A stretch of DNA of 50,300 nt from a virus. Below the pieces are notes generated by a model. It worked only from the letters and a program-made list of their open reading frames with translations. It did no database searches and was not told the origin of the DNA. The DNA is taken from positions 1 to 50,300 of IMG/VR virus record IMGVR_UViG_3300050190_000122; one strand, written 5' to 3'. This document shows positions 1 to 50,300 of the stretch, piece by piece (position 1 is the stretch's first letter; the number at the start of each line of letters is the position of its first letter). A program made the translations under genes and the position numbers.

Positions 1-29
1 TTCCTTGTGTGTTAATTTGGTTTGTCACC

Positions 30-368
30 TTATTTTACCGCACAAATGGATAGAGGTGCAATTATTTTTACAGAACTGGCGTTTGGGTCAATAATGTTTT
101 TTGTAACAGACACTATTAGTTCCGTAAAGTGTTGAAAGTGAACAATTGTTTCTGAGCAGGCTATAGAGTATTCAGGCCAGTGGTTTATGTCAATTGATTT
201 ATTGCCGTGTTCGTCATCGAAAATATGTAAACTATTATTCATTGTCTGGTAAGTTGAAAAATATGCTTTAAGTGCAATTTTTAGAGACATAAAAGCTAAA
301 TCGTTAAGTTTCCAGAGTTGTTCGTGTAATTGAAATCCTGCTTCAAAAAGCTTGTCTATTTCTCCCAT
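30..368 (-). CDS. hypothetical protein, 112 aa
   Basis: A complete 112-residue reading frame ends near the left edge of the window. I do not recognise a family. The protein has no signal peptide, no membrane segment and no cysteine-pair motif; it looks soluble and mostly helical, with several aromatic and histidine residues. It lies just downstream of the HNH gene on the same strand and in the same AT-rich block, so it may share its transcript, but the 60-bp gap contains no clear link. Function unknown. Confidence 0.5.
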   Translation of the reverse strand: MGEIDKLFEAGFQLHEQLWKLNDLAFMSLKIALKAYFSTYQTMNNSLHIFDDEHGNKSIDINHWPEYSIACSETIVHFQHFTELIVSVTKNIIDPNASSVKIIAPLSICAVK

Positions 369-428
369 ATCTCTGTCCCCTTTGGCATTGCATACTTTCT
401 ATTAAGTGATTTGCATACAGGAAATCAC

Positions 429-1523
429 CTACAAATAATTGTTATTGCCTATAACGATCATGGCCAAACCTTCTAATGAGATTATCGGTTTCTTATGGAT
501 CATTCTGTGACAATTGCTGCAGAGCATTGCGATATCCTCAGCCTTAGTCTTATCCCCTTCTTTCATTTCTGAAACAAGTTTGCGGTGATGTCCTTCAATA
601 AAGTTGTTCCCTCTATCCCCATATATTTTCGAGAAATCAATAGCACAAACTTCACAGAACAATCTGCCATGCTTCTTAACAAATAGTTTTTTAGCTTGTT
701 TTACTACCTCAGACTTACGTTCACGCATCCTATGTAAATAGTAATATTTTTTACCTTCTGAATACTCAGTATTTATTTCAAGATCGGGATCTTCTTCGAC
801 AGTTACAGCCATATGGCTAAAGATAAAGTGACCTAAATCAGAACCGACCTCAATAGTGAACTCTCCTTCTGGAGTTGGAAACACTTTCTCAAACTCTTTT
901 TTCAATTCTTTTCTAAATCTTATGCTCTGCAAAATAATACTTTTATCCGTCTGATCTTCAAATCTATATTCTGCCGTATATATCTTATTGTTAAAGAGCA
1001 CCTTTATTTCTCGCGCTTTTCCTCTTGGCGTAAAAAACTTGCTATCAGTTGGATTGAATATTTCATGAAATTCCTTATCTATTCTAACACCATCAGTATA
1101 CTGCGACTTGCCTACTTGCTTTAATAACTTATCGAATTTATCATTCACTACAAACATCTCAAGGCTATTTTCATTGTATAAGTCATACGTTCCAGCGGCG
1201 TATCTTTTTAAAGCAGCAATAAATGCAGCATATTCGTCTTTTCCTAATTCTGTTAGATAGTTGATAGCATCTTCGATAGTGATTCCCTTGAAAAACCCTT
1301 TGTGAGCATCCCTTAAGCCTAAATGATGTAATATTCCCATGGAAAACCAGCCACGTGAATATTCCTGATCTTGTAGCAGGATGTTTTCATCGCTCCATCT
1401 ATTTGACTTGCCATTAAACAGAAATTCGAAAATGACCCTATCTCGGAGTTGCTCTGAATATCTTTTATATTCTCTATCTCTATCCTCAGGTTTAAGTTCT
1501 GGAAAAGATTTAATTATATTCAT
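429..1523 (-). CDS. HNH endonuclease, McrA-like, probable restriction or defence nuclease
   Basis: Predicted 364-residue DNA endonuclease. The C-terminal fifth carries an HNH zinc-finger nuclease core: a CEVC pair, then GHHRK with the catalytic His pair, then CSNC and HRMIH, which is the ββα-metal layout of McrA-type and related restriction enzymes. The long N-terminal region has no motif I recognise and could recognise DNA or a modification. The ATG at 1523 is preferred over an upstream in-frame TTG (1547) because an AGGTAGG ribosome binding site precedes it at suitable distance. It lies in an AT-rich block next to the Hachiman pair, so a role in defence is likely but inferred. The nuclease fold is well supported; the substrate is unknown. 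Confidence 0.8.
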   Translation of the reverse strand: MNIIKSFPELKPEDRDREYKRYSEQLRDRVIFEFLFNGKSNRWSDENILLQDQEYSRGWFSMGILHHLGLRDAHKGFFKGITIEDAINYLTELGKDEYAAFIAALKRYAAGTYDLYNENSLEMFVVNDKFDKLLKQVGKSQYTDGVRIDKEFHEIFNPTDSKFFTPRGKAREIKVLFNNKIYTAEYRFEDQTDKSIILQSIRFRKELKKEFEKVFPTPEGEFTIEVGSDLGHFIFSHMAVTVEEDPDLEINTEYSEGKKYYYLHRMRERKSEVVKQAKKLFVKKHGRLFCEVCAIDFSKIYGDRGNNFIEGHHRKLVSEMKEGDKTKAEDIAMLCSNCHRMIHKKPIISLEGLAMIVIGNNNYL

Positions 1524-1757
1524 ATACTTTGCACCTACCTTAGTCAAGCAAATTGGGTTATGTCTTACCTCAATGCAAAATCATACTTCTGAATAAAATA
1601 CGCAAATACGTTATAAATATAGATTAAACTAAATGCCAAATTTGTCATCCACAGAACTCTGATCACGCTCAACTAACTTTTTAAAATTTTTTAATACATT
1701 GATTTAATAGATCTAAACTAAGCTAACTCCGTATTTATGTATCATAAATAAATTAAT

Positions 1758-4700
1758 TTACAATTTTTCATAATTCAATTTTAAATCCGGGTCTATCCTT
1801 CTACTATCGTTTCCCTTCACTATTTTTTCTATTTCATACCATCTTAATTGCTTAAACCATATTAGTATATCTTTTCCTTTGCCCTGAGAAATAAATACTT
1901 CTGAAAGTCTGGTCGCATCTACTCGTTCAACATCCATGTGCATACATAACGTCAATGCATTAAAATTGGGAACGCCTTCACTGGATAAAATAGATAAGTC
2001 TCTAACTCCTGTTCCTAAATTTATTCCTCTTTTTGAAGCTTCATAATTTAATAAATCACTCACTCCATATAAGGCCCAAGGTAATAAATATTGTATTCTA
2101 GAATAGATAATATCCACCAACCTGCTATATTCATACTCTTTTCTATTATCTTTTCCAGAACTTTTTTTTATTTCAGTAATGGAATATCCTTTTATCCAAT
2201 TTTCAGCAATATAAGAAGTAAAACCGCCTAATTTATTCCCTTCAAATTCAATCATATTTTCAGCAACTGGATATAACAACCATTTTAGTTGGTCTTCTTT
2301 TACTCTACCACTATAGTCAATTATTTTCCCCATATTTTCAATTTGCCAATCTTTAAGTGAAATAATCCAATTGAATAGATTGTTCTGAGATTCTATGCTC
2401 CAACCAACTTTAGCCGCAATATTCAGTAATTCCTTATTTTTAAACAGGGAATTTTTAAGCATAGTCCTTTGACCAGTTTCTACACTTTTAACGACTTTTT
2501 TCGTATGTTCACTAATCCCTTGATATGCAAGCATTTCTTGAGTTATAGAGTCATTTGAATCATCATCAATGCTGATAAGATTATTAGCATATGCATGAGT
2601 TAATCCTACTCTATACATATTAATCATTCCAACAATAAGTTTCCCCATCTCTCCCTTAACACTTTTTTTTATTTTACCCAAAGAAATATCCAATAAATCC
2701 TCTGGTGCTATCAAATTGTTACTTAATGCATTATCTAATACTGTAAATGCTTCTGCCAATGCAGATTTTACCGGAGGAATCGAGTCTAATTGTATATCCA
2801 AATAATCTTTGAGTTGATATCCTGATAATTTACTGATATATAGTGATGGAGCATACAAAATACAGTGTCCCTCCACATCAACACCAAATCTTCCTGCTCT
2901 ACCAGCAATATTCCATAATTCACGTGGTGATAATTGTGTGTTTCTTCCAATAATTAAAGATTCAATTATTACAGTTGAGAATGGAAAATTTACTCCTTCA
3001 GCTAAAGTGGTAGTAGCGCACACAATATTAACCTTTTTTTCCTTAATCACTTCTTCTACCGCAAACCTTACTCTAGATGGTAATCCAGAGTGATGATATG
3101 CCACTCCAAAAGAAATGCTGTTTCTTAATGGCACCTCTGCATATAATTCTCTCTCTAATTTCGCATCTAGGCTCTCCATATTGTAAGATAATTCCGATTG
3201 CTTATCTTGCTTTAAGAAGTCATATCTAAGTGCTTTTATATATTCTGCAATTTTTTCTGATTTTGATTTGCTAACTGATAAAACTAATACTATCCCATCC
3301 TTAGATAGACTATGTGCTAAGTTTCCAATATTAATAATATTAATATCATATTTAGCGTCATCAAGTTGAAAATTATAATTTTTAAATTGTATAGCTTGAG
3401 CATTTCCAAACTTCAGCAGACCAATTTCATTATCTTTTTCATAAATTCCTATTCTGAATTTACCTGGTCTCCAATCCATTTTTATACTACTTGATATTTT
3501 ATCTCTTGAAAGCCATTCAACTAGTTCGTTAATATTTGGTGCTACTGCTGATAATTGCACAATTCTACACTCATGCGGCACCATTCTTTTAATTCTCCAT
3601 AAATAGAACTCAAGCAAAATACCTCTGGTTCCGGATTCAATATGATGCGCCTCATCAACAATTACCATTCCAACATCTTTTAATATTTCATGTTCAATAC
3701 GAAGTATTAAATCTGCCTTTTCAGGTGTGAAAATCAAAAGATCAGCATCCTTAGGATCGCCAGAAACTTCCTTAGAAAAAGTCAAGTGAGATCCTAATGC
3801 TGCTATATTATATCCTAACGGTAATAAAACTTTTGCTAAATCGTTAGAGACTTGTGCCGCTAACGCTTTACTTGGCACTATATAAAAGGCTTTTTTACCT
3901 CTATGCGTTTTAAAAAAGGAAATTAGTAAAATTTGAGCTAAAGCAGTTTTCCCTGTACCAGTGGGCGTAGCAATACCCAAACTATCAATATTTTCATTAA
4001 AAAGCCCTCCGTTAATTGCTGCTATTTGAGACTTCCACAATTCAGAAGGAGTTTTAGCTACTTTTAAATCATATAATATTTCACTTGGTACAAATTTGGA
4101 TATCGAAGCTCGCCCTCTGCGGTTAATCAATTTCGTCAAACATACAATTTCATCGGCGTTCCAATCGAAATTATAATAACATACTATTTCTTTGATCAAT
4201 TTTATCCCATTTTCTGCATAACTCAGGTCATCTTGATTGAAATTTTGCATATAACACGCTAATTTATAAATTATTTCTTCAATGCCACGTTCAATTATAC
4301 TGTGACTTTCATCTAACATTATTTGATTTTTATCCTCGATATTTACTCCCAATTTTCCAAATCCGACATCTGTGTTTCTGGAGAGAAATCCTTGCATATA
4401 TTTTCCAGTGTGTAATTTATTGCCAAGTAAAGCTGTAATACCATAATACTCAGCGCTTTCATATAAAATAGCTGCACGCATAATATGATTTTTCATGCTT
4501 TCTTGTCTATTTAATTCATAATTGATTTCAAAAAGGATATATTCAATATCAGCAGAAACTTTAAGAATTTTTCTCCAGTCATCAAAATCAATATCTTCTG
4601 TCGCAATTGCTCCTAATACAGCTGAGGAAAAATAAGATAATTCAATCAAATCCTTATTCTCGAATTTTATTCTATGCATCCCTAATCTATGTTCCAACAT

Positions 4701-4772
4701 GTACTGATCAATTAAGGCAAATAAATTACTTCTATTTTCAAAGTATAATTCAAATTCAACTTTAGAAAACAT
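1758..4772 (-). CDS. hamB: Hachiman defence system helicase HamB
   Basis: A 1004-residue superfamily 2 DExH helicase of the Ski2-like type. Visible motifs: Walker A ATPTGTGKT (residues 268-276), DEAH box in VIVDEAHH (about 370-377), motif III LSAV (407-410), a C-terminal RecA domain with CATTTLAEGVNFP, and motif VI NIAGRAGRFG. About 260 residues precede the helicase core. In Hachiman, HamB is the ATP-driven DNA-sensing partner that holds HamA inactive and releases it on phage infection; that is family knowledge. The gene begins two bases after the stop of hamA, so the two are one operon and probably translationally coupled. Its length is as expected and no motif is missing, so it is probably functional. 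Confidence 0.9.
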   Translation of the reverse strand: MFSKVEFELYFENRSNLFALIDQYMLEHRLGMHRIKFENKDLIELSYFSSAVLGAIATEDIDFDDWRKILKVSADIEYILFEINYELNRQESMKNHIMRAAILYESAEYYGITALLGNKLHTGKYMQGFLSRNTDVGFGKLGVNIEDKNQIMLDESHSIIERGIEEIIYKLACYMQNFNQDDLSYAENGIKLIKEIVCYYNFDWNADEIVCLTKLINRRGRASISKFVPSEILYDLKVAKTPSELWKSQIAAINGGLFNENIDSLGIATPTGTGKTALAQILLISFFKTHRGKKAFYIVPSKALAAQVSNDLAKVLLPLGYNIAALGSHLTFSKEVSGDPKDADLLIFTPEKADLILRIEHEILKDVGMVIVDEAHHIESGTRGILLEFYLWRIKRMVPHECRIVQLSAVAPNINELVEWLSRDKISSSIKMDWRPGKFRIGIYEKDNEIGLLKFGNAQAIQFKNYNFQLDDAKYDINIINIGNLAHSLSKDGIVLVLSVSKSKSEKIAEYIKALRYDFLKQDKQSELSYNMESLDAKLERELYAEVPLRNSISFGVAYHHSGLPSRVRFAVEEVIKEKKVNIVCATTTLAEGVNFPFSTVIIESLIIGRNTQLSPRELWNIAGRAGRFGVDVEGHCILYAPSLYISKLSGYQLKDYLDIQLDSIPPVKSALAEAFTVLDNALSNNLIAPEDLLDISLGKIKKSVKGEMGKLIVGMINMYRVGLTHAYANNLISIDDDSNDSITQEMLAYQGISEHTKKVVKSVETGQRTMLKNSLFKNKELLNIAAKVGWSIESQNNLFNWIISLKDWQIENMGKIIDYSGRVKEDQLKWLLYPVAENMIEFEGNKLGGFTSYIAENWIKGYSITEIKKSSGKDNRKEYEYSRLVDIIYSRIQYLLPWALYGVSDLLNYEASKRGINLGTGVRDLSILSSEGVPNFNALTLCMHMDVERVDATRLSEVFISQGKGKDILIWFKQLRWYEIEKIVKGNDSRRIDPDLKLNYEKL

Positions 4773-4774
4773 GC

Positions 4775-5593
4775 TTATTCCCCCGTAGCCTTTTTAATGT
4801 TTTCCAATCTTTCATAGGCATCTATCGCCATAGACTTTAAATCTGTAATTGTCAAAACTCTAACATTATAAGCTATGCTACTTGGTTCGGAAATTATGTA
4901 ATCATTGTCACTATCATCTATAGAAGCAATATTTATAACAGCTAGACCATGAAAAAATATTTCAGGGCCAGGTGGTGAAAAATCTTTTCTTATTTGTTTA
5001 ATTTCTTCTAAGGAAAAATCAGATTTACTTAAGTTATCTCTAATCTGTACAAAATCATACATTTTATCTCCATGACTATATTTTTCTAATGATTCCTTTA
5101 ACTGTTTGTATATACCGTGCCTATGATATGCTTTTTTCTTGCTAGCAGGTTGTATTGAAGTCTTCACTTCAAACCACCAATACTTAAAATCATAATTTGA
5201 TGTGTCGACACACATTATATCCATTTTATGCACATTAGTGTTTTCAGCTGTTAACTGCGTAAGCTTTCTGAGCAAAATTTTATATCCCAAAATTTCTTCA
5301 ATATAAATTGACCCTAATATCTCACCAAAATGTGAAGATCGAAATTTTTCAGTTGTAGGGAGTTTACGAAATACATCAGCAATCAAACCAATTACATCTA
5401 ATTTTTCGGAAAAATCATTTGCAATTTTAAAAGGATCCCTATAAAAGTATGGTATTTTTCCGCTTATATACCTATCTAATTTATCTTTGTTCCCATTCTC
5501 GTCAAGAATTCTTCTTTGCCATACATTTCTACTTTTATTTAAAGTTGAATCTTTTAATGATAATTCAATCTCATCTTCTAAAAAAGAAATCAT
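4775..5593 (-). CDS. hamA: Hachiman defence system effector nuclease HamA (DUF1837)
   Basis: A 272-residue protein of the DUF1837/HamA type. The PD-(D/E)xK nuclease core can be read as Glu91 in HFGEILG, Asp125 in KMDIMC, and Glu142-x-Lys144 in WWFEVKTS. HamA is the nuclease of Hachiman, degrading DNA and so stopping phage when released by HamB. The start ATG has an AAAAGGAGGG ribosome binding site and is the first gene of the operon, followed two bases later by hamB. An 8-bp perfect inverted repeat lies just upstream. The base composition is much more AT-rich than the neighbouring prophage, consistent with horizontal acquisition. Assignment rests on the motif order plus the large DEAH helicase partner. 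Confidence 0.88.
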   Translation of the reverse strand: MISFLEDEIELSLKDSTLNKSRNVWQRRILDENGNKDKLDRYISGKIPYFYRDPFKIANDFSEKLDVIGLIADVFRKLPTTEKFRSSHFGEILGSIYIEEILGYKILLRKLTQLTAENTNVHKMDIMCVDTSNYDFKYWWFEVKTSIQPASKKKAYHRHGIYKQLKESLEKYSHGDKMYDFVQIRDNLSKSDFSLEEIKQIRKDFSPPGPEIFFHGLAVINIASIDDSDNDYIISEPSSIAYNVRVLTITDLKSMAIDAYERLENIKKATGE

Positions 5594-5616
5594 TCAAAAT
5601 TCCCTCCTTTTATATT

Positions 5617-5647
5617 TCTCACAGCGACTAGAATAAACTCTGTGAGA
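5617..5647 (-). promoter_or_regulatory. inverted repeat in the hamA leader
   Basis: TCTCACAG (5617-5624) and CTGTGAGA (5640-5647) form a perfect 8-bp inverted repeat with a 15-bp spacer, 24 bp upstream of the hamA start and directly before its ribosome binding site. It could be a repressor operator or an RNA hairpin that limits translation of the nuclease. No regulator gene is adjacent. Role is inference. Confidence 0.4.
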
Positions 5648-5780
5648 GACATTTGTCATTACACCAAACTAGACCCTATCTATATCGTATAAGTTTTAAC
5701 AAACTCCAAGATAATGTTCTTTTAAGCAATATTCCACATTTTTCCCACAAATCCTTCCTCCATAGTAAATATAACCCAAG

Positions 5781-5818
5781 AAAAAGACAGAGCCAGACCG
5801 TCAAAAAACGATCTGACT
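5781..5818 (-). terminator. putative Rho-independent terminator in the hamA upstream gap
   Basis: An 11-bp imperfect stem (5791-5801 with 5808-5818) is followed on the minus strand by CTGTCTTTTT. It would end minus-strand transcription arriving from the GIY-YIG gene before hamA, insulating the defence operon. The rest of the 5594-5942 gap shows no convincing gene; the plus-strand open frame there has no ribosome binding site. Confidence 0.5.
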
Positions 5819-5942
5819 CAATGTATTCCTCTATACACCACGACACTCTAAAAATAGCATCCTATTCTAGGGGGAATCCCCATATAGCACTACCACGCAC
5901 TCCACGTGCCCTGTCCACTTAAACATATTTTCGAGCTATCTG

Positions 5943-6403
5943 TTAATGATTATAGAAATTATTATACTCCTGTGTCATTAGTTCCATAGATGCATAAACT
6001 TCGAAAATAGTTTGAATTATTGGATCATCAACTTTTACAGCCCTGACAGACATGTTGATATCCTTTTTTTAGCATTGAGAAAAAGTTCAACAAACTCTGT
6101 GCTTTGCTTAAGTACATTTTTCGGTACAGTTACTTCAATTCCAAGTGCTGTAGCTTCTTTCTTTGCAATATTAAATGCAAAGGGAGCTTGATTATGGCCT
6201 GAACTACTTTCTCCGTGTTCCTTAATCCTCTTTCTCATTCGATTTGTTCGGCCAACATAAATCGGCGCATTGTCCTCATAAAACACATAAATACCTTTTA
6301 TCGGTAGTTCTCCTAAATCGCTCCATAGTCTCAACTGTGCGTTTGATAGTTGAAACATCAAAGTCGGTAACTTATCTACTAAAGCTCTAAAATGGTCATT
6401 CAT
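5943..6403 (-). pseudogene. GIY-YIG nuclease domain protein, frameshifted at an A7 run
   Basis: The first frame (6403 to stop at 6035) encodes a GIY-YIG domain: GIYVFY about residue 35, then YVGRTNRMRKRI and the conserved region following it. It then ends early with an odd tail. The next frame over continues the family C-terminus (MSVRAVKVDDP, then FEVYASM and YNNFYNH) to a stop at 5943. The two join exactly at seven A residues (6064-6070): a -1 slip, or one more A, restores a single reading frame. This may be a decayed gene, a sequencing error, or programmed slippage. ATG 6403 has an AGGAG site seven bases upstream. Such stand-alone GIY-YIG proteins are probable DNA endonucleases; the biological role is unknown. 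Confidence 0.75.
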
Positions 6404-6730
6404 GTTTACCACTCCTATTCCGTCCTCATTTTATATCAATCCCAATCATAACATGCCTTAACTTTTCCAATTTTGTTTTGTTAAAATTCAGAGCATCTAA
6501 CTTTAACCCACATGACTTATTCGTAGCATTGTGGTTATATAATCTAATATAACTCGCGAGAAATTTACTTATCACCAACAATTATCGAGAAATATTCTTC
6601 CTCGATAACCCAAGTTATACTAAAATAGAGCCCGTAATTCTTCTTATCTTTTATAAAGTCTAACTGTGCTAGACTCCCCGATGGGTAATCATTCTGCCCA
6701 AATCTTTATATAACTAGTTTACACTACCCT
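6404..6730. other. intergenic region with a perfect 8-bp inverted repeat
   Basis: No gene seen. TTATCGAG (6582-6589) and CTCGATAA (6601-6608) form a perfect inverted repeat with an 11-bp loop, without a T-run on either side. It could be an operator or a short hairpin. Nothing else recognised in this stretch. Confidence 0.4.
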
Positions 6731-7072
6731 TTATACTTTTTTAACAAATTCAGATTTTAAACTCATAGCTCCAAAACCATCAATTTTGCAATCAATATTA
6801 TGATCTCCATCAACCAACTGTATATTTCTAACTTTTGTACCCATTTTTATAGCTGATGTACTTCCTTTTAATTTAAGGTCTTTGATGACTGTTACAGTAT
6901 CACCATCGTTCAAGACATTTCCATTTGCATCTTTAACAATCTTGCTATCTTCACTACTTTCGGTTTTTGGTTCTAAAGTCCACTCATGATTACACTCTGG
7001 GCAAACGAAACCATTTCCATCCTCGTAAGTATATTCTGAATTACATTTTGGGCAATTTGGTAAATCAAACAT
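6731..7072 (-). CDS. phnA: PhnA/YjdM family zinc-ribbon protein
   Basis: A 113-residue protein closely matching the PhnA (YjdM) family: N-terminal zinc ribbon with LPNCPKC and FVCPEC cysteine pairs, then the conserved [17 protein letters not shown] and [12 protein letters not shown] segments and a C-terminus ending FVKKV. Despite the historical name, the family is not a proven phosphonate enzyme and its function is not settled. The frame is open upstream to 7246, but ATG 7072 is clearly the start: it has a GGAGG site and the family begins at that point. A terminator hairpin lies about 110 bp upstream, suggesting attenuation in the leader. This is a chromosomal housekeeping-type gene, outside the prophage. 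Confidence 0.9.
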
Positions 7073-7178
7073 TAATTCATTTCCTCCATTTCGTTGTTCG
7101 AGTAAAAGGTTGTTATCATCTAAAAACCACTTAGATATTGGTGACGGTCGTCTGAACGGGAATTTCCTTAGAAACAGC

Positions 7179-7216
7179 AAAAAAGTCTTGAGGCGTACAA
7201 CGGTATGTACCTCAAG
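7179..7216 (-). terminator. Rho-independent terminator or attenuator upstream of phnA
   Basis: CTTGAGG and CCTCAAG arms (7187-7216) with an extra TAC/GTA inner stem are followed on the minus strand by a T6 run (7179-7184). It lies about 107 bp upstream of the phnA start, so it either ends an upstream transcript or acts as an attenuator. Confidence 0.65.
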
Positions 7217-7556
7217 GCTTTCGTCATGGTCATTATTGGGAAGCATATCTTTTCCAAACGGAAATTTTATGGTTCATGTCACAGTATTCTCCGCCTAATT
7301 CGAGGGTTTAGATGGCGGAGGCGAACTTACACTGATGAAACACCTAACGTTTCCATACCAGAAGTAGAGGAAACTTATTCCTGATTGGCGCCTGAGAATT
7401 AAAGTCCCAGATTGTCAGACAACTTACGACATTCACCTTATATTTCGATTAATTATTTTATCACAAAACCATTAAGAATGTCGGAAAGCAGGAAATACCT
7501 ATCTTGTGTTGAATCGAATAACTGTTTGAAAAGGCCCTGTCGTGTGCGAAATCATC
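7217..7556. other. non-coding region with hairpin, possible phnA leader or element remnant
   Basis: No gene is supported. CTCCGCC (7289-7295) pairs perfectly with GGCGGAG (7314-7320). With the terminator just beyond, a minus-strand transcript would have a structured leader, as in a riboswitch-type attenuator, but I could not match it to a known class. A decayed transposase fragment is an alternative reading. Confidence 0.35.
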
Positions 7557-7586
7557 TTGTCAATCCTTGGAAATAAGGAGTATAAT
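7557..7586 (+). promoter_or_regulatory. sigma-A type promoter of the lipoprotein gene
   Basis: TTGTCA (7557-7562), an 18-bp spacer and TATAAT (7581-7586) lie about 31 bp upstream of the lipoprotein start. The -10 is perfect and the -35 has one mismatch. Confidence 0.65.
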
Positions 7587-7616
7587 CTAATCAAAAAAAA
7601 AGGAGCTGCTTAAATT

Positions 7617-8129
7617 TTGAAAAAGGTTTCCTACTTATTATCTATCGGTCTTATGATTGTATTGTTAGGATGCGGATCAGCTTCAACCGTCACGACACCT
7701 TCGACGCCTGCACCCGCCAAGGAGGCAGCGCAACTGGCTAAAGTCCTTACCGCAGAGGGAATAGGTAATGGCATTAAGGCAAACGTACCTACAATGAACG
7801 GCATCGTCGTTTACACGGAAGATACTGACACAAATAAATTGCTTGGGAGACCTAACCAATATATTAGCAAAGTTAGCTTCGCTGACACGAGAACAGAACA
7901 ACTCAGCAAGGATTACCCAACTGGCGGATCGGTAGAAGTCTTCGCTAATCCACAAGATGCCAAAACCAGAGAGACATATGTTGATGGAATTTCAAAGAGC
8001 TCACCTATGTTCACCCAATATCTGTACCTAAAAGGGAATGTACTTCTACGCATAGATGGGGTATTAACCCCTACCCAAGCCAAAGAATACGAAACTGCTT
8101 TTGGTAAGATAGCTGCAACTCAAAATTAA
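7617..8129 (+). CDS. small lipoprotein, 170 aa
   Basis: The protein starts with KK, a hydrophobic stretch and the lipobox VLLGC, so Cys19 should be lipidated after signal peptidase II cleavage and the protein held on the outer face of the membrane. A Ser/Thr/Pro/Ala-rich linker follows, then a soluble domain of about 130 residues that I cannot assign. The start is a TTG codon (7617) with AAAGGAG upstream; the signal peptide begins there, which decides the start. A promoter lies directly upstream, so this is the first gene of a plus-strand host cluster. Confidence 0.8.
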   Translation: MKKVSYLLSIGLMIVLLGCGSASTVTTPSTPAPAKEAAQLAKVLTAEGIGNGIKANVPTMNGIVVYTEDTDTNKLLGRPNQYISKVSFADTRTEQLSKDYPTGGSVEVFANPQDAKTRETYVDGISKSSPMFTQYLYLKGNVLLRIDGVLTPTQAKEYETAFGKIAATQN

Positions 8130-8151
8130 AAAGCGAAGGGCGTTGACGAAA

Positions 8152-8349
8152 ATGAACAAGGGCGGATTCTCTTGGAATAGATTACTCGGTATCTCTGCGG
8201 CTAAATCGCGTATTTCTAGAAAAATTGGTATCCCTCTAACTAGGTCAGGTAGGCAGCGTAAGGCTGGTGCTTCTATGGGATGCTGCGTTGTATTTCTTTT
8301 TCCGGTTTTATTAGTAGGCGCTTCTTATATTTTGATTAATGTAATATAA
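8152..8349 (+). CDS. small single-pass membrane protein, 65 aa
   Basis: A basic N-terminal half (rich in Arg, Lys, Ser) is followed by one C-terminal membrane segment beginning at GCCVVFLFPVLL. I chose ATG 8152, about 11 bases after GAAGGG, over an in-frame TTG at 8143 that is only two bases from that site. It lies 22 bp after the lipoprotein gene and ends just before a strong terminator, so it is probably the second gene of that operon. Family not recognised. Confidence 0.6.
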   Translation: MNKGGFSWNRLLGISAAKSRISRKIGIPLTRSGRQRKAGASMGCCVVFLFPVLLVGASYILINVI

Positions 8350-8367
8350 TCTTTAAAACGCAAAAAG

Positions 8368-8396
8368 GCCCCAGCAAATTAATGCTGAGGGCTTTT
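8368..8396 (+). terminator. Rho-independent terminator
   Basis: GCCCCAGCA pairs with TGCTGAGGGC (one mismatch) around a short AT loop and is followed by TTTT. It closes the lipoprotein and membrane protein operon. Confidence 0.8.
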
Positions 8397-8528
8397 GTTA
8401 TGTCTCGCCTCTTATGCTATTACCCACCATCAAGCCAAATCCTCAGGCTTTGTTTAATTGCCATATTGTTCCACATACCCCAGCCTCTGCATATTATGCA
8501 CTATCTCTTAACAAAGGAGGAAACGCAA

Positions 8529-8651
8529 ATGGCATTCGGTAATGAAGGTAGAGAAAATTGTGGGTGTGAAGAAAGACGTGGCATTGGTGCAGGAATCGCT
8601 GCAGTTGTCGTAATTATTCTTCTTCTCATCGCAATGGGAATCGTATTCTAA
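8529..8651 (+). CDS. YjcZ-like small sporulation membrane protein, 40 aa
   Basis: A 40-residue protein with a short polar head containing NCGCEE and a single C-terminal membrane helix (AAVVVIILLLIAMG). This is the layout of the YjcZ family of tiny sporulation proteins of Bacilli and Clostridia. An AAAGGAGG site lies eight bases upstream of ATG 8529; longer versions starting upstream lack a site and run into the terminator. It is followed 26 bp later by a second protein with the same C-terminal helix. Role in the spore or its membrane is inferred from the family. Confidence 0.75.
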   Translation: MAFGNEGRENCGCEERRGIGAGIAAVVVIILLLIAMGIVF

Positions 8652-8677
8652 ATTAAAATTAATAGGAGGAATTTCTT

Positions 8678-8914
8678 ATGTTCGGAATGGGTCAAGGAAT
8701 GAATTATGGTGGATTTGGTCAAAGCGGAATGAATTATGGTCAAATGACTCAAAGCGGAATGCACGGAGCGTGTTGCCCTCGGCCTGTATGTCACCCTCAA
8801 CCTGTATGTTGCCCCCCTGTCGCACCAGTTTATGGCGGCGTTGGTGCTGGTGTTGGAGTAGGCATCATTGCTATTGCTATTTTGATTCTTATTGCTTTAG
8901 GCGTGATCTTCTAA
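8678..8914 (+). CDS. YjcZ-like small membrane protein with Gly/Met-rich and Cys/Pro-rich head, 78 aa
   Basis: The N-terminal 30 residues are Gly, Met, Asn and Tyr rich with two near-repeats of QSGMNYG/QSGMHGA. A middle Cys-Pro segment (CCPRPVCHP, VCCPP) follows, then a Gly-rich and hydrophobic membrane helix ending ALGVIF, nearly the same ending as the preceding 40-residue protein. The composition resembles spore-coat or envelope proteins. AATAGGAGG precedes the ATG. It shares the transcript with the preceding gene and ends at a terminator. Confidence 0.75.
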   Translation: MFGMGQGMNYGGFGQSGMNYGQMTQSGMHGACCPRPVCHPQPVCCPPVAPVYGGVGAGVGVGIIAIAILILIALGVIF

Positions 8915-8924
8915 AAATTCTTTA

Positions 8925-8966
8925 AATTGAAGGCTATATCTGAAAAAGTGATAGCCTTCAATTTTA
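8925..8966 (+). terminator. Rho-independent terminator
   Basis: AATTGAAGGCTAT (8925-8937) pairs perfectly with ATAGCCTTCAATT (8951-8963), with TTTTAT at the end. It closes the pair of YjcZ-like genes. Confidence 0.85.
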
Positions 8967-9016
8967 TACAACCAGTAATTTTAATCATAAATTAATATGT
9001 AGAAGGAGTTGATCTT

Positions 9017-9121
9017 ATGTTTCTCATTCCCCTTCTTCTCTTTGGGACTGCTATAGCTAGACCTCGCTATTACCCGTCTTCGTATCCCTATACACCGTAT
9101 CCCTACCGTGGATGGTATTAG
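9017..9121 (+). CDS. short Tyr/Pro-rich secreted or membrane peptide, 34 aa
   Basis: A 34-codon gene with a strong AGAAGGAG site eight bases before ATG 9017. It begins with a hydrophobic stretch (FLIPLLLFGTAIA) and then a Tyr/Pro/Arg-rich tail with repeated YP. The layout fits a small exported or membrane-tethered peptide, perhaps a spore surface component like its neighbours. A hairpin terminator follows. It is small, but the ribosome binding site and clean composition make it likely real. Confidence 0.6.
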   Translation: MFLIPLLLFGTAIARPRYYPSSYPYTPYPYRGWY

Positions 9122-9159
9122 TATAAGATTCACCCATGAATATATGAATAAACGAAGTA

Positions 9160-9184
9160 GGGAGAGCTTAATGCTCTCCCTTTA
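9160..9184 (+). terminator. Rho-independent terminator
   Basis: GGGAGAGC and GCTCTCCC with a TTAAT loop are followed by TTTA. It lies between convergent genes and may serve both. Confidence 0.65.
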
Positions 9185-9190
9185 CATCTT

Positions 9191-9430
9191 TCATAAGAAC
9201 CACTTACAGGTCTGCACTTCAAACTTAATCTCAAACGGCTTCAGCTCTCCCTTGATCTCACTCTGGCACCTGAAGCACAGCATCTTATTACTGGCCAGCT
9301 TCTCTTCGATTACCGAGACTACCCGCTCTATCTTGACTACTTCCTCACCGTCAAACTTGAGGCGTAATGGGTGTATTTTCCCGTTCTCGAAGTGCGCCAG
9401 GACTTCTATTGGGGTCATTAGGATTTTCAT
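9191..9430 (-). CDS. hypothetical protein, 79 aa
   Basis: A 79-residue soluble protein beginning MKILMTPIEVLAHFENG and containing a single Cys-x2-Cys (CFRC) near the middle and a late Cys. The compact sequence suggests a small beta-rich domain, perhaps metal-binding. TAGGAG precedes the ATG. I recognise no function. A degraded copy of its first 20 codons appears at 10446-10517. Confidence 0.6.
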   Translation of the reverse strand: MKILMTPIEVLAHFENGKIHPLRLKFDGEEVVKIERVVSVIEEKLASNKMLCFRCQSEIKGELKPFEIKFEVQTCKWFL

Positions 9431-9475
9431 GGCATTGCTGCTCCTATCGATGTATTTTATCCTTTGAGCACGGTG

Positions 9476-10111
9476 TTATTTTACGTTTCTAGATTCCAGT
9501 GTTATTTTGCAACATTCTCTTGGTTTTAAGATTTCCTTTACGAATTCAGTATTATTCCAATGCCCATAAATATAATCCCAAGTCATTAGCAATAAGATAT
9601 TATGAGCTCTTATATTTTTTTTGAATTTTATTTCCTCTAAATTTTCAATCTGATAAAGTTCAGCAACTTTATCAGATTTGAGCACTTTTTCTAGAATCCA
9701 CTTATGTGTTTTAAAATGAATTGGCTTTCCCTTCGAAATCCTATCCACTTCTACTATACCATCTGTAAACTCTTGTTCGACCATAACAGCAACCTTATCT
9801 TTCCGTTCTTTAATGTAATCTAAATTCCGGTACCCGGTAAGATCTTTAATGCTCATATAGGCCTTCCTTGTAAGCTTTGAGTAAATCATGCTATTGCTGA
9901 CACGTACAAATGAATAGCAATAAATAATTACACAGCAATAAATAATTGATACAATAATTCCGATAATTTTGAGGGACACGGGTAGGAACCAAATAACAAA
10001 CAGAAAAACACCAGTTATAAAAACCATAAAAACCGCAATTATAGAATTCATATTGGCATTATCGAGCCGACTGAACATCATAAAGTAAAATAATTGTAAT
10101 TTTTTTATCAT
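9476..10111 (-). CDS. hypothetical membrane protein, 211 aa
   Basis: ATG 10111 is preferred to the upstream ATG or other starts because it follows a perfect GGAGGAG. Two adjacent membrane helices lie at about residues 24-45 and 47-68, followed by a soluble cytoplasmic domain of about 140 residues with mixed charge. I cannot name the domain. The layout, two membrane passes then a soluble tail, resembles that of the 271-residue protein at 11291-12106. Function unknown; it may be a sensor or effector. Confidence 0.6.
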   Translation of the reverse strand: MIKKLQLFYFMMFSRLDNANMNSIIAVFMVFITGVFLFVIWFLPVSLKIIGIIVSIIYCCVIIYCYSFVRVSNSMIYSKLTRKAYMSIKDLTGYRNLDYIKERKDKVAVMVEQEFTDGIVEVDRISKGKPIHFKTHKWILEKVLKSDKVAELYQIENLEEIKFKKNIRAHNILLLMTWDYIYGHWNNTEFVKEILKPRECCKITLESRNVK

Positions 10112-10160
10112 AGCTTTACTCCTCCAAAAACCGTCTACTCTACCTCTGAACATGAAACTC

Positions 10161-10322
10161 TTAGGATATTTCAACCAACTCACCAATCGTCACTCCAAGC
10201 CCCACTGCCATTCTCATAAGCGTATGTATTCGCACTTTTCGTACTTTTTCCGTATCACTGATATGTTTGGGTCGAAGTCCAACCATAGATGCCAGTTCTC
10301 CTTGGGTTAGCTGTAATTTTTT
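10161..10322 (-). pseudogene. XRE-type helix-turn-helix remnant
   Basis: Translation gives LTQGELASMVGLRP, then HTLMRMAVGLGVTIGELVE and a stop at 10161: helices 2 to 5 of an XRE/Cro-type HTH. The first helix and start codon are missing, and an in-frame TAG lies directly upstream at 10323-10325. It is therefore a truncated remnant of a small regulator. An ATCGGC/GCCGAT inverted repeat lies just beyond the broken end. Confidence 0.65.
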
Positions 10323-10445
10323 CTATAATCGGCTATTCATTTGCCGATAACTTGGTTGATTATGATCAAAAGGAATCGATCTTCTCAGTTCTCACTTTTG
10401 TTTTATATTTCCGTGGTACTAATTTACTGGTTTGGGCATGATCTG

Positions 10446-10517
10446 TCAACTCACAGTAACACCCTCACCGTTTCCGATGAGAGCCATGAGTTCAATAAGG
10501 GGCATTAGGATTTTTAT
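10446..10517 (-). pseudogene. degenerate partial copy of the gene at 9191-9430
   Basis: The frame reads IKILMPLIELMA before diverging and stopping, against MKILMTPIEVLA at the intact gene. The start is now ATA, and the flanking DNA (GGCATTAGGATTTTTATGG against GGTCATTAGGATTTTCATGG) is still similar. This is a decayed 5' fragment, marking old duplication or recombination at this junction. Confidence 0.5.
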
Positions 10518-10531
10518 GGTTTCTGCAGTTC

Positions 10532-11272
10532 CTAGTCTTCAGTTATATACAGTCTGGCGAAATCGAATATCGGCAAGATAAGTCTCAAGAATTCCCCCTC
10601 TGGGAGAGTTTTGTAACTAAATACTGATCCATCTTTAGTCAGGAGAAGTCTAGAAGGTTCTAGTTCAGGATCGTCATTAGGATAATCAACTCGCATTGCC
10701 GATATAAGCCCGTTTGTTTCATAACGATCCCAGTCTTCACTGGTGGCTACCTCTGTACCGCCTATATAAGCGACGTCTACATTTAAAAGCTGTATACGAC
10801 TAAACCACCCGCCTTTAATTTGCGGGCCCTCTGCTTGCTGGTCATATGCAGCCTTCATTCTAAGAAGATCTATGACTACCGGTTTTGCTCGTAGCTGGCT
10901 TTCATTAGCATCTGTTGGCATCCATGCTCGCAAACGTTTAAATGCTGCATTAAAAACTTGCTTAGAAGAATAGGCGCTGATTAACCATTGCCGATCTTCG
11001 TCTACAAAAGCTGGAAATAAATTTACTGATGCGATGTGTATTAGATCGTCAATTCTCCCTTGTGCTTCTGAATACCCAATCCCCTCAAAATCGCGCCCTA
11101 CATCGTGTGTGATTTGTAATTTTGTTAAGTCTCCATGCTCACTTTGCCCCAGTAATTCCACTTTTGTCTTTAACTCAATACTTGCCTGTGTGTTAGAAAA
11201 TTGAGGCATGGTTTCAATTGGCAAATCCGTGGGATATCGCTCGATGTGAAATAGTTTTGCTGATATTGGCAA
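10532..11272 (-). CDS. unknown soluble protein of a two-gene module, 246 aa
   Basis: A 246-residue soluble protein with no family I recognise. It shows alternating strand-like segments, a conserved-looking DVAYIGGTEVAT, and an acidic end. There is no signal peptide or membrane segment. Its start is TTG 11272 with GAAGG eight bases upstream. It begins 18 bp after the stop of the upstream membrane protein, so the two form an operon. Base composition is closer to the prophage than to the AT-rich Hachiman block. The place, between host genes and the phage lysis end, is typical of cargo (moron) genes, but no function can be read from the sequence. Confidence 0.65.
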   Translation of the reverse strand: MPISAKLFHIERYPTDLPIETMPQFSNTQASIELKTKVELLGQSEHGDLTKLQITHDVGRDFEGIGYSEAQGRIDDLIHIASVNLFPAFVDEDRQWLISAYSSKQVFNAAFKRLRAWMPTDANESQLRAKPVVIDLLRMKAAYDQQAEGPQIKGGWFSRIQLLNVDVAYIGGTEVATSEDWDRYETNGLISAMRVDYPNDDPELEPSRLLLTKDGSVFSYKTLPEGEFLRLILPIFDFARLYITED

Positions 11273-11290
11273 GATATTACCTTCTTCTCT

Positions 11291-12106
11291 TTAAATTGAC
11301 AACTTAAAGAGAAGATTCTTCACACTCATAACTAAATCCTGCCTGTTTGCCGAACAAACGTATACTCTTTTTTCACTGGCATGAAGATTGCATCGTCCTG
11401 GCTTTTTTTGTAAATTAAATTGATCAACCTCTTGGCTTTCTATCCCTTTGATAAAGAGTTTCTTGAAATAATCGTGATCTTGCTCTCCCGATTTTATCTC
11501 AAGTGCAAATTTTCTGTATTTTATATCTTGAAGTGATTCTTCTAGCTCAGCAAAAACATTTGCAATAAACTCATCCAACACATCTTTGGTTTTTCGATAT
11601 CTAACAAGTGTTTTTCCAGTAACAGTTAAATGCGCCGCATCATTATTCTCTAGATCTTCTATACTGTCTCCTCGAGATTTTACGAACTCAATATTCACCC
11701 CTAAAGGATCAAAAGTAATGATACTTTCCATTCCCTTTTTACGTGAAAAATATTGTATGTCTTCCATATTTTTTTTAAGATTCTTATTTTGATTGATAGC
11801 CTTTACAATTAAATTTCTCAAAAACTGTTCATCAATAATTTTCAGAGAAGCTGATGGCAAAGAGAAATCAGCTGTATAATTCCAGGAAAATTGGATGTTT
11901 GTGAACCAGAAATAAAGGTATAGAAACAATCTATTTATTCGCTCGGAATTTTGTATTAGTGTCTGAATAATTGCTAAAAATAACGTTATTGTTGCTAGAT
12001 CTAAGCCATTAGCCTTGACAACAGTAACTAGTCTATACCCAAAAACAACAAGGTATAAAAGTAACAACAAAACCCATTTGTATTTCTTTAATTGCTTAAA
12101 GTCCAT
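11291..12106 (-). CDS. unknown membrane-anchored protein of a two-gene module, 271 aa
   Basis: Two N-terminal membrane helices (about residues 11-30 and 37-52, with further hydrophobic residues near 62-70) are followed by a soluble domain of about 195 residues. The tail domain contains TVTGKTLVRYRKTKDVLDEF, read as a small strand-helix unit, and ends in a hydrophobic helix. It begins with a good GGGGAGGAAG site at ATG 12106. It is the first gene of a two-gene operon with the soluble protein downstream. A membrane anchor paired with a soluble partner is a common layout of prophage-borne exclusion or abortive-infection systems, but that is inference only. Confidence 0.65.
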   Translation of the reverse strand: MDFKQLKKYKWVLLLLLYLVVFGYRLVTVVKANGLDLATITLFLAIIQTLIQNSERINRLFLYLYFWFTNIQFSWNYTADFSLPSASLKIIDEQFLRNLIVKAINQNKNLKKNMEDIQYFSRKKGMESIITFDPLGVNIEFVKSRGDSIEDLENNDAAHLTVTGKTLVRYRKTKDVLDEFIANVFAELEESLQDIKYRKFALEIKSGEQDHDYFKKLFIKGIESQEVDQFNLQKKPGRCNLHASEKRVYVCSANRQDLVMSVKNLLFKLSI

Positions 12107-12280
12107 GTTGCTTCCTCCCCTAGTTATAAAGTTCTTTTTCTTTGTATTATTCTCCGCTGGCTAAAAAAGTACCTGCAATTATTTGTCGAATTAATATTAT
12201 AATCCAAGTATGAACTAACACTAGCTGCAGTTCTTTCTACTTATTATCCCATCTGGCGTAGACATTTCTTTGTAAATTAT
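12107..12280. other. intergenic region, promoter of the two-gene module and candidate prophage left boundary
   Basis: No gene seen. A perfect TATAAT occurs on the minus strand near 12200 but without a clear -35. The left end of the prophage should lie between about 10.1 kb and this stretch; large serine integrases use very short att cores, so the site cannot be read by eye. Confidence 0.3.
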
Positions 12281-12304
12281 AAAAAATCCCCTCGCTAGGA
12301 GGGG
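12281..12304 (-). terminator. Rho-independent terminator downstream of the lysis operon
   Basis: CCCCTC and GAGGGG arms (12288-12304) are followed on the minus strand by ATTTTTT. A second barrier after the terminator at 12453-12486. Confidence 0.75.
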
Positions 12305-12452
12305 TAGTGGAAGAGAATGCAAAGATGGTCTATATTTCAACCGCAAAGTTTCGGGTGTTTATCTATTGTATTTATCATAAACCATATTTGTTACCTTTGT
12401 ATGTGGAATATGTTAAGATTTATTGCTCAAGTGATAAGCTATCTAAACCACA

Positions 12453-12486
12453 AAAGCCCTCCCACCATTTCTGGCAAGAGGGCTTT
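12453..12486 (-). terminator. bidirectional terminator at the end of the phage late operon
   Basis: AAAGCCCTC (12453-12461) and GAGGGCTTT arms with T-runs on both strands lie 14 bp after the stop of the last lysis gene. It ends the late transcript. The 12307-12450 stretch between the two terminators shows no gene with a ribosome binding site. Confidence 0.8.
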
Positions 12487-12499
12487 TTCTCTATTTATT

Positions 12500-12952
12500 T
12501 TATTTCGCCTGTGCGGATAACTCCACGCCAGCGTTGGTAAGTACTTGATTATAAGCGACTTGTCCGGCCGCTGTAGCAGCTGCCACAATGGGCTGTAATG
12601 TGGGAGAAATTACATCGGATGTGATTGTCTTAGCAATAAGAACATCGGGAGATTCCACGGGCACAGGATCGGCAATAGGGGTTTCGCTAATATCAATACT
12701 TTGTAGGGGCGTTTCCTTAATAACCTCGATAGGTACGATAGAGGGAGATAAGGCAATTAACTTCGTGGCCTTAACTCTGCCAAGGATTGCATAGATGGAG
12801 CCCAGTACTCCAAAAGCTCCAATGATGATATTGACTATTTCGCTTTGCAACTCTGAATTGATTTGATAGTTAAAGATGGACGCAATTAGAGCAACGAATG
12901 TGACGATTGACCCTAAAATTGATGTTGACTGATACCATGCTTTTGTTTCCAT
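12500..12952 (-). CDS. putative phage holin-like membrane protein, 150 aa
   Basis: ATG 12952 follows GAAGGAAAATAAC; the frame is open further upstream, but only by running through the amidase gene. The protein has two membrane helices (about residues 12-28 and 38-55), then a long Pro/Ile/Ser/Ala-rich tail. It sits 17 bp after the amidase and is the last gene before the late terminator. Its size, two membrane passes and position suggest a holin that lets the amidase reach the cell wall. The long tail is unusual for a holin, so the assignment is tentative. Confidence 0.55.
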   Translation of the reverse strand: METKAWYQSTSILGSIVTFVALIASIFNYQINSELQSEIVNIIIGAFGVLGSIYAILGRVKATKLIALSPSIVPIEVIKETPLQSIDISETPIADPVPVESPDVLIAKTITSDVISPTLQPIVAAATAAGQVAYNQVLTNAGVELSAQAK

Positions 12953-12969
12953 GTTATTTTCCTTCTTTC

Positions 12970-13815
12970 TTATCCTAAATATTTTGCAACTAGTTGAGCG
13001 GTATCGTACTTGGTATTGCCGGATAGTAATGTTTCGTGGGGATGATTGACAGTAGCACCACCGACTACAATAAGACTTTTTGCGCTCATGGCGTCCTTTG
13101 GCACAGACCGATCTTCTGGACGAATGAATAAGGCACAATTATCATTTTTTACTGACACATCCGCCCCTGCCCAATAGTCCTCTTTGGTGAACAACAATAC
13201 AGCTACATTCAACACGTCAATTACCTCCTTTATTGCCTCTACCGGCGCAGAATTACCGTCCTGATAAGTAATACCAAAGTAAGCGCAAATGCCCCGAGCA
13301 TGAGCCACAGCAATGCTGTGAATGAATGCGGGTAGCCTTAGCTTTGAGGTATCTGCGACTGAGTCAATGAAACCACTCTCCGTTAGGATTGCCGGCATAC
13401 TTGTGTCTCGCAATACAAGGACGTTCTGTGTTTTAACTCCACGGTTAGCCCAGCCTCCTGCCGATACGAGGAAAGGCAAGACTTTTCTTGCGGCTGTCTC
13501 TGCACGGCCACCCATTCCAGCTACTAAGATTTCCTGCCCTGTTCCCCCACCAGCGTTGATGTGGACTGAAACAAATAAGTCTACTTTGTTCTGTTCGGCG
13601 ATCGCCACGCGGGCTTTAAGCTCACCGTTAATGTTCCCCTCTAAGCGGCCAGGGGAATAATCACCGTTACGCGTAAGGACGACGCTGATCCCGCTGTGCT
13701 CGAGCATGACTTTTAACATGAGACAAATTGCCAGGGTAAGGACTTTTTCTAGCAATCCATTCCCACATGCTCCCGGATCAGAGCCACCGTGACCAGGATC
13801 TAAACATACTTTCAT
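12970..13815 (-). CDS. N-acetylmuramoyl-L-alanine amidase (Amidase_3) endolysin
   Basis: A 281-residue phage endolysin. The catalytic domain (about residues 1-185) shows the Amidase_3 zinc-binding pattern: DPGHGG (His9), an acidic residue after the second strand, SVHINA, and ILTESGF with the catalytic Glu. It cleaves the amide between N-acetylmuramic acid and L-alanine of peptidoglycan. The C-terminal part (about 200-281), with VAVLLFTKEDYWAG, LIVVGGATVNHP and LLSGNTKYDTAQLVAKYLG, looks like a cell-wall-binding type 2 related unit. ATG 13815 has GGAG and begins the fold directly. There is no signal peptide, so export depends on a holin. Confidence 0.92.
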   Translation of the reverse strand: MKVCLDPGHGGSDPGACGNGLLEKVLTLAICLMLKVMLEHSGISVVLTRNGDYSPGRLEGNINGELKARVAIAEQNKVDLFVSVHINAGGGTGQEILVAGMGGRAETAARKVLPFLVSAGGWANRGVKTQNVLVLRDTSMPAILTESGFIDSVADTSKLRLPAFIHSIAVAHARGICAYFGITYQDGNSAPVEAIKEVIDVLNVAVLLFTKEDYWAGADVSVKNDNCALFIRPEDRSVPKDAMSAKSLIVVGGATVNHPHETLLSGNTKYDTAQLVAKYLG

Positions 13816-13835
13816 AATTTGATACTCCTTTTTCT

Positions 13836-14228
13836 TTAATGGCTCAGAACAAATACTCCGAGGCCTACGCATAAGCTACATAATCCGCCCATGATTATAG
13901 CCACAGCCCATGTTGGCCTACCCTGAGCTATTTCCTCAAGCTTTAGAAACACCTTATCGAATTTGACATCCACTTTAGTGTCTAAGCTATCAAACTTCCG
14001 GTTCATCTCTCCTTCAAAGCTACTCTGTGCTTCTTTTAATACTGATAAAGACGATTTTAAAACCGCAATCTCTGTGATTGCCACATTACCTTCTTTTGCA
14101 ATTACGAGTGCGGCTGCTTGTGCTGCTTGCGATACTGCTATAGCTGTGGCGGCGGCAGTTTGAGCTACGATACGGGCTGTAACCTGCTCTTGTGTTTCTA
14201 CTTCTGCCATCCTTCTCACTTCTTCCAT
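13836..14228 (-). CDS. XhlA-like hemolysin/holin accessory protein, 130 aa
   Basis: A long Ala-rich amphipathic helical region (about residues 10-60) is followed by a coiled-coil-like stretch with DSLDTKVDVKFDKVFLKLEEI and a single C-terminal membrane helix with AVAIIMGGLCSLCVGLGVFVL. This is the layout of XhlA-type proteins, which lie just upstream of amidase and holin in PBSX-like phages and help host lysis. GAAAGGAAT precedes the ATG. The gene ends 20 bp before the amidase. Confidence 0.7.
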   Translation of the reverse strand: MEEVRRMAEVETQEQVTARIVAQTAAATAIAVSQAAQAAALVIAKEGNVAITEIAVLKSSLSVLKEAQSSFEGEMNRKFDSLDTKVDVKFDKVFLKLEEIAQGRPTWAVAIIMGGLCSLCVGLGVFVLSH

Positions 14229-14233
14229 ACGCT

Positions 14234-14320
14234 TTAATTCCTTTCGTACGGGCTACGTATACTGCCGTATAAAAGCGTCATCTTCACGCAAATAGGTGGA
14301 TCACGCTCTGAAATTGTCAT
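14234..14320 (-). CDS. very short XkdX-position protein, 28 aa
   Basis: A 28-codon gene with AAAGGAGGAATACC directly upstream of ATG 14320. Its stop is six bp before the XhlA-like gene. PBSX-like phages carry the tiny xkdX gene at this same place between tail and xhlA genes. The sequence is too short to prove homology, but the site and spacing are strong. Confidence 0.55.
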   Translation of the reverse strand: MTISERDPPICVKMTLLYGSIRSPYERN

Positions 14321-14340
14321 GGTATTCCTCCTTTTGGGCA

Positions 14341-14366
14341 TAAAAGAAACGCCCCGAAGGACGTTT
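14341..14366 (-). terminator. Rho-independent terminator inside the late operon
   Basis: AAACGTCC and GGGGCGTTT arms with a TTCG loop are followed by CTTTTAT on the minus strand. It separates tail genes from lysis genes and may lower lysis gene expression. Confidence 0.65.
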
Positions 14367-14368
14367 GC

Positions 14369-14614
14369 TTATATTATTTTACCCAATATAACCGCTCCAT
14401 GGCCTACTACTGCTAACAATACCCTAGCACTAGCCACAGGGGTATAACTTGATAAATACGGGTATAGTCTAACACTCACCGCAGACTCACCGTCAAATTG
14501 TATCCTCGGTCTACCCGATACCCAAGTGGGGTCAATAGTCCCAAGTAAGAAAGACGGATTATCAGGGTTTCTTGAGTCTATAACACCCAAAAAATCTTCA
14601 GGACTAATCATCAA
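14369..14614 (-). CDS. hypothetical phage tail-region protein, 81 aa
   Basis: An 81-residue protein, beta-rich in appearance, with VSGRPRIQFDGES and a hydrophobic Gly end. It overlaps the upstream tail gene at its start by four bases and is followed at once by a terminator, so it is the last tail-module gene. Short proteins with this pattern are common at the end of tail genes in clostridial prophages; no function is known. Confidence 0.65.
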   Translation of the reverse strand: MMISPEDFLGVIDSRNPDNPSFLLGTIDPTWVSGRPRIQFDGESAVSVRLYPYLSSYTPVASARVLLAVVGHGAVILGKII

Positions 14615-15717
14615 ATACTCACCACTTTCTGTATATGGTGTTTCATTTTTGATCCTGCAACTAAGTCAAAGCCCCAAGATAACTCGTTGTAATTAGCACT
14701 TATACTTAGGGGGGAAAATACCAAAGTCAACATGTCATTCTCCGAATGCATAGGCATAATTGCAGTCTCCAAGTCTACCGTTTCATACACTTGAGAATCT
14801 CCAAAAGCCAGTCGTTGAACTTTAGCATCTAGGGTAGGTTGATCTGCTCCTGTATCAGTAGTAAAGCTGACTATGGTCCTGCCCCTATTAACGGTACTCG
14901 TGTGGCTTGCTGGGTTGATATTAGTGTACGTGCTTACCAGAACGCTCTGATCTGGTTCTGTAACCGTCAAGAGCCATTTATTCGGGATACTGAACAGGTC
15001 CAAGTCTTGTTCCATTTCGGGGAAGGTGACGCTCAAGGAGTCATTTTTGTAACTATAATCACTTGCTCTTGCCGAAGGTAGAACGTAGGGAGTCGCCACC
15101 GCTACCCCATAAGCATCGAAGTATAAGGTCCAATAATTAATAGCCCCTAGCAGGATATTAATTATAGTCAACTTCGGAGTACCTGGGGGCCAGTCTAGGG
15201 CTGTAGGCAACACGCTCGCAGTAGTTGTCAAGTTAACGGAGAGTATACCTGCCCCCGTCAATAGCGTTCTTGCTGCGGTGATATAGTTTGTTCCTGCAGC
15301 TATGGTGTAACGGTCTGTAACCCTATCGTCCATAAGAACTTGAAGCTGGTCATAGGCAGTTACCTCCCGAATAACATTGAGCGAAGTATCCGTCTTGCGC
15401 TTCGGAGAAGATAAGAGGAATACACCGAGCGGGAAGGGTACATAATTCCCATCGGGCATCTTGATGAGTAGAAATGGCTGAATTCTGTCTGAGAGGAAGT
15501 TTATTGAGGCATCCTCCAGCATAGAGAACGTCGCAGTCCTCTTTATATCCGCAAGACAATTATTCGCTACGTTCCCCGAGGTCACGTTTGAGAGAACCTT
15601 CTTGAAGTTGTTAAACTTATCAAGCAGAGTATATTGAAAATGAACTTCTCTGCTTGCCGAGTGAAGCGCAGAATCTACTTGAGAAGCAGTGTAAACACCA
15701 CTCTGTAAAGATAGCAT
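14611..15717 (-). CDS. phage tail tip / baseplate hub-like protein, 368 aa
   Basis: A 368-residue structural protein next to the adhesion gene; its ATG overlaps the stop of that gene (TAAATG). N-terminal residues 1-130 include FLLIKMPDGNYVPFPLGVFLL, a pattern seen in tail-associated proteins of Gram-positive siphophages, in which the chain forms the hub domains at the tail tip. The centre, about 130-330, is beta-rich. There is no enzymatic motif, so no tail lysin activity is predicted. Position after tape measure and adhesion genes supports a baseplate role. Confidence 0.6.
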   Translation of the reverse strand: MLSLQSGVYTASQVDSALHSASREVHFQYTLLDKFNNFKKVLSNVTSGNVANNCLADIKRTATFSMLEDASINFLSDRIQPFLLIKMPDGNYVPFPLGVFLLSSPKRKTDTSLNVIREVTAYDQLQVLMDDRVTDRYTIAAGTNYITAARTLLTGAGILSVNLTTTASVLPTALDWPPGTPKLTIINILLGAINYWTLYFDAYGVAVATPYVLPSARASDYSYKNDSLSVTFPEMEQDLDLFSIPNKWLLTVTEPDQSVLVSTYTNINPASHTSTVNRGRTIVSFTTDTGADQPTLDAKVQRLAFGDSQVYETVDLETAIMPMHSENDMLTLVFSPLSISANYNELSWGFDLVAGSKMKHHIQKVVSI

Positions 15718-18700
15718 TTACACCACCTCACTATAACTTGTTTCGTTGATCTCAATTGTCGCCGTATAGCACAGCTGTTCTGCGTCTGCAATCGGAAGTG
15801 CGGTAATTGACCCAAACATTTTCCTACCTCTTGCATCACGAAAGCATAAAGTCGATTTACTTTTAACAAGTGATTGAAGGTGGACGTAATCCGCATCGTT
15901 TAATTCCAGCTGTGCTGATATTTTGCCTTCTTCCATTTCTCCAAATTCCGTCACCGGACGGTTACGTCCTGCGAATTGCATCAAGACTGATTGTGCTTGC
16001 CAATTCTCGTTTCTTCCATTACCGTCACTCAAAAATTGATAAATAGTTCCTGATGGATTATTAATACCATGTAGCCATATACCAATGAATGTAATTGTTC
16101 CTTGAGTATTCAAACTATCTGAGGTGGTAGCATTTACGCCTAGAGCAGTGACTTTGTACTCATAAACTTGACCTGAAGCAGTAGCATAGTCGCTGTAAGT
16201 TGTATTTATAGGGACGTTTGCTGATATTCTAGCCCAAGCGGTGTCTCCTAAATTTCTTCTATACAGATCATTAGCAGAAACTACGGGTTGCTCCCCTGTT
16301 GGAACGGGGTTTGTAATTGCTACGTCAATATGACCAATAGCAGGAGTTACGATCAACGTTGGGGTAGCGGGACCAGTATAACTGACAACAAAAGTCCTTA
16401 CTTTCTCAGCACTTTGAAGCCCCGAGTTATTCCATAGGGTTACTTTTAACTTGCAACTTGACCCGTTCAAAAAAGTATAGGGAATAGTGTATGCGTTAGT
16501 ATTTCCTGCTAGTTTACCGCTGTCATACAGTAGGGCGTCATTACCATCCGTTAGTTTTACTTGATAAAAGGCTTGAATATCTCCTGTGCTACCACTAAAG
16601 TTCCACGTTGCTACTAGACCTGAAGCGGGTAGTCCAAACCCGTCTGTGGTAGGATAAGTTATTGTAGCAACAGGTGTTAGCGAGGGAGTTACTGACGTAA
16701 GAGCAGAATATGGACCTGCTACACCTACCTTGTCCCAAGTAGATACTTTCCATTGATATTGAATACAATTGACTAGAACATTAGCTGCTAGAGTATAACT
16801 TGATACAGTGCTGACCAACTTGCCTGTATCTAGCATTACAACACCATCACTGACTCTGGTAATAACCAGTTGGAAAGCAGACTGAGAATCTCCTCCCGTG
16901 TCGTTGAACGTCCAACTAAATAAGACAGGCAGAATGGCATCAAAATTAGGTCTGATTAACCCTGTGGGAGCCAGGGGCGCGATGTTAGTGACGAATACAT
17001 CGGATACAAGTTGAGTATTGGTTGCATTCTTGTATATATAGGGAGCCAAATTTGTTTGGGCATAGTCTGATATCAGTAAACCAGAATTCAATCCAGCAAG
17101 GAGAAGTGTCTCACCTGCAAATTCTACTGACCCATTAGGACAAGTTTGATAATAAGCACCGCCACTTTGTTTTTGATAGAGTAATAACATGGACCCATCA
17201 GATCTTTCAGAGAATGTTGGAAAATCACAAGCAGCAATTAAATGGTTAGTTGGCCAGGATACGGTAGCACCATTGTTATCTGAGTAAGCCAAAAAGATTG
17301 TTTTTATTGAAGATGAATCTGTTTGTACCCAGGTATACCAAACACGTCCTGAATTAGAACCGTTTTTCTTGGTTAGGGCAGATATAAGTTCTTGTTGGTA
17401 ATTATTGTCATACCAAAGATTAGTCCCCCTTGACCAGATACTGCCAGTGAAATTAAAGGGAATAAGTGTGTGATCAACTCCTGAGTTTACGACTATTAGG
17501 GTGGGGAACCCGTTGAATTTGTATATAAGACAGGGATTATACCAATTAGTCAAAGACGTATTGTCAGTTGTTACCATATCATATCCCGCAGTACCGTCTT
17601 GCTTAGTCCAAGTTACTCCTGCATCAATACTTCTCCAACTTACTACGTTGACATCATTTGGGTATAAGGTATATTGGGTCATACATGATACAACCGTTAT
17701 AACCCCTGTTGAGTTAACAGCAATACAACAGCCCCACCCCTGGGTAGAGGTGAATGAGTTGAGAAATTGGTGGTTGGACCATATATTTATGTTGGTTTGA
17801 GTGGTAGCATCAATCTTATAGAACTCAGTACGAAGTGTGCTTACCACATCAGTTATGACAGCATAAATTATATTCCCATAGTTACTTATAGAAAAGTACG
17901 TACCATACCCATAACTTGAGTTATAGATAGAACATAATTGTTGCCAAGTAGTTCCATTATCTTTACTTACATACATATAATAGTAGTGGTTAATTACATC
18001 GCTGATCATTGATATAAACCAGCCGTTGGCTAGGGTTATAGGCTTGGTATTAATAGACCAACCATTCGCCCCTGAAGCGACAATCACTGTAGGATCAATG
18101 ACTATTGGATATACCCGCTCAACATCTGATATCCAAGCGTTATCCACGACGATGTCAAAGGACAGAACTCCTTCAACATTTGCGTTAACTCGATACTTAC
18201 CGTATGTCATGGCGCGGTCAGGAATCTTGGAATCATAAGCGACAATTTGAGGAAGTTGAAACACTGAGTTTCCGTCTTTGTCTAGTATGTTGATATCTCC
18301 GCTTGTCTCGAATGATCCAGTAATAATGAGCCCGTTAGCCTGAACCCTGAGATCAGGGTCAAACTCAATAACCCCGCCAAATACAAAATCTACCTCTCCA
18401 AATAGCCAAGGGAGTGGATCACGCTGAAATCCTTGGAGTAGAATTTGATGTTTTAGTTTGCTATCTTCTGTAATAAACCAATCATCGACATCAGGCATAG
18501 ACCGATTAAATCTAACATAATTGGCTTTTGTTTCCAAGGGAACCTCTTGGACGTTGAATATATTGTCTTCCGTTCCTTTCTCGTCAATGTACTTTATTGA
18601 CGAAGGTACCCACGTGAACTTTCTACCTTGAGATTCAAATACAACCTTGTTCCCTACAGCATAAAATGAGCTTTTTATTATGCCATTATCTGAGGCATAA

Positions 18701-18795
18701 TACTCAGGGGAGGTATCAGTTGCGGGTATAGTTTTAATTGAGTTATCAAGGTTCAGATTTTTTAATTCAGTATCAAAATCAAGGACTATGCCCAT
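15718..18795 (-). CDS. large phage tail adhesion protein with BNR-like and FN3 domains, 1025 aa
   Basis: A 1025-residue modular protein. Residues about 1-235 form a domain ending VYPIVIDPTV, a motif seen in surface and repeat proteins. The middle (about 240-600) contains Asp-box-like SKDNGTTW and SIDAGVTW turns typical of BNR/sialidase-like propellers. Two or three fibronectin type III-like units follow (about 605-880), with PTGLIRPNFDAI and VLFSWTFNDTGGD. The C-terminal 120 residues may join the tail. AAGGAGG precedes the ATG. It probably binds host surface sugars at the tail tip. Sialidase activity is not implied. Confidence 0.65.
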   Translation of the reverse strand: MGIVLDFDTELKNLNLDNSIKTIPATDTSPEYYASDNGIIKSSFYAVGNKVVFESQGRKFTWVPSSIKYIDEKGTEDNIFNVQEVPLETKANYVRFNRSMPDVDDWFITEDSKLKHQILLQGFQRDPLPWLFGEVDFVFGGVIEFDPDLRVQANGLIITGSFETSGDINILDKDGNSVFQLPQIVAYDSKIPDRAMTYGKYRVNANVEGVLSFDIVVDNAWISDVERVYPIVIDPTVIVASGANGWSINTKPITLANGWFISMISDVINHYYYMYVSKDNGTTWQQLCSIYNSSYGYGTYFSISNYGNIIYAVITDVVSTLRTEFYKIDATTQTNINIWSNHQFLNSFTSTQGWGCCIAVNSTGVITVVSCMTQYTLYPNDVNVVSWRSIDAGVTWTKQDGTAGYDMVTTDNTSLTNWYNPCLIYKFNGFPTLIVVNSGVDHTLIPFNFTGSIWSRGTNLWYDNNYQQELISALTKKNGSNSGRVWYTWVQTDSSSIKTIFLAYSDNNGATVSWPTNHLIAACDFPTFSERSDGSMLLLYQKQSGGAYYQTCPNGSVEFAGETLLLAGLNSGLLISDYAQTNLAPYIYKNATNTQLVSDVFVTNIAPLAPTGLIRPNFDAILPVLFSWTFNDTGGDSQSAFQLVITRVSDGVVMLDTGKLVSTVSSYTLAANVLVNCIQYQWKVSTWDKVGVAGPYSALTSVTPSLTPVATITYPTTDGFGLPASGLVATWNFSGSTGDIQAFYQVKLTDGNDALLYDSGKLAGNTNAYTIPYTFLNGSSCKLKVTLWNNSGLQSAEKVRTFVVSYTGPATPTLIVTPAIGHIDVAITNPVPTGEQPVVSANDLYRRNLGDTAWARISANVPINTTYSDYATASGQVYEYKVTALGVNATTSDSLNTQGTITFIGIWLHGINNPSGTIYQFLSDGNGRNENWQAQSVLMQFAGRNRPVTEFGEMEEGKISAQLELNDADYVHLQSLVKSKSTLCFRDARGRKMFGSITALPIADAEQLCYTATIEINETSYSEVV

Positions 18796-18812
18796 ATTCT
18801 TCCTCCTTAGAG

Positions 18813-18834
18813 TAGGGGCTACGAATAGCCCCTA
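18813..18834. other. perfect 9-bp stem-loop without T-run, between two tail genes
   Basis: TAGGGGCTA-CGAA-TAGCCCCTA is a perfect 9-bp stem with a tetraloop, TTCG on the transcribed strand. No T-run follows, so it is not a typical terminator; RNA processing or mRNA protection fits better. It lies ahead of the ribosome binding site of the adhesion gene. Confidence 0.55.
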
Positions 18835-18840
18835 ACAGTA

Positions 18841-19149
18841 TTATACTTGGGTAAGAACAAGAAGCCCTGTAGCCGCATCTAAGTCTACCGTTAAGATGCT
18901 ACCGTCCTGCATAATATACTCCGTAGGATAAGCAAAGGTCATAACCTTGCCATTATGATACCAAGTATTAAGGGGTTTGTAGTAGGTATCTGAGAAGGTG
19001 TTATGACTAATTGTAAATACTTTGATTTGACTAATAGGTACGGCAGAAACATTTAAGTCTGTCGGGAATAGGTTTGTTTGACCCCCACGCATTTTAGTTC
19101 CATCTGTTAGTTGAGCCGACCATTGAGTTGCTTGAATTGGATCTGACAT
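18841..19149 (-). CDS. hypothetical phage tail-region protein, 102 aa
   Basis: ATG 19149 is preferred to the upstream GTG (19158) because AAAGGAG lies at the correct distance. The 102-residue protein is beta-rich, with several Thr/Tyr segments and no membrane helix or Cys motif. It lies between tape measure and adhesion protein genes, where distal tail or minor tail proteins are encoded. Too short for a usual distal tail protein; role unknown. Confidence 0.65.
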   Translation of the reverse strand: MSDPIQATQWSAQLTDGTKMRGGQTNLFPTDLNVSAVPISQIKVFTISHNTFSDTYYKPLNTWYHNGKVMTFAYPTEYIMQDGSILTVDLDAATGLLVLTQV

Positions 19150-19172
19150 TAAAACCACTCCTTTTATTTTTG

Positions 19173-21719
19173 TTAGCCACCTGCTCGGACGACTTGGGGT
19201 AATCGACTAAATATATTTACGACATCTGTGAAATCTTTGATGTTGTGCGCATCTATCGTTACATGAAAAATATTTGAACCGCTTGATTCTCCTGTACTGC
19301 CGTTATTACTGACAGATGCTGTTTGTGTTCCATTGCTCGTTGGCGTTATATTGGCATTTACGTTCATACCACTGGCTAGGTTCTTAATTGAATCGATTAC
19401 TTTGAATTTGTTAGCGTCGATCCCTTTGGCCATGCCTGTCATAAAGTCAGGCATCCATGATTCATAATCCGTCAGAGGTCCTTCGTCTGGAACCGAGAAA
19501 TGAAGGAAGCTCCTAATCTTATCGCCAACACCACTTACTGCCTTTGTAACCCCTCCGAGCATTCCAGTAATTCCGTTGATTAATCCTTGAATCATATCCC
19601 TACCATAACCCAACATCTTAGCAGGGAAACCTTTAATAAAATCAACAGCACCGTTTACACCATTTACTATGGTGTTCTTTAATCCTCCGATCGCGCTAGA
19701 CACTCCATTGCTCATAGAGTTGAACATGTTAGACCCTATGTTGGATAGTGTACCGGGAAGCCCCCTGAACCAGTTGAGAAGGTTATTGAATGTGTCCTTT
19801 GCTCCTTGGATTAGTGAGTTGCATGTATTAATAACTGAACTTTTTAAACCATTCCATGCTGAGATTGCTGTGTTCTTTATACCCTCCCATAAAGAGCTCA
19901 TGAAGTTCTTTAGGTCATTCCACGCATTTGTGGCGCCGCTAACAATCGAATTAGCTAAATTCACTACGGTCGTTTTTAACCAATTCCACGCCGAACTTGC
20001 CGTATTCTTAATACCTTCCCATAAAGAGGTCATAAAGTTACTTAACCCAGTGAATATCTGGCTTACGGTCGTTTGAATAGCTTGAACAGTATTAAGGAAT
20101 ATAGCTTTGATGTTTGCCCAAATATTAGTGAAGTCATTTTTAAGGTTATTAAAGATATTATTAGCATCTGATTTCAACTGGGTGAAGTTACCTGTGACTA
20201 GATCTATTATGAGAAGAAGTGCACCGAGGAATATTTGCTTGATAGCGTCCCAAACATCGCTGAAAATAATACGGACACTCTCGAATATAGCTTTAATATC
20301 GGCCATCTGCTGAGCGAACTTAGATTTGACGAAAGCGACTATGGAATTTATCACGTCAGTAAAGAGTTGCTTAATGCTGTTCCAAACTGAGGTAATTGTT
20401 GATTTTATACTAGACCAAGTATCCGAAAAGAATTGCTTTATGCTGTTCCAGACGTTTGTTGAAGTCGTTTTGATGGAATTCCAGGTATCTTGAAAGAATG
20501 TCTTTATGGCGTTGAATGTATTAATCGCTGTGGTTTTTATGCCGTCCCAAGTATTGGACAGGAATGTCTTGATTGAGTTCCATACTTCGGTTGTCTTAGC
20601 TTTTACAGTATCCCAGTTCCTATATAAAACAACGATTGCTGCAACTAATAGCCCTATTGCAATAACTACAATTCCTATAGGAGAAGTTACAAACGCCAAT
20701 ACTGCTGCAAACGCTGTTGTGGCTCCTGTTGCTATCGTTGTAGCTAAAGCCATTGCTGAAACGGCTAACGTATATATTCCAAATGCTATGGCTGCTGCTG
20801 CGATCCCTGCTCCCAAGGGTATTAGTATCTCTTTATATTTTTCAGCCCAGTTTATGACCACGCTTAATGCCGTAGAAACGTCACCAATCGCGATTTTTAT
20901 AGCGTCAAATGCTTTACCAACTGTGGCTTGAATCGCTGGCATATTGCCATTTAGCCAAGTTACTGCGCTATTAAACGCAGGTAATAACTGGGTTCCTATG
21001 CTTTGCCCTAATGTTTCCATATTTAACTGCGCTACTCTGACTTGGTTAGCAAAAGATGTACTGAGTGTTTTGCCAAAGTCGCCCTGAGCGTCCTTAGTAA
21101 CATTCATTAAGTAGTTATATCTAAGTTGCGTTTGCTCCCCTTGGCTCATTTCAGCATAAGGTTTTTTAATGCCTGTAGCTAGGGCGTAGGCTTGTAAATT
21201 TGCAACTGACATATTAATACCAATTGCCTTAAGTGGCTCTGTTTCTCCGCTGATCCCTGCCCTTAATTTTTCCCACATATCACTCGTGGATACGTTATAG
21301 AAGGAACTCATATCACCAGTTAATTGCACTAAGTTCTTGGACATACTAGCCGATGATGTTTCTGAGACTCCGCTACTTTTAAGCATTGCCCCCATAAATC
21401 CAACCCACTGAGTGGACGATGTTTTAGATATACCAGCACTCTTAGCGGTTGTCTCAGTCCACGCTTCAATCGCTTTACCACTCGTTTTAAATGTTGTTTC
21501 CACAACATTTTGGGCTTCCGTTAAATTGCTTGCGCTTTCCGCTAGTTTGTATAGGCCGAACCCTGCTCCTACAGCTACTGCTCCTGCTGCTAATACTGCT
21601 GCTCCCATTTTAGCAAAGCTAAGTCCAGTTCTTTCTGCTCTGCCGTCTATCTCATTAAGACGAGAGTTGACGTTATCATCACGAAGAAGTATTTCGCCAC
21701 TAAGGGTAAATATGTTAAT
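19173..21719 (-). CDS. phage tail tape measure protein, about 848 aa, probable AUU start
   Basis: The chain sets tail length and lies inside the tail tube. It shows the usual plan: an Ala/Gly-rich hydrophobic N-terminus, a phage minor-tail-like region (about 80-250), a membrane-like segment (about 300-370), then a long stretch of W-N-S-I-K repeats and a C-terminal part rich in Gly/Ser. Choosing the start is hard: the open frame begins at 21764 with TTG, but that lies inside a terminator hairpin and has no ribosome binding site. GGAAAGGGGG at 21728-21737 points to ATT at 21719, eight bases later, giving an N-terminus like that of known tape measure proteins. Confidence 0.85.
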   Translation of the reverse strand: MNIFTLSGEILLRDDNVNSRLNEIDGRAERTGLSFAKMGAAVLAAGAVAVGAGFGLYKLAESASNLTEAQNVVETTFKTSGKAIEAWTETTAKSAGISKTSSTQWVGFMGAMLKSSGVSETSSASMSKNLVQLTGDMSSFYNVSTSDMWEKLRAGISGETEPLKAIGINMSVANLQAYALATGIKKPYAEMSQGEQTQLRYNYLMNVTKDAQGDFGKTLSTSFANQVRVAQLNMETLGQSIGTQLLPAFNSAVTWLNGNMPAIQATVGKAFDAIKIAIGDVSTALSVVINWAEKYKEILIPLGAGIAAAAIAFGIYTLAVSAMALATTIATGATTAFAAVLAFVTSPIGIVVIAIGLLVAAIVVLYRNWDTVKAKTTEVWNSIKTFLSNTWDGIKTTAINTFNAIKTFFQDTWNSIKTTSTNVWNSIKQFFSDTWSSIKSTITSVWNSIKQLFTDVINSIVAFVKSKFAQQMADIKAIFESVRIIFSDVWDAIKQIFLGALLLIIDLVTGNFTQLKSDANNIFNNLKNDFTNIWANIKAIFLNTVQAIQTTVSQIFTGLSNFMTSLWEGIKNTASSAWNWLKTTVVNLANSIVSGATNAWNDLKNFMSSLWEGIKNTAISAWNGLKSSVINTCNSLIQGAKDTFNNLLNWFRGLPGTLSNIGSNMFNSMSNGVSSAIGGLKNTIVNGVNGAVDFIKGFPAKMLGYGRDMIQGLINGITGMLGGVTKAVSGVGDKIRSFLHFSVPDEGPLTDYESWMPDFMTGMAKGIDANKFKVIDSIKNLASGMNVNANITPTSNGTQTASVSNNGSTGESSGSNIFHVTIDAHNIKDFTDVVNIFSRLPQVVRAGG

Positions 21720-21742
21720 AGCAGTTACCCCCTTTCCACAAC

Positions 21743-21773
21743 AAAAAAAACACCCCTTATACAAAGGATGCTT
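21743..21773 (-). terminator. Rho-independent terminator before the tape measure gene
   Basis: GCATCCTT pairs with AAGGGGTGT (one bulged G, two G-T pairs) around a short loop and is followed on the minus strand by T8. It lies between the zinc-ribbon gene and the tape measure gene, and would reduce transcript of the downstream genes. Confidence 0.65.
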
Positions 21774-21789
21774 TTATTAGTTAATTAAT

Positions 21790-22077
21790 TTATGACTTGT
21801 ATTTGTGTCCACACTTTAAGCAGTACATTTCAATGTTCTTACTTCCTATGGTTCCGGCTAATAGCCCTATCCCACCCGTTAGCACTCCACCTACTACAGC
21901 TTTGCCAATACTAAAACCTTTCTTCATCGGTTGGACTGAGGGAGAACCACACTTTGGGCAGTAAGCAATGCCTTGCTCATCCATTTCCGCTTTCCTATTT
22001 TTAAGGGCCGCATTTGCATTAACCTTCTTTGCCACATCTGCTTTAAATTGCTCCTTAAAACTATTAAAGAATCCCAT
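21790..22077 (-). CDS. small zinc-ribbon protein with Gly-rich hydrophobic segment, 95 aa
   Basis: A 95-residue protein with CPKCG and CLKCG pairs, one on each side of a Gly-rich hydrophobic stretch (IGKAVVGGVLTGGIGLLAG), which may bind membrane or form a Gly-zipper. The first 40 residues are helical and charged. Similar small zinc-ribbon proteins occur widely in Firmicutes. It lies between tail chaperones and tape measure, and the following terminator is just behind it. It may be a late-acquired gene, as it has no known place in tail assembly. Confidence 0.65.
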   Translation of the reverse strand: MGFFNSFKEQFKADVAKKVNANAALKNRKAEMDEQGIAYCPKCGSPSVQPMKKGFSIGKAVVGGVLTGGIGLLAGTIGSKNIEMYCLKCGHKYKS

Positions 22078-22081
22078 TTTA

Positions 22082-22345
22082 TCAACTCCTTTTTTGGTCT
22101 GCTTGCTTAATCAATTCGGCATTTTTTAGTATTTCGCCTACGTTTTCTTCCATTCGAGTGCCAAACGCTTTAGCCTTGTAATCCTCGAATGTGACAAAGT
22201 TGCCTTTGTCCATCCCTGGATACTGTAGCGCGTACTGTCTCCATACCTGGTCTTCCAAATCTTTGTTATGCGCATCTATGAGTAGCTCGGTTATATTTCT
22301 TAATCGCATCTTTGATATAGCATTAATCCCATAATGGCTATGCAA
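22082..22345 (-). CDS. tail assembly chaperone T part, made by -1 frameshift from the gene at 22351-22698
   Basis: Alone this frame has no good start (only a TTG at 22345 without a ribosome binding site). Its reading frame is open upstream through the end of the preceding gene, and is entered by a -1 shift at U_UUU_UUA (22387-22393). The joined product is about 205 residues: 104 from the first frame plus 101 from this one. This is the G/GT arrangement of tail assembly chaperones, conserved in long-tailed phages, in which the T part contacts the tape measure and tail tube proteins. The position, directly between tail tube and tape measure genes, supports it. Confidence 0.8.
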   Translation of the reverse strand: MHSHYGINAISKMRLRNITELLIDAHNKDLEDQVWRQYALQYPGMDKGNFVTFEDYKAKAFGTRMEENVGEILKNAELIKQADQKRS

Positions 22346-22350
22346 GAGAT

Positions 22351-22698
22351 TTAGGCTCCTGGAGTATCCGATTGCATAGCTTGCTTTAAAAAAGCAGTGG
22401 TCTCTGTATCTGCAAATATTGCTTTTACCGAGTTAATGGTTTTCATGGGGGATTGCTCCTTGACTTCCTCAACCGTTTTCTCTTCAAAGACTGCAACTAT
22501 CTCAAATACTTCTTCCTTGACCTTTGCAGAGTTCTTTAATACGAACTTGAATAGATTGATGCCAAGCAATTCAGCATTGACCTTCTTCTTTCCTTTGTTT
22601 TCTTCTGTAATCTTTTTACGATAGCCGTCAATATCTAATTTGTCGTATAAGACAACCACGCTAGGGAGCATATCAAAGGCCTTTTCTGTGTTAAACAT
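22351..22698 (-). CDS. tail assembly chaperone G-like protein, 115 aa
   Basis: The non-shifted product, 115 residues, is helical and acidic, lies just downstream of the tail tube gene and is preceded by GAAAGAGG. Codons 102-104, GCT TTT TTA, hold the slippery heptamer, near the end of the gene, as in lambda G. Most ribosomes would end here; a few would shift and add the T part. The chaperone is expected to coat the tape measure before the tube is built and is not part of the virion; this is family knowledge. Confidence 0.75.
   Translation of the reverse strand: MFNTEKAFDMLPSVVVLYDKLDIDGYRKKITEENKGKKKVNAELLGINLFKFVLKNSAKVKEEVFEIVAVFEEKTVEEVKEQSPMKTINSVKAIFADTETTAFLKQAMQSDTPGA
22387..22393 (-). 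promoter_or_regulatory. programmed -1 ribosomal frameshift site U_UUU_UUA
   Basis: On the minus strand the zero-frame codons are GCT TTT TTA, so T_TTT_TTA is in exact X_XXY_YYZ phase. A shift back by one moves reading from the G-like frame into the T frame, open from before this point to the stop at 22082. Confidence 0.85.
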
Positions 22699-22775
22699 AA
22701 TGTGTACCTCTTTCTACTATTGTAATCGTATACAACCAAAAAGCAACATATTATCTTGGGAAATTTTACAATACT

Positions 22776-22802
22776 AGAAAAGCACCCCCGTTAAGAGGTG
22801 CC
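22776..22802 (-). terminator. Rho-independent terminator after the tail tube gene
   Basis: GCACCTC and GGGGGTGC arms around TTAAC are followed by TTTTC on the minus strand. It would keep tail tube transcripts far more abundant than those of the chaperone and tape measure genes behind it. Confidence 0.7.
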
Positions 22803-22814
22803 TTAGGTGTTTCC

Positions 22815-23705
22815 CTAGTTATTAGTTACTGCCATAGCAGCGAAGGTATCGAGTGCTACGCCACTAAGAGACTTAACATCACTCGCATCAAGAACCGGTT
22901 TGGTATAGGCAACTGTTACGACTTGCCCAGCTGTTGGAGGGGTAGTAGGGGTTAATAGAATAGTGTTGAGTTGGTTTACACCTCTCGTCGAAGCTGTCAC
23001 CACATCCGCTACCCCTGCTACCGTTACCGCAAAGCCTTCCAGGGGGGCCGTTACCGCTACGGTATCGTTAAGGGTTAGTAATACTTTGCCATTGTCGATG
23101 TACGGGGTACCGATCATGCTAAATAGAACTCCATCAGTAACTTTTGGGAATCGGATTTCGTAAGGGGAAACTGTTGGGGTATTCGGATCAATCGAAGCTG
23201 TGAAAGCGATAGGTAGGATATTGTCCGCGCTATCTTTGTTGGAGAATTTCAGCCCATCAGAACTTAATGCATTTTTGAGCATGATCACAACCGGCTTAGC
23301 AGATCCGCTAATGCGCCCGACCAGAGCTATATTATCAATGTAGTCGGTTAAAAGAATCTCAGTCTTTCCCGTGATAACGTCATAGTCGGTGCCCGTGGAG
23401 TCTATTACCCCCATCAATGCAATCCGTAGTGTTTCGGCAGTCACCTCAAGCATATTGACCTTCATGGTTACGTCCGTGCTAACGATCCTTGTTAAGCCCT
23501 TGACTGATCCTTTCAGGCCATCTACTTTAACGTCACGGGTCTTAACTTTGACATCAAACTCATTACCGCCAGATGTGGCGCCTAGTAGCTTCTCACCCGC
23601 TAAACCATAGTTCGTGTAAATCGCACCGGCATCAATTAATAGGTGCTGTGCTGTGGCTGGCGTATACCCGATTGTATTATCGCTTCCAACCGTCAAATTA
23701 ATCAC
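22815..23705 (-). CDS. major tail (tube) protein with C-terminal Ig-like domain, 296 aa
   Basis: Residues about 1-190 form a tail tube type domain: an early LLIDAGAIYTNYG, repeats of KVKTRDVKVDG and a beta-rich core, as in many clostridial siphophage tail tube proteins. The last 95 residues, with VSPYEIRF, LLTLNDTVAV and AGQVVTVAYTKP, have the look of a bacterial Ig-like module that decorates the outside of the tube. It follows the tail terminator gene and precedes the chaperones, the conserved order. Confidence 0.75.
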   Translation of the reverse strand: MINLTVGSDNTIGYTPATAQHLLIDAGAIYTNYGLAGEKLLGATSGGNEFDVKVKTRDVKVDGLKGSVKGLTRIVSTDVTMKVNMLEVTAETLRIALMGVIDSTGTDYDVITGKTEILLTDYIDNIALVGRISGSAKPVVIMLKNALSSDGLKFSNKDSADNILPIAFTASIDPNTPTVSPYEIRFPKVTDGVLFSMIGTPYIDNGKVLLTLNDTVAVTAPLEGFAVTVAGVADVVTASTRGVNQLNTILLTPTTPPTAGQVVTVAYTKPVLDASDVKSLSGVALDTFAAMAVTNN

Positions 23706-23708
23706 TCC

Positions 23709-24095
23709 CTATTTTTTATAAACTGTTAGGACATATCGCAGTTGTCTGCGCTGGATGTGGATAATCAGGTCAGGAAGGGACAACCTATGCGGAGTATTAC
23801 GGTTTATGGAGACATACATGGCCTCGTCTCCATAATGCAGCCGGTTTAAGGCCGCATGGATCACATCTGCTATGCCTTCAATCTCTCGGATATCCGTTCC
23901 CTTGTCATCCCATATGTCCACTTCCAGCAAATTGTTATCGCTAAAACTATTGTTCGGCAAAGCACTCGGGAACTTAAGCTCGACATACGGATAATCCTTG
24001 TCTGCTTCTTCTACGTCTTCTGGGTAATGATCCGCAAAGCTGGGACAGATCGGATCGATGATGCCAGAAAGTAATTTGTATAGCTCTAACATCAA
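23709..24095 (-). CDS. tail terminator-like protein, 128 aa
   Basis: A 128-residue protein with an early CPSFADHYPEDV, a strand DYPYVELKF, VDIWDDKG and IEGIADVIHAALN followed by HIQRRQLRYVLTVYK. This layout fits the tail terminator/completion family that joins tail to head and ends tube growth. It lies between the gp10-like and tail tube genes and overlaps the gene upstream by four bases. Family is assigned by pattern and position. Confidence 0.65.
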   Translation of the reverse strand: MMLELYKLLSGIIDPICPSFADHYPEDVEEADKDYPYVELKFPSALPNNSFSDNNLLEVDIWDDKGTDIREIEGIADVIHAALNRLHYGDEAMYVSINRNTPHRLSLPDLIIHIQRRQLRYVLTVYKK

Positions 24096-24430
24096 GACCC
24101 CCCTAACTTGCTACGATAAAGTCTTTCGGCCACATTCACGATCTTCGGTATGCTTGCCATGGCTCCCGGCTCGAGAAACGGCTGAGCCTTGTGCCCTGAT
24201 AAACCCTTCTCAATGGTCAGGGCATAAGGAGCCGCTTCCGTTACCCCTACATAAACCCCTTCATTCCCTGGCATGACCTCATAAACCTCTGACCGTCTCA
24301 GATTTCCCGTATCAACTTTCGTTTTCGCTTGCGCTTCAGTAACGACTAAGGTGCCAACACCTTCACAAAACTCTTTCTTGCATAGTTTCATGGCCGCCAA
24401 TACCGCAGCCTTGTTGCTCCTAAACTCCAA
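24092..24430 (-). CDS. HK97 gp10-like head-tail joining protein, 112 aa
   Basis: Shows the gp10-family pattern: an N-terminal helix, then AKTKVDTGNLRRSEV with the conserved TGNLR, followed by YVGVTEAAPYALTIEKG and QPFLEPG. Members form part of the head-tail connector or neck. It overlaps both neighbours by a few bases in the head-tail joining gene cluster. Confidence 0.85.
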   Translation of the reverse strand: MEFRSNKAAVLAAMKLCKKEFCEGVGTLVVTEAQAKTKVDTGNLRRSEVYEVMPGNEGVYVGVTEAAPYALTIEKGLSGHKAQPFLEPGAMASIPKIVNVAERLYRSKLGGS

Positions 24431-24737
24431 GACACATCACCTCCATATACCCATCGTCCCAAGGGATGGCCTTGACCTCTAAGCTGATTTCTTTGTCATA
24501 CTTATCGGTGTATTTAAAGATGGTGCCAACCTCAACGTCCTTATCAAAGTAATCAATATAGATCCTTTTGTTCACTTCGATATTGTAGCCGTAGGTTTTC
24601 ATAAGTAGCTCTTTGGAATAGGGCTGAATGTCTACATCAATGGTTTCGACAAGAGCCAAGGCCCCCGGGATAGTTATGCCATCTACCTTTGTGCTAGGCC
24701 CCTTATTCCACACGCCTACCTTAAAGTCTGCGAGCAT
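24420..24737 (-). CDS. head closure / head-tail adaptor-like protein, 105 aa
   Basis: A 105-residue beta-rich protein with a long middle run of strands (VNKRIYIDYF, EVGTIFKYTDKY). It lies between connector and gp10-like genes, where head closure (SPP1 gp16-like) proteins are encoded, and overlaps both by 11 to 22 bases. The assignment is mostly by position and fold impression. Confidence 0.6.
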   Translation of the reverse strand: MLADFKVGVWNKGPSTKVDGITIPGALALVETIDVDIQPYSKELLMKTYGYNIEVNKRIYIDYFDKDVEVGTIFKYTDKYDKEISLEVKAIPWDDGYMEVMCLGV

Positions 24738-25081
24738 CTGCTCACCCCCATCATTCGGATAAACGGGGAGGGCAGAAGATCCTTAACACTGTCAGGAAGA
24801 CCGCTCTCATAAGTTACGCTACGACTACCCTGACTGGACGATTTGATCCCCTCATTACCCTTCTTCCTGCACATCACCACCGCATACTCAATCAGCACGT
24901 CAGGATAGGCCGTGGCTACGTCCACAGGCAGAGTAACAGGATCAGTAATAGGTGCATCAGGGAAATTCATGTAGGCAGTAACCCTTGTAACTCCCTGCCT
25001 AATATAAATGTTCAGAAGATTGTCTACAGAGTTGTCTGATTCCTTGCCAAGGATCGCTTTGATATCGTCTAGTATCGGCAT
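24716..25081 (-). CDS. head-tail connector protein (gp6/gp15-like), 121 aa
   Basis: A short helical protein, with ILDDIKAILGKE, an LLNIYIRQGVTRVTAYMN helix and ALIEYAVVMCRKKG-like helix (YPDVLIEYAVVMCRKKGNEG), matching the helical bundle of phage connector proteins of the HK97 gp6/SPP1 gp15 type, which bind the portal. The C-terminal tail holds a Ser-rich loop and a short end. Confidence 0.75.
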   Translation of the reverse strand: MPILDDIKAILGKESDNSVDNLLNIYIRQGVTRVTAYMNFPDAPITDPVTLPVDVATAYPDVLIEYAVVMCRKKGNEGIKSSSQGSRSVTYESGLPDSVKDLLPSPFIRMMGVSRCSQTLR

Positions 25082-25116
25082 GATATCTACCTCCTAAAAA
25101 GGGAAAGAGCAAGTCT

Positions 25117-25254
25117 TTACGCCTTACTCTCTTTAGCCGGTTTTGCTTCCTTAGGTTCTTCGGATACTACTACAAAGCCCTGAGAGGTTAGTTTATCCTT
25201 TTCAGCTTCGGTTTCAACTTGTTTGTGGACATTGAGCTTCTTTAGTTCAAACAT
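25117..25254 (-). CDS. small phage protein after the capsid gene, 45 aa
   Basis: A 45-codon gene with GAGGT upstream of ATG 25254, starting one base after the capsid stop codon. The sequence begins MFELKKLNVHKQVETEAEKD and has a Lys/Glu/Ala-rich tail. Comparable short proteins lie after the major capsid gene in many Firmicute phages. Role unknown. Confidence 0.75.
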   Translation of the reverse strand: MFELKKLNVHKQVETEAEKDKLTSQGFVVVSEEPKEAKPAKESKA

Positions 25255-25255
25255 C

Positions 25256-26200
25256 TTATACCTCTGTTTCTTTGATGTTCACTTTTAAAGTAGAATATTT
25301 GTTGTCCATGATGAAGAGATCGTGGTATTTACGATAGTCTAGCTTCCAAGCGTCGGCATCTTGATTTGTTTTAGGATCAAAGATCCGCATGGTATCCGTT
25401 TTACACACAGCAATAGCTGTGTTCTGTGCCATGATGATCCAGTTAATGTTCTTTGCAGCTACAGCTGGTGTGAATCCAAAGTTAGTAGAGCCATCCGCGA
25501 ATACATAAGCCGTTTTCATCAAAGCACTAGGTACTTCAATTAATGGGCACTTGTCGAGCATGGTGACCTCAAGATCAATACTTGAACCAGTTGTCATAAT
25601 TCCAGCTTGCATGCATCCCATTCCGCCGACGTGTAGCTGCTTAACAAGTTCTGTACTATTTTCTAAGATATTTTGGGTAGCGATTGATATCATTACCAGC
25701 AAAGGGGTGCCAACGCCGATTACGTCCTGTACTGCTGCGATGTCCTCTCGTATTTTAGTCAAGATATCAGCTTTAGTAGGTGTGTAACCATAGCTGATAC
25801 AATTGCCAGCCTTCGCGATTGCTAATGCCGCGATTTTAGAGATCCGATATGCATCCACTTCTGGAATAACTTTCACACGTTGAAATTCTCCCATAAGATT
25901 GCTTGCGGTAGCAACGAAGTTCGTTTCATTTACGTCTAGGGAATCCAGAGAGAACGAGGTTGCACGGTCCTGACCCATTACAAATGGCTCAAATTCTAAT
26001 GTTGCGGACCCTTTCTTGAACCCAGTATTTCTGTCATAGTCCCCTAGGCCGTCCATAGAAATTTTAGGAACCTTGACCGTTTTACCCCCCTGGTAAGATA
26101 CGAGTGAAGCATTACCCTCCATGAATCCTGTAACTGCTCCGGCTACGACTTGTTTGTCGAGCTCTTGCTGGAAGATGACTCCATATTCGAGTACATTCAT
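25256..26200 (-). CDS. major capsid protein, 314 aa
   Basis: A 314-residue capsid protein of the HK97 fold class. Visible parts: N-terminal NVLEYGVIFQQELDKQ, a strand with GGKTVKVPKISMDG, a DRATSFSLDSLDVNETN spine region, a long helix with EVDAYRISKIAALAIA and a C-terminal strand PAVAAKNINWIIM. Position after the scaffold gene and before connectors is standard. No protease gene is present, so the head probably matures with the separate scaffold protein. The family is assigned by pattern and order. Confidence 0.85.
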   Translation of the reverse strand: MNVLEYGVIFQQELDKQVVAGAVTGFMEGNASLVSYQGGKTVKVPKISMDGLGDYDRNTGFKKGSATLEFEPFVMGQDRATSFSLDSLDVNETNFVATASNLMGEFQRVKVIPEVDAYRISKIAALAIAKAGNCISYGYTPTKADILTKIREDIAAVQDVIGVGTPLLVMISIATQNILENSTELVKQLHVGGMGCMQAGIMTTGSSIDLEVTMLDKCPLIEVPSALMKTAYVFADGSTNFGFTPAVAAKNINWIIMAQNTAIAVCKTDTMRIFDPKTNQDADAWKLDYRKYHDLFIMDNKYSTLKVNIKETEV

Positions 26201-26252
26201 CCTGTATTACCTCTTTCAATTAAAATAGTGCTTTTTCAAGGAAGCCCGAAAC

Positions 26253-26834
26253 CTATTTCATCCATTTCGCGATTTCTGCGCGGGTCTTTTCTGCGTCGGT
26301 AAGATTTGCGCCGGCCCCATTTGGCGGGATGTAGCTATTGGACTTTGCGAATTCCGTTTTGATGGTTTCATCATGCGCTGCCATAGTTTCTAAGAACTTG
26401 TCTAGGTTCTTTTGAGTTGATTCATCATCAGCACCAATAAAGAAATCTATTAAGTCGCCCGGAAGGTTCTTTTCTTGGGCTGTCTTCAAGGCTTTATTCG
26501 TGAGCGTTTCTCTAAGCCTTGCTTTTTCGGCAGCGTTAAATTTATTCTCCAGTTCCTGATACTTCAAGTCTTTAGGATCGGCTTCAGGATGCTCTTTTGT
26601 GAATCTTTCTTGATAAATTTTATCGAGATTATTGGTTTTCCAAGTATCCAACCCTTTGCTATGGTAGGTATCTAGCTTTGGCTGAAGGAGTTTTTTACCG
26701 TCCTCGGTATTCAGGAAAGCATTAGCTCTATCGGTTGTCATTGGATTTAAACCTCCGATATAGTTCTTAATTTCCTCTGTGTCTTTGTTGGTGTCAAAAT
26801 ATGTCTTTACCTCGTCGAAATTCTCAATTGCCAT
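26253..26834 (-). CDS. capsid scaffolding protein (DUF4355-like), 193 aa
   Basis: A 193-residue, highly charged helical protein with KLLQPKLDTYHSKGLDTWKTNN, then PEADPKDLKYQELE, EKARLRETL and LPGDLIDFFIGADDES. These are the recurring segments of scaffold proteins of Gram-positive siphophages. The gene lies directly upstream of the capsid gene. It is expected to be present only in the immature head. Confidence 0.85.
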   Translation of the reverse strand: MAIENFDEVKTYFDTNKDTEEIKNYIGGLNPMTTDRANAFLNTEDGKKLLQPKLDTYHSKGLDTWKTNNLDKIYQERFTKEHPEADPKDLKYQELENKFNAAEKARLRETLTNKALKTAQEKNLPGDLIDFFIGADDESTQKNLDKFLETMAAHDETIKTEFAKSNSYIPPNGAGANLTDAEKTRAEIAKWMK

Positions 26835-26908
26835 TATTTAAATCCTTCTTTCGCGCCCTCTACATGCCTTTAGCCTGTAGAGTGCAATCCAATTTTTTTT
26901 TTGAGCAT

Positions 26909-26933
26909 ATAAAAAGCACTAAATTAATAGTGC
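26909..26933 (-). terminator. Rho-independent terminator between minor head and scaffold genes
   Basis: A perfect GCACTA/TAGTGC stem with AT loop is followed by TTTTTAT on the minus strand. The 26835-27033 gap holds this and no gene. Scaffold and capsid need high expression, so an extra promoter between is likely but none is obvious. Confidence 0.7.
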
Positions 26934-27033
26934 ATAATTATTTATGATAAGTTTGGCTGTTAGTTCATTAAAGAGTACTCATTTAACTAGGGGTCAAACT
27001 TCTCCCCAAGCACCAACTTATTATTCAAGTGAA

Positions 27034-27921
27034 TTAAACTCCTTTGTCCTTCGTCCATTCTGCGTATGTCTGATTTGGAATGACTTTGCCTGTCTCATTG
27101 TCTCGTCTTTGTGTTGCTTGCCACCCAGAATAAGGCACGTTGCATAAAACACATCTACAGCCAACGTGAACTTCGGGGGGAGTTACCTTCTCTGGATCAT
27201 CAATTCCCCATACTTTACCGTCTAATGCTGCACACTCCGCAGATGTTTTACCGTCCAGGGTTGCTAGGTACATTTGTTGTTCTACTCCTGCTGAGCGTCC
27301 TATTTCATCAATGGCCTGAGATTGCACCCTCGCATTCTCGTTAGAAACCAATCTCTGTGATTCATAAGCCGTTACCTCAAACCGTTGTCTGATCTCGCGC
27401 CCTATTTTGTCGATGGTCTTTTTCCCCTTGTAAGCATCAACTAAAGAGCTTTGAATTGAATCGATTAATCCGGCCTTGTTTTTCCAGATTCTGTCCGAGA
27501 ACATCTCACCCTTGAACTCGGTATTGACTGCAGCTTGGATGAATTCCGGCTTTATGATATTGAACTTAAGGTTAGCCTTCAAGCCCGACTCCATAACAAA
27601 AGCGTTTTTATAGTATGTCGCACTGAAGACTTCTGCGAGGAGACTTGTTACCTTTTCAACTTCACTCTTGCCCAGCTTTAACCCCGTTGCTTTTAATTTA
27701 GCGTTCATACTTGCTGTAAGCTGTTGTTGTTGAGTTGTTGTTAAGGTCATAATCCCATCTTTGGAATGGTCGATGTAGGCTTTACCAATGAGGGCGTGTA
27801 ATTCATCAAGTGCGGCTTTCTGCTCAAGGTATACACCCTTCATGGCATCTTCAGCGTACTTCTCACCCTCGACTTTGACGTCCTCGATCTTCTTTTGATA
27901 CGCTGGATCGACTTTCTTCAT
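27034..27921 (-). CDS. phage minor head protein (SPP1 gp7/Mu F-like), 295 aa
   Basis: The C-terminal half carries the F/gp7 family signature: LVSNENARVQSQAIDE, then MYLATLDGKTSAECAALDGKVW and PPEVHVGCRCVL. The N-terminal half is helical. Family members bind the portal and may be carried in the head or help DNA entry. The ATG overlaps the upstream gene by four bases. Confidence 0.85.
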   Translation of the reverse strand: MKKVDPAYQKKIEDVKVEGEKYAEDAMKGVYLEQKAALDELHALIGKAYIDHSKDGIMTLTTTQQQQLTASMNAKLKATGLKLGKSEVEKVTSLLAEVFSATYYKNAFVMESGLKANLKFNIIKPEFIQAAVNTEFKGEMFSDRIWKNKAGLIDSIQSSLVDAYKGKKTIDKIGREIRQRFEVTAYESQRLVSNENARVQSQAIDEIGRSAGVEQQMYLATLDGKTSAECAALDGKVWGIDDPEKVTPPEVHVGCRCVLCNVPYSGWQATQRRDNETGKVIPNQTYAEWTKDKGV

Positions 27922-28238
27922 TCACTCAGCTCCTCTAAGAATGTCTTAATTGCTTCATCCGAATAGCCAAAAGCCTTGCCTAAAACCCAGTGCTCAAATT
28001 TTGTCACTGGCTCATTAGGTAGTAATTTAATTATGTCGAGCATGTATTCATCCTTGTAAACCCATAAGGTTTTCCACCCCTCGGCTAAATCCTCAATATG
28101 GGTTCTTAATCCATGTTTATCAGCAATTCCGGTCGTTTCTTTGATATACCTATCTTGAATTGCCATACACGCGCATGGTTTTCCTCTTTGAACCATCAGA
28201 CAATATAAATCAACGTTTGCTACTATAACCCCATTCAC
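27918..28238 (-). CDS. hypothetical phage protein between portal and minor head genes, 106 aa
   Basis: A 106-residue protein containing a CACMA segment near residue 23 and long amphipathic helices. It overlaps the minor head gene. Small genes at this place occur in related prophages. No domain recognised. Confidence 0.6.
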   Translation of the reverse strand: MNGVIVANVDLYCLMVQRGKPCACMAIQDRYIKETTGIADKHGLRTHIEDLAEGWKTLWVYKDEYMLDIIKLLPNEPVTKFEHWVLGKAFGYSDEAIKTFLEELSE

Positions 28239-28254
28239 TATTTAACCCGCCCTT

Positions 28255-29640
28255 TCATTTTGGCACCACCACGGGCGCTATAGGAGGATTCAATAAACCC
28301 GCGCCTATATTATTAGCTTTTGCCTCTTCTTTGGCTTTCTTGACCTCATTTTGTGGGTTGTCAACGAAGCTGAACAGGCTTAATGCTGTTTCCGTACTTA
28401 ACCGATCACCCAGGGCGGTAACAACCGTGGAATTTGTGACATCGTCGCTGGGAATGTTAGGTGTGAAAATAGCTTTAATGTCTCGGTAATCGTAAGAAGC
28501 TGATTTTATACTGTTCACATAGATCAGTAACATTTCAAGTCGTGTTTGCACGCAATTCGCTAGAGCCTTTTGATTCAGCTTACATTTTTCTTCCAAAGAA
28601 ATAAGCCTAGCCCTTAAGGCCAGACTTGAAGTATTAGAGCTCATTTTCTCATTGGAATTTATGTGGCAAGCGATCTGGAACATCTTGTCTTCCAAAGTTG
28701 TTAATGTGTTCTGGATGAACGTGTCGTTGATCGTTTTAATGAGCCAAGATGCGGATCCATCCTTTGTTTTGGTCTGGATGACGCCCTTCCTCTTCATTTC
28801 CGGTAAGTCAGTTTCTTGGATTGCTAAGTTGTTTAAGACTAAGTAAGCATTACGAAACTCGGTAATCTCGCTTGATATGTCGCTCAGATTCGTTTCATAA
28901 GCGTCTTGGAGCGTCTTAAGGTCTTTGTAGAGAGAATCTAGCCAGCCCTCTTCACTGGCAACCGCAATACCTACAGGAACACACCCAAACGGGTGAATCT
29001 TCCGGGATATCTCCGTAAATGTTTCATCGCAATGGATGATATCGGAATCGGTGTAAATGTCCACGTATTGCTTGGTATCATACCGTTCTCTGTAGATGTG
29101 CATAAAGAATATGACGTTGTCGCGATCATCAGTGTAAGCGATTCCATGTCTAGGGGAAATAACTCTGCTGCAGAACCGGCCTTTCGGATCGATGTAATAC
29201 AATTCATACGCGGTTGTATAAATGAGCATGTTCTTTGCTAGATTAGCGTCATGGTCTTTTTTCCAGTGTGCCAAGCTCAACCTTAGCAATTCAATGATCT
29301 TAGTGTCACCGCTGTGGCTTGTGTAAGTGATGTCGTTACCTACTGAATAACTGACTTCTTCCTTTGTGAATTTTTTGATGAAGTTAGTCGCTATTTTTCT
29401 ATTTGATCTGTCGTTAATATAGTTATAATTCCCCGCGCCTTCTGCGTCTAGGTTATACTCGTTTATGAAAATATCATCATACGATCCATTAGTCGATAGC
29501 CCCATACCATTACAATTGGCATCAGTCATGCCCATGTAATAGAGATACATCTTAAGATAGATGTGATATTGAAGTTGGAAATTAGCAAATACTTTTGTTA
29601 ATAGTTCTTTTTGTTCATTAACGTCAAAAATAGTGATCAC
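28255..29640 (-). CDS. phage portal protein, 461 aa
   Basis: A 461-residue portal protein of SPP1 gp6-like plan: N-terminal helices, then NRKIATNFIKKFTKEEVSYS, which resembles the conserved NF-x-K and V-x-Y-x-G region, DPKGRFCSRVISPRHGIAYTDD in the wing, and a helical crown with LRARLISLEEKCKLNQKALANC. The C-terminus is rich in Ala, Lys, Glu, Pro. Twelve copies should form the DNA channel at one vertex. It follows the terminase gene with a four-base overlap, as usual. Confidence 0.9.
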   Translation of the reverse strand: MITIFDVNEQKELLTKVFANFQLQYHIYLKMYLYYMGMTDANCNGMGLSTNGSYDDIFINEYNLDAEGAGNYNYINDRSNRKIATNFIKKFTKEEVSYSVGNDITYTSHSGDTKIIELLRLSLAHWKKDHDANLAKNMLIYTTAYELYYIDPKGRFCSRVISPRHGIAYTDDRDNVIFFMHIYRERYDTKQYVDIYTDSDIIHCDETFTEISRKIHPFGCVPVGIAVASEEGWLDSLYKDLKTLQDAYETNLSDISSEITEFRNAYLVLNNLAIQETDLPEMKRKGVIQTKTKDGSASWLIKTINDTFIQNTLTTLEDKMFQIACHINSNEKMSSNTSSLALRARLISLEEKCKLNQKALANCVQTRLEMLLIYVNSIKSASYDYRDIKAIFTPNIPSDDVTNSTVVTALGDRLSTETALSLFSFVDNPQNEVKKAKEEAKANNIGAGLLNPPIAPVVVPK

Positions 29641-31403
29641 CTCCCAAATAACTTATTACGATCTATAAATTCAACCTTGTATATAACCTCGATCTCTTTA
29701 ACGTCGATCGTAAATTGGGAAACAACGTCCGGCGCATCATCATGTTCACTAAAATCCTGACCACTGAAATCCTTGACTTGATCGTTGAACGCGATGTCTT
29801 CCTCGTTGAATATTACCTGACCCATATTGACGCCCTGAATGATCGTGGAAATTTTCTCGTCCTTATTTGTACGTTGCATTTTGTTGATGAACTCTATTTG
29901 TCTGTTTTTCAGTTCCGGTTCTTTCAACATCAGCTCTTTTATCTTGCTGACATCGGCTCCGGAGTAATGATTTTTTTCCACCGAAACATGGGTTATGTCC
30001 GGATACATCAACAACAACTTAACAACCTTCAAACAGAAGTCATCATAGCTAAGTTTGGCTAATATTCCTTTTCTCACGTAGGCAAAGTCATTAGAAGCTA
30101 TTGAGCCAACGCACAGTGCACTATAATCGGACTTAATAGCAATGCTAGAAGCCGGGTCACAAACGAGCATCGTCTTTTCCCAGGTATGCTCTTCTATCTC
30201 CTTGGCTGTCTGGGTCCTCATGGACTTAAACCATTTCTCCCCAATCTTACTGGCATCATTCTGCATCTCTTGAGCAAAGGCAATGGGGTTATTATAATAA
30301 TCAATCGCCAGATCAAGGCAATCATACTTATCATCCCAAATTGTAGGGTAGTGCATGGCCTTCTCGTTTTGGTAATAGAATTCTTTTGCATCAGCTACGG
30401 GATCTTGCCTTTTGTCGTCAAAATATATTGTTTTGAACTGCTTCCACAGCGGACCCTCATTAAAATACTCACTGACATCAAAATCAAGTGCCCTTTTTAA
30501 GATATGCTTATATCCCCGGTCCTTAAGTAGCTGAGACATGAAGCATGCCTTGTGTAAGATCGTTCCGATGACGATGAACTTCGTCGCGGCCTTGATCTTC
30601 ACGCCTTTACGGAATACCGCTTTATCCCCAGCATAAGCACTGTCCTCTGCCCAGGTATCATATTTCTTTTTACGGCTGGCCTCAGTGATGATGTCCGCCC
30701 TGGACTGATAATCATCTGCAATAATGCAGGACGGTCTACTATCCCCATATTTCTTACCACGCATAGAACTCGTGGATGCTATAGCCTGAATCTTTGTTTT
30801 GTTTGTGAGCTCGAGCTCCAACTTATTGACCGTGAAGTCATTAGGCCTGATCAGCCTCCCGAAAGCCGCGATGATGTATTGATTTTCCTCGAATGCCTGG
30901 CGAGTCTGGCTTATAAATGCTACTGAGTCGCCTTCTGTCTTTCCTGCCACTAACGTGTATTTGCTTTTCTTGTAAGCGTGGCTCCACACTGATAAAGCGA
31001 AGTCAAGGAAAGTTGTTTTTGCACTCCCCCGTGGAAGGCAGGCTTCCAATTTGTCATATGCGTCCTGGATAAACATCTGGTCTAGCTCTTCCCATATCTC
31101 GATGTGAACAGGAGCAAGCTCCCGGGCGGCGTTATCTGGTTTAGGGACAAAAGTGTCTTGGAGGAAGTACTTACAAAAAAATGGGATGCTCAACGCGCCG
31201 ATGCTGTGCGCTAATCCCTCAAGACCGAAGAGGTTACTAATATTTTTTAAGATCAACGCCTCTGTTGAGGTCTCCGCTTCTTTGGGACTCGCGCCACTCC
31301 TGGTGAACTGCTCGTATATTGCTTCGTACAAAAGCTGTCTGTTCTGTTCCTCTTCATCGTCAGTCGTTTCTAACCGTTGTTGAGGTCCTTGTGTTTTAGC
31401 CAT
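29637..31403 (-). CDS. terminase large subunit, 588 aa
   Basis: Motor and nuclease for DNA packaging. Walker A PRGSAKTT (residues 124-131), Walker B CIIADD (226-231) and coupling motif with VIGTILH near 278. The RNase H-like nuclease domain begins at about 410 with LVCDP (Asp416), then SVEKNHYSGADV in the middle and HDDAPDVVSQF near the end, providing the metal-binding acids. The length is typical. ATG 31403 follows directly after the TAG of a 46-codon gene, so translation is probably coupled. Confidence 0.95.
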   Translation of the reverse strand: MAKTQGPQQRLETTDDEEEQNRQLLYEAIYEQFTRSGASPKEAETSTEALILKNISNLFGLEGLAHSIGALSIPFFCKYFLQDTFVPKPDNAARELAPVHIEIWEELDQMFIQDAYDKLEACLPRGSAKTTFLDFALSVWSHAYKKSKYTLVAGKTEGDSVAFISQTRQAFEENQYIIAAFGRLIRPNDFTVNKLELELTNKTKIQAIASTSSMRGKKYGDSRPSCIIADDYQSRADIITEASRKKKYDTWAEDSAYAGDKAVFRKGVKIKAATKFIVIGTILHKACFMSQLLKDRGYKHILKRALDFDVSEYFNEGPLWKQFKTIYFDDKRQDPVADAKEFYYQNEKAMHYPTIWDDKYDCLDLAIDYYNNPIAFAQEMQNDASKIGEKWFKSMRTQTAKEIEEHTWEKTMLVCDPASSIAIKSDYSALCVGSIASNDFAYVRKGILAKLSYDDFCLKVVKLLLMYPDITHVSVEKNHYSGADVSKIKELMLKEPELKNRQIEFINKMQRTNKDEKISTIIQGVNMGQVIFNEEDIAFNDQVKDFSGQDFSEHDDAPDVVSQFTIDVKEIEVIYKVEFIDRNKLFGR

Positions 31404-31544
31404 CTAGCCACACCGAGGAGGACGGTAGAGGCTTGCGGTACATGCCATACCGCTGGGTGTCGTTTTAATGAATACATCCTCGAAGTATTGCCTGATTCTT
31501 TTATACTCTTTCCAGGCCCTCTTTTTCTTTGCTCGACTAGCCAT
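31404..31544 (-). CDS. short basic protein coupled to terminase large subunit, 46 aa
   Basis: Begins MASRAKKKRAWKEYKRI; very basic, with two late Cys. GAGGAG lies at proper distance before ATG 31544. Its TAG is directly followed by the ATG of the terminase gene, which itself has no clear ribosome binding site, so this small gene may carry ribosomes to it. A longer open frame on the same strand is a shadow. Confidence 0.65.
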   Translation of the reverse strand: MASRAKKKRAWKEYKRIRQYFEDVFIKTTPSGMACTASLYRPPRCG

Positions 31545-31561
31545 ACAGTCAACTCCTCATT

Positions 31562-31681
31562 TCACTTATTAATTAGTGGAATAGCAGGTATAACCCCATG
31601 CGCTAAATGATTCACCATATGCAATAACGAATATCCAGAACATTTAATATTTAATCCTAAATGACTAAGGTATTCTTTCAT
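31562..31681 (-). CDS. short hypothetical phage protein, 39 aa
   Basis: A 39-codon gene with TTAGGAGG and a seven-base spacer before ATG 31681. The sequence is partly hydrophobic and His-rich (SLLHMVNHLAHG). Placed in a run of tightly packed small genes upstream of terminase. Function unknown. Confidence 0.6.
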   Translation of the reverse strand: MKEYLSHLGLNIKCSGYSLLHMVNHLAHGVIPAIPLINK

Positions 31682-31691
31682 GTTTATCCTC

Positions 31692-31934
31692 CTAACAATT
31701 GTTCCTGGCTAAATGAAGACTACTAGGCTTACGTTTGCCGGGAGTTGGCTTACAGCAAACAAAAGGCGAATGCACGATGGCTACTTTATACGTCTCTGTA
31801 ATCTTCCTGACCAGCTCGTTGTAGCTCTTAATAAATAGTTCGAAAGCCTTCATGCTTTCCCTAAACTTTTCAGACCGTATAAGCCGTTCCACAGCATCTT
31901 TGTATTCATCGTAATAATTACTGATCAATGACAT
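31692..31934 (-). CDS. hypothetical phage protein, 80 aa
   Basis: ATG 31934 is chosen as AAAGGAG lies just upstream; further upstream starts have no site. The 80-residue protein is helical for 50 residues (MSLISNYYDEYKDAVERL) and ends in a basic tail with two adjacent Cys. Its neighbours are similar short genes on the same strand. No family recognised. Confidence 0.6.
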   Translation of the reverse strand: MSLISNYYDEYKDAVERLIRSEKFRESMKAFELFIKSYNELVRKITETYKVAIVHSPFVCCKPTPGKRKPSSLHLARNNC

Positions 31935-31944
31935 GCACTCCTTT

Positions 31945-32223
31945 TTATCCGAGGCCAAGTAAGTCCTTTTCAATATCCTCGAAGCTACCCCCGTAAGTAA
32001 ACCCGATGATTTTTATTCCATTGAACGACTTTAGAACCAAATTCTCATCATACGCCTTTTCGTAATATGCAAACTTAGTGTCGAAGTTAGCATTCTTGTT
32101 TATGATAACTTCAGGTTGCGGGAAGCCCCTCATCTCGATCAGAACCCCAACGTACTTTCTGTCCTGTGTGCCGGCCTCATAGAAGCACTTTTGCAAATTG
32201 TTAATAGTTAATTTTTGCGACAT
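31945..32223 (-). CDS. hypothetical phage protein, 92 aa
   Basis: ATG 32223 has GAAGGAG upstream. The 92-residue product begins MSQKLTINNLQKCFYEAG, with a predicted mixed alpha/beta fold (VGVLIEMRGFPQPEVIINKN, then IKIIGFTYGGSFEDIEKDLL). Sequences of this pattern with the closing GFTYG are common in clostridial phages. Function unknown; not catalytic as far as visible. Confidence 0.65.
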   Translation of the reverse strand: MSQKLTINNLQKCFYEAGTQDRKYVGVLIEMRGFPQPEVIINKNANFDTKFAYYEKAYDENLVLKSFNGIKIIGFTYGGSFEDIEKDLLGLG

Positions 32224-32240
32224 TATTCTTTCACTCCTTC

Positions 32241-32783
32241 TCATTTCACTTTCTCGCTCGACGCAGCATACTCTTCTCGAACCCAACGAGGAAGAACCTC
32301 GTCAAGTTGTTTTCTAAAGATCAGATATAAGTTAAGTGATATCCGGTTAGATCCGAAGAAGTAGATCGGGTTAACATAATACTGAGTGGTCTTCTCCCCA
32401 CCCAGCAAGACGGTTACCTTGGCGATCATGCTAACCTTGATCATGCTCCGCACAAAGTCTCTGGCCTGATATGCTTTCAGTCCGACAAGCACACCGATCT
32501 GCTCATCGGTATAAGCCTTAACCCCACCACTACCCCGATACCCTAGCATGTTAGTGTTAGACCACATATGCTTTGCGAGTGTCGCCATCTGCCCACGTTC
32601 CTTCATGGTCATGCTCTCCGGAAAGTCTACCTCGACGAAGGACTTAGCAAAGTTCTTACGAGCCCAAAACAAATAACCTTTCTCGTCATGGAACGCGGCT
32701 GCTATGTGTTGAACCTTCTCACTCGTGATCTGTCCAGTATCCGGATTAATAATCTGAGTAACTTTTATGAGGCTATTGCTCAT
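32241..32783 (-). CDS. winged-helix DNA-binding protein, possibly RepL-like, 180 aa
   Basis: A 180-residue protein with a wHTH-like core: MTMKERGQMATLAKHMWSN, then AYTDEQIGVLVGLKAYQARDFVRSMIKVSMIAKV as helix-turn-helix plus recognition helix, and YYVNPIYFF, seen in RepL-type replication initiators and related phage regulators. It lies upstream of the packaging genes, not with the replication genes, so a regulatory or packaging-linked DNA-binding role is as likely. Confidence 0.55.
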   Translation of the reverse strand: MSNSLIKVTQIINPDTGQITSEKVQHIAAAFHDEKGYLFWARKNFAKSFVEVDFPESMTMKERGQMATLAKHMWSNTNMLGYRGSGGVKAYTDEQIGVLVGLKAYQARDFVRSMIKVSMIAKVTVLLGGEKTTQYYVNPIYFFGSNRISLNLYLIFRKQLDEVLPRWVREEYAASSEKVK

Positions 32784-32822
32784 GGAAACCGCGTTCCCTT
32801 CCAGTTGGTTTTTGTGCCAATT

Positions 32823-33369
32823 TAGACCCTCAAATCAGTCGAAAAACCAACGACCAAATATGCCCTAATCCCTTGGTACTAAAAGAGCATAGCGAATTAG
32901 CCATGTAAAGATACTAAAGTGTCTACGTTACAAGTCTGCACGGTTCCCTACCATTGGGCCTTTGAGGGGGCCAAAACTTTTCAGGAAATCAACTAAAAAA
33001 GTTTTTCAGGAAATTATGAAAACGATCGTTGCTGCGACCGCCACGCCCTGCGCCAGTTATAGAAAAGAAGGTGCCCCCTTGGTCGATTTGTAGTGGTTGG
33101 GTCCCATAATAGGTACTATGACAAGTGAAGTGCAAAAAGGTGCAACCCCTAGAACCCTAGGGAGAGTAGCGCTACAGGTAATCACCCTATATTATGCATA
33201 ATGGTAAAGTAAAGGTTATGCGTCGATGTCCACGACTAACGCACGAATTGTTTGTGATCGACAGACAACTCACACCCGAGTGGCGGTCAGCCGCTACAAT
33301 CCAGAAAGGTAGAAAGGTAGAAAGGTTGATATCCGGAATGGTTCATAACCAGACAGGAGCCAAGGTGTA
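32823..33369. other. long non-coding region with repeats, candidate packaging (cos/pac) site
   Basis: About 550 bp without a convincing gene in an otherwise dense phage genome, directly downstream of terminase small subunit. It holds a short direct repeat TTTTCAGGAAAT (twice, near 32978 and 33003), three tandem AGAAAGGT copies (33303-33326), palindromic CCCTAGGG and CGATCG. The features fit a terminase recognition site with cleavage nearby. Regulatory RNA is an alternative. Confidence 0.45.
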
Positions 33370-33879
33370 TTAGATATCAATGACCTCTGGTTTGTTTAAT
33401 TGCCTGCATTGCTTAAAGGTATTCTGTATCTCCTCTAACATGGGTACCTTGACCTCAATCGTTTTCTCTACCTCATGCTTATCTCTCCACTCTAACTTCT
33501 TCCTGTTCTTCAACCAGAAGATCATTGACGTTGGATCAGCGAGCACCTCCTTGGTAACACGCTTGGTCTCGACCATCTCATAACCAACGATTGTTACATG
33601 ATCCCATTTGTCATAGATGGGCAATCTTTCAGTCGTTATCTCATCGTATCTATAGCCCTGTGTACGCTTGAACAGAGCGTTCTCAACCAATACGTCCGCT
33701 TCTTCTTTTCCCCTTTTTAAGACAGACAGGAAAGACGGATATCTTTTCTTATAATCCTTTAACGTTGTTGTGCTTATTCCCAAATTATGGGCAATATCTA
33801 TCTCTATGAGGCCATCTCTACACCAGGCCTCAACGAGCAATAATTTACTTTCTACCTGTGGCCATTTGCTTACTGCCAT
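33370..33879 (-). CDS. terminase small subunit, 169 aa
   Basis: ATG 33879 has TTAGGAGG eight bases upstream. The N-terminal domain is a helix-turn-helix (LVEAWCRDGLIEIDIAHNLGIS, then TTLKDYKKRYPSF) that should bind the packaging site. A central helical oligomer region contains RGKEEADVLVENALFKRTQGYRY. The C-terminal part has DPTSMIFWLKNRKKLEWRD, characteristic of this terminase small subunit family. It lies next to the non-coding region that likely holds its target. Confidence 0.85.
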   Translation of the reverse strand: MAVSKWPQVESKLLLVEAWCRDGLIEIDIAHNLGISTTTLKDYKKRYPSFLSVLKRGKEEADVLVENALFKRTQGYRYDEITTERLPIYDKWDHVTIVGYEMVETKRVTKEVLADPTSMIFWLKNRKKLEWRDKHEVEKTIEVKVPMLEEIQNTFKQCRQLNKPEVIDI

Positions 33880-33905
33880 ATGGGCCACCTCCTAACCTAG
33901 GAACT

Positions 33906-34016
33906 TTATTTAAGAGCACATTCCGGACACAATGCCCTCTCCTGATATGAGAAGTAGTTCTTTTTACAGATTGGGCATTGATAAAGAATTAGCCGGATTC
34001 TCATTTTCTTAGACAT
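33906..34016 (-). CDS. short zinc-ribbon protein, 36 aa
   Basis: ATG 34016 has AAAAGGAGTG upstream. It is 36 residues long with CPIC and CPEC pairs 15 residues apart, a minimal zinc ribbon. Longer upstream starts would run through a terminator. Small zinc ribbons are common in phage early and middle regions. Function unknown, perhaps DNA or protein binding. Confidence 0.7.
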   Translation of the reverse strand: MSKKMRIRLILYQCPICKKNYFSYQERALCPECALK

Positions 34017-34040
34017 GATCTCACTCCTTTTTAGACAAAA

Positions 34041-34064
34041 GGAAAAGAGCCCTTTTGGCTCTTT
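34041..34064 (-). terminator. Rho-independent terminator after the late regulator gene
   Basis: AAAGAGCC and GGCTCTTT arms with an AAAAG loop are followed by TTCC on the minus strand; the T-run partly overlaps the stem. It separates early genes from the packaging and head genes. Confidence 0.65.
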
Positions 34065-34142
34065 AAAAAAGTATCTCTCACTATTAGGTGGCAAACGTAT
34101 GACAAAACAGTGTTTTTATTTTATGGGTACCTCTGGAGAGGG

Positions 34143-34664
34143 CTAAAACATCGCCGGTTGAACTGGCTTTTTGAACGTGATCCCGCTGTCGTTAATGTCC
34201 TCGACCATGTGATATATCTTATCCTCTGCCCTTTTGACTAATGTCTGGACTGTGGCTTTCTTGATGTCCATCAGCTCTGCCGTGTCTTGGAATGAGTATC
34301 CGCTACTCCTGACCAGCGTGTATGCCTCCCGCTCTTTTATACTGAGCACCTTTAAGACAATCCCTAAATCATCGATTGCCCTTTGGATCTCAATACTAAC
34401 CGCTGACGGCTGTGCCTGTGTGGCTATGGCCCGAACATATGCCACACTCCTGGGATCCATGGGAATTTCGCGTTTAAAATTGCTTTGTCTAGTTATTCCC
34501 CGTCTGGAATCAGGGTTTTTCCCCATCTCCATAAATCTGATCGAATAATCAAGGCTGTCGGCACAACTCGCGAGCAGGGATCTATCCTCTCTGGCGGTGG
34601 CCACTGTTCTCGCTTTATTGACACTACGTAAAGCAACACGATAATCTCTGACTAGCTTTATCAC
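34143..34664 (-). CDS. sigma-70 region 4-like late transcription regulator, 173 aa
   Basis: The start is GTG 34664 with GGGGGTGG upstream. The C-terminal half (about residues 100-150) is a sigma region 4-like HTH: VLKVLSIKEREAYTLVRSSG, then SFQDTAELMDIKKATVQTLVKRAEDKIY. This layout is that of Xpf/ArpU-type phage regulators that turn on late genes. The gene is the last before a terminator and just upstream of terminase, the typical place. Late promoters may use its motif; I could not identify a repeated promoter pattern. Confidence 0.8.
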   Translation of the reverse strand: MIKLVRDYRVALRSVNKARTVATAREDRSLLASCADSLDYSIRFMEMGKNPDSRRGITRQSNFKREIPMDPRSVAYVRAIATQAQPSAVSIEIQRAIDDLGIVLKVLSIKEREAYTLVRSSGYSFQDTAELMDIKKATVQTLVKRAEDKIYHMVEDINDSGITFKKPVQPAMF

Positions 34665-34691
34665 TACTGGCCACCCCCGTTTAATTAGTTT

Positions 34692-34811
34692 CTAGTCCAT
34701 TCTTCCAGTTTGTTCAATCCATATTGCTAAGACAAAGGCGAAAATAGCGTCTGCCACGTTGTTACCCGCAAATGCAAGTACGCCGACCATTGCAAATACC
34801 AGACTTAACAT
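34692..34811 (-). CDS. short membrane protein, 39 aa
   Basis: A 39-codon gene beginning at ATG 34811 with a GCGAGGG just upstream at close spacing. The product is mostly hydrophobic (MLSLVFAMVGVLAFAG, then AIFAFVLAIWIEQTG), two short membrane helices. Its size fits a small phage membrane protein. The ribosome binding site is close, so confidence is moderate. Confidence 0.5.
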   Translation of the reverse strand: MLSLVFAMVGVLAFAGNNVADAIFAFVLAIWIEQTGRMD

Positions 34812-34821
34812 TTCCCTCGCT

Positions 34822-35004
34822 TTAAGTAACACCAGTTACACCCCCTCTTCCATGGATCAATAGATCACCCAGTGCATTCAGTACTTTGAAGTTCCTGACA
34901 GGCCTACCGCTCTTTTGCTTAAATGCCTCGCATGTATATTTTCCATTGACCCGACGAGGCGCACAGCAGCTATAAACCTCACCGCCGAACTTTATATGTT
35001 TCAT
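34822..35004 (-). CDS. hypothetical phage protein, 60 aa
   Basis: A 60-residue basic protein with CCAPRRVNGKYTCEAF. Start ATG overlaps the stop of the gene upstream (AAATGA) and GGGGGCGG lies before it. Cys spacing suggests possible metal binding. Function unknown. Confidence 0.55.
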   Translation of the reverse strand: MKHIKFGGEVYSCCAPRRVNGKYTCEAFKQKSGRPVRNFKVLNALGDLLIHGRGGVTGVT

Positions 35005-35090
35005 TTGCCGCCCCCGTCATCCACGATCGGCATTGACAGATAAATATCCCACAAGAATTTTAGTCGTTGCTTGATTTCGTTATCCGACAT
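35001..35090 (-). CDS. very short hypothetical phage protein, 29 aa
   Basis: A 29-codon gene, with a charged helix MSDNEIKQRLKFLWDIYL and a Gly-rich end. Its stop overlaps the start of the next gene, typical of phage gene packing. The ribosome binding site is weak (GGGTAT at the end of the previous gene). Confidence 0.45.
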   Translation of the reverse strand: MSDNEIKQRLKFLWDIYLSMPIVDDGGGK

Positions 35091-35095
35091 ATTGC

Positions 35096-35293
35096 TTATA
35101 CCCATGAGTTCCACTCAGCATAGCAGTGCTTATATGTCTTGCATTCCGGATTGCAAGTAGACCCATCGGATGCCCAGGGGCATTTTAGCTCTGATTTCTT
35201 CGGCTTTGCCGTCGCAATCCAGATCACGACCAACACGATTATGATTGCTGTGGCAATTAGTCCGCCGGTTATAAGGGTTTCTGGATAATTCAT
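35096..35293 (-). CDS. small membrane-anchored Cys-rich protein, 65 aa
   Basis: An N-terminal membrane helix (GGLIATAIIIVLVVIWIAT) is followed by a short polar tail with five Cys (CPWASDGSTCNPECKTYKHC). It may form disulfides or bind metal outside or inside the membrane. It overlaps the upstream gene by four bases. It could act in superinfection exclusion, as other small phage membrane proteins do, but there is no direct evidence. Confidence 0.6.
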   Translation of the reverse strand: MNYPETLITGGLIATAIIIVLVVIWIATAKPKKSELKCPWASDGSTCNPECKTYKHCYAEWNSWV

Positions 35294-35610
35294 ACATCTG
35301 CCTCCTTGTTATTTATTCGCTCCCACAGATCGGCTAACCGCAGCAAATTCCCATTAAGTCTAGACATCTTTTGAGATTTCACGGCGTCCACCTCATAAGT
35401 TCCGATGCCAAGACCCATTTTCATTTGGTCAAGCATGCTCTCAACGTCAGCAATCTCCTCAGTGATGTGCTCGAGGTTATCCTCGGCGAGGATATGCTTG
35501 CAAAGTTCTTTCTGCAGCTCAGATAACTCTTCCACGCACTTGACCATTTGCTTTTCGATTCCGTATCCCTTCAATGCCAGTTTATATACCGCATGTTCTT
35601 GTGCTGTCAT
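35290..35610 (-). CDS. MazG-like nucleotide pyrophosphohydrolase, 106 aa
   Basis: An all-helical 106-residue protein with the MazG-type metal site: EELSELQKEL (Glu-x-x-Glu) and EEIADVESMLDQM (Glu-x-x-Asp). Family members hydrolyse NTPs or dNTPs to the monophosphate, cleaning nucleotide pools or lowering ppGpp-linked signals. ATGA overlap with the SNF2 helicase gene upstream. Specific substrate unknown. Confidence 0.75.
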   Translation of the reverse strand: MTAQEHAVYKLALKGYGIEKQMVKCVEELSELQKELCKHILAEDNLEHITEEIADVESMLDQMKMGLGIGTYEVDAVKSQKMSRLNGNLLRLADLWERINNKEADV

Positions 35611-36989
35611 GGTAAATCACTCCTTACTTCTTCGATTCTTGCTTTCACAGCATCCATCAAGGCATCCTGACCGGCGGCTTTCTGTGCGATGGCTTCAACC
35701 ACGTCTGAATCGATGGTGCCTTCAGCCACAAGTTGCATAACTACGATTCGTCTCGTTTGCCCTTGCCTATGTACCCTAGCATTCGCCTGCTGGACCTCCT
35801 CCAATGACCACGACATATCTAGCCAAACAACCGTTTGACAACTTGACTCTTGAAGATTGAGTCCATGCCCTGCGCTCTTTGGGTGTAATAACAACAGAGG
35901 TATTTTATCGTTGTTCCAGTCCTCAATGTCCTGACTTCCGTCTTTTCCTTTTCTCAGGATCTTAGCCTGTGGGAATCGTGCTTGGATCCGGGATAATGAA
36001 TGCTTGAAGTTGTAAAATACCATGACCGGCTTACCATTTGCCCCCTCGATGATATCTTCCAGGGCATCTAGCTTCGCGTCATGAATCAGCTTTACCCCTC
36101 GTTCCTCGTCGTAGACAGCTCCGGAGGCCATCTGCAGTAGTTTGTTTGACAGTACAGCTGCAGTCACAGCGACGACATCAGCATCCAAGTATGGGAGTAA
36201 CATGTCTTTTTCCAGCTTTTTGTATAACCCCCTTGCCGAGTCAGTCAATTTTACAGGAACGACTTGATCTATTCTCTCAGGCAGCTCTAACCAATCCTCG
36301 GACTTCATGCTGACCGCAATATCTGAAATAGCCTCGTAGATCCGCTGCTCCGCCTCCTGCTTTTCCTTCCACTCGTAGACAACGTGTCCACTTCTGGCTC
36401 CGGCTGTAAAGTATCGGTCCCTGTAGCTGGTGATCGTCTTGCCAAGTCGTTGGCCTTGATCGAGTAGATAAATCTCTGGCCATATATCCATGAGGCCATT
36501 GGGTGCTGGCGTGCCGGTTAATCCGATGACCCTTTTCATCATGGGCCGGACCCGGCGTAACGCCCTGAATCGTTTGGACTGTCCATTTTTAAAACTGGAT
36601 AACTCATCGATCACGACGGTGTCAAAGTTCCAATCCGTCCCTAGCTCACCGACAAGCCATTCAACATTTTCTCTGTTAATCACCCAAATATCAGCATCTG
36701 CTTTCAAGGCTTTTCTTCGTGTGGCGGCGCTGCCTAGCACTTTGCTGATCCTAAGGTGCTGTAGATGGTCCCATTTCTCTGCCTCTCTTGCCCATGTGTC
36801 ATCTGCTACTCGCAAGGGTGCAATGACCAGGACTCGTGTTGCGTCATAATAGTCATTAAGCAGAAGGTCGATCGCGGTTAAGGTGCTCACAGTTTTACCA
36901 AGTCCCATCTCCAAAAGGAGGGCTATATAGTTTGTATCTAAGATACGTTGTGTCGCATACTCCTGATACTGATGCGGTATATATTTCAC
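35607..36989 (-). CDS. SNF2-type DEAD-like phage helicase, 460 aa
   Basis: A 460-residue superfamily 2 ATPase of the short SNF2 type: Walker A EMGLGKT (residues 27-33), VIDELSSFKN as motif II (126-135), VIGLTGTPAPN as motif III and a C-terminal motif with QANARVHRQGQT. Such helicases occur in phage replication modules together with VRR-NUC and primase. The start is GTG 36989, overlapping the TGA of the nuclease gene (GTGA), with AGGTGAG upstream. It probably remodels DNA or proteins during replication or recombination. Confidence 0.88.
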   Translation of the reverse strand: MKYIPHQYQEYATQRILDTNYIALLLEMGLGKTVSTLTAIDLLLNDYYDATRVLVIAPLRVADDTWAREAEKWDHLQHLRISKVLGSAATRRKALKADADIWVINRENVEWLVGELGTDWNFDTVVIDELSSFKNGQSKRFRALRRVRPMMKRVIGLTGTPAPNGLMDIWPEIYLLDQGQRLGKTITSYRDRYFTAGARSGHVVYEWKEKQEAEQRIYEAISDIAVSMKSEDWLELPERIDQVVPVKLTDSARGLYKKLEKDMLLPYLDADVVAVTAAVLSNKLLQMASGAVYDEERGVKLIHDAKLDALEDIIEGANGKPVMVFYNFKHSLSRIQARFPQAKILRKGKDGSQDIEDWNNDKIPLLLLHPKSAGHGLNLQESSCQTVVWLDMSWSLEEVQQANARVHRQGQTRRIVVMQLVAEGTIDSDVVEAIAQKAAGQDALMDAVKARIEEVRSDLP

Positions 36990-37276
36990 TCTCTACTCAC
37001 CTCGTTAATGAATCGGTCGATGTCTTCATGGGAGTCAAGTTTGTAAACTTTGTGTCCCATATTCCTCAGGATCTTTGCCCATCGAACTTGCAGGGGCTTC
37101 AGTTGTTTACCTGGTGCTTTCATCTCGACATATATTGTTCGTCCCCCAGGGAGAATTACTATCCGGTCCTGAACCCCATTGTTTCCGGGTGAAACCCACT
37201 TTGGGGCAAGCCCCCCAATCCGTTTGACTTCCTTCACCAACCGACTTTCTAGTGCCGACTCTCGCAAGTAGCTCAC
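36986..37276 (-). CDS. VRR-NUC domain nuclease, 96 aa
   Basis: A stand-alone VRR-NUC nuclease: N-terminal helix ESRLVKEVKRIGG, then GVQDRIVILPGG with the Asp, and TIYVEMKAPG with the Glu-x-Lys, followed by LKPLQVRWAKILRNMGHKVY. The family cleaves branched DNA such as Holliday junctions or flaps. It is coupled to the SNF2 helicase by a GTGA overlap, a conserved phage pair. Start is GTG 37276; the ribosome binding site is weak. Confidence 0.88.
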   Translation of the reverse strand: MSYLRESALESRLVKEVKRIGGLAPKWVSPGNNGVQDRIVILPGGRTIYVEMKAPGKQLKPLQVRWAKILRNMGHKVYKLDSHEDIDRFINEVSRE

Positions 37277-37405
37277 TTCTTTCTCGATTGTTGCTGATGT
37301 GCCTCACACACACGTGATGTGGCGAAATACGCGTTAGCATAGGGGCTATATTTATACGTGTTTTAATACCTCTATGCTATCTACTAATTATCTTTAATAG
37401 AGATT

Positions 37406-37553
37406 TCACAGCAACATTAGCAACAAAGATGTTCAAGCACTTGGCATTACTAGGTTTTTCGTGTTGCCTAATTGCCTTTTTTCTTGGCAACTTCACCGCA
37501 ACATTAGCAACTTTTCGTGTTGCCCTAGTTGCTACATGATTGCAGTGAAGTTG
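37406..37553. repeat. direct repeats and long imperfect hairpin beside the primase gene
   Basis: GCAACATTAGCAAC occurs twice (37411-37424, 37498-37511) and TTTTCGTGTTGCC twice (37456-37468, 37512-37524). In addition, 37488-37499 pairs with 37542-37553 (11 of 12), with inner GCAAC/GTTGC pairs, so a stem of about 66 bases could form. No T-run follows. The repeats are iteron-like and lie between primase-helicase and nuclease genes, so a replication origin or single-strand initiation site is the best guess. Confidence 0.5.
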
Positions 37554-39911
37554 TTACCCCAAGGCAACCTTTTCAAAGACTTTTTGAACACCATAACCGG
37601 GGATACGTGCTTTACCTTTTCGTTCTTTCCAATTCGGTATGGTACGAAGGAGATCACATATCTCGTGGGCCTCCCACGGTCGCATTGATCCCGCCTTGTT
37701 ATGAAGACACTCAGACCACACTAGGGAGGCACATACCCGGTCCCATAGTTGCCTGCCATCTGACCCATTTCCCCATTCATTCTCTATAGGAGTCTCTAGC
37801 CATTCCTGAATAAGTCCAGCACGCGGGTCTTCCTCCATATGCATTCCCTGAATACGTGACGCCTGCTGCTCGATCTCTGGTGACAATGTAAGTGCCTCGC
37901 CCTTTCGGTAGGCTTGTACGACCTCTGCCCATATCTGCGCGATGTCGTACTCAGAGAGATCCGTGAAAATATTCTTGATTCGTTTCTCCGGATTGACTGT
38001 CACAGGCCAGAACCTTCGATTGCCTGTCGGATCCTTAAGAAAATTACAGTTGTTTGTTGTTCCGAAGAAAACGCACTTGCGCGGAAAATCTGTAACAACA
38101 CGGTCATAGGCCACCCGGTACTTATCACTTCTCTTAGTGATAAATTGCTTGATCTCATCCACTTCGATTTTAGTCATGCCTGCCAGCTCACCGAACTCGA
38201 AGATCCATGCCGACTGTAGATGCTCCCCAGCATCTTTAGAATCAAAGGTCTTTAGTGAATCACTGAACCAGTTCCTAGCCAGCATTTGTATGATCGTGCT
38301 TTTACCGGCGCCTTGCGGGCCAACCAGAACCAGCATATAGTCGAACTTGCAACCTGGCTCATAAAGCCTTTTGACCGCGGCAATAAACATCTTTCGAGTT
38401 ACTTCTTTTACATAGTCCGAGTCTTCTGCTCCTAGGTAGTCAATGAATAGCCGGTCGATCCTTGGAGCCCCGTCCCACTTCTGTTCTTCTAAGTACTCAA
38501 TAATAGGATGAAAGCGATTAACATGCGCCACCTCCGTGAAGGCGTTTGCAATAATATTGGCGGACTTGATCTCGTACTTTTTACCAAACCAGTGCTGAAG
38601 CCGTTTGTCATCAGCCCCCAGCCAAGGCTCATAGTCCTCATGTTGTCGCTCTCGGTTCCTCCAGGGTAATTCCTTTCGGATGACCTCTGTATTACCGAAA
38701 GCATCATACGCTAATACCCCGTCCCACTGTCCATTTGACATAATGACTTCCACATTCTTGGAGTTTGATAACGGAAATCCACTTTTTGTGTTCATCTTCA
38801 GGTCATCGATCCAAGGTGCAGCGTGTTCCTCTTCTTCGTCACGTTCCTCAGCCTCGGTACCCGCAAAGTCTTCTGATAGCTCAGATAATCTCTCACGCTT
38901 TACTTTTCCGTCTTGCGAGGCGAAGGCCACCATGGCCGTATGACTCGGTAGTTTGTCGATATTGGTATTCTCGCTCGCTCGGTCATCTAACTTCCCGAAC
39001 TTGTGCAGCCGTACTAAATCGAACGCATTAACCTCTCTGCCACTGCAGGGATCACTCTCGTGATGAGAGTAGGCGAACATGTCTTCATCGTAGACCACGA
39101 GGCCCCCGAAGCTACTGGACCCGATATGCGTATAGCGGTTATTCCCATCGTCTACCGACTCATATACGTCGGCAAGGAATGCATCAATGGCCTCGGATAT
39201 GGAATAACAACGACAGAACGCACCCACAACGCCCAGCTTAGCCTTAGGATCTTCCATCCGTCTGGACGTTTGTCTTTGCACCTTATCGTCGGCATGCCTC
39301 GGCCATTGGAGAGGATCGCGCCAGTCATCATAATCAGCAAGAATATTATCTACAGATAGTGGCTCACCCTCATAGACTTCCAGCATCGGCTCTGCATCCT
39401 TGGAACAACTCGGCAGATACATCAACCGGTGGACTTCGAAAGTGGTTTTATCGAAATAGTCCATACCGATCTGCTCCGCGAGTTTACGGCTAACCGCGCC
39501 GTATTCATCTGGACTCATAGCTCGATCAACCGGTGCGATTAGACGGTATTTTTGTTTAGCAAATCTGTAACTGTGTGTAGGGTAGATCGCATAGGCCATT
39601 CCGCCAAGCACGAGTTCAGCCGCGAACAAAAAGCCATCGTCTTCCACATGATCCGCGTCCAGGGTAATCAAACTACGCGTGTCTACATTCTCTTTTTTCC
39701 TGCGCCCGCCTCGGACAAGTCCGCCCACAAAAGCCGGGCCGTCTTTCAGTTTCCCTCGGGCAATATTATTCATCTTGTCGTACTGCGCCATCGTCTCAGA
39801 CGTGCGCCTGACCTTTCGCAACCGGCCATCGACGAACTCATCCCAGTTTAGGAATTCGGGTTTCCAGTTTGTATCTGCACGATGCTTACCGAAACTAATG
39901 TCAAGTATCAT
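37554..39911 (-). CDS. AEP primase fused to VapE-type helicase, 785 aa
   Basis: A two-domain replication protein. Residues about 1-200 form an archaeo-eukaryotic type primase: LITLDADHVE with the catalytic DxD (85-87), a KYRLIAPVDR strand and HRLMYLPS (161-168). The C-terminal half is a VapE/DUF5906 superfamily 3-like helicase with Walker A GPQGAGKST (531-539), FEFGELAGM as the Walker B region, then FFGTTNNCNFLKDPTGNRRF with sensor and Arg residues. An acidic linker (EERDEEEEHA) lies between. It should both prime and unwind at the phage origin. ATG 39911 has GGGGGTGA upstream. Confidence 0.92.
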   Translation of the reverse strand: MILDISFGKHRADTNWKPEFLNWDEFVDGRLRKVRRTSETMAQYDKMNNIARGKLKDGPAFVGGLVRGGRRKKENVDTRSLITLDADHVEDDGFLFAAELVLGGMAYAIYPTHSYRFAKQKYRLIAPVDRAMSPDEYGAVSRKLAEQIGMDYFDKTTFEVHRLMYLPSCSKDAEPMLEVYEGEPLSVDNILADYDDWRDPLQWPRHADDKVQRQTSRRMEDPKAKLGVVGAFCRCYSISEAIDAFLADVYESVDDGNNRYTHIGSSSFGGLVVYDEDMFAYSHHESDPCSGREVNAFDLVRLHKFGKLDDRASENTNIDKLPSHTAMVAFASQDGKVKRERLSELSEDFAGTEAEERDEEEEHAAPWIDDLKMNTKSGFPLSNSKNVEVIMSNGQWDGVLAYDAFGNTEVIRKELPWRNRERQHEDYEPWLGADDKRLQHWFGKKYEIKSANIIANAFTEVAHVNRFHPIIEYLEEQKWDGAPRIDRLFIDYLGAEDSDYVKEVTRKMFIAAVKRLYEPGCKFDYMLVLVGPQGAGKSTIIQMLARNWFSDSLKTFDSKDAGEHLQSAWIFEFGELAGMTKIEVDEIKQFITKRSDKYRVAYDRVVTDFPRKCVFFGTTNNCNFLKDPTGNRRFWPVTVNPEKRIKNIFTDLSEYDIAQIWAEVVQAYRKGEALTLSPEIEQQASRIQGMHMEEDPRAGLIQEWLETPIENEWGNGSDGRQLWDRVCASLVWSECLHNKAGSMRPWEAHEICDLLRTIPNWKERKGKARIPGYGVQKVFEKVALG

Positions 39912-39925
39912 AGGTATTCACCCCC

Positions 39926-40858
39926 TCATGCCAGCAGATCGTCAAACGCTTCTTGCATGGCCATATGCAAGTTGTTAACGGCGATTCTGAAATAGCTGTC
40001 CTTGAGCTCCACTCCGACAAACCTGCGCCCCATTTTGATTGCCTGATATCCCTCGCTCCCAATACCTGCAAACGGTGAGAACACGATGTCATCGGGATTT
40101 GACCATAACTCCATAGATCTGGCAATCACGTCGAGCTGTAATGGGCAGATGTGCCGTTCGTCCTTATCTTCACGAGCTGATCGGTATTGTAGTGTGTTGC
40201 TTTGTCGAATGTCCATCCATACCGGAGATGCGTATTTACGCCACACCTGATGTGAATATACCGACTCACTTCCGGGCTCATTCTCACCAAAAAACCTTAC
40301 CATTCCATCAGGGTGTGTAATTGGTTCTGGGTTATCCCCTGGCTTCCGCATTGTTAAGACATAGTCTGGTAATCCTTGGCGACACATCGACGAGTCCTTG
40401 ACCAACTGCTTATGCATAAGTCCTAAAGCTTTTGTCCTAGTCGCCTCGACGAGTGGGTCTTTCCAGATTGTCACCCTAGAATGCCATATGAATCCCTCAT
40501 CCTCGAAAGCCTGTCGAAGCTGAGAAGGAAAATCTTTAATCCCTATATATCCATCCCGTGACTTCATCGCTGGAATATCCATGCAATGAAAGCTTACCAA
40601 CCGCCCGGGGATTGTTACTCTGAAGAGCTCGTGATTTAAAAATTTAAAATGCTCAAAGAATTCAGCGTCGTTTCGGCAATTGCCCATGTCTCGGTCACTA
40701 TTTGAGTAAGTATAGAGAGATGCAAAAGGTGGGGAAAAGATGCTGTAATGAATGCTGTTGTCAGGAAGCCCCCTGGCTACCTCCACGCAATCCCCGTTAT
40801 AAAGAGCAAAATCATTTTCAATAACTTGATCGATTGTATTAACTTGCAAGTGTCTCAC
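39926..40858 (-). CDS. beta-class DNA methyltransferase (adenine-N6 or cytosine-N4), 310 aa
   Basis: A 310-residue amino-methyltransferase: IFSPPF (SPPF, motif IV, about residues 38-43) comes before FSPFAGIGSEG (FxGxG, motif I, near residue 267), the order of the beta class. The middle region is the target recognition part. SPPF rather than DPPY is more frequent in N4-cytosine enzymes, but N6-adenine cannot be excluded. It overlaps the helicase gene upstream by 20 bases. It is likely an orphan phage enzyme to escape host restriction, as no nuclease gene is next to it. Start is GTG 40858 with GAGGA close upstream. Confidence 0.88.
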   Translation of the reverse strand: MRHLQVNTIDQVIENDFALYNGDCVEVARGLPDNSIHYSIFSPPFASLYTYSNSDRDMGNCRNDAEFFEHFKFLNHELFRVTIPGRLVSFHCMDIPAMKSRDGYIGIKDFPSQLRQAFEDEGFIWHSRVTIWKDPLVEATRTKALGLMHKQLVKDSSMCRQGLPDYVLTMRKPGDNPEPITHPDGMVRFFGENEPGSESVYSHQVWRKYASPVWMDIRQSNTLQYRSAREDKDERHICPLQLDVIARSMELWSNPDDIVFSPFAGIGSEGYQAIKMGRRFVGVELKDSYFRIAVNNLHMAMQEAFDDLLA

Positions 40859-42212
40859 TCCTCAGCCATGGTGGTATCCTTATAGGGGTTATTGCAGCGT
40901 ATTCGGTAGAATCACGTTCGGTAGATCTGATTGATTCGGAGGTAATGTCCTTTGTATACTTGACCATTTCAGCTACCATCTTCTGAAAGTCCAGCTCTTT
41001 ACGTTTAATATTCTCAGCTGTTGCCCCTTCTCGGCTGGATGTAATCATGGTCACGTTCACTGGCCTTGTCTGTCCGAATCTGTAACATCGCCGTACAGCC
41101 TGAAAGACTTTCTCGAAGCTGTCTGATAGACCTACGAACGCCATGTCTGCACAATGCTGCCAGTTCATACCAAAACCCGCTATAGATGGTTTTGTGACTA
41201 ATACTCTGATCTTTCCGGCGGCAAAGTCGAGCAGAGCTTTTTCCTTATGCGTCGATTTATCGCCACCCTTTACTTCGACCGCATCAGGTATCGCCTTGGA
41301 GAGCATTTTCGATTCTACATTCAGGTCACACCAAACGAGGAATGGTTGATCCGAGGCGTTAACGATTTCGGCACAAGCCGCTACCCGTTCTGCAGCTGTC
41401 TCACGGCGTGCTTTCTGACGCTCAGATAGTGTATTTGCTAGTTCACCCTCGACTTCAATAACATGATCAATGATCGTGAGAGGCGGCAGGATGTAGCCAT
41501 CATCCGAGTACCCAAGGTCTGACGGCTTCTCCAATACAACACCCCACTTTGCTACCCATCTCCAGAACCTGTCTTCTGCATGACCCTTCAATCGCCATTT
41601 CTGTGTATCTCCCCCATCATGGACAAAGTACATGGCCAGCATCTCTGATCTCCCCATGACACCTAAGAACTCAGCATGGTTGCCAATCTCCATGTAATCG
41701 TTCGGTGCGGGAGTCGCGGTGCACGCGAGTCGATAGGGTGTAAATGCAAAGGACTCAATTAGATCTGTCCTTATCTTGCCTGTGAATGATTTGAGGATTG
41801 ATGATTCGTCCAGGACGATGCCGTCAAATAGCATCGGCTCAAAGTGGTGGAGCATTTCATAATTTGCGATATTGAGTCCAGGACGAACGTCATCCTGACT
41901 TCGGCACATTGTTATCTCATATCCCATTACCGCTCCCTCGCGGATTGTTTGAGTTGCTACAGCGAGTGGCGCCAGAAGTAGAACGTCTCCACCTGATGAT
42001 TGGTGTACTTTCATCGCCCATTCGATTTGAATCCGCGTCTTTCCAAGACCGGTCCCGGCGAACACCGCTGCTCGGCCACGTCTTAACGCCCAGCGAACAA
42101 TGTCCTTTTGGAAATTGAATAAACTTTCGTGGAGTGTTTCACGGTTAATCAAAAAGCCTGATGGCGGTGTTGTCATTCGTTTATGATCTATGAAAAAATC
42201 GTACTCTTGCAT
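40839..42212 (-). CDS. phage DEAD-like helicase coupled to the methyltransferase, 457 aa
   Basis: Superfamily 2 ATPase: GTGLGKT (Walker A, about residue 54-60), IVLDESSILKS (motif II, DES), TATPAPNDYM as motif III, and FGQTRPVNVTMI at motif VI. It is the same short SNF2-like class as the gene at 35607 but clearly different in sequence. Many phages of Firmicutes carry this helicase fused or coupled to a methyltransferase. It overlaps the methyltransferase gene by 20 bases. The ATG has GAGGAG upstream. Role: remodelling DNA, perhaps with the methyltransferase. Confidence 0.85.
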   Translation of the reverse strand: MQEYDFFIDHKRMTTPPSGFLINRETLHESLFNFQKDIVRWALRRGRAAVFAGTGLGKTRIQIEWAMKVHQSSGGDVLLLAPLAVATQTIREGAVMGYEITMCRSQDDVRPGLNIANYEMLHHFEPMLFDGIVLDESSILKSFTGKIRTDLIESFAFTPYRLACTATPAPNDYMEIGNHAEFLGVMGRSEMLAMYFVHDGGDTQKWRLKGHAEDRFWRWVAKWGVVLEKPSDLGYSDDGYILPPLTIIDHVIEVEGELANTLSERQKARRETAAERVAACAEIVNASDQPFLVWCDLNVESKMLSKAIPDAVEVKGGDKSTHKEKALLDFAAGKIRVLVTKPSIAGFGMNWQHCADMAFVGLSDSFEKVFQAVRRCYRFGQTRPVNVTMITSSREGATAENIKRKELDFQKMVAEMVKYTKDITSESIRSTERDSTEYAAITPIRIPPWLRSETLAS

Positions 42213-42218
42213 ACATCG

Positions 42219-42656
42219 TCACTCCTCAAGGTCGATAGTTGGTAGTCCAATAAGTAACTCTGCTTGATGTGCTGGTATAAATAACTCGACTCCCCCGCTT
42301 TGACCATGCTTTGTATATCTGATAATCAGGGATGCGCCCTCGATTTTAATGTTGTGGTTCCAAAATCCGCTCTTATCAAGCGAGTGGTTAAACTTATTAA
42401 AGATGTCGTAATCCACGTATGCCGACCGGCCATTGAAACTCACGATCACTGGGTGGCCCATGACCATTTGAGTCCTTTCAAGCTTCTGTTCAAGTGCTCT
42501 TAGTTTTAGATCTACAGCGTGGTAGATACTATAATTTCCATACCCTTTAATCTCTGCCACCAATTTCTCTCGTTGCGTCTTGATAATTGCATTGGCGGCG
42601 TCTTTAGATTTCTTTATTCTTTTTAGCTCCTCGTCCTCCAGCTTTCTTAGGAACAT
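42219..42656 (-). CDS. hypothetical phage protein, 145 aa
   Basis: An N-terminal coiled-coil (LEDEELKRIKKSKDAANAI, residues 6-60) is followed by a beta-rich domain (about 65-145) with HPVIVSFNGRSAYVDYD and GGVELFIPAHQAELLIG. It overlaps the clamp-like gene by 10 bases and precedes the helicase, so it belongs to the replication module. No family recognised. Confidence 0.6.
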   Translation of the reverse strand: MFLRKLEDEELKRIKKSKDAANAIIKTQREKLVAEIKGYGNYSIYHAVDLKLRALEQKLERTQMVMGHPVIVSFNGRSAYVDYDIFNKFNHSLDKSGFWNHNIKIEGASLIIRYTKHGQSGGVELFIPAHQAELLIGLPTIDLEE

Positions 42657-43321
42657 CCGTCGCTCGCCTCTGCTTTCGTTCGTATCGGTAAGATCAGGAC
42701 GTCGATTCCATTGTCCTCGTCGCTGAAGACGATTGAGTCACAATTATGCCTAAGCTTTATAACTATGCTGGATGATCTGGCACTCTTGAAAACATCTAAA
42801 GCATGGTACATGTAATCAGCATTGAAGGACCATGTCTCATTCTGGTCTTTCGCCAGTTCGCCAATGAATGCATTTAGCTCAACACCCTGCTCCGATAACT
42901 TCAAAAAAGCATTTCCCTCGGTTAGAACAAGATTCATAATCCTGTTGGGTGTCTTAAGCTCTTTTACAACCATCTGGATTATTTTCGCGCATTGGGTAGC
43001 CACCTCTATTTGAGCAAAGGATTCAAGTGTGATTCGGTTCTCTTGATTCCAGTTAAGTAGATTGTTCACGGCTTCTTCATTCGGGTAAGTGCCTTCTATC
43101 TCAGCGCCGGTAATGGCATGCAAGGTGCAGGGCTCTGAGAATGGAGAAACATCTTTGACCCGGAGAAGAATGCACGTGTCACATACACAGGCGGACCCAT
43201 CTGCTTGATATCGGATCCCTTGGAATATGGTCTTATTCTCTTTTTTACCCGCCGCAAAGAACTTAGCATGCTTGGTCAAAAGTTCTTGCAGCTGTCTTTT
43301 TTGGAATTGATTAATACTCAT
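42647..43321 (-). CDS. DNA sliding-clamp-like (DnaN-like) protein, 224 aa
   Basis: A 224-residue protein with a beta-clamp look: the C-terminal unit has WSFNADYMYHALDVFKSARS, then VIKLRHNCDSIVFSD and a final VLILPIRT, the pattern of domain III of DnaN (FNxxYLxDAL ... YLIMPVR). It is shorter than the 360-380 residues of DnaN, about two domains. It may form a clamp, or act on the host clamp. It lies in the replication module. Alternative: an unrelated beta-rich protein; the C-terminal match is the main support. Confidence 0.6.
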   Translation of the reverse strand: MSINQFQKRQLQELLTKHAKFFAAGKKENKTIFQGIRYQADGSACVCDTCILLRVKDVSPFSEPCTLHAITGAEIEGTYPNEEAVNNLLNWNQENRITLESFAQIEVATQCAKIIQMVVKELKTPNRIMNLVLTEGNAFLKLSEQGVELNAFIGELAKDQNETWSFNADYMYHALDVFKSARSSSIVIKLRHNCDSIVFSDEDNGIDVLILPIRTKAEASDGCS

Positions 43322-43628
43322 TGGTATCGCCGCCTTGCGCTTTATTCATGGCCCCTGTTACCTCACAGTAAAGGAGCTCATCACCTTCTAGCCATTTATC
43401 TTTAAAACTTTCTAAGTAAGAGGCAACGTTTTCCATTACTTTGTACATATCGGGAGCAGCCGCAATAAGTTTCATATTGGCTTCTGCCTCCACTCCATCA
43501 AAGGTATGCTTGACTAGGAACAGTCCTCGATCATTAGGAAGAATCTGTCTAACATATAGCCCTTTAAGCTGATTACTAGGTATCCTGACTACTTCCCACG
43601 TTCCCGGTGTAATTTCAGGCTCGGTCAT
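43311..43628 (-). CDS. hypothetical phage protein, 104 aa
   Basis: ATG 43628 is chosen because GAGGGAGAAGAA lies directly upstream; starts further upstream are inside the methyltransferase gene. The product begins MTEPEITPGTWEVV and has EAEANMKLIAAAPDMYKVMEN, a conserved segment in many phage proteins of unknown function, followed by a helix. It overlaps the clamp-like gene by 11 bases. Confidence 0.7.
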   Translation of the reverse strand: MTEPEITPGTWEVVRIPSNQLKGLYVRQILPNDRGLFLVKHTFDGVEAEANMKLIAAAPDMYKVMENVASYLESFKDKWLEGDELLYCEVTGAMNKAQGGDTNEY

Positions 43629-43647
43629 TTCTTCTCCCTCAATTCTT

Positions 43648-45213
43648 CTATAAATTGACAGCCTCTCTGTCTTGGCCGGTACATAACTCGGGTAAATTGG
43701 ATCGTAGAAGATGTTCCGAAAATGGTGGAGGAACGGCATTACCACATTTTGCAACCTGCATGGACTTGGAAAGCTTTTTCCCAGTGCTATCATGATCGAT
43801 AATATAGTCTGACGGGAATCCATTGGCATTAAACAACTCCCTTGGCGTTAACATCCTGAGCCCAATGTCACTAATGAAATACTTTTCTCCGCCAATCTCA
43901 ATTATTAGGAGTTCATCCTCGCCGATATTGTAATCACAATACTCATTCAACATAGCTCGGACTTTTGGCCAATGCCCCAATCCTTGGGTATTGTTCGTTT
44001 TTCTCAAATAAGTTTTTACTACCCCAAATTGACCAATGCTTGCGGTTATTGTTTGCAATGGAGTATTAACCATCTGACCCTTATTGTCACCTTTGAATTT
44101 AACGATATGAACGACGCTAAGCCCACTTCGATCCTTACTGGTAATAGTGTGTAGTGGATCTGTTATCTCCTGGCCGATGCCTTGACCGTAATACTTAATT
44201 AAAGATGCAGATACTAACGCGTGTCTTGGCGATGCGTCGATCGTTAAGATAGGTTTATCAACCGTTTGTCCTCTTGCTTCAGGACTGTCGTGATATTGCA
44301 AGAGAGTTGGGGCAACTAGGAAGTTATGATCCCTTTGTGTAATTGTTGGTAATGGACTATCAATCGATCGACCTGACCCAGTGTAATACCCGCCGTACGC
44401 TTGCATAATGAAAGGCTTAGGATTCTTTAAGAAAAACTTATCTATCCCCTTGGCTATTCGCTTCATTGTGTTGTCAGCCAGAGGCCGAACGGCTTTAAGT
44501 CTATACTTTCTTTTGATCTCCCCTGCGGTTTCAAAAATAGACGGACTAGGTAATTCAAAGTCAATGACATCGGCTGCGGTAATCCAAGGTTTTAGTTTTC
44601 CAGACTCAACCTCTGCGCTCTTAGGATCTCCATGAGTTGGTTTTGGCCAAACGATTGGTTGACCGTCACATCTCGCAATCATAAACAGGCGCTTACGTGT
44701 TGTTGGTGCTCCGTAGTCACAGGCCCTTAGTTCTCGCCAATCAACTTTGTACCCTTGATATTTGAAAGCATTTATGAAAGTTCGGAATGTCCTGCCTTTT
44801 TGCTTAGGATCCGGAAGACTATCTTTGGTCAATGGTCCCCAGTCTTGGAATTCCTCAACGTTTTCGAGCATTATTACCCTCGGTCTTACTGTAGCAGCCC
44901 ACTTTATTCCTAGCCATGCAAGACCTCGAATGCCTTTATCCTTTGGCTTACCACCCCTGGCCTTACTATGATGTTTGCAGTCTGGGCTCAGCCAAAGTAA
45001 AGCAACTGGATGTCCCTTTGTGGCCTCCCTTGGATCCACTTCCCATACGGACTCACAATAGTGCTTCGTATTAGGATGATTCACCTCGTGCATGGCGATG
45101 GCTGCAGGATCATGGTTAATCGCTATATCTACGCTTCGTCCGATTGCCAGGGAGATACCCGTTGAGGCACCTCCACCGCCAGCAAAAGAATCAACAATGA
45201 TCTCTCTACCCAT
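43648..45213 (-). CDS. DNA (cytosine-5) methyltransferase, 521 aa
   Basis: C5-cytosine methyltransferase with DSFAGGGGAS (motif I, about residues 8-17), LSPDCKHHS with catalytic Cys79 (motif IV), LENVEEF (motif VI, 116-122), APTTRKRLFMIA (motif VIII) and a C-terminal FNANGFPSDY and GNAVPPPF (motifs IX-X). The region between VIII and IX, about 240-460, is long and has repeated TI-T-R/S-D/K units, probably recognising DNA. ATG 45213 overlaps the preceding gene and begins just before motif I; longer starts have no conserved sequence. No nuclease partner, so it is an orphan phage enzyme that shields phage DNA. Confidence 0.92.
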   Translation of the reverse strand: MGREIIVDSFAGGGGASTGISLAIGRSVDIAINHDPAAIAMHEVNHPNTKHYCESVWEVDPREATKGHPVALLWLSPDCKHHSKARGGKPKDKGIRGLAWLGIKWAATVRPRVIMLENVEEFQDWGPLTKDSLPDPKQKGRTFRTFINAFKYQGYKVDWRELRACDYGAPTTRKRLFMIARCDGQPIVWPKPTHGDPKSAEVESGKLKPWITAADVIDFELPSPSIFETAGEIKRKYRLKAVRPLADNTMKRIAKGIDKFFLKNPKPFIMQAYGGYYTGSGRSIDSPLPTITQRDHNFLVAPTLLQYHDSPEARGQTVDKPILTIDASPRHALVSASLIKYYGQGIGQEITDPLHTITSKDRSGLSVVHIVKFKGDNKGQMVNTPLQTITASIGQFGVVKTYLRKTNNTQGLGHWPKVRAMLNEYCDYNIGEDELLIIEIGGEKYFISDIGLRMLTPRELFNANGFPSDYIIDHDSTGKKLSKSMQVAKCGNAVPPPFSEHLLRSNLPELCTGQDREAVNL

Positions 45214-45376
45214 TTTGGCCAACTTCAATTTCCAATTCTGCGGGGTGCTCCGGACATCCGTATTTAGGACATAACAGGCAATCTTCTCCGGAAAGACCGA
45301 ACCCGGCGCAGTCATTGCACTTGCAACCGCGTTTATCGCATTCCTCCAAAACAACGTCACGGCAGTCTTTACTCAT
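45206..45376 (-). CDS. small Cys-rich protein, 56 aa
   Basis: A 56-residue protein with eight Cys in a 34-residue stretch (CDKRGCKCNDCAGFGLSGED, CLLCPKYGC), likely binding one or two zinc ions. ATG 45376 overlaps the stop of the upstream gene, and its own stop overlaps the methyltransferase start by eight bases, so translation is probably coupled. In-frame ATG codons a few bases upstream are possible alternatives. Function unknown. Confidence 0.65.
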   Translation of the reverse strand: MSKDCRDVVLEECDKRGCKCNDCAGFGLSGEDCLLCPKYGCPEHPAELEIEVGQNG

Positions 45377-45626
45377 CTTCATCATCCATATTGGCCTCGT
45401 ATTCCTCGCCACTGATCGGCGTGATCCACTCGACTTTCTTTTTCAGCATCTTCGCCATAGTGTGCCTATTCTCTTCATGCATTTCGGCATACTGCTTGGA
45501 CGTTATAGCCTTTTTGCAACCACCTATTTTAAGTCTGAGATAAGCTTCATCATTGTTTCCTTCACCGTCATGAGCCAGTCCGGCTTCGGCTGAAATACGA
45601 TAAGGGAATTTCAAGTCATAATACAT
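45369..45626 (-). CDS. hypothetical phage protein, 85 aa
   Basis: An 85-residue acidic protein with KFPYRISAEAGLAHDGEGN and an ending with DDEDE. It overlaps the next gene by eight bases. GGGGGTGTTCTT precedes the ATG. Seen in a series of small early genes; function unknown. Confidence 0.65.
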   Translation of the reverse strand: MYYDLKFPYRISAEAGLAHDGEGNNDEAYLRLKIGGCKKAITSKQYAEMHEENRHTMAKMLKKKVEWITPISGEEYEANMDDEDE

Positions 45627-45653
45627 AAGAACACCCCCAATCTTTTTTTTTCG

Positions 45654-45953
45654 CTAATAATCAGAAGGTAATGACGATTGATCCAACAATGCTTTAGATA
45701 ATTTAAAAGGGCTTACAGTTAAGTCTGATTCAACATAAATTGGCTTTGCCTTCTTTGTAATAGGATCAATTAGCATCAGCCAGGTTGCGTTAACATCTGC
45801 CGGTTTGAAAAGTCCATTTGGATCAGGTTGTGGCAGCGTGGCATATCCTGCCTGTGAATTACTGGCTGCAATGTATTGAGGATTGGTGTACTCGGTACCA
45901 TATGGTAGGCCGTAGCCCATCGCCTGTCCCAGATAGACGAATTTACCTGTCAT
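45654..45953 (-). CDS. hypothetical phage protein, 99 aa
   Basis: A 99-residue protein rich in Gly, Tyr, Pro in its first half (GYGLPYGTEYTNPQYI) and with KKAKPIYVESDLTVSPF later. The best ribosome binding site upstream, GAGGAGG, lies inside the preceding gene about 21 bases away and points first to a three-codon frame, so initiation here may be re-initiation. Function unknown. Confidence 0.6.
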   Translation of the reverse strand: MTGKFVYLGQAMGYGLPYGTEYTNPQYIAASNSQAGYATLPQPDPNGLFKPADVNATWLMLIDPITKKAKPIYVESDLTVSPFKLSKALLDQSSLPSDY

Positions 45954-45960
45954 ATCATAA

Positions 45961-46101
45961 TTAGATTCTCATGGATCCTCCTCTGAAAATAACCGATACT
46001 AAATGGCGCTTCCTTCGCTGTTCCTTCATTCGACGTTGGTAATCAACAATAACCCGACTGATACGATTGGACTTAAGTAAAATCCGGCGGAGATGTTTCA
46101 T
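45961..46101 (-). CDS. short very basic phage protein, 46 aa
   Basis: A 46-codon gene with GAAAGGAAG and nine-base spacer before ATG 46101. The product is about one-third Arg and Lys (RILLKSNRISRVIVDYQRRM), helical, and may bind nucleic acid. It fills a gap between two genes on the same strand. Confidence 0.55.
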   Translation of the reverse strand: MKHLRRILLKSNRISRVIVDYQRRMKEQRRKRHLVSVIFRGGSMRI

Positions 46102-46106
46102 CGGTT

Positions 46107-46316
46107 TCAACTTCCTTTCTCAGCAATTGGATAATCAAACTCTTGCCTCTTATACCAGCGCCACGGCGCGATCGCCAGCATGAACTCAAACTCAATCCTC
46201 TGGTCCTTTAGGTAATGCACTGTCCGGATGTCGATGATCTCTGTGGTAGTGCTGGCGAATCCAACTTTGTCGTTAAGCTCTACGTCACACATGGCCTTAA
46301 ATGATGCAAATTGCAT
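46107..46316 (-). CDS. hypothetical phage protein, 69 aa
   Basis: A 69-residue protein with EFEFMLAIAPWRWYKRQ; TTAAGGAG precedes the ATG. No family recognised. It lies in the early gene cluster and follows the 58-residue gene by 16 bp. Confidence 0.6.
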   Translation of the reverse strand: MQFASFKAMCDVELNDKVGFASTTTEIIDIRTVHYLKDQRIEFEFMLAIAPWRWYKRQEFDYPIAEKGS

Positions 46317-46332
46317 GTTATTACTCCTTAAT

Positions 46333-46509
46333 TTACCTGCTCAAAAGCCTAAAACTAATCTCTGCCACTTGGATCACTCCGGCCATGCTGGTCATTCTCC
46401 CAAATCCAATTCCGTTGACTCGAATATCTGTGGTGGTTAGATCCATGACCTCAGCGAATTGGGCGTTGGTTAATGGGCCTACGCTTGATTCAAGGATGTT
46501 TCTGAGCAT
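46333..46509 (-). CDS. short hypothetical phage protein, 58 aa
   Basis: A 58-codon gene with AAAGGAGG at good distance before ATG 46509. The product begins MLRNILESSVGPLTNAQFAE, then a turn and a second helix; it may be a small helix-turn-helix-like regulator. Only just below common gene-length limits. Confidence 0.65.
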   Translation of the reverse strand: MLRNILESSVGPLTNAQFAEVMDLTTTDIRVNGIGFGRMTSMAGVIQVAEISFRLLSR

Positions 46510-46555
46510 TTGGGGTTGCCTCCTTTAAGATATTTACAGGGTTTCCCTCTTTCAC

Positions 46556-46590
46556 TGTCGAAATGGTAGTTGGTAGACTGTTTTTCGACA
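46556..46590 (+). promoter_or_regulatory. 8-bp inverted repeat before the plus-strand early gene
   Basis: TGTCGAAA (46556-46563) and TTTCGACA (46583-46590) are exact inverted repeats just upstream of the ribosome binding site of the 53-residue gene. It may be an operator or an RNA hairpin that overlaps its translation start region. Confidence 0.45.
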
Positions 46591-46605
46591 AAGGAGGTGA
46601 ACTAT

Positions 46606-46767
46606 ATGCCTAAAAAATTGCCTTGGTATTCCATAAAGCGTTCTATACATCACAACAACACCAAATGTGACACCGGAAACAACATTGAAGCAGAAAACCT
46701 AAGGCAAGGTACAGGCGGGAATCCACTTTGTAAAGATTGCGCCGAGTTAAACGCAGCTGGGAAATAA
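46606..46767 (+). CDS. small phage protein on the opposite strand, 53 aa
   Basis: AAAGGAGGTG precedes ATG 46606. The product begins MPKKLPWYSIKRSIHHNNTK, with a Cys-x22-Cys-x2-Cys set (CDTGNN, then CKDC) that can bind zinc. It is the only convincing plus-strand gene within the minus-strand part of the phage, so it has its own promoter and may be active in the lysogen. The short sequence pattern HHNNTKC with GTGG and CKDCAELNAAGK appears conserved, but no function is known. Confidence 0.7.
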   Translation: MPKKLPWYSIKRSIHHNNTKCDTGNNIEAENLRQGTGGNPLCKDCAELNAAGK

Positions 46768-47055
46768 TCATTTGTGGTAAAATGTCATTTCCCAATCAGG
46801 GCCTGTTGGTTCACCGTCAATGATGGTCCATAGGCGCCTGAGGTTTGAGGGTTTTAAATCATTTTGCAGTGCGATTGCAAGTGCTTTGAAGCCCTCTTCT
46901 CTGTGCCCGTGAAATCGTACAGTAGGTTCGGGATAGCAATGCTCTATACCACCCTCGCATGATTCATAAGTTTCAATTCCACCCTCAACAAGAATTTCAA
47001 CCTCGTGTTTGATTCCCTTGTCGAGCGGTGGAGAATATTCTGTGGCATTATTCAT
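46768..47055 (-). CDS. hypothetical conserved phage protein, 95 aa
   Basis: A 95-residue protein with GGIETYESCEGGIEHCYPEP, then TVRFHGHREEG, a pattern that recurs in phage proteins of unknown role. AAGGAGG precedes the ATG. It is convergent with the plus-strand 53-residue gene and their stop codons adjoin. It overlaps its upstream neighbour by eight bases. Confidence 0.7.
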   Translation of the reverse strand: MNNATEYSPPLDKGIKHEVEILVEGGIETYESCEGGIEHCYPEPTVRFHGHREEGFKALAIALQNDLKPSNLRRLWTIIDGEPTGPDWEMTFYHK

Positions 47056-47257
47056 GTTTTACCTCCTTAACTAACTCGGTTTTGTGTGCGGCCTCAGACC
47101 TGTAGAGTTCTAATTCCTCCACAAGCTCCCGAACGTCTGGTGTTCGGTTATTCACAAACCCTTTAATGACTGTCGTCTGTACTTGATCTTGTTCCTCGAG
47201 TATGGCCACTCTTTTTTCAAGGGTTGATACGCGTTGCTCTAGGTTTTGATTCTCCAT
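47048..47257 (-). CDS. coiled-coil phage protein, 69 aa
   Basis: A 69-residue protein with an N-terminal leucine-heptad coil (LEQRVSTLEKRVAILEEQDQ, residues 5-24) and a second helix with VRELVEELELYRSEA. GGGAGG precedes the ATG. Probably makes a dimer; role unknown. Confidence 0.65.
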   Translation of the reverse strand: MENQNLEQRVSTLEKRVAILEEQDQVQTTVIKGFVNNRTPDVRELVEELELYRSEAAHKTELVKEVKHE

Positions 47258-47299
47258 GATTTTCCCTCCCTTGTTTAACCCGCTTGTTCCACTTACTGC

Positions 47300-47431
47300 C
47301 TACAGTTTGGCTTGTTCCATTTCATCCGAAAAGTTCTTTAAAAATAAATTTGCGGCTAAATCAATGGCTTGCTGTGGGTTGGGGTGTGGTATGATTTTAA
47401 CAGTGACGGTTAGTTTGGGGTGTTTTTTCAT
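47300..47431 (-). CDS. short hypothetical phage protein, 43 aa
   Basis: A 43-codon gene whose ATG overlaps the stop of the antirepressor-like gene (TAATG) and which has GAGGAG directly upstream. It begins MKKHPKLTVTVKIIPHPNPQ and ends in a helix. Small, but the coupling is typical. Confidence 0.65.
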   Translation of the reverse strand: MKKHPKLTVTVKIIPHPNPQQAIDLAANLFLKNFSDEMEQAKL

Positions 47432-48315
47432 TACTCCTCACCACTAGCAGGAGTCAGTTGGGCATCACTCAAACTCTTCTCTGTCAATTTTTCCAGTGCT
47501 TTCATAACGGTTTCATTCCATCGGATCTGATAATCGCTATGCCCGTTTCTCACAAATGGGAATTCCTCGCCATACTGTTTACCAGCTTCCGTAATGCGCC
47601 AATTCTTCTTTCCCTTTGCGTCCACCTGCTGTTCCTGTAAGCCCTTGGCGAGTAACATCTTATTGGCTTGAGCAGCGTTAACCCCAAGGCGATCACCAAT
47701 TTGGGTTGCGTTTAAGTATCCAATTTCATGCTCAGCAGATGGAAGGCATTTTGCAATCTCTGCTAGGTCAAGGCCGCTGTTCTTCTCCACTGCTCGGATA
47801 CATGCGGCCTGAGCTATGCCAATTTTGATACCTAACTTTTCCGTGAGATATTCCGCTGTATCAAAAGCGTCTTTAATTGCGGGCTTGACGCGGGAGGTTG
47901 TTCGGGGTTTGGTGAGAACGTTTTTTCGTTCCACTTCGATATTGAGAAGTAAATCACGAACAGTGCGGGCTACTAAGCTATCACGGAGTAACATGCCAAT
48001 ACGAAGAATTGCCCGGCGGGGGATGATCGTAAAGGATGAAGAGTTTTTACCAATCACACCCATGTCCTTAAGGGACATCAGTTCATCGCCCTTCAAAACC
48101 TTTAATCCATCAGATTCAAGCTCTTCACGATTGTCTTTGATTAAGGAGTTGACGGCCTCTTTCCCAACCCCGTAATACTCTGCAGATTGTTCTATGCTGA
48201 CATTCAGATCATCCGGTAACATCGTGAGTGCTTTTACTTTGTCGAGTACATCTGTTCGATCAATGACAGATTCGCGTAAGGATTTACTTTCGATTAATGA
48301 GTCGCTTTTCGACAT
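47431..48315 (-). CDS. phage antirepressor / regulator-like protein, 294 aa
   Basis: ATG 48315 has AAAAGGAGG upstream. Residues about 10-125 form a DNA-binding-like module (VSIEQSAEYYGVGKEAVNSL, an HTH, followed by FTIIPRRAILRIGMLLRDS), and the C-terminal part (about 180-280) is a second winged-helix-like unit (YLNATQIGDRLGVNAAQANK, then LLAKGLQEQ). This two-part plan occurs in phage antirepressor-like and Rha-like regulators. It is the second gene of the early operon after the Cro-like gene. The exact family is not certain. Confidence 0.65.
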   Translation of the reverse strand: MSKSDSLIESKSLRESVIDRTDVLDKVKALTMLPDDLNVSIEQSAEYYGVGKEAVNSLIKDNREELESDGLKVLKGDELMSLKDMGVIGKNSSSFTIIPRRAILRIGMLLRDSLVARTVRDLLLNIEVERKNVLTKPRTTSRVKPAIKDAFDTAEYLTEKLGIKIGIAQAACIRAVEKNSGLDLAEIAKCLPSAEHEIGYLNATQIGDRLGVNAAQANKMLLAKGLQEQQVDAKGKKNWRITEAGKQYGEEFPFVRNGHSDYQIRWNETVMKALEKLTEKSLSDAQLTPASGEE

Positions 48316-48381
48316 TTGTAATTTCCTCCTTTTCCTTTCTGGTTTGCCTACTTTTGGGTGGAGTCCGCCCAAAACTTAATT

Positions 48382-48720
48382 TTAATTTCTTACTAACGTT
48401 TCATTGAGAACATCTGATTTGGCTTGATCCAATACAGTAATTACCTGGCCAACGCTCAAACCGGATTCCCTAATGTGTCTGAATAGTGAATCTTTATCAA
48501 AGGGTTCGCTGCTTTCTGGTAGCGAGTTATCAATTCCACGCACTAAAGAATCTATTGTCATGTCAAAGTACTCCGCGACTTTTTGAACTTTATCAACACC
48601 TGGGTTACTTACATCCCACTTATAGATGGCCCCAGGGCCAAGTCCGAGTCCTCTTTCCAGCTTTGGAATAGAACTGTTGTGTTCTTTACAAAGAATTTTG
48701 ATGTTCTCAATCAGAGACAT
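48382..48720 (-). CDS. Cro-like XRE-family repressor, 112 aa
   Basis: The N-terminal HTH domain (about residues 1-65), with SSIPKLERGLGLGPGAIYKW and VDKVQKVAEYFDMTIDSL, matches XRE-type regulators. The C-terminal 45 residues are helical. It is the first gene of the minus-strand early operon from the promoter at 48914-48942. Its HTH is similar to that of the divergent CI-like protein, so both should bind the same TTAG-N8-CTAA sites. Presumed role: turn off repressor transcription and favour lytic growth. Confidence 0.85.
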   Translation of the reverse strand: MSLIENIKILCKEHNSSIPKLERGLGLGPGAIYKWDVSNPGVDKVQKVAEYFDMTIDSLVRGIDNSLPESSEPFDKDSLFRHIRESGLSVGQVITVLDQAKSDVLNETLVRN

Positions 48721-48771
48721 ACTGTTAACCTCCTTTCTTTACATAGACTAGTGGAAAATAACAGCCAAGTA

Positions 48772-48800
48772 TTGACATCAGTTAGAAAATATTCTAAAAT
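48772..48800 (+). promoter_or_regulatory. promoter of the repressor gene
   Basis: TTGACA (48772-48777), 17-bp spacer, TAAAAT (48795-48800), reading right toward the CI-like gene with a leader of about 190 bases. An operator (48782-48797) fills the spacer, so bound repressor would block it. It faces the early promoter at 48914-48942. Confidence 0.7.
48782..48797. promoter_or_regulatory. operator 1, TTAGAAAATATTCTAA
   Basis: A 16-bp TTAG-N8-CTAA site with inverted arms TTAGAA/TTCTAA, inside the repressor promoter. Confidence 0.7.
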
Positions 48801-48913
48801 TGAGCGTAGGAAATAAAACCTCATAAAAGTCGCCCCACAACGATTTTTCAATTGGGTCTTCATGGCTCTTGGTTTTTTGTTGCTTTCTTTCCGGTTACTA
48901 AGCTGTTAATACG

Positions 48914-48942
48914 ATTATATTAGCACATACGCTAAATGTCAA
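48914..48942 (-). promoter_or_regulatory. early lytic promoter, consensus sequence
   Basis: On the minus strand, TTGACA (48937-48942), 17-bp spacer and TATAAT (48914-48919) is a perfect sigma-A consensus. It drives the Cro-like gene and early operon after a leader of about 185 bases. An operator occupies its spacer. Confidence 0.85.
48920..48935. promoter_or_regulatory. operator 2, TTAGCACATACGCTAA
   Basis: A 16-bp TTAG-N8-CTAA site with TTAGC/GCTAA arms, exactly in the spacer of the early promoter. Bound repressor would exclude RNA polymerase. Confidence 0.75.
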
Positions 48943-48950
48943 CTTATTAT

Positions 48951-48966
48951 TTAGGCTATTTTCTAA
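48951..48966. promoter_or_regulatory. operator 3, TTAGGCTATTTTCTAA
   Basis: A third 16-bp TTAG-N8-CTAA site, 15 bp beyond operator 2, upstream of the early promoter -35 and 28 bp before the repressor start. The spacing centre to centre of operators 2 and 3 is 31 bp, near three helical turns, so cooperative binding is possible. Confidence 0.65.
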
Positions 48967-48994
48967 TTAATTTTTCTATAGGGGGTCTATTTTC

Positions 48995-49555
48995 ATGGGA
49001 ATTTGCGAAAACATTCAATTTTTATCTAAACACAAGGGTTTGCCGATTTCGCATTTAGAAAAAGAGCTATCTTTTGCAAATGGCTCAATTCGCAGGTGGA
49101 ACGAGAGTTCTCCTTCTATCGACAAGGTCCAAAAAGTCGCTGATTACTTTGAAGTATCAATTGATTTTTTAAATCTAGGTTTCGATAGGGAGATAATCGA
49201 TGCAGTAAAGTCACTAGCAAAAACTGGCAAAGACCTGCCTTATTTTCCTGAAAGCGTTCTTGTCGTTTTAACACCAGAGATTGAAAGCCTTAAAAAAGAA
49301 TATTGGGATGTTCCTCTTGATACAGAGCCTATTGAGATGATTTCATTGATAAGTGAAACGCCACTTTCTGTTGAATTCAAGAATGACTTACTGAATGTGT
49401 TTAGCCGGGTTAAGGAGAAATTAAATATCGGCGCTGGATCTGACATTACCACCCTTGCGGCTCACCATGACGGAGATGAGTGGACGGAAGAAGAATTAAC
49501 AGATATAGAAAGATTTAAAGAGTTTGTACGCTCGAAACGGAACGCTAAAAGCTGA
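48995..49555 (+). CDS. CI-like XRE-family phage repressor, 186 aa
   Basis: The N-terminal HTH (about residues 1-65) has LPISHLEKELSFANGSIRRW and IDKVQKVADYFEVSIDFL, closely like the Cro-like protein. The C-terminal 120 residues have no Ser/Lys LexA-type protease motif, so self-cleavage is unlikely; control by the adjacent ImmA/IrrE-like protein fits better. GGGGG precedes the ATG. It keeps the prophage silent by binding the three operators between it and the Cro-like gene. Confidence 0.85.
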   Translation: MGICENIQFLSKHKGLPISHLEKELSFANGSIRRWNESSPSIDKVQKVADYFEVSIDFLNLGFDREIIDAVKSLAKTGKDLPYFPESVLVVLTPEIESLKKEYWDVPLDTEPIEMISLISETPLSVEFKNDLLNVFSRVKEKLNIGAGSDITTLAAHHDGDEWTEEELTDIERFKEFVRSKRNAKS

Positions 49556-49564
49556 GGTGACGCT

Positions 49565-50029
49565 ATGTTATATCAAATGCTTCTTAACGATGCAGATAGA
49601 CAGAATGTCGCAGTATATGAGAGCTCCATGGGATCTAATCTCAGAGGTCTATACGGGGATAATATAATTTGGCTTAACCGAGGATTACCCACGTATACAG
49701 ACAAGGTATGCGTCCTTGCAGAAGAGATCGGGCATTATTACACATCCACTGGCGATATTTTAGACCAGAAAAAAATAGCCCACATCAAGCAAGAGAAGCG
49801 GGCCAAGAATTGGGGGTATGAAAAATTAATCCCCCTAAAGAGCTTTGTTGAAGCTTCTAGAGAGGGAGTCTCAAATTGTTATGAGCTTGCCAAATTTCTG
49901 GATGTGACTGAAGAATTTCTCGACTACGCCATAGAGCACTACAAAGAAAAATTCGGTTTATACACTGAGTGGGAAGATTATCTTATTTACTTTGACCCTC
50001 TCAGGGTACTCAAATTATTTGAAGGATAA
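49565..50029 (+). CDS. ImmA/IrrE-like protein with altered metal motif, 154 aa
   Basis: A protein of the ImmA/IrrE (DUF955) fold placed nine bp after the repressor gene, with GAGGTG before its ATG. In ImmA the motif HExxH binds zinc and the protein cleaves the phage repressor after DNA damage. Here the matching segment is LAEEIGHYYTSTGD: the first His is Glu (E-E-I-G-H), a variant that is frequent among phage members of this family. The C-terminal part is helical, with ELAKFLDVTEEFLDYAIEHY. It may be a modified protease or an anti-repressor without cleavage. Confidence 0.8.
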   Translation: MLYQMLLNDADRQNVAVYESSMGSNLRGLYGDNIIWLNRGLPTYTDKVCVLAEEIGHYYTSTGDILDQKKIAHIKQEKRAKNWGYEKLIPLKSFVEASREGVSNCYELAKFLDVTEEFLDYAIEHYKEKFGLYTEWEDYLIYFDPLRVLKLFEG

Positions 50030-50054
50030 CTATGAATCAGATGAGGTATTGAAT

Positions 50055-50192
50055 ATGAGTGCAATTCGTGCAGTAGCGTATGCAAGGTATAGCTCAGACA
50101 ACCAGCGAGAAGAATCCATTACAGCGCAACTAAGGGCGGTAAAAGAGTACTGCCAGCAAAAAGGGTATATTCTTCCTGCATTTCGCAACTAA
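50055..50192 (+). pseudogene. large serine recombinase (integrase) N-terminus, interrupted
   Basis: The first about 40 residues are those of a large serine recombinase: RAVAYARYSSDNQREESI with catalytic Ser (YARYSSDNQ) and TAQLRAVKEYCQQKGYI. Family members are over 450 residues. Here the family match stops after KKGYI or near, and the frame ends at 50192. The sequence after about 50170 has no recombinase character, so the gene is split by an inserted element or is truncated. The rest may lie beyond the right edge. GAGGT precedes ATG 50055. It would have carried out attP x attB integration of this prophage. Confidence 0.8.
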
Positions 50193-50300
50193 AAACCAGC
50201 AAATTGTAATACATTTACATAATTTCCATCTAGTTGCTGGACAACCTAACAAAAGACATATATTATAGATCTCAGAATACTGTCAAAGACGAGGAGGCAG
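50170..50300 (+). mobile_element. left part of an element inserted in the integrase gene
   Basis: Beyond the break in the recombinase, CCAGCAA (about 50197-50203) and TTGCTGG (50234-50240) form a hairpin; next to it is a promoter and, at the window end, GAGGAGG, a ribosome binding site for a gene that starts past the edge. Together they look like the 5' end of a transposable element. Its class cannot be told from this much. Confidence 0.5.
50238..50266 (+). promoter_or_regulatory. promoter of the gene beyond the right edge
   Basis: TGGACA (50238-50243), 17-bp spacer, TATTAT (50261-50266), followed by GAGGAGG at about 50291-50297. The -35 overlaps the right arm of the hairpin, as in self-regulated elements. 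Confidence 0.5.

Follow-up and report, generated by a model that had tools for sequence, protein, structure and literature searches.

How is the choice between lysogeny and lysis controlled in a phage whose repressor promoter and early lytic promoter fire at each other? Facing promoters with transcriptional interference are textbook for the P2-like coliphages. The studied Gram-positive switches, among those consulted in the open literature, use back-to-back promoters, and a limited search of the open-licence literature found no description of the facing layout in Firmicutes phages. The window analysed here is the whole of IMG/VR record IMGVR_UViG_3300050190_000122 (50,300 bases) and is a temperate phage. 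In the left 48.7 kb the minus strand encodes lytic functions (terminase large subunit, portal, major head protein, primase/helicase), and the early lytic operon on this strand is headed by a gene for a Cro-like protein. The plus strand at the right end encodes a CI-like repressor, an ImmA/IrrE-like metalloprotease and the start of a resolvase-like recombinase. The genes around the switch region are as follows.

48382..48720, minus strand: Cro-like HTH protein, 112 aa (phrog_18248, E 1.6e-18)
274 bp: intergenic region between the Cro-like gene and the repressor gene
48995..49555, plus strand: CI-like repressor, 186 aa (phrog_18248, E 1.7e-20), with recognition helix ANGSIRRW
49565..50029, plus strand: ImmA/IrrE-like (M78) metalloprotease, candidate antirepressor (PF06114, E 3.5e-7; phrog_87, E 1.3e-36)
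50055-50192, plus strand: start of the resolvase-like recombinase (MSAIRAVAYARYSSDNQREES...), which stops after about 45 codons, near the record end

The repressor matches phrog_18248, phrog_8 and phrog_2967, and an N-terminal HTH alignment identifies the Cro-like protein as its paralogue in the HTH. The recombinase fragment is either a truncated integrase or a provirus edge. Farther left in the window, 43648-45360 and 39926-40858 look by motif like two DNA methyltransferases, the one at 43648-45360 being of the cytosine-5 type.

The 274-bp intergenic region holds two promoters and three palindromes of a single code.

48772..48800, plus strand: repressor promoter (-35 TTGACA 48772-48777, 17-bp spacer, -10 TAAAAT 48795-48800; 11/12 consensus)
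48914..48942, minus strand: early lytic promoter (-35 TTGACA 48942-48937, 17-bp spacer, -10 TATAAT 48919-48914; 12/12 consensus)
48920..48935: O1 TTAGCACATACGCTAA, putative repressor operator wholly inside the early-promoter spacer
48951..48966: O2 TTAGGCTATTTTCTAA, putative repressor operator upstream of the minus promoter, its centre 31 bp from that of O1
48782..48797: O3 TTAGAAAATATTCTAA, putative repressor operator in the repressor-promoter spacer and the first 3 bp of its -10

Both promoters are present and facing as the preliminary description had them, and they rank first and second among the seven promoter-like sites in 46000-50300. When the 274-bp intergenic region was shuffled 20,000 times under a composition-matched first-order Markov model, none of the resulting sequences had a facing pair 110-190 bp apart that matched at 23/24 positions or better, and 4 had one at 20/24 or better. 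When starts are placed 7 bp past each -10, transcription is predicted to begin at about 48807 (repressor) and about 48907 (early). The two transcripts would therefore overlap by about 100 bp, in agreement with the extent proposed earlier.

The three TTAG-N8-CTAA sites reported previously are likewise in place. The statement that two of them lie exactly within promoter spacers holds for O1, whereas O3 also reaches three bases into the plus -10. The centres of O1 and O2 are 31 bp apart (three helical turns) and those of O1 and O3 138 bp apart (13.1 turns). The code has one further match in the whole window, at 23296, which falls within a reading frame and was regarded as a chance occurrence. Three copies of this code in the intergenic region were not obtained in any of 20,000 shuffles. 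When the code is left unfixed (any 4-base code, gaps of 6-10), three palindromes of the same code appear in about 2% of shuffles (31/1,500); the weight of the three palindromes comes from comparison with other loci.

Judged from such comparison, the facing-promoter layout is a class and not a single case. Facing promoters with a repressor-like gene alongside are kept in 102 distinct loci, most with -35s 162-171 bp apart; part of these loci, which were all used for co-variation tests, were retrieved by scanning for CGTTGGGGAACG downstream of a plus-type promoter (at least 120 stretches), and the scanned loci give no independent support for those features because they were selected by them. Relatives picked by repressor similarity retain the facing promoters. 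Among the 80 viral loci retrieved solely through protein similarity, 35 have facing promoters that each match at 10/12 positions or better, and the -35s are 166-171 bp apart in 59/76 loci (all loci at that stage).

The putative operators change together from locus to locus. The plus spacer resembles the minus spacer of its own locus (10.61 vs 8.34±0.14 permuted, 0/5000; 72 representatives), in a set whose loci share ancestry, for which the permutation tests used for co-variation control only in part. Similarity among minus spacers tracks the repressor recognition helix even when the remainder of the HTH is taken into account (partial r 0.25, Mantel 0/2000; 72 representatives), and in the 59 loci with a TEFG-type Cro the spacer operators track CI (partial r 0.40) more than Cro (0.14). 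A second O1-like site is found at the O2 position across the 102 loci (13.0 of 17 vs 10.05±0.11 permuted, 0/3000). The centre spacing of the O1-O2 type is 28-32 bp in 78 of 83 strong cases, and in the window it is 31 bp. In several lineages (L100, L203) RRW recognition helices are paired with TTAGC/GCTAA half-sites, and the window repressor is likewise RRW. Facing promoters with operators in their spacers, the core of the preliminary interpretation, are thus strongly supported by the layout in 102 distinct loci and by operators that co-vary with the recognition helix. From these patterns of sequence match and co-variation, which bear on it indirectly, we infer protein binding at the sites, and occlusion of the promoters by the repressor is well supported by that inference.

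Two features absent from the preliminary description are a second pair of sites and a conserved element between the promoters. The pair is made up of the following.

48759..48770, plus strand: C1 TAACAGCCAAGT, candidate Cro-like operator that ends one base short of the repressor -35
48897..48908, minus strand: C2 TAACAGCTTAGT, inverted copy of C1 at the predicted early start, candidate Cro-like operator

Within a locus C1 and C2 co-vary (10.0 vs 8.74±0.11 permuted, 0/3000; 102 loci). In the 59 TEFG-type Cro loci the C-sites follow Cro (partial r 0.51, 0/2000), with little sign of tracking the repressor (0.07, 83/2000). Since that test covers TEFG-type Cro loci and the Cro-like protein of the window is a repressor paralogue, C1 and C2 are assigned to the Cro-like protein in the window by position. 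The repressor and the Cro-like HTH protein probably use different sites, the latter the C1/C2 pair.

The conserved element fills the transcript overlap and contains three hairpins, two of which are given separately.

48803..48913, plus strand: conserved element with the P1, P2 and P3 hairpins, in the approximately 110 bp between the -10s, with transcription predicted from both strands
48829..48844, plus strand: P2 hairpin GTCG-CCCCACAA-CGAT (CGTT-GGGG-AACG in most relatives)
48854..48868, plus strand: P3 hairpin GGGTC-TTCAT-GGCTC, with two G-U pairs on the plus strand

Among 36 Paenibacillus-type loci, mean pairwise identity is higher between the -10s (0.67) than in the O1 spacer (0.51) and lowest in the O1-O2 stretch (0.37). 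The three helices are supported by covariation: in an alignment made without the window, both-side changes amount to 27 cells, against 12.6±2.8 after shuffling (0/500) and 1-13 in partner slides. A covariance model that was also built without the window recovers 48803-48913 of the window with 70.6 bits (E 2.7e-10). The model matches 7 of 248 genomes of one order, with one copy in each. It contains no promoter, and all ten of the genome loci that it found have facing promoters on either side, with a distance of 167-170 bp between them. Besides the window, the element was seen in L001-L004 and L024-L282.

The orientation of the folded strand is indicated by G-U pairs, which extend P3 on the repressor strand in about 15 loci, whereas A-C extensions (G-U on the other strand) practically never occur. 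This supports a structure on the repressor-leader strand in the Paenibacillus type, and the overlap element is probably folded in the repressor leader. The P2 loop is GGGG on the repressor strand in most relatives, a count inflated because many loci were fetched using CGTTGGGGAACG, and CCCC or C-rich on that strand in L007, L040, L061, L062, L064, L102, L116, L228, L265 and the window. Thermodynamics alone is no proof of an RNA, because whole-overlap folding energies are unremarkable on both strands; the 113-nt overlap of the window is no more stable than its shuffles (z -0.5). No Rfam match at E ≤ 1 was found in 47500-50300 of the window, nor in the overlap region of six related loci, where the only matches were tmRNA pieces at the locus ends. 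No paper containing the P2 sequence CGTTGGGGAACG was found in the open-licence literature. A role of P2/P3 as a terminator was rejected, the U-run being lost in the Bacillus type and not lying directly 3' of P3. Several roles are conceivable for the overlap: it could keep the repressor leader stable or regulate it, make polymerase pause, or serve as mutual antisense RNA.

The third gene of the proposed switch lies directly downstream of the repressor gene, where the M78/DUF955 metalloprotease is encoded as in the ImmR/ImmA module. The C-terminal tail of the repressor, TLAAHHDGDEWTEEEL, has AAHHD at residue 155 and fits the AA/H cleavage motif TIAAHID...EE. That motif, with the cut between A and H, was mapped for the related protease MpaR of the Listeria monocin (PMC6872733). 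Because the AAHHD tail matches this MpaR cut site, induction probably proceeds by an ImmA-like protease that would cut the repressor at AA/HHD.

Taken together, the locus is very probably the lysis-lysogeny switch of a temperate tailed Firmicutes phage, with head-on promoters, control through O1-O3 and C1-C2, and induction by a protease. The promoter at 48772 would serve the repressor gene and that at 48942 the early lytic operon, and the two would fire head-on across about 100 bp. Repressor bound to O1 and O2 would occlude the early promoter, and at a higher level it would also occupy O3 in its own promoter and thereby limit itself. Once the early promoter fires, polymerases would cross O3 and the repressor promoter, and transcriptional interference is expected to silence the latter; the early promoter, which has the consensus sequence, should prevail over it in this way. 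The Cro-like protein on C1, beside the repressor -35, would shut the repressor promoter, and on C2, at the early start, it would limit its own expression. Induction would follow when the ImmA-like protease cuts the repressor. The overlap would render the 5' ends of both leaders complementary.

Other readings concern the origin of the repressor transcript and the role of the overlap. The repressor could be driven by a promoter near its gene that stands back to back with the early one, which is the layout of the much-studied Gram-positive switch of TP901-1 (PMC7250872), the site at 48772 being chance or minor. A candidate of this kind had been named earlier as the observation that would overturn the facing arrangement. 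The best plus-strand match in 48840-48965, at 48920, is indeed nearer the repressor gene, but it is a poor one (9/12, 19-bp spacer) and overlaps O1. The distant promoter, in turn, is kept with its distance in the 102 loci and flanks 10/10 matches of the promoter-free model, which makes a promoter close to the gene very improbable.

The overlap could instead function as DNA only and not as RNA, either through sites for the Cro-like protein or a host factor or by fixing the length of a repressor loop at 138 bp. We consider this a real possibility, if short of a probable one. C1 and C2 act like protein operators in co-variation, the P2-like phages have Apl/Cox sites in the DNA between their facing promoters (PMC7498355), and the folding energies of the overlap are modest on both strands. 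The O1-O3 distance of 13.1 turns would suit a loop, and the promoter spacings are weakly phased at 10.5 bp (p about 0.02). However, P1-P3 covary, P3 gains its G-U pairs on the plus strand with A-C extensions essentially absent, and much of the conserved overlap sequence falls outside C1/C2. A further reading takes the 5' leaders as mutual antisense RNAs, whose G/C-rich hairpin loops would kiss and whose duplex would silence or destabilise the rarer transcript. From the promoter positions it follows that the two transcripts would be complementary over about 100 nt at their 5' ends, and the P2 loop is G- or C-rich across lineages, a flip that loop-loop contact would tolerate. A DNA palindrome could flip too, though, and the GGGG counts are inflated by the fetching of many loci via CGTTGGGGAACG; we regard mutual antisense action as tentative and on the unlikely side. 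Equally doubtful is the broader proposal of a phage-switch class, widespread in Firmicutes, that links control at the DNA level to control by RNA, in which antisense leaders of approximately 100 nt, with hairpins that decide the surviving message, would be added to two operator systems.

The head-on switch proposed here can be set beside several known systems. Its resemblance to 186 and P2 (pR-pL, Pe-Pc) lies in the convergent lytic and lysogenic promoters, in repressor operators placed across the lytic promoter, and in separate sites for a second protein on the lytic side (PMC7498355). The promoters of 186/P2 are 40-60 bp apart (PMC7498355), whereas the predicted starts here are about 100 bp apart. 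Their second protein is the excisionase Apl/Cox, which uses direct repeats; here it is a regulator-type Cro-like HTH protein, and the co-varying sites form an inverted pair. Interference in phage 186 works in one direction only (PMC7498355). Unlike 186/P2, a conserved leader element lies between the promoters here. The repressor has no Pfam match at E ≤ 0.001 and therefore none to a P2/186 repressor family, and no PDB chain was matched by its sequence. The likeness to phage 186 drawn in the preliminary description thus extends to the architecture of facing promoters but not to kinship: the switch would work like those of 186/P2, yet stands outside that group because spacing and repressor family differ.

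The CI-MOR switches of TP901-1 and phi13 share with the locus divergent genes for two HTH proteins, a Gram-positive phage background and three repressor operators. In TP901-1 the promoters are back to back around the central operator OR (PMC7250872), whereas here they face. The sequence TCAACAGCTTAA resembles the TP901-1 OM motif TCAACAnAA. A repressor gene followed by an M78 metalloprotease gene is also the order in the ImmR/ImmA modules (ICEBs1, phi105, Listeria monocin CI-like/MpaR), and the repressor tail here resembles the MpaR cut site (PMC6872733). The parts of the ImmR/ImmA studies consulted describe the protease mechanism, without the facing-promoter layout or the leader element. Bacillus phage BCJA1c (NC_006557) is a relative within the class, with facing promoters 188 bp apart. 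Its GenBank record labels two 16-bp palindromes, AGCTAAATTATTAGCT and AGCTAATAAATTAGCT, as repressor-binding; these are of the C1/C2 kind, which tracks the Cro-like protein rather than the repressor in our analysis.

The facing design spans phages of Paenibacillus, Bacillus, Listeria, Enterococcus, Streptococcus and others, probably including Staphylococcus. So many natural versions would let interference, DNA looping and antisense RNA be separated, and from the design an operator code can be predicted for many prophage immunity regions that lack annotation. Named members are the P. larvae phages HB10c2 and Bob, Listeria PSA, B025 and LP-P111, S. pneumoniae SpGS-1, Bacillus BCJA1c and Enterococcus B1578. 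The plus promoter is weaker in S. aureus phiETA2, and the relative L. lactis 98204 has no clear one. Listeria A118 was rejected as a member, its intergenic region being 126 bp and its annotated promoters divergent. A close relative, L003:2818-2943, has unchanged operators with -35s only 125 bp apart, and its overlap element seems shortened; the Cro-like gene of L003 is a different one and apparently frame-broken. The right ends of L002 and L036 carry the 3' part of a tmRNA gene, which suggests integration next to ssrA.
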